Shown piece by piece: positions 1-41,923 of a DNA stretch of 41,923 nucleotides (within the stretch, counting starts at the first letter, position 1; the number at the start of each line of letters is the position of its first letter). A model generated the notes under the pieces. The model was not told the DNA's origin. It saw nothing but the letters and a program-made list of their open reading frames with translations, and made no database searches. The stretch is from Labilithrix sp. (lineage in GTDB: Bacteria; Myxococcota_A; Polyangia; Polyangiales; Polyangiaceae), in the NCBI GenBank assembly GCA_019637105.1, contig JAHBWF010000062.1, positions 1 through 41,923 on the forward strand, written 5' to 3'. The position numbers and the translations under genes were made by a program.

Positions 1-2523
1 GACGGCGGCGCCGGACCCGCGGGGACGTCGACCGACGGCGACGCCGGCGCGGCGCCCGTCGCCGAGGACGAAGACGACGGCGGCGCGGCCGCGCCGCCCA
101 CGCAGGCCGCGGGGCCGACGGTCAACATCCCGCAGAGCGAGGCGGAGCGCGCCGAGGGCACGCCCATCCTCCGCATCGACATCAGCGGGAACCGCCGCGT
201 GGCGAAGGAGGACATCGTCTCGTACCTCCGCGAGAAGCCCGGGCACCTCTTCAAGGTCGACAACCTCGCGAGCGACGTCCGCGCCCTCTGGGACTCCGGC
301 TTCTTCGACGACATCGAGGTCGACATGAAGCGCGAGGACCACGGCCTCACGCTCCGCTTCCTCGTCCGCGAGCGCCCGAACATCAAGGCCGTCGAGTTCG
401 AGGGCAACAGCGAGATCGAGAACGACAAGCTCCAGGAGGCGATCGAGATCAAGGCGAACACGATCCTCAGCGTCCCGGCGGTGCGCCGGAGCGTGCAGAA
501 GATCAAGGACGCCTACGCCGAGAAGGGCTACTTCCTCGCCGACGTCGAGAGCGCGATCGAGCCGCAGCGCGACAACGAGGTGATCGTCAAGTTCACGATC
601 ACCGAGCACCAGCCGGTCACGGTCCGCCGCATCACGTTCGTCGGCAACTACAACGTCCCCGAGGACGAGCTCCGCGCCGTCATGCAGACGGGCCAGACGA
701 GCATCCTCTCGTTCGGCTCCGGCGGCCCGTACCGCCAGGACGTCTTCGAGCGCGACGTCCTCATGCTCAACGCCCTCTATTACGACAAGGGCTACATGAA
801 CGTGTCGATCGGGACGCCCCGCGTCATGCTGACGCCCGATCGCGAAGGCATCGAGATCACGCTCCTCATCCACGAGGGGCCGCGCTTCAAGATCCGGCAG
901 CTCAAGGTCTACGAGCGCGACGCCGACGGCCGTGAGGTCGAGCCGCTCGGCGGCCGCCGCGCGCTCCGCCAGCTCGTCCGCGCGAAGAGCGGCGACTACT
1001 TCAACCGCGCCGAGCTCGTGAAGGACCTCCAGGCCGTCCGCACGCTCTACCGCGACGCCGGCTACGCGAACGTCGAGGCCGAGCCGGAGACGGAGCTCGA
1101 TCCGGTCAAGAAGGAGGTCGACATCATCATCCCGATCCGCCGCGGACCGCTCGTCTACGTCGAGCGGATCGAGGTGAAGGGGAACACGAAGACGCGCGAC
1201 AAGGTCCTCCGCCGCGAGATGGAGATCGAGGAGGGCAACCTCTTCAGCGAGACGAAGCTCGAGGACAGCAAGCGGCGCATCGTCGCGCTCGGCTACTTCG
1301 AGCGCGTCGACGTCTCGACCGAGCAGGGCTCGACGCCCGAGACGATCAACATCAACTTCGAGGTCACGGAGCGCCCCACGGGCACCTTCCAGGTCGGCGC
1401 CGGCTTCTCGAGCATCGAGAACTTCATCGCGACGGCGCAGATCCAGCAGGCGAACCTCTTCGGAAACGGTCAGTCGCTCGCCCTCCAGGCGCAGATCTCC
1501 GGCCTCCGCCAGCTCATCAGCATCCGCTTCTTCGAGCCGTACTTCCTCGACTCCGACTGGTCCTCCAGCGTCGAGCTGTACGACAACCTGCTGGTGTTCC
1601 CGGACTTCGCCCGGCGGACGCTCGGCGGCGCGCTCACGTTCGGCTACGCGCTCATCCAGCCCTGGCTCCGCATCGGCCTGACGACGACGGTGCAGCACGA
1701 CTCGGTCGACACGAACCAGGTCAACACGTTCTTCGGCACGACCTCCGGCTTCGTCAGCATCTTCCAGCGCCTGCCCCTCGCGAACCTCTTCAACGCGGGG
1801 CGCACGATCTCGCTCCGCCCGGCGATCACCTACGACACGCGCAACAACCGCCTCTTCCCGTCCAGCGGCGTGTTCCTCCAGGCGTCGACCGAGCTCGCGA
1901 CCTCGGCGTTCGGCAGCGAGATCGAGTTCCTCCGCCACGAGCTCACGGGCCGCTTCTACTACCCGCTCTTCGGGCAGGGCGAGCAGCCGGGCTCGGGCTT
2001 CATCCTCAAGATGAACAACAAGGTCGGCGTCATCACGAGCCCGCTCTCGCAGGGCGTGCCGATCTTCGCGCGCTACTTCCTCGGGGGCATCCTCGACGTC
2101 CGCGGCTACCGCCTCCGCACGCTCGGCCCGCGCCTGCCGCTGAACGGCTCGCTCGACGTCAACGCGCCGCCCATCCCGAACGGCGCGAACATCGGCGGCA
2201 ACCTCCAGTACTACTCGAACCTCGAGTTCGAGTTCCCGATCATCGACAAGGTCGGCATCCGCGGCGTCACGTTCCTCGACGCCGGCAACACGTTCAACCT
2301 CGAGCAGCAGTTCTGCAAGACGACGCCGGCGCCTCAGTTCTCGCCGCTCGTCAGCCCGTGCTTCGACGCCGGCAGCATCACGAACCTGCGCCTCTCGAGC
2401 GGCATGGGCATCCGCTGGTTCTCGCCGCTCGGCCCGCTCCGCTTCGAGTGGGGCTTCCCGCTCAACAAGCTGTCGTACGAAGAGTCGAGCGTCTTCGAGT
2501 TCACGATCGGCAACTTCTTCTGA
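1..2523 (+). CDS. bamA: Outer-membrane assembly factor BamA (Omp85), 5'-truncated by window edge
   Basis: BamA inserts and folds beta-barrel proteins in the outer membrane. The frame is open from base 1, so the true start and signal peptide lie upstream. The first in-window start-like codon (GTG at 199) falls inside POTRA1 and is not the real start. An acidic, Ala/Gly/Pro-rich linker (about 1-160) leads into five POTRA repeats at roughly 166-396, 397-620, 621-885, 886-1155 and 1156-1380. A 16-strand-type barrel follows to 2520. The conserved VRGF motif of loop 6 appears as VRGY at 2098-2109, and the protein ends in aromatic residues (NFF), the usual barrel-insertion signal. Neighbours downstream are not Bam or lipid A genes. 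A TamA- or Sam50-like paralogue is the alternative, but five POTRAs favour BamA. Confidence 0.9.
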
Positions 2524-2668
2524 TCCGGCGCGCCGGGCCGCTCCCCCGCGCGCCGCGGGAGCCGCGCTGTCGTCCGTCGCCGACACGTGACCCGCGGCGC
2601 GCCGCGCGGCGTCGACGGCATGAGAAGCAGTGGCGCCGGACGGTCCGTTGTGCGAGACAAGGGGCTCC

Positions 2669-3331
2669 GTGTCACATCGCCTCCTTCCTTCGCCGCGCAC
2701 GCTCTCCGCAACGCTCCTCGTCGCCCTCGGCGCCGTCGCCTTCGGCGCGGGCGGCTGCTCGACCACCACGATCGTCAAGAACGACGGGGCGAGCGGCGGG
2801 GCGCCGGCCGGCCAGGAGCGCCGCGAGTCGGTCCCGTGCAAGGCGGGCGACACGACCTTCCCGATCGAGGCGTTCGACATCAGCGCCGACGAGGCGACGG
2901 GCACCGCGTGCAACGTCGGCAACGTCCTCGACGAGGACGGCAGCTTCGCCGCGCTCGACTGGCCGGGCGGCGGCACGCGCCGGCTCGCCGGCCGCGACGT
3001 CACCGGCTGCCTGGCCGCCGAGTTCGGCGACGGCATCACGCTCTCCTCGCTCTCGATGAGGATGCGCCCCGTCGGCACCGGCTGCGGCCACGCCTGCACG
3101 CCCGGCGACGACGGCTGCGGCTCCGGGTGGAAGGTCTCGATCTTCGCGGGACCCTCGATCGAGGAGCTCGATTACCTCCAGCAGCTCTCGCTCACGACCG
3201 CGGACTTCTTCGAGTACCGCATCGCCGTCTACGATCGCTTCAAGGCGAAGTTCATCGCGATCTGCCGCGAGCCGACGCCGGCCGAAGGCGACGACGTCGC
3301 CATCGACTCGGTCTACGGCTTCTGCCGCTGA
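2669..3331 (+). CDS. Cys-rich lipoprotein of unknown function
   Basis: I do not recognise a domain. The GTG at 2669 is preferred over the GTG at 2630 because an AAGGGG ribosome-binding site lies just upstream and the product then begins with a proper lipoprotein signal: a positive start, a hydrophobic core and a lipobox ending at Cys30 (AGGC followed by STTT). The mature part of about 190 residues carries eight further cysteines, enough for four disulfides, which fits an exported globular domain. Ser at +2 after the lipidated Cys suggests outer-membrane sorting by general Lol rules. It lies 145 bp after bamA on the same strand with no strong terminator between, so co-transcription is possible but not shown. 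Confidence 0.7.
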   Translation: MSHRLLPSPRTLSATLLVALGAVAFGAGGCSTTTIVKNDGASGGAPAGQERRESVPCKAGDTTFPIEAFDISADEATGTACNVGNVLDEDGSFAALDWPGGGTRRLAGRDVTGCLAAEFGDGITLSSLSMRMRPVGTGCGHACTPGDDGCGSGWKVSIFAGPSIEELDYLQQLSLTTADFFEYRIAVYDRFKAKFIAICREPTPAEGDDVAIDSVYGFCR

Positions 3332-3467
3332 GGCCCGAGGCGCGCGCGTCCGCGCGTCCCCACCGCCCGGTCGGGCGCCTCCGCCGGGGAGCGCCGGCGC
3401 GTGGGGACCTCCGCGGCCAGGGCGGGCCGGCCGTCCGCGGCCGCTGACCGGAGGGCGCGGCTCGATC

Positions 3468-3473
3468 TATGGT
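3468..3473 (+). promoter_or_regulatory. Candidate -10 box (TATGGT) for a leaderless transcript
   Basis: TATGGT ends 6 nt before the GTG start at 3480, and no Shine-Dalgarno sequence lies between. A CTGACC hexamer (4 of 6 matches to TTGACA) sits 18 nt upstream at 3444-3449. Transcription would then begin at or next to the start codon. Inferred from spacing only. Confidence 0.35.
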
Positions 3474-3479
3474 AGCGAG

Positions 3480-4208
3480 GTGCCTCTGCCCGGCGAAGCG
3501 TTCGCGCACTACCGGCTCGACGCCGCCGTCGAGCCCGCCGCGACCGCGGTGACCGACGCGTTCTTCGCGACCGACACGCGCCGCGGGGCGGAGGTCATGC
3601 TCGAGATCCTCCGCGACGGCGCCACCGGCGTCGAGCGCGCGCGCTTCGCGACGCGCGCGCGCCGGCTCCGAGCGGTGAGCCACGCGGGCGTCCTCGCGGC
3701 GCTCGAGACGGCCCCCGACCATTGCGTCTTCGAGGCGCCGACGAGCCACCCGCTCGCCGAGCACGCGGGCGTGGCGATCGCGCGCGCGCGGCAGAAGCTC
3801 TGCTGGCTCGCGCAGGTCGCGGGCGCCCTCGCCGCGCTCCACGCGGGCGGCGTCGTCCACGGCGCGCTCTCGCTCGACGCGATCACGGTGGCCCCCGACA
3901 CGACCGTCAAGCTCACCGTCTTCGCCGGCGGCGACGTGACGGGCTCGCCGCGGGGCGACGTCCGCGCCTTCGCCGCCGCCGCGTGCGAGCTCCTGCTCGG
4001 CGCCGACGCGGCCGACGCGGCCGAGCCCGACCTCACCGAGCGCCTGCACGCGGCCGGCGCCCCGCGCGAGACCGCCGCCGTGATCGCCCGCCTCCGCGGC
4101 GGGGGCGCGACCACGAGCGAGGACCTCGCGGCCGCGCTCGCGCCGTTCGCCGACTACGCCGGCCCCTCGACGGAGCCGCTGCTCCCCGTGGTCCCGCGCC
4201 GGGAGTGA
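3480..4208 (+). CDS. Protein kinase-like pseudokinase, soluble
   Basis: This 242-residue protein follows the outline of a PknB-type kinase domain but has lost every catalytic residue I can align. The N-lobe begins at YRL (11-13) with no glycine-rich loop. The beta-3 Lys of VALK is Glu42 (VMLE). The HRDLKPxN catalytic loop reads HGALSLDAI (127-135), so the catalytic Asp is Ala129 and the metal-binding Asn is Ala134. DFG reads VFA (147-149). The helix before the loop (LAQVAGALAALHAGGVVH) is well kept, which supports the family call. No membrane segment or sensor domain is visible. It starts with GTG and lacks a clear ribosome-binding site. It may act as a scaffold or regulator of true kinases; the partner is unknown. 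Confidence 0.6.
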   Translation: MPLPGEAFAHYRLDAAVEPAATAVTDAFFATDTRRGAEVMLEILRDGATGVERARFATRARRLRAVSHAGVLAALETAPDHCVFEAPTSHPLAEHAGVAIARARQKLCWLAQVAGALAALHAGGVVHGALSLDAITVAPDTTVKLTVFAGGDVTGSPRGDVRAFAAAACELLLGADAADAAEPDLTERLHAAGAPRETAAVIARLRGGGATTSEDLAAALAPFADYAGPSTEPLLPVVPRRE

Positions 4209-4489
4209 CGAAGCTCGGGGACGCGCGACGGCGGGAGCTCCGTCCCTCGCGTCGTGGGGTCGGACGTCGGCGACGACGGCACGCGGTTCTTCGGGGCCCC
4301 ACCCCACGCGGCGCTCGCGTCGCGAGCCGAATTTGATCGAGCTTCGCGCGCGCGCCCGGGCGCCCGACGCGCGGCGCTCGGCCCCGGAACGAGCGGCTGA
4401 GCCCGTCTCGCAAAGCCGTGAGATCAGGCCTCAAATCTGCGCCGTTTCCGCTTCACGCACGACCCGCGCCGGTCTAAGAACCGGGTCCG

Positions 4490-7177
4490 ATGTCGAACGT
4501 GAATCCGCCGCTCCCGCCTGCTCCGCCGCCGGGTGGAACGCCGCCCTCCGCCAACGGCCAGAAGGTGCCCATCTCGATCCAAGACGAGATGCGCACGAGC
4601 TACCTCGACTACGCGATGAGCGTCATCGTCGGGCGCGCGATCCCCGACGCGCGCGACGGCCTCAAGCCGGTTCACCGCCGCATCCTCTACTCCGCGTACG
4701 AGGCGGGGCTCGTCCCGACCGCGGCGTACAAGAAGAGCGCGACGATCGTCGGCGCCGTGCTCGGCTCGTACCACCCGCACGGCGACAGCAGCGTCTACGA
4801 CGCGATGGTCCGCCTCGCGCAGGACTTCTCGATGCGCTACCCGCTCATCGACGGTCAGGGCAACTACGGCTCCGTCGACGGCGATCCGGCGGCCGCCTAC
4901 CGGTACACGGAGGCGCGCCTCTCCAAGGTCGCCGTCGAGCTGCTCAACGACATCGACAAGGAGTGCGTCGACTGGGCGCCCAACTTCGACGACTCGAAGA
5001 CCGAGCCGACCGTCCTGCCGTCGCGCATCCCGAACCTGCTCGTCAACGGCTCGGGCGGCATCGCCGTCGGCATGGCGACCAACGTCCCCCCGCACAACCT
5101 CGGCGAGGTGGTCGACGCGACCGTGCACCTGATCCGCAACCCGGACTGCCCGGTCGACGACCTGATGCGCTTCGTCGCGGGCCCCGACTTCCCGACGGGC
5201 GGCCTCATCTTCGGGCGCGGCGGCATCGAGGCCGCGCAGCGGACCGGCCGCGGCAACGTCATCATGCGCGCGCGCATGGAGGTGGAGAAGGCGCCGGGCA
5301 AGGGCGACCGCGAGCAGATCGTCGTCACCGAGATCCCGTACCAGGCGAACAAGGCGAAGATCCACGCGCGCATCGGCGAGCTGATGCGCGAGAAGAAGAT
5401 CGAGGGCATCAGCGAGGCGCGCGACGAGTCCGATCGCGAGGGCATGCGCCTCGTCATCGAGCTGAAGAAGGACGTCGCCCCGCAGATCGTCATCAACCAG
5501 CTCTATCGGCTGACCGATCTGCAGTCGTCGTTCGGCGTCATCAACCTCGCGATCGTGCGCGGGCGCCCCGCGGTGCTCAACCTGAAGGAGACGCTCGCCG
5601 TCTTCGTCGAGCACCGCCGCGACGTCGTCACCCGCCGCACCCGCTACGAGCTCCGTCAGGCCGAGGCGTCCCGCGAGATCGTCGAGGGCCTCGGCATGGC
5701 CACGACCGAGGTGGACCTGGTCGTGAAGACGATCCGCTCGTCGCGCGACACCGAGACCGCGCGCGCGGCGCTCATGAAGCTCCCGCTGAAGGGGCTCGAG
5801 GCGTTCGTCCGCCGCGCCGGCCGTCCGGAGGGCGAGATCGAGGCCGCCAAGGCGAAGGGGGACTACTTCCTCTCCGAGCGCCAGGCCAAGGCGATCCTCG
5901 AGATGCGCCTCTCCAAGCTCACCGGCCTCGAGCAGGAGAAGCTCGCGGCGGAGTACGGCGAGCTCTGCAACGAGATCGCGCGGCTCCGGAACATCCTCGC
6001 GAACGAGAGCGTGCTCCTCGACGTCATCGTGATGGAGCTCGAGGAGATCAAGTCGAAGTTCGGCGACAAGCGCCGCACCGAGATCGTGGCGAACGACGCC
6101 GAGATCGCCGACGAGGATCTCATCCAGGAAGAGGACATGGTCGTCACGATCTCGCACGCGGGATACGTGAAGCGCACCCACCCGTCGGCCTACCGGGCGC
6201 AGAAGCGCGGCGGCAAGGGCAAGATCGGGATGGAGGCGCGCGAGGAGGACTGGGTCACCCAGCTCTTCGTCGCCTCGACGCACGCCTACGTCTTCTTCTT
6301 CTCCGACCGCGGCAAGGTCTACGTCAAGAAGGTCTACGAGATCCCGATCGCCGCGCGGAACGCCAAGGGCCGCGCGATCGTGAACTTCGTCGGCATGGAG
6401 CCGGGCGAGAAGGTCGCCGCCATCGTCGAGGTGCCGAAGATCGAGGAGGGCAAGTTCGTCGTCACGCTGACGAAGCGCGGTCAGATCAAGAAGACCGAGG
6501 TCACCGACTACGAGAACTTCCGCCAGAAGGGCATCATCGGCGTCAAGGTCGAGGACGGCGATCACCTCCTCGCGGCCGTCCTGACCGACGGCGCGCGCGA
6601 GTTCTTGATCGCGACCAAGCAGGGCCAGTCGATCCGCTTCTCCGAGGACCAGGTGCGCGCCATGGGGCGCGGCACCGTCGGCGTGAAGGCGATCGACGTC
6701 GCCGAGGACGACCAGGTCGTCGGCATGGCGGTCACCGATCCGGAGCGCCAGCACGTCCTCGCGGTCTGCGACAAGGGCTACGGAAAGCGCACGCTGCTCG
6801 ACGAGTTCCGCGCGCAGAACCGCGGCGGCAAGGGCATCATCCTCATCGACGCGAGCGACCGCAACGGCCCCGTCGTCGACCTCAAGCTGGTGAAGGACGG
6901 CGACGAGGTCATGCTCATCACCGACAAGGGCCAGACGATCCGCACGACCGTCTCCGAGATCCGCGAGACCGGGCGCAACGCCCAGGGCGTGAAGATCATG
7001 AGCGTCGAGGACGACGAGCGCGTCGTCGCGGTCGAGCGCCTCGCCGAGTCGGGCAGCGAGGTCGGCGGCGAGAGCCAGATGCCGCCGGCGGGCGGCGACG
7101 AGGGCGCGAACGGCGCCGGCGACGAGGTCGCCTCGCCGAGCCTGGCGCCTCCGCCGGACGACGGCGATCTGAACTGA
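4490..7177 (+). CDS. gyrA: DNA gyrase subunit A
   Basis: The A subunit of gyrase breaks and rejoins DNA for negative supercoiling together with GyrB, whose gene is not in the window. The 895-residue length is typical. The catalytic tyrosine is Tyr139 in [11 protein letters not shown] (E. coli Tyr122). The quinolone-pocket residues are wild type: Ser100 and Asp104 in [10 protein letters not shown] (E. coli Ser83 and Asp87). The GyrA box QKRGGKG at 571-577 separates it from topoisomerase IV ParC, which lacks it. A beta-pinwheel C-terminal domain and an acidic, Pro/Gly-rich tail follow. It stands alone on the plus strand. The 281-bp gap upstream (4209-4489) holds nothing I recognise except a weak CTTCAC-N16-TCTAAG pair at 4451-4478. 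Confidence 0.97.
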
Positions 7178-7187
7178 TCGGGCGTCG

Positions 7188-7218
7188 CCCTCCTTCCTCC
7201 TCTCCTCCCCTCCTCCTC
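7188..7218 (+). other. Pure pyrimidine tract after gyrA
   Basis: Thirty-one consecutive C/T bases, mostly CCT repeats, begin 11 nt after the gyrA stop. A C-rich, G-poor transcript of this kind is a plausible Rho-loading (rut) site, and I find no hairpin terminator nearby. The function is inferred. Confidence 0.35.
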
Positions 7219-7372
7219 GCTCCCAGGCCCCGCGACCGAGCGCGACCGTCCGAGTGCGGCGCGCACGGTACGGCGGGGCAAGCGGCCACGCGGCGCGCTG
7301 CCTAACGACGTGAAGTCTCGTCGATCGCGGCGGCCCGCATGTTGCCGTGGAAGGTCAGCCATGGAGGAACAC

Positions 7373-7729
7373 ATGAAGACCGTCGCTTCGATGATTGCGC
7401 TCGCGGGCCTGGGGCTCGTTGTCGCATGCGGCAGCAGCTTCCAGCCGCCCACGGATCGCCTCGCCGCGTCCGAAGCCGCCATCCGGAGCGCGCGCGAGCT
7501 CGGCGCCGAGCACCACCCGCAGGCTGCGCTCCACGTGAAGCTCGCGGACGAGCAGGTCGCCACCGCGCGGACGCTGATGAAGGACGGCGAGAACCGGCGC
7601 GCCGACCTCGTCCTGCAGCGCGCGAAGTCCGACGCCGAGCTCGCCGTCATGCTCACGCGCGAGCAGGCGGCGAAGACGAGCGCCGAGCAGGCGAAGAAGA
7701 ACCTCGAGGACCACAAGGCGGGAAAGTGA
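7373..7729 (+). CDS. DUF4398-type lipoprotein
   Basis: A 118-residue exported protein. ATG 7373 is chosen because a near-perfect GGAGGAAC ribosome-binding site lies immediately upstream and the product then starts with a lipoprotein signal, MKTVASMIALAGLGLVVAC. The remainder is a helical hairpin with heptad-like Ala/Leu spacing: ASEAAIRSARELGAEHHP, then an arm ending AKSDAELAVML, the layout of DUF4398 proteins. It ends in a charged coiled coil. It sits 8 nt before an OmpA-family lipoprotein gene, and the two are surely co-transcribed. The pair probably links outer membrane and peptidoglycan, with this protein as an accessory; the exact role is not known. Confidence 0.8.
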   Translation: MKTVASMIALAGLGLVVACGSSFQPPTDRLAASEAAIRSARELGAEHHPQAALHVKLADEQVATARTLMKDGENRRADLVLQRAKSDAELAVMLTREQAAKTSAEQAKKNLEDHKAGK

Positions 7730-7737
7730 GGACGACG

Positions 7738-8679
7738 ATGCAGAACCAGAACACCACCAAGGTCCTCCTCGGCAGCGTCATCGCGTTCGCGCTCGGCGCG
7801 GTCGCGTGCGGCCCCACGCTCCCGCCGAAGGAGCTCGTCGACGCCCGCAGCGCGTACACGCAGAGCGCGAACGGTCCGGCGGCGGCCGAGACGCCGGCGC
7901 AGGTCCACACGGCGAAGACCGCGCTCGATCAGGCCGAGCAGGCGTTCGCGGACGACGGCGACAAGCCCCACGTGCGTGACCAGGCGTACATCGCGCTCCG
8001 CAAGGCGCAGCTCGCCGACGCGAACGCGCAGCTCCAGATCGCGCAGAAGGCCAAGGACGCCGCGGAGCGCGAGGCCCAGGCGCTTCAAGCGGACATGCTG
8101 AAGCGCACGCAGTCCGACCTCGTGAGCAGCCAGCAGAACCTGTCGAAGACGCAGGAGCAGCTCGACGCCGAGAGGAAGGCGCGCGCCGAGGCGGAGCGCA
8201 AGCACGCGCAGGCGATGAGCGATCTCCAGAAGATCGCGAGCGTCAAGCAAGAGACCCGCGGCATGGTCATCACGCTCTCGGGCTCCGTGCTCTTCGCGAC
8301 GAACGAGGCCTCGCTCCTGCCGGCCGCCATCGTGAAGCTCAACGAGGTCGCCGACGCGCTCGTCAAGGGCAACCCCGACGCGAACATCACGGTCGAGGGC
8401 CACACCGACTCGCAGGGCACGCGCGACTACAACGTGCAGCTCGGGCAGCGCCGCGCCGAGGCCGTGAAGGCGCAGCTCGTCTCGCGCGGCGTCGCGAGCG
8501 ACCGGATCAAGGCCGTCGGCGTCGGTCCGGACCGCCCGGTCGCCGACAACAAGTCGGCCGAGGGCCGCGCCAACAACCGGCGCGTCGAGATCGTCGTCGA
8601 GGGCTCGCAGGGCGGCGCCGCGCCGGCCGCGCCGGGCGCCGGCGCGGAGACGCCGTCGAGCGCCACGCCGCGTCGCTGA
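7738..8679 (+). CDS. OmpA-family peptidoglycan-binding lipoprotein with DUF4398-like N-terminus
   Basis: A 313-residue protein. ATG 7738 follows a GAGG ribosome-binding site in GTGAGGACGACG. The lipobox ends at Cys24 (AVAC). Residues 30-100 resemble the DUF4398 hairpin of the preceding gene, suggesting the two share ancestry. A long charged coiled coil (about 95-180) follows, then an OmpA C-terminal domain (about 185-290). That domain carries the signature VEGHTDSQGTRDYN, the LGQRRAEAV helix and the late ANNRRVEIVV segment, which bind diaminopimelate-type peptidoglycan. The tail is Ala/Pro/Gly-rich. By family knowledge it should tether the outer membrane to the cell wall, as Pal does. No tol genes are nearby, so I do not call it pal. 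Confidence 0.88.
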   Translation: MQNQNTTKVLLGSVIAFALGAVACGPTLPPKELVDARSAYTQSANGPAAAETPAQVHTAKTALDQAEQAFADDGDKPHVRDQAYIALRKAQLADANAQLQIAQKAKDAAEREAQALQADMLKRTQSDLVSSQQNLSKTQEQLDAERKARAEAERKHAQAMSDLQKIASVKQETRGMVITLSGSVLFATNEASLLPAAIVKLNEVADALVKGNPDANITVEGHTDSQGTRDYNVQLGQRRAEAVKAQLVSRGVASDRIKAVGVGPDRPVADNKSAEGRANNRRVEIVVEGSQGGAAPAAPGAGAETPSSATPRR

Positions 8680-8739
8680 CCCGACCGCGTCGCCGACGCG
8701 CACGAAGAGGGGGGCGGCGTCGCGCACGACGCCGTCCCC
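8654..8739 (+). repeat. Copy 1 of a duplicated ompA-tail/terminator unit
   Basis: Begins with CGTCGAGCGCCACGCCG, shared exactly with 16570-16586, and ends in a hairpin whose sequence matches the one at 16601-16638 apart from a few bases. About 22 bp of this copy is absent from the second. The first 26 bases here encode the C-terminus of the OmpA-family protein. Confidence 0.55.
8710..8739. terminator. Hairpin between convergent genes, probable bidirectional terminator
   Basis: A 13-bp stem (8710-8722 with 8727-8739, one G:U pair) closes a 4-nt loop. It lies between the OmpA-family gene (plus) and the RND adaptor gene (minus), whose stops face each other. Only short T-rich runs flank it, so termination may be partial. 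Confidence 0.55.
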
Positions 8740-8786
8740 ACCGTCTTCGACCAACTCCCAACGCGGTGCGGCTCGCGGCGGGTGAC

Positions 8787-9929
8787 CTACGGCTTCACGA
8801 CGGCGGTGGCCGCGACCGGGGCGCCGTCGCGGAGCTCCTCGCTCGCTCGCGCCGCCAGGAGATCGCCGCGCTGGAGCTCGCCGTAGACCTCGACCTTGCC
8901 GTCTTGCTCCTGCCCGACCTCGACCCGGACCCACCTCGCCTTCTGCTCGGCGATCCGCACGACGAACGTCCCCGTCGTGGAGTCCACGAGCGCCGCCTTC
9001 GGGATCACGAGCCGCGCGCTCGACGCGGTCAGCGGGAGCGTCACCTCCGCGACCGCCCCGGGGAGCAGGCGCTTGCCCGGGTTCTCGACGTTCATCTCGA
9101 CGCGCTCGGAGCGGAGCCGGCTGTCGAGCGCGCCGGCGACGCGCGACACCTTCGCGACGAAGCGCTCCCCCGGCCGTGACCGCACGGTGAACGAGACCTC
9201 TTGCCCCACCGCCAGGTCGGCGGCGCGCGCCTCGGGCACCGCGACCACGAGACGGAGCCGGTCCTGCTCCTGCAGCGTGAAGAGCGGCGCCTCCGAGCCT
9301 CGGCCGGCGGGGCCGACGTACGCGCCCGGGCTCACGTTGCGGGCCGTGACCACCGCGCTGAACGGGGCGCGCATCTCGAGGTACCCGCTCAAGGCGGCGA
9401 CGGCCTGCTTGGCCGCCTTCGCCGCGTCGAGGCGCGCCAGCTCGGCGCTCGTCTTCGCCTGCGCCTGCTCGAGATCGTTCTCGGAGACCGTCCCCGGCGT
9501 CTTGCTCGTCTGGACGAGGCGGTCGTAGGCGGCCTTCGTGGCGATGTAGACCGCCTCCTGCGCCTTCAGCTTCGACTCGGCCTCGGCGACCTGGGAGCCG
9601 AGCTCCGGCGCCTCGAGGCTCGCGAGGAGCTGCCCCGCCTTCACCTCGCTCCCGACGTCGACATGCACGCGCCTCACGAAGCTGCTGACCTTGGCGTAGA
9701 GATCGACGCGCTCGAACGACACGAGCTCACCGGGGAGGTGCAGCGCGGTGTCGAACCTCTCCTCGCCGACCGCGAAGACCGGCGTCTCCACCTGCGACGC
9801 CGGCTTCTCGTCGCGCTGCGCGCCGCCGGCCGGCTTGCACCCGGCGGAGGCGAGCAGGGCGCCCGCGAGAGCGCCGGCGCGGGCAGCGCGCGCGAGCCCG
9901 CCGCGCCCGACGTTTCGACCGTTCTTCAT
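8787..9929 (-). CDS. RND efflux periplasmic adaptor (membrane fusion lipoprotein)
   Basis: A 380-residue adaptor that bridges the inner-membrane RND pump and the outer-membrane channel. The ATG at 9929 overlaps the pump stop in an ATGA, so translation is coupled. The signal peptide ends in a lipobox at Cys31 (LLASAGC). The standard order follows: a barrel-sandwich half ending near VDVGSEVKAGQLLASLEAPEL, a helical hairpin rich in Ala, Glu and Gln, the second sandwich half (MRAPFSAVVTARNVSPGAYV), then beta-barrel and membrane-proximal domains. It is the last gene of the channel-pump-adaptor operon, the reverse of the more usual adaptor-first order. The substrate cannot be read from sequence. 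Confidence 0.92.
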   Translation of the reverse strand: MKNGRNVGRGGLARAARAGALAGALLASAGCKPAGGAQRDEKPASQVETPVFAVGEERFDTALHLPGELVSFERVDLYAKVSSFVRRVHVDVGSEVKAGQLLASLEAPELGSQVAEAESKLKAQEAVYIATKAAYDRLVQTSKTPGTVSENDLEQAQAKTSAELARLDAAKAAKQAVAALSGYLEMRAPFSAVVTARNVSPGAYVGPAGRGSEAPLFTLQEQDRLRLVVAVPEARAADLAVGQEVSFTVRSRPGERFVAKVSRVAGALDSRLRSERVEMNVENPGKRLLPGAVAEVTLPLTASSARLVIPKAALVDSTTGTFVVRIAEQKARWVRVEVGQEQDGKVEVYGELQRGDLLAARASEELRDGAPVAATAVVKP

Positions 9930-12900
9930 TCCGCGGCTCCGTGCCGGACGGCGCCGGCGAAGTACTTGCTCTCGGGATCGTTGGGATCGAGCGAGACCGA
10001 CGCCGTCGATGACCTGCCCTGGACCCACGCGAAGGCGAGCGGCAGCACCAGGAGCGTCGCGAACGTCGACGCGAAGAGGCCCCCGATGACGGCGCGCCCC
10101 AGCGGGGAGACCTGGTCGCCGCCCTCGCCGTGGCCGATCGCCATCGGGATCATCCCGACGATCATCGCGAGGCTCGTCATCACGATGGGCCGGATGCGGA
10201 GCGACGCCGCCTCGCGCGCGGCCGCGACCGCGTCGCCGCTCTTCTGCCGGAGCTCCTCGGCGTTGGTGACGAGCAGGACCGCGTTCGCGATCGAGACGCC
10301 GACCGACATGATGATGCCCATGTACGACTGGAGGTTCAGCGTGGAGCCGGCCAGCAAGAGGAGCGTGAGCGAGCCGACGAGCACCGCCGGCGCGGTCGTC
10401 AACACCGCGAGCGAGAGCTTGAACGACTGGAAGTTCGCCGCGAGCATGAGGAAGATGACCACCAGGGCGACGACGAGCCCCGACTGCAGGCCCTGGAGCG
10501 TGTCCGTGAGCGTCTCCGTGAGGCCCTTGACCTCGACGCTGAGCCCGCGCGGCGGCGGCCCGAGCGCGCCGAGCGCGGCCTTGACCGCGTCGCTCGCCGA
10601 TCCGAGGTCCTTCCCGTGCACGTTCGCGGTGATCGAGAGCATCGGCATCGCGCCGACGTTGTCGGCCTCGCCGTAGGTCGTCCCCTTGGTGAGCGTCGCC
10701 ACGTCGCCGAGCACGGGCCGGAGCGTGTCGCGGCGGACGGAGATCTCGCCCACGTCCTCGAGGCTCGACATCTGGCTCTCGGGGACCTCGACCTGCACGT
10801 TGTAGCTGAGGCCGTTCACCCGATCGATCCAGGTGTTCTTGTCCGTGTAGCGCGACGACGAGGTGGACGCGATGAGCGAGCGCGCGATCTCGGACACGTC
10901 GACGCCGAGCTGCGCTGCCCGCAGGCGGTCGACGTCGATGTCGAGCGTCGGGTAGCGGATCGACTGCGCGAGCTGGAGGTCGCGCAGGAAGTCGAGCTCG
11001 CCGAGCGAGGCCATGACCTTCTTGGCGAAGGCCTCGTTCGCGGCCTTGTTTCGACCGACGATCCGGACCTCGATCGGCGTCGCGGCGCCTTGGCTCAGGA
11101 TCTTCTCCGTCAGCTCGACCGGCTCGAACGACACGGCGACGTCGGGCAGCGCGGTCTTCATCCGCGCACGGAACGCCTCCTTGAACGCGTCGAGCTTCCC
11201 TCGGTGCTCCTTTCCGAACTGCACCTGGACGACCGCCTCCTGCGGGCCGCCCATGAAGAGGTAGATCGGGCTGATCGAGTAGAGCGACGGGTGGAGCCCG
11301 ACGTACGCCGAAGAGACCGCGACGTTCTCCTTCCCGACCAGGCCCTCGATCACGTCCAGGGTGGCGATGACCTTCTTCTCCGTCTCCTCGACCCGCGTGC
11401 CCTCGGGCGCGCGCAAGCGCACCTGGAACTGGCCGGCCTCGGTCTTCGGGAGAACGTCGCGGCCGATGTGGCTGACGAGCGCCCCGGCGCCGAGGCACGC
11501 CACGAGGGCGTAGACCACCACGAGCGCGCGCCGCCGCGCGAGCAGCGCGTCGAGCACGACGAGGAAGTGGGCGCGGAACCGGTCGAAGCGACCGGGCTTC
11601 GCGTGCGCCAGGTGCGCGTGCCCGCCCTTCATCAGCCAGTTCGCCATCACCGGGACGAACGTCTGCGAGAGCAGGTACGACGTGATCATCGCGAACCCAA
11701 TCGCGAGCGCCAGCGGCCGAAAGAGCGACCCGGGGATGCCCGACATCGACAGGGCCGGCGCGAACACGGCCATGATGCAGAACAAGATGAGCAGCTTCGG
11801 GAAGGCGATCTCCTGACACGCCTCCCAGATCGCGACCGGCTTCGGCTTGCCCATCGCCAGGTGCTGGTGGATGTTCTCGATCGTGACGGTGGACTCGTCG
11901 ACCAGGATGCCGATCGCGAGCGCGAGCCCGCTCAACGTCATGATGTTGATCGTCTGCCCGAAGAGCTGGAGGAACAGCACCGACGAGATGATCGACGTCG
12001 GGATCGTCATGATGACGATCCCCGCGCCGCGCGGGTCACCGAGGAAGAAGAGGACCATGAGGCCGGTGAGGAGCGCGCCGATGGCGCCTTCGCTGAGCAG
12101 GCTCTCGACGGCGTTGATCACGTAGGTCGACTGGTCGAACTCGTAGGAGAGCGTCACGTCCTCCGGCAGCGAGCTCTGGAACCGGGGCAGCGCGGCTTTC
12201 AAGCGCTGGACCACCTCCCAGGTCGAGGCGTCGGCCGACTTCGTGATCTGCATGTAGACCGAGCGCTTGCCGTTCACGAGCGCGTAGCCGCTCGTGACGT
12301 CGGCCCCGTCGCGCACGGTGGCGACGTCCCGCACGTAGAGGTTGTGGACGTCCCCTTTGAAGAGCGGGATGTCCTCGAACTCCTTCACCGTGGGGATCGT
12401 GGCGTTGGAGCGCGCGATGTAGTTGACGTCGCCGACCCTCACGTTTCCCGACGGGGCCGTCTGGTTGTTCAGCCGGAGCGCCTCGACGACCTGGTCGGGC
12501 GTGAGGTTGTGGGCGCGGAGCGCCCCGGGGTCGACGCGGATCTCGATCGTCCGCGCGTTGCCGCCGAAGGGCGGCGGAGAGACCAGGCCGGGGATCGAGG
12601 TGAACGACGAGCGCACGTAGACGTTCGCGAGGTCCTGGAGCTCGTTGTTCGATCGCTTCGGGCTGCTGATGACGAGCTGTCCCACCGGGAGCGTCGACGC
12701 GTCGAAGCGGACGATGAACGGCGGCTGCGAGCCCGGAGGGAAGGCCGCCTGGATCCGGTTCGAGAAGGCGCTGAGCTCGGCGGCCGCCTGCGCCATGTTG
12801 GTCCCCTCGTAGAACGAGATCTTCATCAAGGTGAGACCCTGGATGTTCTTGGTCTCGATCGCCTTGATGCCGTTAACGAAGAGGAGGATGTTGACGTAGT

Positions 12901-13096
12901 TCTTCCCGAAGTACGCCTCCATCTGCTCGGGCGTGTAGCCGCTGAAGGGATGGGAGATGTAGATGACCGGCAGGTCGAGCGCGGGGAAGATGTCGACCTT
13001 CACGGAGCCGACCGAGCGCGCGCCGAAGAAGAAGAGGCTCGCGACGACGACGAGGATCGTGACGGGTCTTCGCAGCGCGAGGCGGATCAAGTTCAT
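9926..13096 (-). CDS. RND efflux pump permease (AcrB/HAE-1-like)
   Basis: A 1056-residue inner-membrane pump with two halves of six membrane segments and two large periplasmic loops. The first membrane helix begins at PVTILVVVASLFFFGA (11-26). In helix 4 the usual Asp-Asp of AcrB (407/408) reads Asp400-Glu401 in GILVDESTVTIENI. In helix 10 the AcrB Lys940 position is Ala in GVSIANAVLLV (about residue 938). The proton relay therefore differs from AcrB, though variants are known across RND subfamilies. Start ATG 13096 overlaps the channel gene's stop (ATGA), and its own stop overlaps the adaptor start. Drug or solvent export is likely; heavy-metal (CzcA-type) motifs were not seen. Confidence 0.93.
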   Translation of the reverse strand: MNLIRLALRRPVTILVVVASLFFFGARSVGSVKVDIFPALDLPVIYISHPFSGYTPEQMEAYFGKNYVNILLFVNGIKAIETKNIQGLTLMKISFYEGTNMAQAAAELSAFSNRIQAAFPPGSQPPFIVRFDASTLPVGQLVISSPKRSNNELQDLANVYVRSSFTSIPGLVSPPPFGGNARTIEIRVDPGALRAHNLTPDQVVEALRLNNQTAPSGNVRVGDVNYIARSNATIPTVKEFEDIPLFKGDVHNLYVRDVATVRDGADVTSGYALVNGKRSVYMQITKSADASTWEVVQRLKAALPRFQSSLPEDVTLSYEFDQSTYVINAVESLLSEGAIGALLTGLMVLFFLGDPRGAGIVIMTIPTSIISSVLFLQLFGQTINIMTLSGLALAIGILVDESTVTIENIHQHLAMGKPKPVAIWEACQEIAFPKLLILFCIMAVFAPALSMSGIPGSLFRPLALAIGFAMITSYLLSQTFVPVMANWLMKGGHAHLAHAKPGRFDRFRAHFLVVLDALLARRRALVVVYALVACLGAGALVSHIGRDVLPKTEAGQFQVRLRAPEGTRVEETEKKVIATLDVIEGLVGKENVAVSSAYVGLHPSLYSISPIYLFMGGPQEAVVQVQFGKEHRGKLDAFKEAFRARMKTALPDVAVSFEPVELTEKILSQGAATPIEVRIVGRNKAANEAFAKKVMASLGELDFLRDLQLAQSIRYPTLDIDVDRLRAAQLGVDVSEIARSLIASTSSSRYTDKNTWIDRVNGLSYNVQVEVPESQMSSLEDVGEISVRRDTLRPVLGDVATLTKGTTYGEADNVGAMPMLSITANVHGKDLGSASDAVKAALGALGPPPRGLSVEVKGLTETLTDTLQGLQSGLVVALVVIFLMLAANFQSFKLSLAVLTTAPAVLVGSLTLLLLAGSTLNLQSYMGIIMSVGVSIANAVLLVTNAEELRQKSGDAVAAAREAASLRIRPIVMTSLAMIVGMIPMAIGHGEGGDQVSPLGRAVIGGLFASTFATLLVLPLAFAWVQGRSSTASVSLDPNDPESKYFAGAVRHGAAE

Positions 13097-14490
13097 GGCT
13101 GTCGTGCCTGGCTGGAGAAGAGCTCGAAGTCGCCCGCGGCGGCCGCCTTCTGGAGCAGCGCCTGCCACAGGCCGACGTAGGCGGCGCTGCGATCGACCTC
13201 GGCGCGGCTCAGCACGTAGAGGGCCTGCTGCACCTCGACGAGCGTGGCGAGCCCGTTGTCGTAGAGGGCCTTCTTCTGCTCGTACGCGGCCGCGGCGGCG
13301 GACAGTTGTCGCGGGACCTCGCGGACGAACTCGCGCATGTTCTCGATCCGCGCGTCCGCGAGCGCCGTCTCGTTCTGGAGCTGCGACTCGACGAGGGCCT
13401 GCTCGCTCCGGATCGACGCAGCGGTCTCCTCCGCGGCCGCGTTGGGGCCCCGGTTCTTGAGCGGCGACATCAGGTTCCACGAGAGCGTGAGCCCGACGAT
13501 GAAGTTGGAGCGGTCCGGCAGGACGCCGTCGAGGTAGCCGCTCGAGTAGCGGCCCGACGAGGGCGTGTAGTCGAACTCGAAGCCCGACGCGCGCATGTGG
13601 TAGGCCCCGACGAGGGCGAGCCCGGGCCGGATCGATCGGGAGGTCGCGCGGGACAGCGCCTCGGCCTCGTCGATCCGCGCGGCCTGGAAGCGGAGCTGCG
13701 GGCTGTTCGCGATGGACACAGCGGTGACGAACCGCGACGGCGCGCGCGAGAGGAAGGACTCGTCGAGCTCGAAGGTGGCCGAGGGCGCGTCGAGGTAGAC
13801 GGCGAGCTGGGTCGCGAGGCGCTGCGCTCGATCGCGGGCGTCGACGACGGAGAGGCGCGCGCGCGAGACCTCCGCCGACGCGGTCGAGAGATCGACGGCG
13901 GGGACGAGGCCGGTGCGCGCGCGGGCTTCGACGGAGCTCTCGACGGCGACGGCGCGCTCGAGGTTCGCCGCGGCGACCCGCGCGACCTGCGTCGCGACGA
14001 GGAGCTCGAGGTAGGCGCTCGCGACGCGCACGCCGTGGACGAACTTCTCCTGTTCGAGATCGGCCGTCGCGCGCCGCGTGCTCGCGTCGGCGAGCGCGAT
14101 CCGGGCGTCGATCCTGCCGAACGTGAAGAGCTCCCAGTTGACCGCGAAGAGGTAGTTGGCGCCGAACGCCGAGCTCCAGCTCTGCGCGCTCGACGTCGGG
14201 CCCGCGGAGGAGATCCCCTGAAACCCGATCGGCGTCTGCGGGCCGAAGGCGCCGTTGACGGTCCCGAAGCTCTGCTGTGCCGCCGCGGTGACGTCCGGCA
14301 GGTAGGCGTCGCGCGCCCCGGTCGCTCGCGCCTCCGCGGCGGCGAGCTCGTGCCTCTTGACCGCGAGGCTCCGGTACCGCGAGCGAGCGCGGGACACCGC
14401 GTCCTCCAGCCGCAACGTCTCCGCGCGCGCGGGTCCCGCGACGGACGCCACCAGCGCGGACGCGAGGATCAGCATGACTAGCCTGTTCAT
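13093..14490 (-). CDS. TolC-family outer-membrane efflux channel
   Basis: A 465-residue outer-membrane factor forming the exit duct of the RND system. ATG 14490 is chosen because the product then begins with a clean Sec signal (MNRLVMLILASALVASVAGPARA, shown here only as start and end: MNRLVML to GPARA, cleaved before ETLRL). The longer frame to 14592 adds an unlikely Arg-rich leader. The mature protein shows the two-repeat TolC layout: LRLEDAV at the start, a long helix, SAYLELLVA-type helices, then the second repeat with PGLALVGAYHM and SLSWNLMSP strands and a final VEVQQALYVL helix. It is the first gene of the operon and is coupled to the pump gene. Confidence 0.9.
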   Translation of the reverse strand: MNRLVMLILASALVASVAGPARAETLRLEDAVSRARSRYRSLAVKRHELAAAEARATGARDAYLPDVTAAAQQSFGTVNGAFGPQTPIGFQGISSAGPTSSAQSWSSAFGANYLFAVNWELFTFGRIDARIALADASTRRATADLEQEKFVHGVRVASAYLELLVATQVARVAAANLERAVAVESSVEARARTGLVPAVDLSTASAEVSRARLSVVDARDRAQRLATQLAVYLDAPSATFELDESFLSRAPSRFVTAVSIANSPQLRFQAARIDEAEALSRATSRSIRPGLALVGAYHMRASGFEFDYTPSSGRYSSGYLDGVLPDRSNFIVGLTLSWNLMSPLKNRGPNAAAEETAASIRSEQALVESQLQNETALADARIENMREFVREVPRQLSAAAAAYEQKKALYDNGLATLVEVQQALYVLSRAEVDRSAAYVGLWQALLQKAAAAGDFELFSSQARQP

Positions 14491-14616
14491 CGTCGAAGCT
14501 CGCCGTGTGTCGGCTCTCGCAGGCCCATCGCGTCGAGGGAGGACGGACGGAGGTCGAGAGCGACAGTCGCGGCGACTACCATTCACCGCCATGACGCGTC
14601 GCGAAAGACCCTTGGA

Positions 14617-14633
14617 GGAACGTCACTCGTTCC
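14617..14633. promoter_or_regulatory. Perfect 6-5-6 palindrome upstream of the efflux operon
   Basis: GGAACG-TCACT-CGTTCC lies in the 205-bp gap between the LysR gene and the channel gene, about 127 bp before the channel start. It is a plausible operator, possibly for the adjacent LysR protein, although it lacks the T-N11-A core typical of LysR sites. Confidence 0.35.
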
Positions 14634-14695
14634 CATAGCGACCGAATCGTCCTCGGGTCGAACACCCTAGGAATGAACGGATCTCCGGGCTCCGC

Positions 14696-15613
14696 TCAGC
14701 GCGCGCGGAGGGCGTTCGGGAGCTCGCGCACGATCCGGTCGGCGAGCTCCCGAACGCGGACGGGGACGTAGCTTCGTGAAGGCCGGACGAGGAAGACGGT
14801 GCGCTGCTCGACGACGCAGCTCGGGAAGAGCCGCACCAGCCGGCGCTCGCGCAGGTCGTCGTGGACGAGATACACCGGGAGCCGCGCGATTCCGAGCCCC
14901 GCGAGGACGGCCTGGCGGAGCCCCCCGGGGCTGGAGCAGACGAACGAGGTGCGCACCGAGACGGTCTTCGTGCCCGACGTCGTCAGCACGCGCCAGGTGC
15001 CTCCGTTCGCCTCGTGCGCGAGGTCGAGGACGGTGTGCTCGGAGAGGCCGGCCACGTTCGCCGGGCTTCCCTGCCGCTCCAGGTACGAGGGGCTCGCGAC
15101 CAGCGCCGTCCGGATGTTGCCGACGCGCCGCGCGACGAGGTCCTTCGTCGACAGCCGCGGCGCGACCCGCACGGCCAGGTCGTAGGGCTCGTGCGCCAGA
15201 TCGGCCATGCGATCGGACAGCTCCAGGTGGACCACCACGTCGGGGTGCTCGAGGAGGAACCGCGCGACGATGCCGGAGACGAGCTCCTGACCGAGCACGG
15301 TCGGCGCGGTCACGCGGACCTCTCCGCGCAGCCCGCTGCGCGTGTCCCGCGTCGACGTCTCGAGCGAGTCGAGCGCCGCGATCACGTCCCGCGCGGTCTC
15401 GACGAAGCTCTTCCCCTCGAGGGTGAGCCGCATGTGCCGCGTCGTCCGATGGAGCAGCTGCACCCCGAGGCGCCGCTCGAGCGAGGCGATGCGCTTGCTG
15501 GTGGCCGACGGGGAGACGCCGACCGAGCGCGCCCCCGAAGCGATCGATCCGCCGTCGACGACGGCGGTCAGCACCTGCATGTCCCACAAGAGGTCGCGGT
15601 CGAGGAGGCGCAT
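14696..15613 (-). CDS. LysR-family transcriptional regulator (putative efflux operon regulator)
   Basis: A 305-residue LysR protein. The winged helix-turn-helix spans about 8-65 (FDGGSIASGARSVG-type helices: here VVDGGSIASGARSVGVSPS then KRIASLERRLGVQLL). The effector domain runs from about 90 to 295, with EVRVTAPTVLGQELV at its beginning. It belongs to the broad CrgA/AaeR-like group by its HRTTRHMRLTLEG segment. ATG 15613 has no strong ribosome-binding site. It is transcribed in the same direction as the RND operon and lies just upstream of it, with a palindrome in the gap, so local control is the simplest guess. LysR regulators more often face away from their targets. Confidence 0.9.
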   Translation of the reverse strand: MRLLDRDLLWDMQVLTAVVDGGSIASGARSVGVSPSATSKRIASLERRLGVQLLHRTTRHMRLTLEGKSFVETARDVIAALDSLETSTRDTRSGLRGEVRVTAPTVLGQELVSGIVARFLLEHPDVVVHLELSDRMADLAHEPYDLAVRVAPRLSTKDLVARRVGNIRTALVASPSYLERQGSPANVAGLSEHTVLDLAHEANGGTWRVLTTSGTKTVSVRTSFVCSSPGGLRQAVLAGLGIARLPVYLVHDDLRERRLVRLFPSCVVEQRTVFLVRPSRSYVPVRVRELADRIVRELPNALRAR

Positions 15614-15814
15614 CGGCGGACGAGCTCGACGGGGGACGGTAGTCCACGCCTCGGGCTCCGACCAGCGAACGCGAGCTCACGCACCGATGAGCTCGTCGCG
15701 CGCCCGTGCGCTCGCTCGGTTCACCGACGCGAACGACGGGGCGCTAACGACGGGGCCCTGTCGGGGAGGTGCGCCGGCCCTGCGGCGGCAACGGCGGTCG
15801 AGCCGCCGGGGTGC

Positions 15815-15820
15815 TACGGT
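15815..15820 (+). promoter_or_regulatory. Candidate -10 box (TACGGT) for a leaderless transcript
   Basis: TACGGT ends 7 nt before ATG 15828, with no Shine-Dalgarno sequence between. No good -35 is visible. Confidence 0.3.
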
Positions 15821-15827
15821 TGCTTTC

Positions 15828-16490
15828 ATGGGCGGCGAGAGCGAGGCCGACCGACCTTCGGGGGCGTGCTCCGCGGGCGAGATGGGCGCGCGACGTTCGC
15901 CGGAGCCGCCCGCGGGGGGCTTCGGGGCTCGAGGCGCGTCGGTCTACGGTTACCTCTTGCCGATCTCGAGGCCCGCGCCGTCCGGGAGGAGGCTCCTCAT
16001 CGCGGCCTTTCTTCTCGTCGGCCTGGGCGCCCTCCTCGTCGTCCTCGCGGCGACCGCGATCGCGAGGTGGCACGCGGCGACGATGACCGTCGAGGCCAAG
16101 AACTCCCTCGGCATGATCGCCAAGGACCTCAGCGGGGCGTACGAGGCCGAAGTCCAGGACCCGACGGACCCTTCGCGCGTTCTCTTTCATCGACTCTGCC
16201 CGTCGTCGCGTCCCGTTCCGGCGAGCACGACGGCGATCGCCGGCAAGGAATATCGGTCGTCACCCGCGGAGTGGCGCGACGATCCCGGCTGGTTCTGCAT
16301 GCGGTTCGAACGAAGCGAACCGCAGCGCTACCAGTACCAGTACACCAACGAGGGGGACTCGTTCGTGGCCGTCGCCCGCGGCGACCTCGACGGCGACGGC
16401 GTCCTCTCCACGTTCGAGTTACGTGGCGACGTGACCGAGGGTCGCGTCGTCATCCGTCCGTGGCTCCAGGAGACCGACCCTTACGAGTAG
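15828..16490 (+). CDS. Membrane-anchored pilin-like protein lacking a prepilin cleavage motif
   Basis: A 220-residue protein. A Gly/Pro/Ser-rich N-terminus (1-50) precedes one membrane helix (about 55-80, LLIAAFLLVGLGALLVV). The next stretch, VEAKNSLGMIAKDLSGAYEAE (as VEAKNSLGMI and KDLSGAYEAE), matches the N-terminal helix of myxobacterial type IV pilins. The C-terminal part keeps pilin hallmarks: LCPSSRPVPAS, a Cys pair (about 125 and 150), QYQYTNEGDSF and the terminal VARGDLDGDGVLSTF loop. The class III signal G|FTLIE is absent, so PilD-type processing and assembly into a fibre are not expected. No pil genes are nearby. It may be a pilin-derived domain fixed in the inner membrane. The adjacent gene is the PEGA kinase, behind a terminator. 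Confidence 0.65.
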   Translation: MGGESEADRPSGACSAGEMGARRSPEPPAGGFGARGASVYGYLLPISRPAPSGRRLLIAAFLLVGLGALLVVLAATAIARWHAATMTVEAKNSLGMIAKDLSGAYEAEVQDPTDPSRVLFHRLCPSSRPVPASTTAIAGKEYRSSPAEWRDDPGWFCMRFERSEPQRYQYQYTNEGDSFVAVARGDLDGDGVLSTFELRGDVTEGRVVIRPWLQETDPYE

Positions 16491-16569
16491 CCCCTGCGTC
16501 GACGCTCCGGGGCTCCGGCGGCTTCCCGGTCGTCAACGACGAGGCGGCCGCGCCCGCCGGCTCTCGACA

Positions 16570-16640
16570 CGTCGAGCGCCACGCCGCCGACGCGCGCATG
16601 AAGAGGGGACGGCGTCGCGCACCACGCCGTCCCCTCTTTT
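16570..16640 (+). repeat. Copy 2 of the duplicated ompA-tail/terminator unit
   Basis: The first 17 bases are identical to 8654-8670, and the hairpin half matches 8700-8739 closely. Here the 5' part is non-coding, which suggests a duplicated fragment of an ompA-like 3' end with its terminator. Confidence 0.55.
16601..16640 (+). terminator. Intrinsic terminator with perfect 15-bp stem and T-run
   Basis: AAGAGGGGACGGCGT (16601-16615) pairs perfectly with 16624-16638 around an 8-nt loop, and TTTT ends at 16640. It lies 111 bp after the pilin-like stop and 142 bp before the kinase start, so it separates the two transcription units. The A-rich 5' side could let it work on the minus strand too. Confidence 0.8.
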
Positions 16641-16781
16641 CTCGCGCCTTCGACCTCGCGTCGCCTGCGGGGGCCGGCCGGACGGTCGACCGCATCCCAC
16701 AGTGGGCGCGCGGCACTCCCATGGCTCGCGGGAGTCGGTCCACATCGCTCGGGATGCCATGGTACGCTCGAACGGTTACGC

Positions 16782-18446
16782 ATGTCTGTTCGTGACGGAG
16801 CAGGAGCGGGTCGGGTCGAGCGACGAGGTTCGCGCGATCCGCTCGTGGGGACCGTCATCAACGGCAAGTTCCACGTCGAGCGGGCCATCGCCCGCGGCGG
16901 CATGGGCCGAATCTACTACGGCACGCAGGCGCCGCTGAATCGCCCCGTCGCGCTGAAGATCGTGAAGGCGGACTCGGTCAACGAGGAGGAGTCGCAGTTC
17001 CTGAAGCGGTTCCTCCTCGAGGCGAGCATCCTCGCGAAGCTCCAGCACCCGAACGTCGTCACGCTCTTCGACTACGGGCGCATCGAGGGCGCCTCCGTCG
17101 AGATGTACTTCATCGCGATGGAGTACCTGAACGGCGAGACGCTCACCGAGCGGCTCCGGACGCGCGGCGCGCTCCCCGCGATGGAGGCGGTCGCGATCTT
17201 CCGACAGATCGCGCGCGGCCTCCGCGAGGCGCACGTGCGCGGCATCGTCCATCGGGATCTCAAGCCGTCCAACATCGTGATCGTGCCCGAGGCCGACGGC
17301 GAGATCGTCAAGCTCGTCGACTTCGGCATCGGCAAGGACGAGGGCGGCGGCGAGGACCTCACGCGCGACGGCGTCCTCGTCGGCACGCCGAAGTACATGG
17401 CGCCGGAGCAGTTCGACGGAGCGTCCTCCGCGGCGAGCGACGTCTACGCGCTCGGCATCATCGTCTACCAGCTGCTCACCGGCTCGCTCCCCTTCGCCGG
17501 GAGCACGATGGCCGACTTCATGATCGCGAAGCTGCAGCACACCGCGCCGGCGATGCGCGAGGTGAACCCGATCTGCGACGCCACCGACGGCCTCGAGGCC
17601 CTCGTCTACCGGATGCTCGCGCGCCATCCTCCGGAGCGCCCGACGCTCGACGAGGTCTTCGCCCAGCTCGCGCACTGCGAGGAGGAGATCTTCGGCTCCT
17701 CGGGCGCGCGGCTGGCCCTCTCCGGCCCGCGCAGCTTCCCGATGAGCTCGCGGCCGGTGTCGATCGGGGCGCTGCAGGTCCCGCACACCGTGGTCGCCCC
17801 GCAGCCCCTGCTCCTGACGCCGCGCCCGGGCACGACCCCGCACGCGTCGGGGCCGCCGCTCACGGGGCTCACCCCGAGGCCGATGGCGACGTCGGCGCGC
17901 CCGCCGGGGTCGACCGCGCGCGCGGGCGTGCCCGTCGCCGTGCTCCTCTCGCTCCTCGTCGCGCTCGTCGCGGCGGCCGCCGGCGGCCTCTGGTTCGCGA
18001 AATCGCGGCTGCTCGCCAAGGACGACGGCCCGGCCGAGCCGGCGGCGACCGCGCCCTCCGCCGCGCCGAGCGCCGTCGCGGCGCCGCCCGCCGCGCCGAC
18101 GTCCTTCGTCCTGCACCTCGACTCGACCCCGCCCGGCGCGACCGTCCTCGAGGACGGCAAGGCGCTCGGCGTCACCCCGCTCGACGTCCCGATCGAGCGG
18201 TCGAGCGTGGTGAACGGCCCGCGCACGTTCCTGCTGCAGAAGGACGGCTACACGACGACCGCGTTCGCGCAGGGCGCGTCGGACGTCGACGTCCCGCACA
18301 CCGTGGCGCTTGCACGCGAGACCGCGCGCGCCGTAAAGTCGGGGCCCTCGCACGGGTCGGGCGGCGGAAGGTCCTCGGCGAACGGCGGCGGGAAGGGGCC
18401 CGCCGCGGGCCCCACGGGCGAGTCGGACATTCGGCTGAAGAGATGA
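16782..18446 (+). CDS. Membrane Ser/Thr protein kinase with C-terminal PEGA domain
   Basis: A 554-residue PknB-type kinase with all catalytic residues: Gly loop ARGGMGRIYYG (37-47), Lys59 in VALK, HRDLKPSN (157-164, catalytic Asp159), DFG (180-182) and APE (207-209). A Pro/Thr-rich linker leads to one membrane helix (about 385-407). A periplasmic Ala/Pro stretch and a PEGA domain (about 445-515, DSTPPGATVLEDGKALGVTP) follow. The kinase would thus be cytosolic and the PEGA domain periplasmic. Its stop overlaps the next start (ATGA), coupling it to a receptor that also carries PEGA-like repeats. A shared periplasmic ligand or partner is a reasonable inference. A TACGCT box (16763-16768) is the only promoter-like element seen upstream. 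Confidence 0.93.
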   Translation: MSVRDGAGAGRVERRGSRDPLVGTVINGKFHVERAIARGGMGRIYYGTQAPLNRPVALKIVKADSVNEEESQFLKRFLLEASILAKLQHPNVVTLFDYGRIEGASVEMYFIAMEYLNGETLTERLRTRGALPAMEAVAIFRQIARGLREAHVRGIVHRDLKPSNIVIVPEADGEIVKLVDFGIGKDEGGGEDLTRDGVLVGTPKYMAPEQFDGASSAASDVYALGIIVYQLLTGSLPFAGSTMADFMIAKLQHTAPAMREVNPICDATDGLEALVYRMLARHPPERPTLDEVFAQLAHCEEEIFGSSGARLALSGPRSFPMSSRPVSIGALQVPHTVVAPQPLLLTPRPGTTPHASGPPLTGLTPRPMATSARPPGSTARAGVPVAVLLSLLVALVAAAAGGLWFAKSRLLAKDDGPAEPAATAPSAAPSAVAAPPAAPTSFVLHLDSTPPGATVLEDGKALGVTPLDVPIERSSVVNGPRTFLLQKDGYTTTAFAQGASDVDVPHTVALARETARAVKSGPSHGSGGGRSSANGGGKGPAAGPTGESDIRLKR

Positions 18447-21397
18447 CGCGTACGACCTCGAGGAGCCGCTGGACCGTCGCGCTCCTCGTCGTCGTGGCGC
18501 TTGTCGCGTCGATCGCCGCGCCGACGGTCGCGCGCGCGGACGACGTCGCCGACGAAGCCGATCACCTCTTCACGCTCGGCGCCGAGCACTACCAGTCGAA
18601 GGACTACAAGAGCGCGCTGCAGTACTTCCTCGCGTCGAACCGGCTCGTTCGGAACCGCAACGTGATGTACAACATCGCGCGGACGTACGAGCACCTGTCG
18701 CAGCCTTCGGACGCGTACCGCTACTACCAGCGCGCGCTCGAGGGCGAGACCGACAACGCGGTCAAGCAGCGCATCAAGGAGTCGATGCAGCGCCTCGGCT
18801 CGAGCGTCGCGCTGCTCAAGGTCGAGACCGATCCCCCCGGCGCGACGCTGTACTTGAGCCGGAAGGACCTCGGCGATCGCGGCACCGCGCCCCAGACGAT
18901 CGCGCTCACCCCGGGCTCGTACACGGTGATCGCCGAGCTCGCGGGCTACGACGACGCCACCTCGAAGGCCGTCGACGTCCGCGTCGGACGCGAGACGGCC
19001 ATCACGCTGAAGCTCACGCGCGTCGTCGGCACGCTGCGCGTCGTCGGCGCGAAGGGCGCCTCCGTCCGGCTCGACGCCGACGACGCCCCCGTGCTGTGCG
19101 AGGCGCCCTGCGACGCGCCGGCGCCGCCCGGGCAGCACGTGCTCATCCTGTCGAAGCCCGGCTTCCGCACCACGCGGCAGAACGTCCAGGTCCGCGCCAA
19201 CAAGGTCACCGAGGTGAAGCCGGACATCGAGGCCGAGACCGGCTCGCTCGTCGTCAACGCGGACGAGCGGGACGCGGTCATCGAGATCGACGGCAAGACG
19301 ATGGGCTTCACCCCGTCGGTGCTCACCGTCCCGGTCGGCCCCCACGACGTCCGCGTGACCTTGCGCGGCTTCCGGCCCGTCGAGCGAAAGATCGACGTGA
19401 GCGCGAACGCGCAGACCCAGCTCGATCTCCAGCTCGTCAGCGCCGACGCCGTCGAGGCCGCGTCGCGCGTCTCCGAGCCGATCGAAGACGCGCCGGCGTC
19501 CGTCTCGCTCGTCACGAGCCCGGAGCTCCGCGCGATGCGCTACCCGACCGTGGCCGAGGCGGTGCGCGGCGTCCGCGGCGTCTTCATCTCCGACGACACC
19601 GCCTACAAGACGATCGGCTTCCGCGGCTTCGGCCGCCCCGGAGACTACGGCAACCGTGTCCTCATCCTGATCGACGGGCACCCGGCCAACGACAACTGGC
19701 TCTGGTCTTCGTACACGGGCTACGACCTCCGCGCCGACATCGAGGACGTCGAGCGCATCGAGGTCGTGCGCGGCCCCGGCTCGGTGCTCTACGGCACCGG
19801 CGCGTTCTCCGGCGTCGTCAACCTCATCTCCCACACGCGCGACACGCCGGACGGGCGCGAGGTCGGCGTCTCCGCCGTCGGCGACGGCGTCATGCGCGCG
19901 CGCGCGCGGCTCACGCACCACTGGACACGCGACGCCGGCGTCACGACGTCCGTGGCGGTCGCCAAGGGCGCCGGGCGCGACTTCTTCTTCCGCGAGTACG
20001 TCGCCGACGGTCCTCCGTCCGTCGCCGGGCACTCCCGCGGCCTCGACGGCTTCGGCGTCGGCACGTGGAGCGGGCGCGTCTTCTACAAGGCGCTCTCCGC
20101 TCAGTGGAGCGTCAACCACCACGACAAGGACATGCCCGCCGGGCAGTTCGACACGCTCTACGGAGACGCGCGGACGCACCAGGCCGACACCCGCGCGTTC
20201 CTCGAGGTGAAGCTCGACCCCAAGCTGAGCGAGCAGGTCACGAGCGTCACCCGCGTGCACGCCAACGCGTTCCTCTACCGCGGCGTCTTCGCGCGCTCCC
20301 CCGCCGGCGGCGGCATGGAGCGCAGCACGTACGACGGCGCCTGGGTGGGAGGCGAGCAGCGCCTCATCTACTCGCCCGTCGAGCAGCTCCGGATCACCGG
20401 CGGCGGCGAGTTCCAGTACCACGCGCTCGTCCACCAGCAGGGCTCCGACCAGGTGAACGGGAAGTTCTACGACGATCGCGATCCCTTCACGCTCGCCGCG
20501 GGCTACGCGCTCGCGGACGTCTCGCCGTCCAGGTCCGTCAAGATCACCGGCGGCGCGCGCCTCGACTCGTACTCGTTCGCCGACGCGTCGCTCAACCCGC
20601 GCGTCGCCGCCATCTTCAAGCCGTACGCCGGCGGCAACCTCAAGGTCATGGCCGGCAAGGCCTTCCGCGCGCCGAGCGTCTACGAGCTCTACAACAACGC
20701 CGGCGGCGGCCAGCAGCAGAACACGAGCCTCCGCCCCGAGAACCTCTACTCGGGCGAGGTCGAGTACAGCCACCGCTTCTCGCCGACGGTGATCGCGAGC
20801 GCCACCGGGTACGCGAACTACATCACCGATCTCATCGCGCTCCGCGACCTGCCCGACGCGACGCCGACGACGCCGTCCTACGCGTACCAGAACACCCCGG
20901 CGCCCGTCGGGACGCTCGGCGCGGAGCTCGAGCTCCGCCGCGAGTGGAAGGAGGGCTGGATGCTCGGCGGGTCGTACTCGTTCCAGAAGAGCCGCTACCT
21001 CGCGTCCGACTCGCTCGGCGACTTCATCGCGTTCGAGCAGGCCGCGGGGCTCCGCGAGGTGGCCAACTCGCCGAACCACCTGGCGTCGATCAAGGGCGGC
21101 GTGCCGATCCTCTCGCGCTCGCTCATGCTGATGAGCCGCCTCACCTTCGAGGGGCCGCGGTTCGATCGCAACGACACAGACGGGCCCGGCCAGCCGGCGC
21201 AGCGCGAGACGCCGAGCGCGGTCCTCTGGGACCTCGTGTTCTCGGGGTCCGAGGCCCGCTGGGGGCTCTCGTACGGCGTCGGCGTCTACAACGCGTTCGA
21301 CGCGCGCTGGCGCGTGCCGATCAGCGCCGAGTTCCGGCCGACGACCATGGTGCAGAGCGGGCGTACGCTGCTCGCCTACGCGGCGGTGACGTTCTAG
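18443..21397 (+). CDS. TonB-dependent receptor with N-terminal TPR and three PEGA-like repeats
   Basis: A 984-residue outer-membrane receptor with an unusual periplasmic front. In order: Sec signal (1-32), TPR-like helices (about 40-118, LGAEHYQSKDYKSALQYF), PEGA-like repeats at about 121-193, 195-262 and 266-333, a plug domain (about 345-463), then a 22-strand-type barrel ending in VTF. The plug keeps IGFRGFG, VLILIDG and VERIEVVRGPGSVLYG. PEGA repeats 1 and 3 keep the GA/GxTP core. Repeat 2 is degenerate and holds a CEAPC pair. No TonB box is obvious. TonB/ExbB genes are not in the window, and the substrate is unknown. Translation is coupled to the kinase gene upstream. Confidence 0.88.
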   Translation: MTRTTSRSRWTVALLVVVALVASIAAPTVARADDVADEADHLFTLGAEHYQSKDYKSALQYFLASNRLVRNRNVMYNIARTYEHLSQPSDAYRYYQRALEGETDNAVKQRIKESMQRLGSSVALLKVETDPPGATLYLSRKDLGDRGTAPQTIALTPGSYTVIAELAGYDDATSKAVDVRVGRETAITLKLTRVVGTLRVVGAKGASVRLDADDAPVLCEAPCDAPAPPGQHVLILSKPGFRTTRQNVQVRANKVTEVKPDIEAETGSLVVNADERDAVIEIDGKTMGFTPSVLTVPVGPHDVRVTLRGFRPVERKIDVSANAQTQLDLQLVSADAVEAASRVSEPIEDAPASVSLVTSPELRAMRYPTVAEAVRGVRGVFISDDTAYKTIGFRGFGRPGDYGNRVLILIDGHPANDNWLWSSYTGYDLRADIEDVERIEVVRGPGSVLYGTGAFSGVVNLISHTRDTPDGREVGVSAVGDGVMRARARLTHHWTRDAGVTTSVAVAKGAGRDFFFREYVADGPPSVAGHSRGLDGFGVGTWSGRVFYKALSAQWSVNHHDKDMPAGQFDTLYGDARTHQADTRAFLEVKLDPKLSEQVTSVTRVHANAFLYRGVFARSPAGGGMERSTYDGAWVGGEQRLIYSPVEQLRITGGGEFQYHALVHQQGSDQVNGKFYDDRDPFTLAAGYALADVSPSRSVKITGGARLDSYSFADASLNPRVAAIFKPYAGGNLKVMAGKAFRAPSVYELYNNAGGGQQQNTSLRPENLYSGEVEYSHRFSPTVIASATGYANYITDLIALRDLPDATPTTPSYAYQNTPAPVGTLGAELELRREWKEGWMLGGSYSFQKSRYLASDSLGDFIAFEQAAGLREVANSPNHLASIKGGVPILSRSLMLMSRLTFEGPRFDRNDTDGPGQPAQRETPSAVLWDLVFSGSEARWGLSYGVGVYNAFDARWRVPISAEFRPTTMVQSGRTLLAYAAVTF

Positions 21398-21399
21398 CG

Positions 21400-21849
21400 A
21401 TGCCGCGCGCTCCTCGCCTCCCCGGACGGCGCGCGACGTGGTTCGCGGTGACGGCCGCGCTCGCCGCGGCGGCGGCGTGCGAGTCCGCCGACTCGTACGT
21501 GTACACCGCGCAGCGGTTCGACGCCGCCGCCGCGTGCCTCGAGCCGTACCGGGCGGTCGAGGTCGTCGAGGGCCCCGGCGTCGCCGCGACGTGCCCCGCG
21601 AGCTGCCTGACCGTCGGGGTCGAGGTCTTCGTCACGACGATGTGCCCGCCGCTGCCGACGATCGCCACGGAGCTCGCGCTCGACGACGAGGCGTGCGTGG
21701 CCGCGCGCGGCGCGCTCGGGACGACCTGCGGGGAGGAGCCCGCCGACACCGACGCCGACGCGGAATCGGCGGACGACGGCGCCGCGGCGGACGGCTCGGC
21801 TTCGCCGGACCTCGACGCGAGCGCGACCGACGCCGGCGACGGCGCGTGA
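21400..21849 (+). CDS. Small Cys-containing lipoprotein coupled to the receptor gene
   Basis: A 149-residue protein with no domain I recognise. ATG 21400 lies 2 nt after the receptor stop, so the genes are co-transcribed. The Arg-rich start and Ala-rich core end in a lipobox at Cys27 (AAAAAC followed by ESADS). The mature part has six further cysteines in about 75 residues (including ACLEPYRAV, ATCPASCLTV and TMCPPLP), then an Asp/Ala-rich low-complexity tail. Lipoproteins beside TonB-dependent receptors often bind the substrate at the cell surface or periplasmic face. That role is a guess from position here. Confidence 0.7.
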   Translation: MPRAPRLPGRRATWFAVTAALAAAAACESADSYVYTAQRFDAAAACLEPYRAVEVVEGPGVAATCPASCLTVGVEVFVTTMCPPLPTIATELALDDEACVAARGALGTTCGEEPADTDADAESADDGAAADGSASPDLDASATDAGDGA

Positions 21850-21852
21850 CGC

Positions 21853-22878
21853 TTGACGGCCCACCCCGTGCCGCGACACGTTGCGATCGTGCCGACGACG
21901 AACGTGAGAGCCACGACGAAGCCACCGCGGTCCGCGATCGAGAACGGCGCCGCGGCGCGCGCGCAGGCGACGGCGGCGTCCGGCGTGACTCCGGCGCCGA
22001 AGCCCACCGCCCCGCGAGGCGCGGCGAAGGCGCGCGTTGCGAAGCCCGGCGCCGCGAAGGCGAAGGCCGGCGCCGCGAAGGGCGGCGCCGTGGCGAAGGG
22101 CGGCGTCGTGGCGAAGGGCGGCGTCGTGGCGAAGGGCGGCGCACCGCCGAAGGCTGGCGCAGCCGCGAAGGCGGGCGCGGCGCGGCACGCGCGGATGGCG
22201 CCGCCCGTCGAGACGCTCGACAGGCTCCGCGCGATTCACCCGGACGCGCACTGCGAGCTCGATCACGACGGCCCCTTCCAGCTCCTCGTCGCGACGGTGC
22301 TCAGCGCCCAGACCACCGACGTCAACGTCAACAAGGCGACGCCGCGCCTCTTCGCGCGCTTCCCCGACGCGGCCACCCTGGCACGCGCCGAGCCGCAGGA
22401 GGTCGAGCCGCTGGTCTCGACGCTCGGCTTCTTCCGCCAGAAGGCGAAGAGCATCGTCGGGTTGTCGAGGAGGCTCGTGGAGGACTTCGACGGCGAAGTC
22501 CCGCGGCGCCTCGACGATCTCGTGACGCTCCCCGGCGTCGGTCGCAAGACGGCGAACGTCGTGCTCGGCGTCGTCTGGAACACGCCCGAGGGCGTCGTCG
22601 TCGACACGCACGTCCAGCGGATCTCGCAGCGGCTCGGGTGGACGACGAACACCGACCCCGTGAAGATCGAGCAGGATCTCATGCGCTTGATCCCGAAGGA
22701 CCAGTGGGACCCGACCTCGCACCTCCTGATCTTCCACGGGCGTCGCGTCTGCTTCGCGCGCAAGCCGAACTGCGAGGGCTGCGGCCTCAACACCGTCTGC
22801 CCGAGCGCCTTCGACGCGGAGAACGTCGGCCGCAAGCCGAAGCGGGATCGGACCGGCGCCTCGCGACGGGAGGCGTGA
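21853..22878 (+). CDS. nth: Endonuclease III with long Ala/Lys/Gly N-terminal tail
   Basis: A DNA glycosylase/AP lyase for oxidised pyrimidines. The core (about 115-341) has the helix-hairpin-helix LPGVGRKTANVVL with catalytic Lys232, and Asp251 in VVDTHVQRI. The [4Fe-4S] ligands are Cys300, 307, 310 and 316 with the expected C-X6-C-X2-C-X5-C spacing. The first ~110 residues are low-complexity and histone-H1-like, with a repeated AKGGVV unit. The start is uncertain: TTG 21853 lies 3 nt after the lipoprotein stop, GTG 21868 or 21889 are alternatives, and ATG 22195 would give a tail-less protein of normal length. None has a good ribosome-binding site. The tail's codon pattern (G/C at third positions, basic content) favours it being translated. 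Confidence 0.9.
   Translation: MTAHPVPRHVAIVPTTNVRATTKPPRSAIENGAAARAQATAASGVTPAPKPTAPRGAAKARVAKPGAAKAKAGAAKGGAVAKGGVVAKGGVVAKGGAPPKAGAAAKAGAARHARMAPPVETLDRLRAIHPDAHCELDHDGPFQLLVATVLSAQTTDVNVNKATPRLFARFPDAATLARAEPQEVEPLVSTLGFFRQKAKSIVGLSRRLVEDFDGEVPRRLDDLVTLPGVGRKTANVVLGVVWNTPEGVVVDTHVQRISQRLGWTTNTDPVKIEQDLMRLIPKDQWDPTSHLLIFHGRRVCFARKPNCEGCGLNTVCPSAFDAENVGRKPKRDRTGASRREA
22072..22143 (+). repeat. 18-bp tandem repeat inside nth
   Basis: Four units of 18 bp. The units at 22090-22107 and 22108-22125 are identical (GTGGCGAAGGGCGGCGTC). The flanking ones (22072-22089, 22126-22143) differ by two or three bases. They encode the six-residue AKGGVV repeats of the Nth tail, a likely site of length variation. 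Confidence 0.8.
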
Positions 22879-22944
22879 GCGCTCGCCTTCGTCGCGCCGG
22901 TTCGCCGCCGCGCGCGTGACGGCGCGACCGCGACCGCGGCCGGG

Positions 22945-22996
22945 CGCGTCGACGCCGTGACGGCGGAGCGCGCGTCGACGCCGTGACGGCGGAGCG
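22945..22996 (+). repeat. Perfect 26-bp tandem duplication
   Basis: The unit starting CGCGTCGACGCCGTGACGGC occurs twice head to tail (22945-22970 and 22971-22996) in the 209-bp gap between nth and the PilZ gene. It has no evident regulatory reading. Confidence 0.85.
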
Positions 22997-23087
22997 CGGC
23001 AGCTCAGCCGTTCAGTTCGACCCGTCGTCCCCGCCCGATCGGTCGTGCAGCGCGCAGATCAATGTGCAATGCTGATGACTTACACCG

Positions 23088-23591
23088 ATGGGCACGACCG
23101 AGTTCTTGGCCGAGTTCAGGGCGCTCCACGAGAAGGCGAAGAACGGGACGCTGACCCCCGCGGAGCGTCCCCGCTACGAGACGGCGCGGAGCCAGCTCTC
23201 GCGCATGCTGGTCATCGCGCAGCAGCTCGGTCACGGCGGCCAGACGCTCCGCGCGAACCTGCGCATGGCGAAGATGCTGAAGGTCGAGCTCCGACCGGAC
23301 GACGGCGAGCCGATCCGCGGATCCACCATCGACCTCGCGTCCGGGGGCTTCGCGGTGCTCTTGCCGAACGGGCTCCGCGTCGGAAAGAGGGGCGCGTTCA
23401 CGCTCCACCTCCCCGCCACGGGCGGCGGCACGTCGCCGATCTCCGGCCGCGTCGTCGTGGCGAGCTCGCGACCGCAGACGTCGCTCTTCCGCGTGAGCTT
23501 CCACTTCGACGACCTCGACGCGCGCGCGGCGGAGCAGCTCGACATGACGCTGATCGACGCGGTCCTGGAGCGCTTCGCGAACAAGAAGTGA
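23088..23591 (+). CDS. PilZ-domain protein with altered c-di-GMP motif
   Basis: A 167-residue soluble protein. Residues 1-50 form a charged helical segment, and the PilZ domain covers about 52-165. The first motif RxxxR is present as RANLR (55-59). The second, normally D/N-x-S-x-x-G, reads DLASGG (82-87), with Ala at the Ser position and Ser one residue later. Cyclic-di-GMP binding is therefore uncertain. The layout resembles the myxobacterial small PilZ proteins linked to motility or envelope control. It stands alone, convergent with meaB. No clear Shine-Dalgarno sequence precedes ATG 23088. Confidence 0.75.
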   Translation: MGTTEFLAEFRALHEKAKNGTLTPAERPRYETARSQLSRMLVIAQQLGHGGQTLRANLRMAKMLKVELRPDDGEPIRGSTIDLASGGFAVLLPNGLRVGKRGAFTLHLPATGGGTSPISGRVVVASSRPQTSLFRVSFHFDDLDARAAEQLDMTLIDAVLERFANKK

Positions 23592-23682
23592 TCCTCGCTC
23601 CCACGACGGTCGCCGCGGCGCGTCCGGCGCCGCGCTCGCGCGAGCCCGCTCCCAGGCCCGGCGCCGTCCGTACGAGCGCGTG

Positions 23683-23741
23683 CCGCGGGCCGCCCGCGGC
23701 GTGCGCGCGCCGACCGACGCCTCGTCGCGGGCCGCCCGCGG
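23683..23741. repeat. Two 17-bp palindromes in direct repeat between convergent genes
   Basis: CCGCGGGC-C-GCCCGCGG (23683-23699, perfect) and a copy at 23725-23741 with one arm mismatch share 18 bp (23684-23701 and 23726-23743). They lie between the PilZ and meaB stops, where a factor-independent hairpin without T-run might help termination. Confidence 0.5.
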
Positions 23742-23752
23742 CGCGCGGCGCC

Positions 23753-24817
23753 TCAGGTCGTCGCCTTGAACCGCGCGAGCAACCGCTCCGTGGCCGTGTA
23801 CGGATCGAGCGTGCGGGCGTCGACGGCGGCGGCGGCCTCGTCGAGCTCGCGGGCGAGCGCGCTCGTCGCGGCGTCGATGAGCGTCTCGCGCAGCCCCTCG
23901 CGCACCTCCTCGACCAGGCGCGCGCGGCGTCGCTCGCGGCCTGCCTCCGTCGTGGAGACCCACGCGTGGTGCGCCTCGAGCGCGCTCAGGAGCTCGGCGA
24001 TCCCCTCCCCGCGCGTCGCGACGCACTTCCGGATCGGCGGAGTCCACAGCTCCGGCGGCGCGTCGGCCGGCGCGGGGGCGTCGGGCAGCGCGTCGACCTT
24101 GACCCCGCCGTGGACGACGTGTCCCCGCCTCTTCCCCGCCGCCACGATGGCCTCGGTGCCGAGCGCGATCATCAGCTCGAGGTCGCGCACCGTGGCGTCG
24201 GCGCCGTCGCGATCGGCCTTGTTCACCGCGAAGACGTCCGCCGTCTCGAGCAGCCCCGCCTTGATCGCCTGCACCTCGTCGCCGAGGCCCGGCGCCATCA
24301 CCACGAGCGTCGAGTGCGCCGTCCGCGTGATCTCGAGCTCGTCCTGACCCACGCCCACCGTCTCGACGAGCACCACGTCGAAGCCCGCCGCGTCGAGGAC
24401 GCGGACCATGTCCCGCGCGGAGCGTGAGAGCCCGCCGAGGTGCCCGCGGGTCGCGACCGATCGGATGAACACGCCGCCGTCGTTCGCGTGGCGCGTCATC
24501 CGGATGCGGTCACCGAGGATGGCGCCGCCCGTGTACGGGCTCGACGGGTCGACGCAGAGGACGCCGACCTTCTTCCCGGCCGCGCGCAACGCCTGGATGA
24601 GCCGGTCGGTGAGCGTCGACTTGCCCGCGCCGGGGTTGCCCGTGACGCCGACGACCCAAGCCTTCCCCGTGCTCACGAAGAGCTCCTTCAAGAGGTCGAG
24701 GTAACCGGGGACGCGATCGTCGACGTCGCGCAGGGCGCGCGCGACCGAGCGCGTGTCGCCGGCGACGACGCGCGCCGCGAGCGCGCCCGCTTGTGCCCGA
24801 GGGACGTCGGTGGACAT
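23753..24817 (-). CDS. meaB: MeaB-family GTPase (methylmalonyl-CoA mutase chaperone)
   Basis: A 354-residue G3E P-loop GTPase that guards and loads cobalamin in methylmalonyl-CoA or related mutases. The P-loop is GNPGAGKS (60-67), the base-recognition motif is NKAD (199-202), and the G3 region is VETVGVGQDE (151-160). PSSPYTGGAILGDRIRM is diagnostic for MeaB/ArgK. The C-terminal helical dimerisation arm is present, so the protein is full length. ATG 24817 has an excellent AGGAGG ribosome-binding site. No mutase gene lies in the window. The neighbouring TPR gene on the same strand ends 87 bp downstream of nothing related, so the context does not identify the client enzyme. Confidence 0.92.
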   Translation of the reverse strand: MSTDVPRAQAGALAARVVAGDTRSVARALRDVDDRVPGYLDLLKELFVSTGKAWVVGVTGNPGAGKSTLTDRLIQALRAAGKKVGVLCVDPSSPYTGGAILGDRIRMTRHANDGGVFIRSVATRGHLGGLSRSARDMVRVLDAAGFDVVLVETVGVGQDELEITRTAHSTLVVMAPGLGDEVQAIKAGLLETADVFAVNKADRDGADATVRDLELMIALGTEAIVAAGKRRGHVVHGGVKVDALPDAPAPADAPPELWTPPIRKCVATRGEGIAELLSALEAHHAWVSTTEAGRERRRARLVEEVREGLRETLIDAATSALARELDEAAAAVDARTLDPYTATERLLARFKATT

Positions 24818-24903
24818 GACGCCTCCTTCTACCCGAAAGCGCCGCCCGATCCGACCGGTCTTTGGCCTCACGGCCCCCGTCACGCGAGCGCGCGGCGGCG
24901 CGC

Positions 24904-26220
24904 TCACTTCAAGCGCGAGAGCTTCCCTTCGATGACGGCCGCGTCGGCGCCGCGGGCCTTCTTCGCGGCCTCGTAGGCGGCGCGGGCGCCCTTCGGGTTG
25001 CCGTCGGCGGCGAGGGCGTCGCCCTGCGCGATCCACGACGGCGCGTGGTCGGGGAAGTCGAGCACAGCGCGCTGGCCGAAGGCCTTGGCGCTCGTGAGCC
25101 GCCCCGCGGCGATGCACGCGTTCGTCGCGTTGACGAGCGGCGCGGGGTTCAGCGGATCGAGGCCGCTCGCCTTCTGGTAGGCCTCGAGCGCGAGGTCGAT
25201 CTCGCCCTTCTTCGCGTAGGCGTCCGCGACGAGGAGCTTCGCCTTGCCCTCGTTCGGCATCAGCTTCAGCGCGGTCTCGCCGGCTTCGATCGCGGCGTCT
25301 GGCTTGCCGTCCGCGAGCGCGACGCGCCCCGAGACGACGTGCGCGAGGACGTCGTTCGGCGCGATCTCGAGGACGGACGCGGCGACGCGCTTCGCGTCGG
25401 GGAGCCGGCTCGCGGCGACGTAGGCCTCGGTGAGCGCGCGGAGCGCGTCGATGAGCGTCGGGCGCTCGGCGACGGCCCTCTCGAACGCGGCGATCGCGTC
25501 GGCCCGGCGCGCGGGATCCGAGGCCAGCGCGCGGCCGAGCTCGAGCTGGGCGATCGGATCGTGCGCGTCGAGCTCGACGGCGCGGCGGAGCGACGGCACG
25601 CCGTCCTTGCCGGTCCGGTGCAGCATCGCGCCGAGGAGCACGTGCCCCTCGGCGCGGCCCGGCGCGAGCCGGATCGCCTCGCGGTAGGCGGCCTCCGCCT
25701 CGGCGTCCTTCGAGTCGAGCTCGCGCGAGCGCCCCTCGGCCAGCTTGGCGTGGAAGAGGACGTCGGCGCTCGCGTTCGGGATCTTGCCGAGCTCCGCGAG
25801 CTCGGCGAGCGCCTCGGTCCCGCGCCGCCAGAGCAGGTGCGCCTCCGCCGCGCAGACGCGGCTCGCCGCGGCGCCGTCCGCGACCTTCGCGATCGACTTG
25901 CACGCGGACATCGCGGGGGCGAAGTCGCGCTTCGCGATGTGCGTCCGGGCGATCTCCCAGCGGACCGCGGCGGCGGCGTCGCCCTTCGCGAAGACCTGCC
26001 CGCGCTTCAGCTCGGCGAGCGCCTCGGCCTCGCGCCCCGCGCGCCGGAGCGCGCGGCCGTACGCGATCGCCGCGTCCGCGCTCGTCGGCGCCTGGCGCGC
26101 GCGGCCCTTCGCGTCGGCCAGCGCCGACTGCTGCGCGGACGAATCCCGGGTGGTGAAAACGATCCCCCCCAACGCGGAGATCCCGAGCAGGGCAGTCGCC
26201 CAGAACCTTGAAGTCCTCAT
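24904..26220 (-). CDS. Exported TPR-repeat protein
   Basis: A 438-residue protein built almost wholly of tetratricopeptide repeats after an N-terminal signal/anchor (RFWATALLGISALGGIVF). ATG 26220 is chosen because a GGAGGGG ribosome-binding site precedes it; the frame extends to 26271 but without one. About ten helical hairpins can be traced, with good TPR signatures such as AEAAYREAIRLAPGRAEGHVLLG, AIAAFERAVAERP and LALEAYQKASGLDPLNPAPL (given here as separate short motifs). Two cysteines in SACKSIAKVADG and SRVCAAEAHLL may pair. It probably acts as a periplasmic scaffold. It is followed by meaB on the same strand after 86 bp, but no functional link is evident. Confidence 0.8.
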   Translation of the reverse strand: MRTSRFWATALLGISALGGIVFTTRDSSAQQSALADAKGRARQAPTSADAAIAYGRALRRAGREAEALAELKRGQVFAKGDAAAAVRWEIARTHIAKRDFAPAMSACKSIAKVADGAAASRVCAAEAHLLWRRGTEALAELAELGKIPNASADVLFHAKLAEGRSRELDSKDAEAEAAYREAIRLAPGRAEGHVLLGAMLHRTGKDGVPSLRRAVELDAHDPIAQLELGRALASDPARRADAIAAFERAVAERPTLIDALRALTEAYVAASRLPDAKRVAASVLEIAPNDVLAHVVSGRVALADGKPDAAIEAGETALKLMPNEGKAKLLVADAYAKKGEIDLALEAYQKASGLDPLNPAPLVNATNACIAAGRLTSAKAFGQRAVLDFPDHAPSWIAQGDALAADGNPKGARAAYEAAKKARGADAAVIEGKLSRLK

Positions 26221-26289
26221 CGTCGCGCCCCTCCGAAAGCCGGCGTAGGGACGAATGCGTGCAGCCTGCATGCCACCCGAGGACGCCGC

Positions 26290-27390
26290 TCAGCGAGGCC
26301 CGCGGAGCCGCTCGAGCGCCCAGGCCGCCGCCTCGCGAACGACCGCCGAGTCGTGCTCGGTCCGCGCGCGCTCGAGGGCCGGCGCCGCCGCCTCGTCGCC
26401 TTGGTTGCCGAGGACGAACGCGGCGTTGCGCGCCAGCCCCGCGCGCGTCGCCCGTCCGATCGGGCTGCCCTCGCGCAGGCGGACGAAGCCCTCGTCGTCG
26501 AGCGCCAGCAGATCGCCCACCTCCGTGGTCGTCCAGCGCGGATCGGCCGCGAACCGCGGATCGACCGCGCCCCCCGCGCGCCGGGCGCGGGTCGCGTTGA
26601 AGGGGCAGGCCGTCTGGCAGTCGTCGCAGCCGAACAGGTGCTCGCCGACGCCCGATCGCAGCGCCTCGTCGATCGCGCCGCGGTGCTCGATCGTGAGGTA
26701 CGCGACGCAGCGACGCGGATCGAGCACGAACGGCGCGTCGAACGCGCCCGTCGGACAGGCGTCGAGGCAGCGCGTGCAGGCGCCGCAGCGCTCCGGGACG
26801 GGCGGGTCCGGCTCGATCGCGAGCGTGGTCACGACCTCGCCGAGGAGCACGAACGAGCCTACGCCGGGCACGATGAGCAGGCCGTTCTTCCCGACGAACC
26901 CGAGCCCCGCGCGCGCCGCCCACGCGCGCTCGAGCACCGGCTCCTCGTCGCAGAGCGGGCGCGCGCGCACGTCGTCGCCGAGCGACCGCGTGAGGGCCGC
27001 GAGCTTGCGGAGCTTCTTGCGCATCCCGTTGTGGTAGTCGCGGCCGCGCGCGTAGCGCGCGATGCGCTTCGCCGTGGCGGCGACCTCGGGGCCGTCGGCC
27101 GCCGCGCGCGCGTAGCGTCGCGCGAGGCAGATCACGGTGCGCGCGCCGGGCAGCACGTGCTCGCCGTCGAGGCGGCGGCGCGCCTCCGGGAGCGACGCGA
27201 GCCACCCCATCTCGCCGTGCTTGCCGGCCGCGATGAACGCCTCGTAGCGCTCGAAATCGGCGTCGAGCGGCCGGTCCGCGCGCGCGAAGCCGACGGCCTC
27301 GAAGCCGAGCCGCAGCGCTTCGGCGACGATGCGCTCGCGCGCGCCTGCGGAAGCCGCCGACGCGGTCGTGGAAAGCGGGGCTCGGTCCAT
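26290..27390 (-). CDS. queG: Epoxyqueuosine reductase QueG
   Basis: The cobalamin- and Fe-S-dependent last step of queuosine synthesis in tRNA. The 366-residue product keeps YARGRDYH, which contains the proposed catalytic Asp, and WAARAGLGFVGKNGLL, a family hallmark. Two ferredoxin-type clusters are present: CGACTRCLDACP, and a late set CDDCQTACPFN with a Cys in RRCVAYLTIEHRG. HEAT-like repeats form the C-terminus (about 310-366). ATG 27390 is my choice. TTG 27447 and ATG 27423 are in frame upstream, and none has a strong ribosome-binding site. No other queuosine gene is nearby; like meaB, it needs a cobalamin-type cofactor, which may be coincidence. Confidence 0.93.
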   Translation of the reverse strand: MDRAPLSTTASAASAGARERIVAEALRLGFEAVGFARADRPLDADFERYEAFIAAGKHGEMGWLASLPEARRRLDGEHVLPGARTVICLARRYARAAADGPEVAATAKRIARYARGRDYHNGMRKKLRKLAALTRSLGDDVRARPLCDEEPVLERAWAARAGLGFVGKNGLLIVPGVGSFVLLGEVVTTLAIEPDPPVPERCGACTRCLDACPTGAFDAPFVLDPRRCVAYLTIEHRGAIDEALRSGVGEHLFGCDDCQTACPFNATRARRAGGAVDPRFAADPRWTTTEVGDLLALDDEGFVRLREGSPIGRATRAGLARNAAFVLGNQGDEAAAPALERARTEHDSAVVREAAAWALERLRGPR

Positions 27391-27497
27391 CGGTGGAGGC
27401 GATCTTGAGACGCCATTCAACATGTCGTAATCGCTTGCATTCCGCAACTTCGTTACGCTCGAGCTCGCGGCCCTCGCGGGGCCGCGCCTCCTTCGGT

Positions 27498-27503
27498 TAT
27501 GAA
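27498..27503 (+). promoter_or_regulatory. Candidate -10 box (TATGAA) for a leaderless transcript
   Basis: TATGAA ends 6 nt before ATG 27510, and no Shine-Dalgarno sequence lies between. No convincing -35 is present. Confidence 0.25.
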
Positions 27504-27509
27504 GGCCGC

Positions 27510-28640
27510 ATGACAGTGACCTCTTCCTTCGGTCCGACGGCGCTTACCAAGACGGCGATCGCGGCGGCCGCCGCCCTCGGGGTCGCGCTCGCCGTCCCCG
27601 GCTGCAGCGACGACGGCGCGGACGGCGCGCCCGGCGGCGGCGCCGCGAACGCCGCCTGCGAGGGGGCGCCGACGGTCGAGAAGAACGAGTTCTGCGCGTC
27701 GTGCCAGATGTCGCCGACCGCGACGCCCGCCACGTGCAAGGCGCCGCGCACGGTCAACGCGTGCTGCGCGTGGGTGGCGCCGCCGACCAAGCCGCTCGAG
27801 CGCGGCGTCGGGCTCAACCGCTACTCGGGCTCCGATCCCACGATCCAGCTCTCGTGCCTCGACGATCCCGGGACCGTCGGCGCCCCGACCACGGTCACGC
27901 TCAAGGGCTTCGTGCGGCTCTTCTCGAGCGGCGGCGACTCGGCGGGCGCGAAGATCGAGATCTTCCGCGAGGGCGAGGACGGCTCGCTCGGCGAGGCCAT
28001 CGGGACCGCGGTCACCACGACCTCGGACGACGAGAACGTGAAGAAGGAGGACTGGCTCGAGAAGTGCCCCGACGGCGGCTGCACCTTCCGCGGCTACACC
28101 TACCCCGGCGTCCCGACCGAGACGCGCCTCATCGTCAAGACCTCGGACGCGACCGGGAGCTCGCAGTGGGCGGCGCTCTACGACTACAACGTCTTCTTCC
28201 CGACCGCGGCGGCGGTCGACGGCGTGATCGAGTACGATCCTTCGGTCGTCGCCGCGACCGACCTCAACACGGTCGCCTCGGCGGCCGGCGGCTTCTCGCC
28301 GAGCCAGGACAAGGGCATGCTCGCGGGCGAGGTCCACGACTGCGCGGACGTCCGCCTCGCGGGCGCGACGGTCGACATCGACGCCGCGCACGAGGGCGAC
28401 ATGTTCTACTTCGGCGAGAACGAGACGAACCCGCTCCCCGACAAGACCCGGACGAGCGCGGGCACGAGCAAGCTCAGCCTCTTCGGGACGCTCAACGTCA
28501 CGACGGGCGTTCCGATCCGCATCAGCGCGCTCGGCAACTACAATGGGCAGACGGTGCTCCTCGCGACGCACACCGTCCAGACGTTCAAAGGCTCGGTCAC
28601 GTCACTCCGACTCCGCGGGCGCCGCCCGTGGCAGCAGTGA
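27510..28640 (+). CDS. Lipoprotein with beta-sandwich repeats, unknown function
   Basis: A 376-residue exported protein. The signal peptide ends in a lipobox at Cys32 (AVPGC followed by SDDGADG), then a Gly/Ala linker. A Cys-rich segment (about 50-95: CEGAPTV, FCASCQMS, TCKAP, NACCAW) is followed by two beta-sandwich modules. The first (about 110-240) contains VTLKGFVRLFSSGGDSAGAKIEIF. The second (about 265-370) contains GMLAGEVHDCADVRLAGATVDI. Both look like carboxypeptidase-regulatory or transthyretin-like folds (invariant G-x-V and A-x-V/I strands). Many myxobacterial lipoproteins share this plan. I cannot assign a substrate. ATG 27510 is chosen because it yields the signal peptide. Confidence 0.7.
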   Translation: MTVTSSFGPTALTKTAIAAAAALGVALAVPGCSDDGADGAPGGGAANAACEGAPTVEKNEFCASCQMSPTATPATCKAPRTVNACCAWVAPPTKPLERGVGLNRYSGSDPTIQLSCLDDPGTVGAPTTVTLKGFVRLFSSGGDSAGAKIEIFREGEDGSLGEAIGTAVTTTSDDENVKKEDWLEKCPDGGCTFRGYTYPGVPTETRLIVKTSDATGSSQWAALYDYNVFFPTAAAVDGVIEYDPSVVAATDLNTVASAAGGFSPSQDKGMLAGEVHDCADVRLAGATVDIDAAHEGDMFYFGENETNPLPDKTRTSAGTSKLSLFGTLNVTTGVPIRISALGNYNGQTVLLATHTVQTFKGSVTSLRLRGRRPWQQ

Positions 28641-28665
28641 CGCGGAGACCCAAGCGCGACGCTTC

Positions 28666-29445
28666 ATGGGGGTAGAGGGCGATCTCCACGAGGTGAGCCA
28701 CGACTGGCTCTTCGCGGGGACGCTCTCGCTCCGCCAGCCGGCGCGACGCGCCGGCTACCGCGTCAACGTCGACGCGATCTTGCTCGCGGCCTTCGCCGCG
28801 CGCGCCCTCGCCGGCGGCGAGCCGCGCGCCGCGCGCGGCGCCCGCGCGCGCCACGCGATCGACCTCGGCGCCGGCGTGGGCGCGGTCGGGCTGACGCTCC
28901 TGCACTTCGAGGCGGCGGCGCGCGTGACGATGGTCGAGATCGACCCGACCCTCGCGCGCCTCGCCGTCGACAACGCCGGAGAGAACGCGTGGACCGAGCA
29001 GACGGAGGTCATCGTCGGCGACGTCCGCCACGCCGCCGCGCGCCTCCGCGCGGGCGCCGATCTCGTCGCCTGCAACCCGCCGTACGTGACGCCCGGGCGC
29101 GGGCGCGCGCCGGCCGAGCGCGTCCGCTCGGCCAAGTACGGCGACCTGGCGACGTTCGTCGAGGCCGCCCGCAAGGTCGCCGGCCGCCGCGCGCGCGCGT
29201 GCTTCGTCTACCCGGCCATCGAGGCCACGACCCTCCTCGCGACGCTGCGCGCGCACGGCCTCGAGCCGAAGCGCCTCCGCGCCGTGCACGGCCGCGCGAA
29301 CGACAAGGCGCGCGTCGTCCTCGTCGAGTCGGTCCCGGGCAAGCCCGGCGGCCTCGTGATCGAGCCGCCCTTCGTCGAGACGGACGCGCGCGGCGCGCGG
29401 AGCCCCGAGCTCGCCGCGCTCCTCACGACGCCGCGCCGTCGCTAG
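28666..29445 (+). CDS. TrmN6-like tRNA/rRNA adenine-N6 methyltransferase
   Basis: A 259-residue class I SAM methyltransferase. The SAM motif is IDLGAGVGAVGLTLL and motif II ends in MVEID. The catalytic NPPY is present (ACNPPYVTPG), the signature of N6-adenine or related amino methylation. The N-terminus LRQPARRAGYRVNVDAILLAAF resembles YfiC/TrmN6, which modifies A37 of tRNA-Val. A basic, Ala-rich insertion lies around residue 45-65. ATG 28666 is 25 nt after the upstream lipoprotein stop, so the genes may be co-transcribed, though functionally unrelated. RNA-versus-protein substrate cannot be settled from sequence. HemK/PrmC is the alternative, but its PVPRPDTE segment is missing. Confidence 0.8.
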   Translation: MGVEGDLHEVSHDWLFAGTLSLRQPARRAGYRVNVDAILLAAFAARALAGGEPRAARGARARHAIDLGAGVGAVGLTLLHFEAAARVTMVEIDPTLARLAVDNAGENAWTEQTEVIVGDVRHAAARLRAGADLVACNPPYVTPGRGRAPAERVRSAKYGDLATFVEAARKVAGRRARACFVYPAIEATTLLATLRAHGLEPKRLRAVHGRANDKARVVLVESVPGKPGGLVIEPPFVETDARGARSPELAALLTTPRRR

Positions 29446-29480
29446 CGCGCGGGCCCGACGACGCCGCGACGGTGGTGACC

Positions 29481-29515
29481 GACGGCGCGACGAGGCGCTC
29501 GCCCGGCGCGCCGTC
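29481..29515. terminator. GC-rich hairpin between convergent genes
   Basis: GACGGCGCG (29481-29489) pairs with CGCGCCGTC (29507-29515) around 17 nt that can fold further. It lies between the stops of the methyltransferase (plus) and the DUF1275 gene (minus). No T-run follows on either strand. Confidence 0.35.
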
Positions 29516-29563
29516 ACGCAGCGTCTTCGCCGCGAGGAGGCGGGCGCTACGCGGTCGCCCCGC

Positions 29564-30298
29564 TCACGCCCGCTGCTCGGCCGGCAGGCCCGTGCGGCTC
29601 GGGGAGAAGCTCGCCGCGGTGGCGACGGCGCACGCGACCGCGGGGATGAAGAAGGCGAGGAACCCGACCTGCCGGCAGATGGGGACCATCACGGCGCAGC
29701 CGACGAGGAAGGCCGTCAGCTTCGTGCCGCGCAGCGTGAGCGACGCCCACGCCTTCGGGCGCTCTTCGGGCTTTCCGACGAGGAGGGTGGCGGCCGCCAC
29801 CGCGAAGTCCGTCGCCGGACCGGTCATGTGCGTCGTCCGTACGGCCATGCCCGTGCTCGCCGCGACGGCCGAGTTCTGCATGCCCATCGCGAAGCTCATG
29901 ATGCAGAGGAAGGTGAAGTCGTGCGTGGTCTCGACCGTACCGCCGAAGACGCCGAAGACGCCGGCGGAGCCCAGGAGGGCGACCGCGGCGAGCGTGACCG
30001 CGACGAGGGTGAGCGGGATCCAGTACGGAAGAGCACCGCGGCCGTCGCCGAGCTTCCGGACGCAGACGACCGACGCCCCGGCGCCGATCATGAAGAAGGC
30101 GAGCACGAGGAGGTAGTCGAGGCCGAGGACGTCGCCCGCGTCGGCGCCGACGAGGGTGATCGTGCCGGTGACGTGGGCGACGAAGCGCTGGCAGGCGAGG
30201 TACGCGCCGACGTTGACCGCTCCCGCTCCGAACGCCAGGAGCGCCCAGCTGCCGAGGAGGCGGAGCGAGGTGAGGCGATCAGGGTGGTGGACGACCAT
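29564..30298 (-). CDS. DUF1275 (YoaK-family) membrane protein
   Basis: A 244-residue inner-membrane protein with about six hydrophobic helices. Two family hallmarks are clear: the first helix pair around FGAGAVNVGAYLACQ then HVTGTITLVG, and FAMGMQNSAVAASTGMAVRTTHMTGPATD as two adjacent short motifs (MGMQNSAV and RTTHMTG). The family is common, and its function is not established; transport is assumed. ATG 30298 follows a TGAGGGG ribosome-binding site. It is transcribed away from an NhaR-like LysR gene across a 91-bp AT-rich gap, the classical layout for a regulator and its target. An ion- or pH-linked role is a hypothesis from that neighbour. Confidence 0.85.
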   Translation of the reverse strand: MVVHHPDRLTSLRLLGSWALLAFGAGAVNVGAYLACQRFVAHVTGTITLVGADAGDVLGLDYLLVLAFFMIGAGASVVCVRKLGDGRGALPYWIPLTLVAVTLAAVALLGSAGVFGVFGGTVETTHDFTFLCIMSFAMGMQNSAVAASTGMAVRTTHMTGPATDFAVAAATLLVGKPEERPKAWASLTLRGTKLTAFLVGCAVMVPICRQVGFLAFFIPAVACAVATAASFSPSRTGLPAEQRA

Positions 30299-30389
30299 CG
30301 GCCCCTCAAGGTGCGTCGTCGCAACGCTTCTAACAACTACAAAGTTTTGAGCAAATGGTTAGATATTAAGAAACGTTGGGTGAGGCATC
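30299..30389. promoter_or_regulatory. Divergent promoter region with inverted repeat, probable LysR operator
   Basis: The most AT-rich stretch of the window separates the DUF1275 gene and the NhaR-like regulator gene. Arms TCTAAC (30329-30334) and GTTAGA (30358-30363) are inverted and 23 nt apart, and extend to 8 bp with one mismatch. A CAAA-N2-TTTG dyad lies between them. GATATT/TATTAA at 30362-30369 could be the regulator's -10. The regulator's GTG has a TGAGG ribosome-binding site. Confidence 0.55.
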
Positions 30390-31289
30390 GTGCAACGCCT
30401 GAACTACCACCACCTCCGCTATTTCTGGCTGGTCGCCCGCGAAGGCGGGCTCGCCAACGCCGGAAAATTGTTGAAGCTTTCTCCGGCAGCGCTGAGCAGC
30501 CAGATCCGGGCGCTGGAGGAGAGCGTCGGGCACGAGCTCTTCACCAAGCAGGGCCGTAGGCTCGTGCTCACCGACGTCGGGCACATCGCCTACCGCTACG
30601 CGGACGAGATCTTCGCCCTCGGTCGCGAGCTCGGCGACGTCCTCGAGCGCCGCGTCCTGCCGTCCGCCGCGACGCTCCGCGTCGGCCTCGTCGAGGCGCT
30701 GCCCAAGCTGGTCGTCCGGCACCTGCTCGAGCCGGTGCTCCGTTCGAGCCCGCCGGCGCGCCTCGTCTGCCACGAGGGCACGGTCGACGCGTTGATCGCG
30801 GGGCTCGCGTCCCACGCCTACGATCTCGTCCTCGCCGACACCCCGCTGCCGGCCGGGAGCAGCGTCCGCGCGTACAACCATCTCCTCGGCGACTGCGGCG
30901 TGACGTTCTTCGCCCGGGCCGACGTCGCGCGCCGCCTCCGCGGCAGCTTCCCCGAGAGCCTCGACCAAGCGCCGATGTTGCTCCCGACCACGGGGTCCGC
31001 CCTCCGGCGTGAGCTCGAGGCGTGGTTCGACGCGCGGGGGATCGTCCCTCGCGTCGTGGCCGAGTTCGAGGACAGCGCGCTGCTCAAGGCGTTCGGCGCG
31101 GAGGGACACGGCGTGTTCTGCGTGCCGTCCGTGATCGCGACGGAGATCGCCGCGACGTACGGCGCCGAGCCGGTGGGCGAGACGCGCGACGTCGTCGAGC
31201 GCTTCTACGCCATCTCCCCGGAGCGCCGCATCCGCAACCCGGCCGTCGCGGCCATCTCCGACGCCGCGCGCGAGAGCCTCTTCGGTTAG
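30390..31289 (+). CDS. NhaR-like LysR-family transcriptional regulator
   Basis: A 299-residue LysR protein of the NhaR subgroup. The N-terminus NYHHLRYFWLVAREGGL and the following AALSSQIRALEESVGHELF and LTDVGHIAYRYADEIFALG closely follow E. coli NhaR, an activator responsive to sodium. The effector domain is complete. Conserved DLVLADTPLP and GHGVFCVPS segments form the ligand cleft. The start is GTG 30390 behind TGAGGC. It is divergent from a DUF1275 membrane protein gene, its likely target. No Na+/H+ antiporter gene is in the window, so I do not use the nhaR symbol. Its stop faces the RNA methyltransferase gene 59 bp away. Confidence 0.88.
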   Translation: MQRLNYHHLRYFWLVAREGGLANAGKLLKLSPAALSSQIRALEESVGHELFTKQGRRLVLTDVGHIAYRYADEIFALGRELGDVLERRVLPSAATLRVGLVEALPKLVVRHLLEPVLRSSPPARLVCHEGTVDALIAGLASHAYDLVLADTPLPAGSSVRAYNHLLGDCGVTFFARADVARRLRGSFPESLDQAPMLLPTTGSALRRELEAWFDARGIVPRVVAEFEDSALLKAFGAEGHGVFCVPSVIATEIAATYGAEPVGETRDVVERFYAISPERRIRNPAVAAISDAARESLFG

Positions 31290-31348
31290 GAGCCGCCCGG
31301 CCCGGCGCGCGCTCCGCGCCGCGTCGTCGGGCCGAGCAGGCTCGTTTC
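31290..31348. terminator. GC-rich dyad and T-run between convergent genes
   Basis: The 59-bp gap holds GGCCCG...CGGGCC arms and, near its end, a short CGAG-CAGG-CTCG hairpin (31333-31344) followed by TTTCTT. It lies between the NhaR-like gene (plus) and the trmD operon end (minus). The stem is short, so efficiency is doubtful. Confidence 0.3.
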
Positions 31349-31900
31349 TTACGCCCGCGCGACCACCAGGCGGTCGAGCGCGATGGCGCACGCGGCGCGG
31401 ACGCTGAGGTGGTTGAAGTCGCCGGCGCCGTGGATCGGCTCGAGCAGGACGTCGGCGGCGTCGATCACCTCGGGCGCGAGGCCCCAGCTCGTGCCGAAGG
31501 CGAGCAGGACGGGCGGCCCCTCCGCGGCCAGCGCCGCGCGCGCCGCGGCCCAGGTCACCGGCGCGCCGACCGAGCGCGCGGCGGTCACCCAGAGCTCGGT
31601 CCCCTGCCCGCACGCGGCGCGCGCGTCCGCGAGCGTCGTGACGACGCGCGAGATCGCGAGCGCGTCCTTGCGGTCCGGGATGCGCTTCGCGCTCGATCCG
31701 TGCGTCCAGTGCTCGACGATGCGGTGGGCGAGCGCCTGCTGCGCCTCGATCGGGTGGACGACGTAGAAGCCCTCGCAGCCGTAGGTCCGCGCGCTCCGCG
31801 ACAGATCGTGCACGTCGATCGTCGTCAGGGTGCTCGTCCCCGCCGCGCCCTTGGCGTCGAGGACCGGGTGGTGCACGAGCGCGATCGACAGGCGCCTCAT
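31349..31900 (-). CDS. SPOUT-type RNA methyltransferase (COG4752 family)
   Basis: A 183-residue single-domain protein of the alpha/beta-knot SAM-dependent RNA methyltransferase family found beside trmD in several phyla. Visible features are the N-terminal strand [32 protein letters not shown], and the C-terminal SAM-knot segments [14 protein letters not shown] and [18 protein letters not shown]. The last of these matches the SPOUT SVRAA motif. Its ATG overlaps the trmD stop (ATGA), so translation is coupled. The RNA target is unknown. It occupies the end of the rpsP operon, where rplS (L19) often lies; rplS itself is not in the window. Confidence 0.85.
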
Positions 31901-32673
31901 TCGCGCGCCTTTCCCGCGGGCGGGCCCGGCGCGCGCGGCGGCTCGCTCGACGGCGGGCCCGGCGCGCGCGCGGCGGACGCGCCCGGCGCGAGGAGGTCGG
32001 GGCGGCGCTCGCGCGTCCGCGAGAGCGCCTGCGCGACGCGCCACTTCGCGATCTCGGCGTGGTTGCCGCCGGCGAGCACGTCGGGGACCGCGAGCCCGCG
32101 GAACTCCGCCGGACGCGTGTACTGCGGGTACTCGAGGAGGCCGCCCTCGCCGTGGGACTCCTCGCGGATCGACTCCGCGTTGCCGAGCACGCCGGGGACG
32201 AGGCGCACCGTCGCCTCGACGATCGCCATCGCCGCGACCTCGCCGCCCGTCATCACGAAGTCGCCGAGCGAGATCTCCTCGTCGACGAAGCCGCGGACGC
32301 GCTCGTCGAAGCCCTCGTAGCGGCCGCACACCAACATGAACGCCGGCTCGACCGCGAGCCTCGCGGCCGCGGGCTGCGCGAACGGCGCGCCCTGCGGCGT
32401 GAGGAGGATCCGGCGCGCGCGCGGCTCACCGGCGGCCGCGGCCTCGGCGTCGAGCGCCTCCATGCACGCGACGAGCACGTCGACGCGCATGACCATCCCG
32501 CTGCCGCCGCCGTAGGGCGTGTCGTCGACGCTGCGGTGCTTGCCGAGCCCGTGCTCGCGCGGCGACCGCAGTCGGACGGCGAGCTCGCCGCCCTTGATCG
32601 CGCGTCCGACGAAGCTCGTCGCGAGGAACGTCTCGAACAGCTCCGGGAACAGCGTAACGATGTCGACGCGCAC
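31897..32673 (-). CDS. trmD: tRNA (guanine-N1)-methyltransferase TrmD
   Basis: TrmD methylates G37 of tRNAs and prevents frameshifting. The 258-residue protein has the full trefoil-knot signature: YGGGSGM (54-60), [10 protein letters not shown] (117-126), [13 protein letters not shown] (133-145), PGVLGN (160-165) and LEYPQYTRP (180-188). At the segment that holds catalytic Asp169 in H. influenzae (EDSF) this protein reads EESH, so the residue aligns with Glu172. The C-terminus has an extra Pro/Ala-rich tail of about 30 residues. The start is GTG 32673, two nt after the rimM stop. It sits in the operon rpsP-khpA-rimM-trmD. Confidence 0.96.
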
Positions 32674-32675
32674 GG

Positions 32676-33386
32676 CTACGCCCCGTCCGGGCGCGCGCCT
32701 TCGTCGCCGACGCCCTCCGAGGCGTCGTCACCCCCCGAGGCGTCGTCGTGGTCACGCGCCTCGCGCGCCTCCTCGCCGTCCGGCACGCACGCGCGGCGCG
32801 CCCCGCCCTCCGCGCCGCCCGCGTCCTTCCGCGGGCGCTTGGCCTTCTTCGGCTTCTTCGGCGGCAGCCGCTCGAGGTCCTCGAGCGTGATCAGCTCCAC
32901 GGCTCGCGCGGCCGTGTCGACCTTGCCCACGTACGTCTCGGTCAGCGGGATCTCCCAGTCGCCCTTGCCGTCGTCGAAGCGCACGAGCAGCGCCTCGAGC
33001 GTCGGGTACGACAGGATCTCCGTCACGACGCCCACGCGCTCGCCGCTCAGCCGGACCTCGGCGCCGACGACGTCCACCGCGTAGAACTCGCCCGCCTCCG
33101 GCTGCGGGAAATCGCGGCGGCGGACGCAGACGAGCGCCCCGCGGAGCTCCTCGGCGCGGTCGCGATCGTCGACCGAGTAGAGCTTCATCAGCACGGCGTC
33201 GTCCGCGCGGCGCGCGGCCTCGACCGAGACCTCGTGCTCCTCGCCGTCGGCCAGGCGGACGAGCACCTCGTCCCGCTCGAGGAGCACGTCGCTCGCCTTG
33301 TTGAACAGCTTGAGGCGGACCTCGCCGCGCACCCCGTGCGGACGCGCGATCTCCGCGAGCGGCACCCACGCGTCGAGGTCGGCCAT
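32676..33386 (-). CDS. rimM: Ribosome maturation factor RimM with charged C-terminal tail
   Basis: RimM helps assemble the 30S head around S19. Residues 1-92 form the RimM N-domain ([17 protein letters not shown]) and about 98-172 the PRC barrel ([39 protein letters not shown]). The 236-residue length exceeds the usual 165-180. The excess is a tail (175-236) that is first Lys/Arg/Pro-rich ([13 protein letters not shown]) and then Asp/Glu-rich. Such bipolar tails suggest rRNA contact or disorder. ATG 33386 is 12 nt after the khpA stop. All upstream and downstream genes are translation factors, which supports the call. Confidence 0.95.
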
Positions 33387-33398
33387 GAAGACCGCGCC

Positions 33399-33635
33399 TC
33401 AGTCGACGATGTCGAGGTGCGCGCGCTTGCCGAGCTTCGTCGACACGGCGGCGAGGATGGTGCGCATCGACTGAGCGGTGCGCCCCTCCTTGCCGATCAC
33501 CTTGCCCACGTCCTCCTTGGCGACGCGAAGCTCGATGAGGCTGTTGTGGTCGCTCGCGATCTCCGTCACGACGACCTGATCGGGATGGTCCACGAGCTCC
33601 ATCGCGATCGCTTTGATCAGCTCTTTCAGCGGCAT
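33399..33635 (-). CDS. khpA: KH-domain RNA-binding protein KhpA
   Basis: A 78-residue single KH domain. The GxxG loop that holds RNA is GKEG (48-51) in VGKVIGKEGRTAQSMRTI. The N-terminal helix (PLKELIKAIAMELVDHP) and closing strand (HLDIVD) match the KhpA/YlqC family. These proteins bind many transcripts, often with KhpB. Its position between rpsP and rimM is the standard one in many bacteria, which confirms the identity. ATG 33635 has no strong ribosome-binding site and lies 72 nt after the rpsP stop. Confidence 0.93.
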   Translation of the reverse strand: MPLKELIKAIAMELVDHPDQVVVTEIASDHNSLIELRVAKEDVGKVIGKEGRTAQSMRTILAAVSTKLGKRAHLDIVD

Positions 33636-33707
33636 GTCCGAATCATCCCCACCCCGGCCCGCCCAACTACTGCGCGCGCGCGGGGATCGCTCGAGCCCAA
33701 CTGCGTT

Positions 33708-33986
33708 TTACTTCGTTGCCGCTGCCTGCGCCTTGGCGGACGCCTTGAGGAGGCGACCGAGCGTCTCCGACGGGAGCGCGCCGCGGCCCGTCCAGTGCGC
33801 GAGGCGCTCCTGGTCGATCTGGAGCGGGGTCTTGCCGTCGACGACCTTCATCTCCTTCGCAGGATCGAACGTCCCGATGTTCTCGAGGAACCGGCCGCCG
33901 CGGGGGCTGCGCTGATCGGTGACGACCACGCGATAAAAGGGCTTCTTCTTGGTGCCCGCGCGAGCGAGGCGGATATGAACGGCCAT
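33708..33986 (-). CDS. rpsP: Small ribosomal subunit protein bS16
   Basis: The 92-residue S16 is of normal length. It shows the family start MAVHIRLARAGTKKKPFYRVVV and RSPRGGRFLENIGTFDP (each given in short form: IRLARAGTKKKPFYR, GRFLENIGTFDP), with an Ala/Lys tail. It binds 16S rRNA early in 30S assembly and heads the operon rpsP-khpA-rimM-trmD-SPOUT methyltransferase. ATG 33986 follows a purine-rich GGAGACCGAAGG stretch. A candidate promoter lies about 60-90 bp upstream. Confidence 0.97.
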   Translation of the reverse strand: MAVHIRLARAGTKKKPFYRVVVTDQRSPRGGRFLENIGTFDPAKEMKVVDGKTPLQIDQERLAHWTGRGALPSETLGRLLKASAKAQAAATK

Positions 33987-34047
33987 GAACCTTCGGTCTC
34001 CAGATCAGCGTAGCAGATGGGGGCTCTCGCCACCTTCGGGGGCGCGG

Positions 34048-34076
34048 AAGTTACCCCCAGGCCCTGGTCCGGTCAA
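34048..34076 (-). promoter_or_regulatory. Candidate sigma-70-type promoter for the rpsP operon
   Basis: On the minus strand TTGACC (34076-34071) and TAACTT (34053-34048) are separated by exactly 17 nt. The -35 matches 5 of 6 consensus bases, and the -10 keeps the key T1, A2 and T6. Transcription would start near 34041, giving a leader of about 55 nt. A second -10-like TACGCT lies at 34012-34007 without a matching -35. Confidence 0.5.
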
Positions 34077-34130
34077 GGACGTTTTCGAAGGCTTACCCCT
34101 CGAATTTCCACGTCCTCGGGACGCTTTTCG

Positions 34131-34157
34131 GCCCTCGCGCCCCCGCGGCGCGAGGGC
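34131..34157 (-). terminator. Strong GC hairpin directly after the SCP2-like gene
   Basis: A perfect 11-bp stem (34131-34141 with 34147-34157) and 5-nt loop directly abut the stop at 34158. On the minus strand it is followed by CGAAAAGC rather than T residues, so it may terminate weakly or protect the 3' end. It separates this operon from rpsP. Confidence 0.45.
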
Positions 34158-34688
34158 TCAGCCGTTCACGCTCATGACGCGGGTGAGCCGCGAGAGCAAG
34201 AGGATGTTGCCGAACATGCCATAAATCCTGAGCTCTCCGGTGAACGACGACCGCACCATACCCCGGAGGACGTCGAAGGACGGGCGGTCGGTCGGGAGCG
34301 GGAGGCCGAGCGGCCGCACGAGCGGGACGTTCGAGAGCGCCATGATCGAGTCGGCCGAGCCCCGGACGGCGACGTCGGGCACCCCCTTGATGCCGTCGTG
34401 GAGGGTCAACCGGCCGCCGTCGCCCCCGGGCCGCGCCCCGCCGAACAAGCGCGGGCGCGCCGGGAACCGCGCCGGGGTAAACTCGAGCGTCAGCGCGACG
34501 TCGGCGTCGTCCGCGACGAGCGCGACCTTGCCGTCGAGCGCGTCGAAGTCCCTCCGCTTGTGCGGCTTGCTCTCGAGGTTCTGGCGCACCAGGTCCGCGA
34601 GCATCGTCGCGAAGGCGTTGTCCTCCGCGCCCGGCGCGAGCTCGATGGCGAGCCGCCCTTCGTCGTTCGTCGCTCCGTTCGTCGTCAC
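34158..34688 (-). CDS. Small SCP2-like protein, function unknown
   Basis: A 176-residue soluble protein. The central part alternates strands and a helix as in sterol-carrier-protein-2 folds: LDGKVALVADDADVALTLEF, then GRLTLHDGIKGVPDVAVRGSADSIMALSN (cited by the short motifs VALVADDADVALTLEF and PDVAVRGSADSIMALS). A hydrophobic C-terminal segment (GMFGNILLLSRLTRVMSV) completes it. The fold assignment is tentative; lipid binding is inferred from it. The start is GTG 34688, which overlaps the stop of the M16 partner gene (GTGA), so it belongs to the M16 operon. Confidence 0.55.
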   Translation of the reverse strand: MTTNGATNDEGRLAIELAPGAEDNAFATMLADLVRQNLESKPHKRRDFDALDGKVALVADDADVALTLEFTPARFPARPRLFGGARPGGDGGRLTLHDGIKGVPDVAVRGSADSIMALSNVPLVRPLGLPLPTDRPSFDVLRGMVRSSFTGELRIYGMFGNILLLSRLTRVMSVNG

Positions 34689-36196
34689 TGGCCCTCCGGA
34701 CCGCTCGACTCGATCGCGGTGATCCCGATCGCCTCGAGCTGGGGTTTGATCTTGGCGCGCGGCCCGACGATCACGATCGTCGCCGCGTCGAGGTCGAGGT
34801 ACTGCGCGGCGTAGCGCTTGAGCGCGGCCTTGTCCGCGCGCGCGGCCACGTGGCTCGCCGCGGCCTCGTGGTCCGGACCGTGGCCGACGCCGGCGCTCCG
34901 CCCGAGGCGCGCCGCGGCCGCCTGGACGGTCTCGAACGCCTCGACGAGATCGGCGCGCGCGAGCTGCTTCGTCTTGTCGACCTCGTCGTCGGTCAGGCCG
35001 TCCTTGGCCATCGCGCCGATCTCCGAGAGCATCGCCTGGAGCGCGTCGCCGGTGTGCTCGGTGTGGACCGCGGCCTGCGCCACGAACACGCCGCGCATCC
35101 GCGTGAACGAGAAGCGGCTCCGCGCGCCGTAGCTCCAGCCGTGCTCCTCGCGGAGGTTCTGGTTCAGGCGCGACGTGAAGCTTCCGCCCAGCGCGGCGTT
35201 GACGCGGGTGAGGACCGCGCTCTCCTCGTCGAACGCCGAGACCCCGGGGCGCGCCACGGCGATGACGGACTGCGGGGCGTCGGCGCGATCGACCACGACG
35301 ACGCGCCGGACGCTCGCCGGCGCCGGGCGCCCGACGAACGGCGCCGGCACCCCGAGCGACTCGCTCGGCGGCGGAGACGCGGGCGCCTTCCAGGACGCGA
35401 GCGCCTGGTCGAGGACGGCGTCGAGCTCGGCCCGGGTGACGTCGCCCACGACGACGAGCTTCGCGCGGTCGGGGCGCCAGCGGTCGGCGTAGAACTTCTT
35501 CACGTCGGCGAGCGTCACGGCGGCCGCCGACGCCAGCGTGCCGTCGCTCGGGTGCGCGTACGGGTGCCCGGCCGGGTAGACCTTCCGCGCGACCACCACG
35601 CCGGCGACCGCGTCGGGCTCGCTCTGCCGCGCCCGGAGCGCGTTCCGCCAGAGGTCGTGGACGCGCTTGAACTCGACGGCGCTGAGCTGCGGCTTGCTCA
35701 CGACGTCGCCGAAGAGCGCCGCCGCGGCCGTGAGGTTCTTCTTCAGGACGGTGAGCTGCGCGAAGCCGTAGTCCGCGTACGCGCCGGTGCGGAGCGTCGC
35801 GCCGAGCCGGTCGATCTCGCGCGAGAGCTCCAGCGGTCCGCGCGCGCCGGCGCCCTCGTCGAGCATGTTCGCCGTCGTCAGCGCGAGGCCGCCCTTGCCT
35901 TCGGGATCGTACGCGGCGCCGGCCGGGACGACGACCTGCATCGAGACGATCGGCAGCGCGTGACGCTCGAGGAGCCACACCTCCGTCCCGCCGGGGCGCT
36001 TGTAGTGGACGGGGACGGGCGGCGTGTACGCCGCGGGCTCGCCGGGCTCGGGCTTCGGGCCCAGCGGATCGGGCGCCGCGCCGGCGTCGGCCGCCGCCGG
36101 GCGCGGCGCGTCGGGCGGCCGGCGCGCGGCGTCCTCGCCGCCACACGCGGCGCCGAGCGAGGCGGCCAGGGCGAGCGCCGAGAGCGCGCGCTTCAC
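34685..36196 (-). CDS. M16-family peptidase-like lipoprotein, non-catalytic partner
   Basis: A 503-residue M16B protein with two M16 domains but no zinc motif. Where the active partner has HLFEH, this one has NMLDEGAG. The C-terminal Arg/Tyr pair used to grip substrate is kept in LREEHGWSYGARSRF. That split of functions is typical of heterodimeric M16B enzymes, in which one subunit cuts and the other binds. The GTG at 36196 overlaps the stop of the catalytic gene (GTGA). The signal peptide ends in a lipobox (SLGAAC followed by GGED), and a Pro/Asp-rich linker follows. It is probably anchored to a membrane facing the periplasm. Confidence 0.88.
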   Translation of the reverse strand: MKRALSALALAASLGAACGGEDAARRPPDAPRPAAADAGAAPDPLGPKPEPGEPAAYTPPVPVHYKRPGGTEVWLLERHALPIVSMQVVVPAGAAYDPEGKGGLALTTANMLDEGAGARGPLELSREIDRLGATLRTGAYADYGFAQLTVLKKNLTAAAALFGDVVSKPQLSAVEFKRVHDLWRNALRARQSEPDAVAGVVVARKVYPAGHPYAHPSDGTLASAAAVTLADVKKFYADRWRPDRAKLVVVGDVTRAELDAVLDQALASWKAPASPPPSESLGVPAPFVGRPAPASVRRVVVVDRADAPQSVIAVARPGVSAFDEESAVLTRVNAALGGSFTSRLNQNLREEHGWSYGARSRFSFTRMRGVFVAQAAVHTEHTGDALQAMLSEIGAMAKDGLTDDEVDKTKQLARADLVEAFETVQAAAARLGRSAGVGHGPDHEAAASHVAARADKAALKRYAAQYLDLDAATIVIVGPRAKIKPQLEAIGITAIESSGPEGQ

Positions 36197-37563
36197 TTCG
36201 CCTTCCCCTTCTTGACCGGCACGACGCGGAGGATCACGCGCGCGTTCGCGTCGAGGACCTTCGCCGCGACGTCGCGGACGCCCTCCTTCGTGGCCGCGCG
36301 GTAACGCTCGAGGTCCTTCTGCGCGTAGCCCGGGTCCTTCGTCTCGGCCTGGTACATGTTGAGGAGCGACGCGCGCTCGCGGACGCTCTCGAGCCGCGTC
36401 ACGAAGCCGGTCTCGACGAGGTTCTTCGCGCGCTCGAGCTCGTCGTCGCCCATCGGCGTCTTCTTCGTCGCCTCGAGCTCCTTGTCGAGGGCGGCCTCGA
36501 GGCGGTCGAGCGAGATGCCGGGCCGGGCGATGACCCCGACGACGAAGCGCGAGCCGAGCTCCGCCGACTCCTGCTCCGCCTCGACGCTCTGCGCGAGCTT
36601 CTGCTCGTAGACGAGCGCCTTGTAGAGGCGGCTCGCCTTGCCCGACGCGAGCGCGGTCGACAGGAGATCGAGCTCGGCGTCGCCCGGCCCGAAGTGCCTC
36701 GGCGACTGCCACGCCATCACGATCTTCTCGAGCTCGACCTCGTCCTCGATCGTCTCCCGGACCACGCTCGTGAGCGTCGTCTTCGTGTCGCTGAAGCCCG
36801 GCGCGCCCGGATCCGCCGGCGCCCCGCGCGAGGGGATCGCGCCGAAGAGCTGCTCGACGCGCGCCCTCGTCCTCACGGGATCGAAGTCGCCCGCGACGAC
36901 GAGCGACGCGTTCGCCGGATCGTAGTGCTTCGCGAAGAACGCCTTCACGTCGTCCACCGTCGCCGCCTCGAGGTCGGCGTGCGAGCCGATCACCGGGTGG
37001 TGGTAAGGGTGCCCGACGGGGTACAGGAGCTCGGGGAGGCGCAGCTCCACCTTGCCGTAGGGCGTGTTCTCGCTCGTCTGGCGCCGCTCGTTGCGGACGA
37101 CCTCGCGCTGGGCGTCGAGCTTCTCGAGCGTCATCAGAGGACCGAGATCGCGCAGGCGGTCCGCTTCCATCCACAGGAGGAGATCGAGCGACGTGGGCGG
37201 CCCGACGTCGTAGTAGTCGGTGCGGTCGTTGCTGGTCCAGGCGTTGTTCCAGCCGCCGGCGCCCTCCATCCACGCGTCGAACGCCTTGGTCGGGACGCGG
37301 CGCGTGCCCATGAACATCAGGTGCTCGAAGAGGTGCGCGAACCCGGTGCGGCCCGGCGCCTCGAAGCGCGAGCCCACGCCGTACGAGACGTTCACGACGA
37401 CGAGCGGCACGTCGTGGTTCTCGTGGAGGATGACGGTCATCCCGTTCGGCAGCGTGCTCCGGGTGAACGGGATGGACACGTCGGCCGGCGCGGGCGCCGC
37501 GGCCAAAGACGCGCCGAGCGCGAGCGCGGCGGCGAGGAGTCGGGGCGGGCGCCGTCTCTTCAT
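36193..37563 (-). CDS. M16-family zinc metallopeptidase, catalytic subunit
   Basis: A 456-residue exported M16B peptidase. The Sec signal is at 1-28 (cleaved near APADVS). The inverted zinc motif is HLFEH (His77, Glu80, His81), and the third ligand is probably Glu159 in VVRNERRQ, within the expected distance of about 76-78 residues. The segment GGWNNAWTSNDRTDYYD is the usual substrate cleft strand. The second M16 domain lacks the motif, as expected. It starts the operon with its HxxEH-less partner and the SCP2-like gene, and is divergent from the sigma factor gene over 215 bp. Substrates of such periplasmic pairs are poorly known; peptide clearance or processing is likely. Confidence 0.92.
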   Translation of the reverse strand: MKRRRPPRLLAAALALGASLAAAPAPADVSIPFTRSTLPNGMTVILHENHDVPLVVVNVSYGVGSRFEAPGRTGFAHLFEHLMFMGTRRVPTKAFDAWMEGAGGWNNAWTSNDRTDYYDVGPPTSLDLLLWMEADRLRDLGPLMTLEKLDAQREVVRNERRQTSENTPYGKVELRLPELLYPVGHPYHHPVIGSHADLEAATVDDVKAFFAKHYDPANASLVVAGDFDPVRTRARVEQLFGAIPSRGAPADPGAPGFSDTKTTLTSVVRETIEDEVELEKIVMAWQSPRHFGPGDAELDLLSTALASGKASRLYKALVYEQKLAQSVEAEQESAELGSRFVVGVIARPGISLDRLEAALDKELEATKKTPMGDDELERAKNLVETGFVTRLESVRERASLLNMYQAETKDPGYAQKDLERYRAATKEGVRDVAAKVLDANARVILRVVPVKKGKAK

Positions 37564-37778
37564 GGAAGCGGAGGCTTACGCCATACCCCGGCGTCGACGC
37601 AACGAGAGCCGGCGACGATCGTGCTGTAAGGCCGCGGGCCTCGGGGCGTTCCCCTCCTGTGACCGTGATGGCGTGCGCGGCCGCGTTCGAGGCGGATCGG
37701 CTGTGGGAGCCGAAAAGAGCCCCCTGGGTCGGTCTCCGCTCTATGTTGGGGGCGACGGCGCCTCGGCGCCCTCGGACG

Positions 37779-38441
37779 ATGCCGGAAGGACAGGCCCCCC
37801 GCCCAGCGACCGACGACCTCGACGGCGCGCAGAAGCGCCGCGCCGAGTCCGACGCGGCCGATCGCGTCCTCGTGACGAAGGCCCAGGCGGGCGATCGCGA
37901 CGCGCTCGGCGAGCTCCTCCACAAGCACGGCCCCGGCCTCTACCGCAGCGTGCTGTTGCCGCGGCTCGGCAGCGAGGCGGCCGCGAAGGAGGCGCTCAGC
38001 GAGACGTACGCGAAGGTCGTCGCGAACGTCGGGAAGTTCGTCTGGCAGAACGTCGGCTTCTACCCTTGGCTCCGCACGGTCGCGCTGCGGGTCGCGCTCG
38101 ATCAGCTCCGCGCGAAGAAGCGCCTCGTCCTCTTCGAGGAGGACGATCTCGCGCGCGAGGTGGACGCCGCGCAGACGGCGACGCCGGTCGAGCAGCAGGT
38201 CAGCGACCACCGCGACCGCGAGGCCGCGCGCGCGAAGGTCGAGGAGGCCCTCGCGCGGATCAACCCGCGCTACGCTCGGGCGATACGCCTGCGCGTCCTC
38301 GACGAGAAGCCTCGCGACGAGGTCGCGGCCGAGCTCGGCGTGACGCCCGCGACGTTCGACGTCCTCTTGCACCGGGCGATCGCGTCGCTCAAGAAGGCGC
38401 TGGGAGAGCGCGGAGAGTCTTCGGAGAAGCACGATGAGTGA
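37779..38441 (+). CDS. ECF-type sigma-70 family factor
   Basis: About 220 residues, depending on the start. Region 2 (about 28-115) has GDRDALGELLHKHGPGLYR, the helix SETYAKVVANVGKFVW and FYPWLRTVALRVALDQLRAKKR (each a short motif of the sigma-2 helix bundle). Region 4 (about 150-205) holds the helix-turn-helix EVAAELGVTPATFDVLLHRAIASLKKAL. I chose ATG 37779; ATG 37743 and GTG 37659 are in frame upstream and none has a clear ribosome-binding site. A TATGTT box at 37742-37747 is a possible -10. The gene overlaps the next by 8 bp, the usual pairing of an ECF sigma factor with its anti-sigma factor. Confidence 0.85.
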   Translation: MPEGQAPRPATDDLDGAQKRRAESDAADRVLVTKAQAGDRDALGELLHKHGPGLYRSVLLPRLGSEAAAKEALSETYAKVVANVGKFVWQNVGFYPWLRTVALRVALDQLRAKKRLVLFEEDDLAREVDAAQTATPVEQQVSDHRDREAARAKVEEALARINPRYARAIRLRVLDEKPRDEVAAELGVTPATFDVLLHRAIASLKKALGERGESSEKHDE

Positions 38442-39156
38442 CCGGGAAAGCCGCCCGCCCCGCGGACCGAGCGCGCCGATCGGCAGCGCGAGCGAGCGCG
38501 ACGAGCTCGACGCGCCGCCGACCGCCGAGGAGGCGCTCGCGGCGGCCCGGCTGCGCGACGCGCTCGAGGATCCGTCCGCCGCGGCGGGCGGCGCCGCCGA
38601 CGCGCTCGAGCTCGTCGCGTCCCTCCGCGCCGCGTGGTCGCCGGGCGCGCTCGACCCGGGCGCGCACGCGGAGATGCTCGACGATCTCCCGACGTCCGAG
38701 GAGGAGCTCGCGCTCGCGGCCGAGCTCCGCGAGGCGCTCGACGGCGCCGGGGCGCGGCCCGAGATCGTCGTCGCCCTCCGCGCCGCCCACCGCCCGACGC
38801 CGCTCGCCGACGTCGAGCACCGCGCCCTCGTCGATCGGGCGCTCGCGCTCGCCGGTCCCCGCGAGGACGCCGCGCCGGCCGGCGGCTCGGTGGTCGCGCT
38901 CCGGCCGCGCGCGCGGACGATGCGCCTCGCCGTGGTGAGCGCCACGACCGTGCTCGCGCTGGCCGCGAGCGTCGTCGTCTGGCTGACGACCGCCGGCCCC
39001 CACGACGCGGCCCCGCTCGCCCGGGCGCGCTCGACCCAGCCGCTGTTCGGCGCGCCGTTCAAGCCGGGCGAGGCCAGCGCGCGGATCGACCGCATCGCGA
39101 TGGCCCGGGCCTCCGACTACCGCGACAACCGCTTCGCGAAGTGGGGCGTCCGATGA
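38434..39156 (+). CDS. Probable membrane anti-sigma factor with internal duplication
   Basis: A 240-residue protein with one membrane helix (about 164-186, LAVVSATTVLALAASVVVW), cytosolic N-terminal half and a short periplasmic part. The cytosolic half contains a duplication: TAEEALAAARLRDAL...SLRAAWSPGALDPGAHAEMLD (30-84) and TSEEELALAAELREAL...VALRAAHRPTPLADVEHRALVD (87-136). Each unit may be a sigma-binding helix set. No zinc-binding HxxxCxxC is present. The periplasmic end carries the segment ARIDRIAMARASDYRDNRF. The start overlaps the sigma gene by 8 bp, and the stop overlaps the next start (ATGA). The anti-sigma role is inferred from topology and position. Confidence 0.65.
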   Translation: MSDRESRPPRGPSAPIGSASERDELDAPPTAEEALAAARLRDALEDPSAAAGGAADALELVASLRAAWSPGALDPGAHAEMLDDLPTSEEELALAAELREALDGAGARPEIVVALRAAHRPTPLADVEHRALVDRALALAGPREDAAPAGGSVVALRPRARTMRLAVVSATTVLALAASVVVWLTTAGPHDAAPLARARSTQPLFGAPFKPGEASARIDRIAMARASDYRDNRFAKWGVR

Positions 39157-39749
39157 CGCGCCTCCGGCTCGTCGCGGGCCTCGTCGTGGTCGCCCTCGCG
39201 ATCGCGGTCGCGCTCGCCGTCGGCTGCCGCGGGCGCGAGGGCGGCGAGCAGGAGAGCGCGCAGGTGGTCGACATGGAGCTCATGGCGTTCCTCTCCGAGG
39301 CGCGCGCGCTCCACCACCAGGCGAACCTCAAGGAGGAGTCGAACGATCTGCCCGGCGCCGCGGCGGCGATGAAGCGCCTCGTCGGCGCGCGCCGACCCCA
39401 CGAGGGGACGACGACCCCCGAGGTCGAGGAGGTCCTGGCGGACGCCTACGCGCGGCTCGCCGAGCTCGAGCTCCGCCAGGGCGCGCTCGACGCGGCGGCC
39501 TCCTCGATCAAGGCCGGCCTCGCCCACGCGCCGGCGCCGACGTACTTCCGCGGGCACCTCATCGAGGTCGAAGGGCTGATCGAGGAGGCGCGCGCGGCCG
39601 GGCTCGCCGACGCCGGCAAGCCGGAGGACGCCGCGCGCGCGAGGGAGCGCGCGATCGAGCTGCTCGAAGAGGTGGTCCGCATCCAGGATCAGGTCATCCA
39701 GCGATCGCTCGCGGCGCGGGACGGCGGCGCCGTCGAGGCCCCACGATGA
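39153..39749 (+). CDS. Lipoprotein with TPR-like helices, sigma operon
   Basis: A 198-residue protein. A hydrophobic signal ends in a lipobox at about Cys23 (LAVGC followed by RGREGG). The rest is helical with TPR-like spacing: ALHHQANLKEESNDLPGAAAAMKRL, VLADAYARLAELELRQGALDAA and a final amphipathic helix ERAIELLEEVVRIQDQVIQ, mentioned here as separate short motifs. It is coupled to the gene before (ATGA) and to the gene after (ATGA), so it is made with the sigma/anti-sigma pair. It could be the sensor or an output of that pathway. I do not recognise a specific family. Confidence 0.72.
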   Translation: MTRLRLVAGLVVVALAIAVALAVGCRGREGGEQESAQVVDMELMAFLSEARALHHQANLKEESNDLPGAAAAMKRLVGARRPHEGTTTPEVEEVLADAYARLAELELRQGALDAAASSIKAGLAHAPAPTYFRGHLIEVEGLIEEARAAGLADAGKPEDAARARERAIELLEEVVRIQDQVIQRSLAARDGGAVEAPR

Positions 39750-40249
39750 AGCGGACCACGCGGGGTCTCGTCGCGATCGCGCTCGGCGCGGCCCTGGTCG
39801 GCTGCGCCGCGAGCCCCAAGAAGAGCGCGGACAGCCCCGCGCGCACGCCGCCGGCCGACTCCCCTCATCAGCCGGGCTACCCGGCGCCGAGCCCGGACGC
39901 GGACGCCGCCGTCGCCCCGAACGCCGCCCCGCCGAGCCCGGCCCCCGGACAGTACGCGCCGCCGCCCCCCAACCGCTCGCTCGCCCTCGGGCAGGCGTCG
40001 AGCGAGATCGAGGCGTCGCAGCGCGAGCTCGACGTCGCCGGGGGCGACTGCCGCAACGCCTGCCGCGCGCTCGGCTCGATGGACCGCGCCGCCGGACGCC
40101 TCTGCGGGCTCGCGCAGTCGAGCGACGAGCAGCGCCGCTGCGGCGACGCCAAGGTCCGCGTCTACTCCGCGCGCGACAAGGTGCGCAACACGTGCGGGAC
40201 CTGCCCCGACGTGAGCGTCGACCGCAACGATCCGGTCCCCTCGCGCTGA
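39746..40249 (+). CDS. Pro-rich lipoprotein with Cys-containing C-terminal domain
   Basis: A 167-residue protein, last of the sigma operon. The signal peptide ends in a lipobox at Cys20 (AALVGC followed by AASPK). A long Pro/Ala/Asp linker (about 25-78) of the kind that spans periplasm or cell wall follows. The C-terminal domain (about 80-160) is helical with six cysteines in CRNACRALGSM, RLCGLAQ, RRCGDAK and TCGTCPD. That pattern suggests three disulfides or a helical hairpin. Myxobacterial genomes hold many such small lipoproteins. No function can be named. ATG 39746 overlaps the preceding stop (ATGA). Confidence 0.7.
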   Translation: MKRTTRGLVAIALGAALVGCAASPKKSADSPARTPPADSPHQPGYPAPSPDADAAVAPNAAPPSPAPGQYAPPPPNRSLALGQASSEIEASQRELDVAGGDCRNACRALGSMDRAAGRLCGLAQSSDEQRRCGDAKVRVYSARDKVRNTCGTCPDVSVDRNDPVPSR

Positions 40250-40285
40250 GCCCGGCGCGGCTCGGACGGGGCGCGCCGCGTGTGC

Positions 40286-40291
40286 TACGCG
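40286..40291 (+). promoter_or_regulatory. Candidate -10 box (TACGCG) within a CTACGCGTAG palindrome
   Basis: TACGCG ends 6 nt before GTG 40298 and lies inside the perfect 10-bp palindrome CTACGCGTAG. No Shine-Dalgarno sequence precedes the start. Confidence 0.25.
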
Positions 40292-40297
40292 TAGCGC

Positions 40298-41204
40298 GTG
40301 AGCCGCGAGGGCGTACGCGATCTGCGCGAGGGGGGGCGATGGTCGGCTCCCCAGCGCCTCAAGAACGACGCGCTCTACGTCCTCGCGACGGCGGCGCTCG
40401 CCGTCGTCGAGCGCGTCCCGGAGCGCGCGGCGCGCGCGCTCGGCCGCGGCCTGGACTGCTCGCCTGGGCGCTCGCGCCGGCGCTCCGCCGCACGGACGAG
40501 GAACGTCGCGCGCGCTCCCCGAGATCGCGCCGCGCGATCGGGGCGCGTTCGTGCGACGCGTCTTCGAGCTCGGAGGCCTGCTGGGCGAGGCCGCCTCCGC
40601 GCTCGACCCGCGGCGCCCGCTCGCGCCGCTGCCGTTCCTGCCGGGATCGCGCGAGGTGCTCGAGGACGCGATCCGCGAGGGCCGCGGCGTCGTCTTCGCC
40701 TCCGCCCACCTCGGGCCCTGGGAGCGCGTCGCCGCCTCGCTGGTCGCCGCGGGGATCCCGCTCACCGTGGTCGCGCGCGAGCCGTACGATCCGCGCCTCG
40801 GCCGCGTCTACGCCCGGCTGCGCGAGGCCCGCGGCGTCCGCACGGTCTATCGCGGCGCGCGCGGCGCGGGGGTCGCGCTCGTCCGCGTGCTCCGGCGCGG
40901 CGATGTCCTCGGGGTGCCGATGGACCTCGCGTCCCGGGTCGCCTCGATCGACGCGCCGTTCCTCGGCGTCCCGGCGCGCACGCCGGTCGGCCCGGCCCGC
41001 CTGGCGGTCCGGACGGGCGCCGCGGTGGTCGTGGGCACGGCCGTGAAGGCCGAGGACGGCGCGCTGGCCGTGTCGTTCACCCGCCTCGCGGCCTCGCGCT
41101 CGGAGGCCGACCTGACGGCGCGCATCAACGCGGAGCTCTCGCGGCGCATCCGCGCCATGCCGGAGGCGTGGCCCTGGATGCACCGCCGCTGGGCCGACCC
41201 GTAG
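40298..41204 (+). pseudogene. LpxL/HtrB-like lipid acyltransferase, disrupted by clustered frame changes
   Basis: The C-terminal frame (from about 40503 to 41204) encodes a lipid A or lysophospholipid acyltransferase core with the catalytic H-x4-E as HLGPWE, and DPRLGRVYARLREARG and VPMDLASRV blocks. The family's N-terminus is split over three frames: LKNDALYVLATAAL...RALGRGL (from GTG 40298), GLLAWALAPALRR (from about 40453), RNVARA back in the first frame, then LPEIAPRDRGAF in the last. The simplest reading is a 1-nt loss near 40452, a 1-nt gain near 40493-40502, and a 2-nt loss in the CG run near 40511-40516. This is either a decayed gene or local sequence error. A shorter product from GTG 40551 would lack the membrane anchor. 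Confidence 0.75.
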
Positions 41205-41234
41205 GAAACGTCGCCAGGGCAGGCGGGCTCTGGC

Positions 41235-41240
41235 TATGCT
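41235..41240 (+). promoter_or_regulatory. Candidate -10 box (TATGCT) for a leaderless transcript
   Basis: TATGCT, preceded by GGC, ends 8 nt before ATG 41249, with no Shine-Dalgarno sequence between. No good -35 was found. Confidence 0.3.
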
Positions 41241-41248
41241 GGTCGTCG

Positions 41249-41923
41249 ATGGCCGAAAAGGTCCCGCGCCTCGTCCCGGGCGTCGACATCCACAAGCTCA
41301 AGCTGGATCCGATGGATGGGTTCTTGATGACCCGCATCGACGGCAAGCTCGGCCCGAAGGAGCTCGGGCGCGAGACCGGGCTGCCGGACTTCTCCGTCGC
41401 GCGCGCCCTCGAGAAGCTCGAGAAGCTCGGCGTCATCCAGCTCGTCGATCCCAACGCGCCGCCGCCGCCGCCCCCGCAGCCGCAGGCGGCGCCGCCGCCT
41501 CCCGCGGAGCGCAAGAGCGCGATCGCCCAGTTCGACGCCGGCCTCCTGGCGCCGAAGTACGACCCGAAGGAGCTCGAGGAGCCCGCGGACCTCACGCCGG
41601 AGCAGAAGAAGCGGATCCTCGATCTTTACTACCGGCTCGACGACCTCGATCACTACACGCTCCTCGGCATCACCAAGGAGGCCGACAAGAAGGGCGTCAA
41701 GCGCGCCTACTTCGAGCTCGCGGCGACGTTCCACCCCGACCGGTTCTTCAAGAAGCAGCTCGGCACCTTCAAGCCGAAGATGGAAGCGCTCTTCAACCGG
41801 ATCACCGAGGCGCACGACACGCTCGTCGACGCCGCGACCCGCGCCGAGTACGACGCGTACCTCGCCGAGGTCGCGACGACGCGCGGCATGGAGGCGATGC
41901 TCGAGCGCGCGATGGCCGACTCG
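41249..41923 (+). CDS. J-domain protein with N-terminal winged-helix-like domain, 3'-truncated by window edge
   Basis: The frame runs open to the last base (225 codons seen). Residues 1-72 look like a small winged helix (FLMTRIDGKLGPKELGRETG, then ARALEKLEKLGVIQLVD, cited as KELGRETGLPDFSVARALEKL). A Pro-rich linker (75-95) follows. The J domain covers about 133-207: DHYTLLGITKEADKKGVKRAY, the essential HPD at His162-Pro163-Asp164 (FHPDRFF), and AHDTLVDAATRAEYD. The basic helix II (KKGVKRAYFELA) fits DnaK stimulation. It is not DnaJ itself, since the J domain is not N-terminal. Such proteins may recruit DnaK to a specific client; the client domain probably lies downstream. Confidence 0.85.
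   Translation, partial: MAEKVPRLVPGVDIHKLKLDPMDGFLMTRIDGKLGPKELGRETGLPDFSVARALEKLEKLGVIQLVDPNAPPPPPPQPQAAPPPPAERKSAIAQFDAGLLAPKYDPKELEEPADLTPEQKKRILDLYYRLDDLDHYTLLGITKEADKKGVKRAYFELAATFHPDRFFKKQLGTFKPKMEALFNRITEAHDTLVDAATRAEYDAYLAEVATTRGMEAMLERAMADS

Follow-up and report, generated by a model that had tools for sequence, protein, structure and literature searches.

A probable trans-envelope pair in Labilithrix: a TonB-dependent transducer predicted to dock a Ser/Thr kinase through its C-terminal tail

How might a receptor in the outer membrane communicate with a kinase whose catalytic domain lies in the cytosol? This question is raised by three adjacent forward-strand genes in the window, by which we mean the whole 41,923-nucleotide stretch of Labilithrix sp. 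contig JAHBWF010000062.1 that was analysed. The set starts with a kinase gene (16782..18446, + strand; 554 aa), whose stop codon overlaps the start codon of a TonB-dependent type receptor gene (18443..21397, +; 984 aa) in the sequence ATGA (18443..18446, +). A gene for a Cys-rich lipoprotein-like protein (21400..21849, +; 149 aa) starts 2 nt past the receptor stop. All three open reading frames are present, with the order, overlap and spacing given by a first-pass annotation of this DNA. That annotation further proposed that the three genes form one coupled unit, in which PEGA domains on kinase and receptor would serve as the coupling element. All features described below lie on the + strand.

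The kinase-receptor pair and its conservation

The kinase domain (residues ~23-300; Pfam Pkinase, 4e-50) was delimited by Pfam, NCBIfam and the AlphaFold2 (AF2) model, and is followed by a disordered linker. The protein has the Lys, HRD and DFG catalytic motifs and the transmembrane helix of a PknB-type membrane kinase, and residues K59, E80, H157-R158-D159, N164 and D180-F181-G182 are invariant across 65 aligned kinases. The AF2 model contains the kinase domain, a single transmembrane helix (predicted at 17931..18011, residues 384-410) and a confident PEGA domain (18102..18308, residues 441-509; pLDDT >90) that is predicted to be periplasmic. A hydrophobic 19-residue stretch (mean hydropathy at least 1.64) past the kinase domain was found in 107 of 107 relatives. 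The PEGA score lies barely above the Pfam cut-off (21.4 versus 20.8 bits) and is 23.1 bits when the C-terminal half is searched alone; the PASTA-kinase (Stk1) equivalog NF033483 scored 245.5 bits, below its cut-off of 450, and PEGA stands in place of PASTA. Past the PEGA domain the tail is rich in Pro, Ala and Gly and disordered in the AF2 model. Pfam and AF2 thus bear out the earlier description of a transmembrane Ser/Thr kinase with a predicted periplasmic PEGA domain.

From its N-terminus the receptor comprises a signal peptide, a TPR domain, three PEGA domains, a TonB-box-like segment, a plug and a barrel. The TPR domain (18545..18799, residues 35-119) was delimited on the AF2 model, which has helices at residues 35-51, 55-68, 72-84 and 88-99 and a cap at 105-119; its TPR_1 score is slightly below the Pfam cut-off (27.0 versus 27.8 bits), and designed TPR proteins appear among its sequence matches in the PDB. 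The PEGA domains (18815-19021, 19052-19228 and 19241-19441) score 113.2 bits over the three stretches, and all four PEGA sites, one in the kinase and three in the receptor, exceeded the Pfam cut-off in a PEGA search across the genome, the repeats first described as PEGA-like among them. The TonB-box-like segment AVEAASR (19448..19468) lies directly N-terminal of the plug (19481..19816; Pfam Plug, 7.7e-21); in an alignment of 128 receptors the family consensus at this place is EVxAASR, which is degenerate relative to known TonB boxes. The barrel matches the Pfam TonB barrel family (9.1e-24). TPR, PEGA, plug and barrel are all folded in the AF2 model (mean pLDDT 91.2), for which the best Foldseek matches were BtuB (1nqg, E 8.7e-30) and Cir (9nn6, 1.2e-29). 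No STN domain was found at the receptor N-terminus by Pfam (E<=0.01), where TPR, PEGA and CarboxypepD_reg-like matches were obtained instead, and none of the 25 NCBIfam families listed reached its cut-off for the receptor. Both proteins are predicted, as had been proposed, to reach the periplasm. Neither FecR nor FecI was found in the nine window proteins scanned with Pfam.

Within the order, 84 of 184 genomes have a relative of the receptor (E<=1e-60); among 282 genomes sampled from the phylum, 56 do. We analysed 134 loci, made up of 40 from a first set, 35 of the 37 matching genomes from outside the order and 59 additional rows from within it; partial or contig-start rows were mostly left out, which tilts this sample towards informative loci. 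A kinase was scored as upstream when fewer than 900 nt separated the end of a same-strand kinase-HMM ORF from the point where the receptor alignment begins. Such a kinase lies directly upstream of the receptor in 107/134 loci, spread over many families of the phylum, and the gaps between the two genes largely range from -4 to +30 nt. Nine of the 27 loci lacking it are contig ends; removal of the nine loci with less than 1100 nt upstream leaves 107/125, and 18/125 without a same-strand kinase. With 151 Pkinase matches in the 8.45 Mb source genome (profile search; ~150 Ser/Thr kinases), we estimate that a same-strand upstream kinase would occur by chance at ~1% of loci, far below the observed frequency. 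A kinase is present within 8 kb in 37 of 40 loci, and the remaining window neighbours tested in 0-8 of 40. Kinase and receptor thus form a conserved unit, and their homologues, whose rare adjacency would have spoken against the original proposal, are mostly adjacent.

Two of the loci counted as misses deserve mention. L150 aligns only from the plug onward (query residue 336) and is probably no member of the family; L147 was scored on the wrong ORF, and a kinase ends ~2 kb before two tandem receptors there.

The third gene behaves differently. Its product has a lipobox-like AAAC and seven Cys in its sequence, and gave no match in Pfam or NCBIfam. Relatives were detected by tblastn at 8/40 receptor loci, and any lipoprotein-like ORF lies immediately downstream of the receptor at 18/123. 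The lipoprotein is an accessory in close relatives and falls outside the conserved core, contrary to its proposed place in the unit.

Co-variation of the kinase tail with the receptor TPR groove

The tail of the upstream kinases, which is predicted to be periplasmic, has the consensus D-I-R-x-x-R-COOH; in the window kinase it reads DIRLKR (18426..18443, residues 549-554), a proposed docking peptide on the basis of its conservation and of the co-variation described below. I, L or F at position -5 together with R at -1 is found in 106 of 107 upstream kinases. The terminal Arg is not a by-product of the ATGA overlap, since it is present in 70/70 kinase genes that were not scored as overlapping the receptor start. 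For three receptors that lack a kinase upstream, one on the opposite strand lies within ~2 kb and ends in DIRTKR or GIRTKR (two of these three receptors are near-identical relatives), and where kinases occur in tandem (L038, L046 and L047) both members carry the motif. Among 19 readable ends from the best-scoring 30 of 149 genome kinases, the strict motif was found in the window kinase only; one DNA pattern for the motif had three matches in the genome, one of which is a kinase.

Co-variation was analysed in tables of 104 pairs, i.e. the window pair plus 103 of the 107, L059, L064, L069 and L151 having been dropped because their receptors are shorter than 850 aa. Mutual information, rankings of receptor columns and pairs, and sampled-pair tests were based on 87 of these pairs, with less than 85% receptor identity; some pair tests cover a randomly drawn subset of all possible pairs, and pairs with too little variation were left unscored. 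Raw MI-APC, taken across both entire proteins, placed tail position -6 with R80 third of 277,248. Ranks one and two went to kinase-domain x plug/barrel pairs, for which contact is impossible, indicating large phylogenetic noise. Because such pairs score equally high, raw MI-APC was dropped as sole evidence in favour of phylogenetically independent pairs, taken from a quick, midpoint-rooted tree from which the TPR was left out. Under this test the two top-ranking pairs drop to net 1.6 and 1.0, and another such pair holds 4.9.

Tail positions -6, -7 and -4 co-vary with receptor residues R80, H84 and N73, respectively, and -3 with A47 and Q51. An acidic residue at -6 goes with a basic residue 80 in 77/79 pairs; of the 25 tails with a non-acidic -6, 16 go with a non-basic and nine still with a basic residue 80. 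In locus L068, for instance, a naturally swapped pair combines Arg at -6 with Leu at 80. Among 13 independent pairs for this position, concordant ones averaged 7.5 and discordant ones 0.3 (median p 0.016, range 0.008-0.07). Pair -6 x 80 ranks first of 759 receptor columns and also first of 4626 tail x receptor pairs, where -7 x 84 is second; among the 48 tail x groove pairs that could be used, the five co-varying residues take the first five places. Charge swaps are seen as well: a basic -3 (R, K or H) goes with an acidic residue 51 in 4/4 cases, the top of 340 columns, although this swap taken alone amounts to just two independent pairs (p 0.5); an acidic -3 goes with R47 in 6/7, from two clades; and a basic residue 73 occurs with R or K at -4 in 0/83. 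As to pairs for which no contact is expected, net values of at least 6.5 were reached by 1/3786 sampled kinase domain x TPR pairs and by 3/6062 sampled kinase PEGA x barrel pairs, two of the latter at 7.0 or above. The best charge partner of tail position -2 is a barrel residue.

The proposed docking residues A47, Q51, N73, N77, R80 and H84 lie within 18581..18694. In a TPR register assigned by hand from the sequence and the AF2 helices, A47 and Q51 occupy positions 9 and 13 of TPR1, and N73, N77, R80 and H84 positions 2, 6, 9 and 13 of TPR2. All five co-varying residues fall on ligand-contact positions described in PMC1261162; N77 is too invariant for co-variation scoring. Together, this pattern suggests that the kinase tail docks in the receptor TPR.

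A proposed transducer and its alternatives

We consider it likely that the receptor is a TonB-dependent transducer to which the Ser/Thr kinase docks by its C-terminal tail. The data show the pairing of the genes, the domain architecture, the conserved tail and its co-variation with the groove; physical docking, membrane topology and the direction of signalling are inferred. The receptor would sit in the outer membrane, its TonB-box-like segment and plug preceded by a periplasmic arm of TPR and three PEGA domains. The kinase would sit in the inner membrane, with a cytosolic kinase domain and a periplasmic portion made up of the PEGA domain and the flexible Pro/Ala-rich tail. Of this tail, the final six to seven residues would dock in the concave TPR groove along helix A2, with -7 near H84, -6 near R80, -4 near N73 and -3 near A47 and Q51. 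When ligand binds, or when TonB moves the plug and N-terminal arm, the tension on the tail might alter, or the kinase might be released or clustered, and phosphorylation output would change accordingly; receptor occupancy would in this way be reported to the kinase.

The strongest competitor, which we regard as rather unlikely, accepts the tail-TPR contact as real and takes it as a constitutive tether that merely anchors or clusters the kinase, or links the membranes, with no reporting of ligand. The disordered tail and the multi-PEGA arm do resemble spacers; the invariant catalytic motifs of the 65 aligned kinases, and the retention of TonB-box-like segment and plug, suggest instead an active transducer.

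Considerably less probable is that the two genes are only co-expressed and that the tail serves as a tag recognised by a periplasmic protease or an export factor, and not by the receptor. Neighbouring genes are often co-expressed without contact of their products, C-terminal tags exist for proteases and sorting, and N77 (13/13) and R80 (12/13) are kept in receptors without an adjacent kinase. Yet changes in the tail are matched by changes in the TPR groove of the adjoining receptor. Moreover, beside a second receptor type, known from nine loci that all belong to the control set, 8/9 kinases end in PY; a tag of general use would not differ with the type of receptor nearby.

Equally improbable is the coupling element proposed at first, in which the kinase PEGA domain binds the receptor PEGA repeats and relays the signal. 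Both partners carry the domain, which Pfam detects in 59/108 kinase C-terminal halves and which is well folded in the AF2 model, and two pairs between the kinase PEGA and PEGA1 of the receptor attain a net value of 7.0. However, net values of at least 5 were obtained for 23/4137 sampled pairs of kinase PEGA with receptor TPR/PEGA and for 36/6062 with the barrel, which is the same rate, and the barrel too has two pairs of at least 7.0. Furthermore, PEGA went undetected in 49/108 kinases, whereas the tail pattern is absent from just one upstream kinase. With no excess of co-variation for PEGA, and with the signal lying in tail x TPR, this role for PEGA was rejected; the coupling of kinase and receptor is probably not a PEGA-PEGA contact. 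Finally, that the two are chance neighbours in a genome rich in Pkinase matches is practically excluded by the pairing counts over many families, most other neighbours not being retained.

Relation to known systems and significance

A published system composed of a kinase and a PEGA-bearing TonB receptor was not found in searches of open-access papers, in line with the first-pass statement that none is known to have been described. The FecA-FecR-FecI proteins are the TonB-dependent transducers of cell-surface signalling. Like the pair proposed here, they combine an outer-membrane TonB-type receptor (plug and barrel) bearing an extra periplasmic N-terminal domain with an inner-membrane partner that is encoded alongside and whose periplasmic C-terminal part the receptor is thought to contact. 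They differ in that the extra domain of FecA is an STN signalling domain and not a TPR-PEGA arm, that the partners are an anti-sigma factor and a sigma factor and not a Ser/Thr kinase, and that the contact in the window pair would be made through an extreme C-terminal peptide. The window kinase, whose best PDB matches are PknA (7.5e-46) and PknB (2.2e-40), shares with that family a Hanks-type kinase domain, one transmembrane helix and an extracytoplasmic domain; it has PEGA and a conserved tail, not PASTA, and is paired with an outer-membrane receptor. BtuB and Cir share the plug and barrel fold and lack the ~310-residue TPR-PEGA region by which the window receptor is extended.

Docking of a short peptide at the partner's extreme C-terminus has parallels in HOP-Hsp70/Hsp90 and in PEX5-PTS1, where a TPR domain binds a C-terminal peptide. 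In the window pair the peptide is basic-ended (DIRxxR), the TPR is on an outer-membrane receptor and binding is predicted. The Lys/Asn carboxylate clamp of HOP, at positions 5 and 9 of TPR1, has no counterpart in the window receptor, in which these positions are F43 and A47; in both, the second TPR has Asn at its position 6. HOP binds through TPR positions 2, 9 and 13, according to PMC1261162, and the co-variation in the window family falls on positions 2, 9 and 13.

More tentatively, and with somewhat less confidence than would favour it outright, the pair may belong to a periplasmic tail code across Myxococcota, in which kinase C-terminal peptides dock in TPRs and the type of peptide matches the partner, giving modular two-membrane signalling. 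The DIRxxR class would have TPR-PEGA TonB receptors as partners, the PY-ending class (YKxDPY and variants) TPR-linker TonB receptors, and further classes (e.g. RPPF, NAPF and TKIKN ends) barrel-less TPR-PEGA proteins.

To our knowledge, the inputs of most Ser/Thr kinases of myxobacteria are unknown. The kinase studied here gains a predicted outer-membrane upstream receptor, a predicted six-residue contact and named residues that can be tested. If the proposed docking is true, TonB-type receptors would signal through kinases as well as through anti-sigma factors, the C-terminal peptide would offer a handle to match orphan kinases with receptors throughout the phylum, and kinase and receptor would grip each other across the envelope in a new mode of outside-in signalling.

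Organization and distribution of the kinase-receptor pair

The kinase gene (16782-18446) and the receptor gene (18443-21397) are joined by an ATGA overlap and followed by a lipoprotein-like gene (21400-21849), all on the + strand, in agreement with the arrangement described in the first-pass annotation. Pfam assigned Pkinase and PEGA to the kinase, and three PEGA domains, Plug and a TonB barrel to the receptor, whose TPR scored just under the cut-off. When the whole genome was searched for PEGA, all four places scored over the curated cut-off, which bears out the claim that both proteins carry this domain. In the AlphaFold2 model of the kinase, a disordered linker connects the kinase domain to a TM helix (384-410), after which come a confident PEGA domain (441-509) and a disordered tail. 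The receptor model (mean pLDDT 91.2) begins with TPR helices 35-51, 55-68, 72-84 and 88-99 and a cap (105-119), and continues into the PEGA, plug and barrel strands; its top fold matches were BtuB and Cir. Directly upstream of the kinase gene lies a small ORF (15978-16490) with a hydrophobic N-terminal helix and without a Pfam match.

Relatives of the receptor were found in 34/59 close genomes (E 1e-30), and, at E 1e-60, in 84/184 genomes of the order and 56/282 sampled from the phylum, most matches from the order and phylum genomes aligning over nearly the full length. At E 1e-20, 1895 database proteins matched (8000 candidates scored). We studied pairing in 134 fetched loci, in sets of 40, 35 (other families and classes) and 59. 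A same-strand kinase ORF ended directly upstream of the receptor in 34, 27 and 46 of these, respectively; thus, homologues of the two genes are adjacent, as had been proposed for checking, in 107 of 134 loci, with gaps chiefly of -4 to +30 nt. Nine of the 27 loci lacking an upstream kinase have less than 1100 nt of contig upstream, and the count becomes 107/125 when these are set aside. A kinase match anywhere in the locus was obtained for 37/40 loci; relatives of the lipoprotein gene were present in 8/40, of the endonuclease III gene and of the TPR gene at 24904 in 4/40 each, of the PilZ gene in 2/40, and of the LysR, efflux and 15978-16490 genes in 0/40.

In a quick tree the receptors without a kinase were scattered and nested among the others, and the absence of an upstream kinase would read as loss. 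Three such loci (L062, L183 and L186) have an opposite-strand kinase of like tail type within ~2 kb. Locus L064 (7746-9653 on G006:C15) contains a receptor copy that lacks the greater part of the plug and all PEGA repeats, so that the TPR is joined directly to the end of the plug, either by true deletion or by an assembly fault.

The conserved kinase tail

The C-terminal halves of the 107 upstream kinases and that of the window were aligned. Conservation was slight save for the PEGA signature, found by Pfam in 59/108 kinases, and the extreme C-terminus (DIRLKR in the window; residues numbered backwards from -1). Position -1 is Arg in 106/107 kinases, and -5 is Ile or Leu in 106/107 and Phe in the remaining one; Asp or Glu occupies -6 in 82/107, and Arg or Lys occupies -4 in 85/107. 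The strict pattern [DEG][ILFV][RK]xx[RH] matched 69/107. The terminal Arg is not a product of the overlap with the receptor start, because all 70 kinase genes not scored as overlapping also end in Arg.

The loci of these kinases contain 27 further kinase ORFs, of which 22 had a readable end; eight of the 22, read by eye, fitted a loose pattern (hydrophobic -5, Arg -1): the second tandem kinases of L038, L046 and L047, the opposite-strand kinases of L062, L183 and L186, a downstream kinase in L199, and one in L048. In L038, L046 and L047 one receptor is preceded by two consecutive kinases, both with a DIRxxR-type tail. For the window's genome, ends were readable in 19 of the best 30 of 149 kinases; the strict pattern was found in one, the window's own, and the loose pattern in one more.

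Covariation between tail and TPR groove

For 87 non-redundant kinase-receptor pairs, each of the eight C-terminal kinase residues was compared with every receptor column by mutual information (MI). The top pairs, -6 x R80 and -3 x Q51 (receptor residues numbered as in the window), both fall in the TPR, which accounts for 60 of the 722 variable columns; 28 of the top 50 fall in the barrel, which accounts for 415. D/E at -6 occurs with R/K at 80 in 77/79 cases, and other residues at -6 with a non-basic 80 in 16/25. R, K or H at -3 accompanies an acidic 51 in 4/4 (2/100 for the others), E at -3 accompanies K51 in 3/4, all three from one clade, and an acidic -3 accompanies R47 in 6/7, from two clades. 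Residue 73 is basic with 0/83 tails having R or K at -4 versus 10/21 other tails. Among 557 columns, the top charge correlation was with residue 80 for -6, 73 for -4, 47 for -3 and barrel residue 470 for -2.

Because kinship among sequences inflates such counts, we used phylogenetically independent pairs, drawn on a tree made without the TPR, and scored the net of concordant minus discordant pairs. Of 13 pairs differing in -6, a mean of 7.5 followed residue 80, 0.3 opposed it and 5.2 were neutral (median p 0.016, range 0.008 to 0.07); the reverse test gave 6.9 with and 0.3 against among 10 pairs (median p 0.016, 0.016 to 0.125). By this test -6 x 80 ranks first among 759 receptor columns and among 4626 tail x receptor pairs, -7 x H84 being second among the latter. 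Conversely, the best partner of residue 80 among 398 kinase columns is -6 (net 6.6), with TM residue 400 close behind (net 6.0). A net of at least 6.5 was reached by 2/48 usable tail x TPR-groove pairs, of which the leading five are -6/80, -7/84, -3/51, -4/73 and -3/47. In the null sets, this level was reached by 1/3786 kinase-domain x TPR pairs, 3/6062 kinase-PEGA x barrel pairs (2/6062 at 7.0 or more) and 0/2544 tail x barrel pairs. In raw MI over all kinase x receptor columns, two impossible pairs outrank -6 x R80, and in the independent-pairs test one impossible pair holds a net of 4.9. Since impossible pairs score high and the -3 x 51 swap is supported by only two independent pairs, the strength of the covariation lies in its pattern (the logic of the charges, the positions in the groove, the register and the best match of each partner) and not in a single p value.

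The same test gave no excess covariation of the kinase PEGA with the receptor TPR and PEGA, which speaks against a PEGA-PEGA contact as the coupling element. In the register that we assigned, residues 47 and 51 correspond to positions 9 and 13 in TPR repeat 1, and residues 73, 77, 80 and 84 to positions 2, 6, 9 and 13 in repeat 2. PMC1261162 gives positions 2, 5, 6, 9, 12 and 13 as those through which HOP TPR domains bind peptides. From the covarying positions taken jointly, the tail would run antiparallel to helix A2.

Other pairings and relation to known systems

As a control we took 40 other receptors, the first 40 non-member Plug matches. With the same script, a same-strand kinase ended at most 4 kb upstream of the plug in 13/40 controls versus 34/40 of the first PEGA-receptor set. 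This control set is not clean, because 9 of the 13 kinase-preceded receptors bear a TPR (N-termini read by eye); six more TPR-bearing control receptors are without a kinase (L075, L079, L096, L098, L101 and L109). The controls thereby exposed a second kinase-receptor family, in which nine kinases (L080, L084, L089, L090, L091, L095, L100, L106 and L110) precede TonB receptors that combine a TPR and a linker with a clearer TonB box (e.g. EDVYEETVVTASR). Their C-terminal parts are PEGA-like by eye, and eight of the nine end in PY, often DPY (e.g. YKTDPY, YKGDPY, YKAEPY), L110 ending in NPYGD. L095, L100 and L106 have two TPR-linker TonB receptors in tandem. Another type of kinase occurs in L077, L086, L087 and L094. 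These ORFs are 918-975 aa long, have similar C-terminal ends that contain Cys (VP or VPK), and lie before TonB receptors lacking a TPR extension, within 180-1740 nt of the plug.

In the window's genome, home-made profiles revealed more kinases directly before or overlapping barrel-less TPR-PEGA or PEGA protein frames (L245 2329-5048, L246 3795-6379, L249 1250-4015 and L254 3491-6572), with the tails RPPF, NAPF, PILR and TKIKN among them. These partners with other tails, together with the PY-tail pairing, are the basis of the hypothesis that tail type matches partner type. A kinase with the tail GFKGLPY (L244, G000:C1:72969) and a TonB receptor that has a TPR but no kinase of its own (L262, G000:C1:150547), ~77 kb apart on one contig of this genome, are possibly an unlinked pair.

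No description of a kinase-receptor system of such composition was found in the open-access literature. FecA-FecR-FecI represents the TonB-dependent transducer type, and its logic is common to the pair described here, but TPR-PEGA and a PknB-like kinase stand in for the STN domain, FecR and FecI. HOP and PEX5 exemplify TPR recognition of C-terminal peptides; the putative tail-TPR contact is alike, whereas the carboxylate-clamp residues are missing here. Because of these replacements and missing residues, we file the kinase-receptor pair as a variant of outer-membrane transducer signalling, outside the FecA and PASTA-kinase families.
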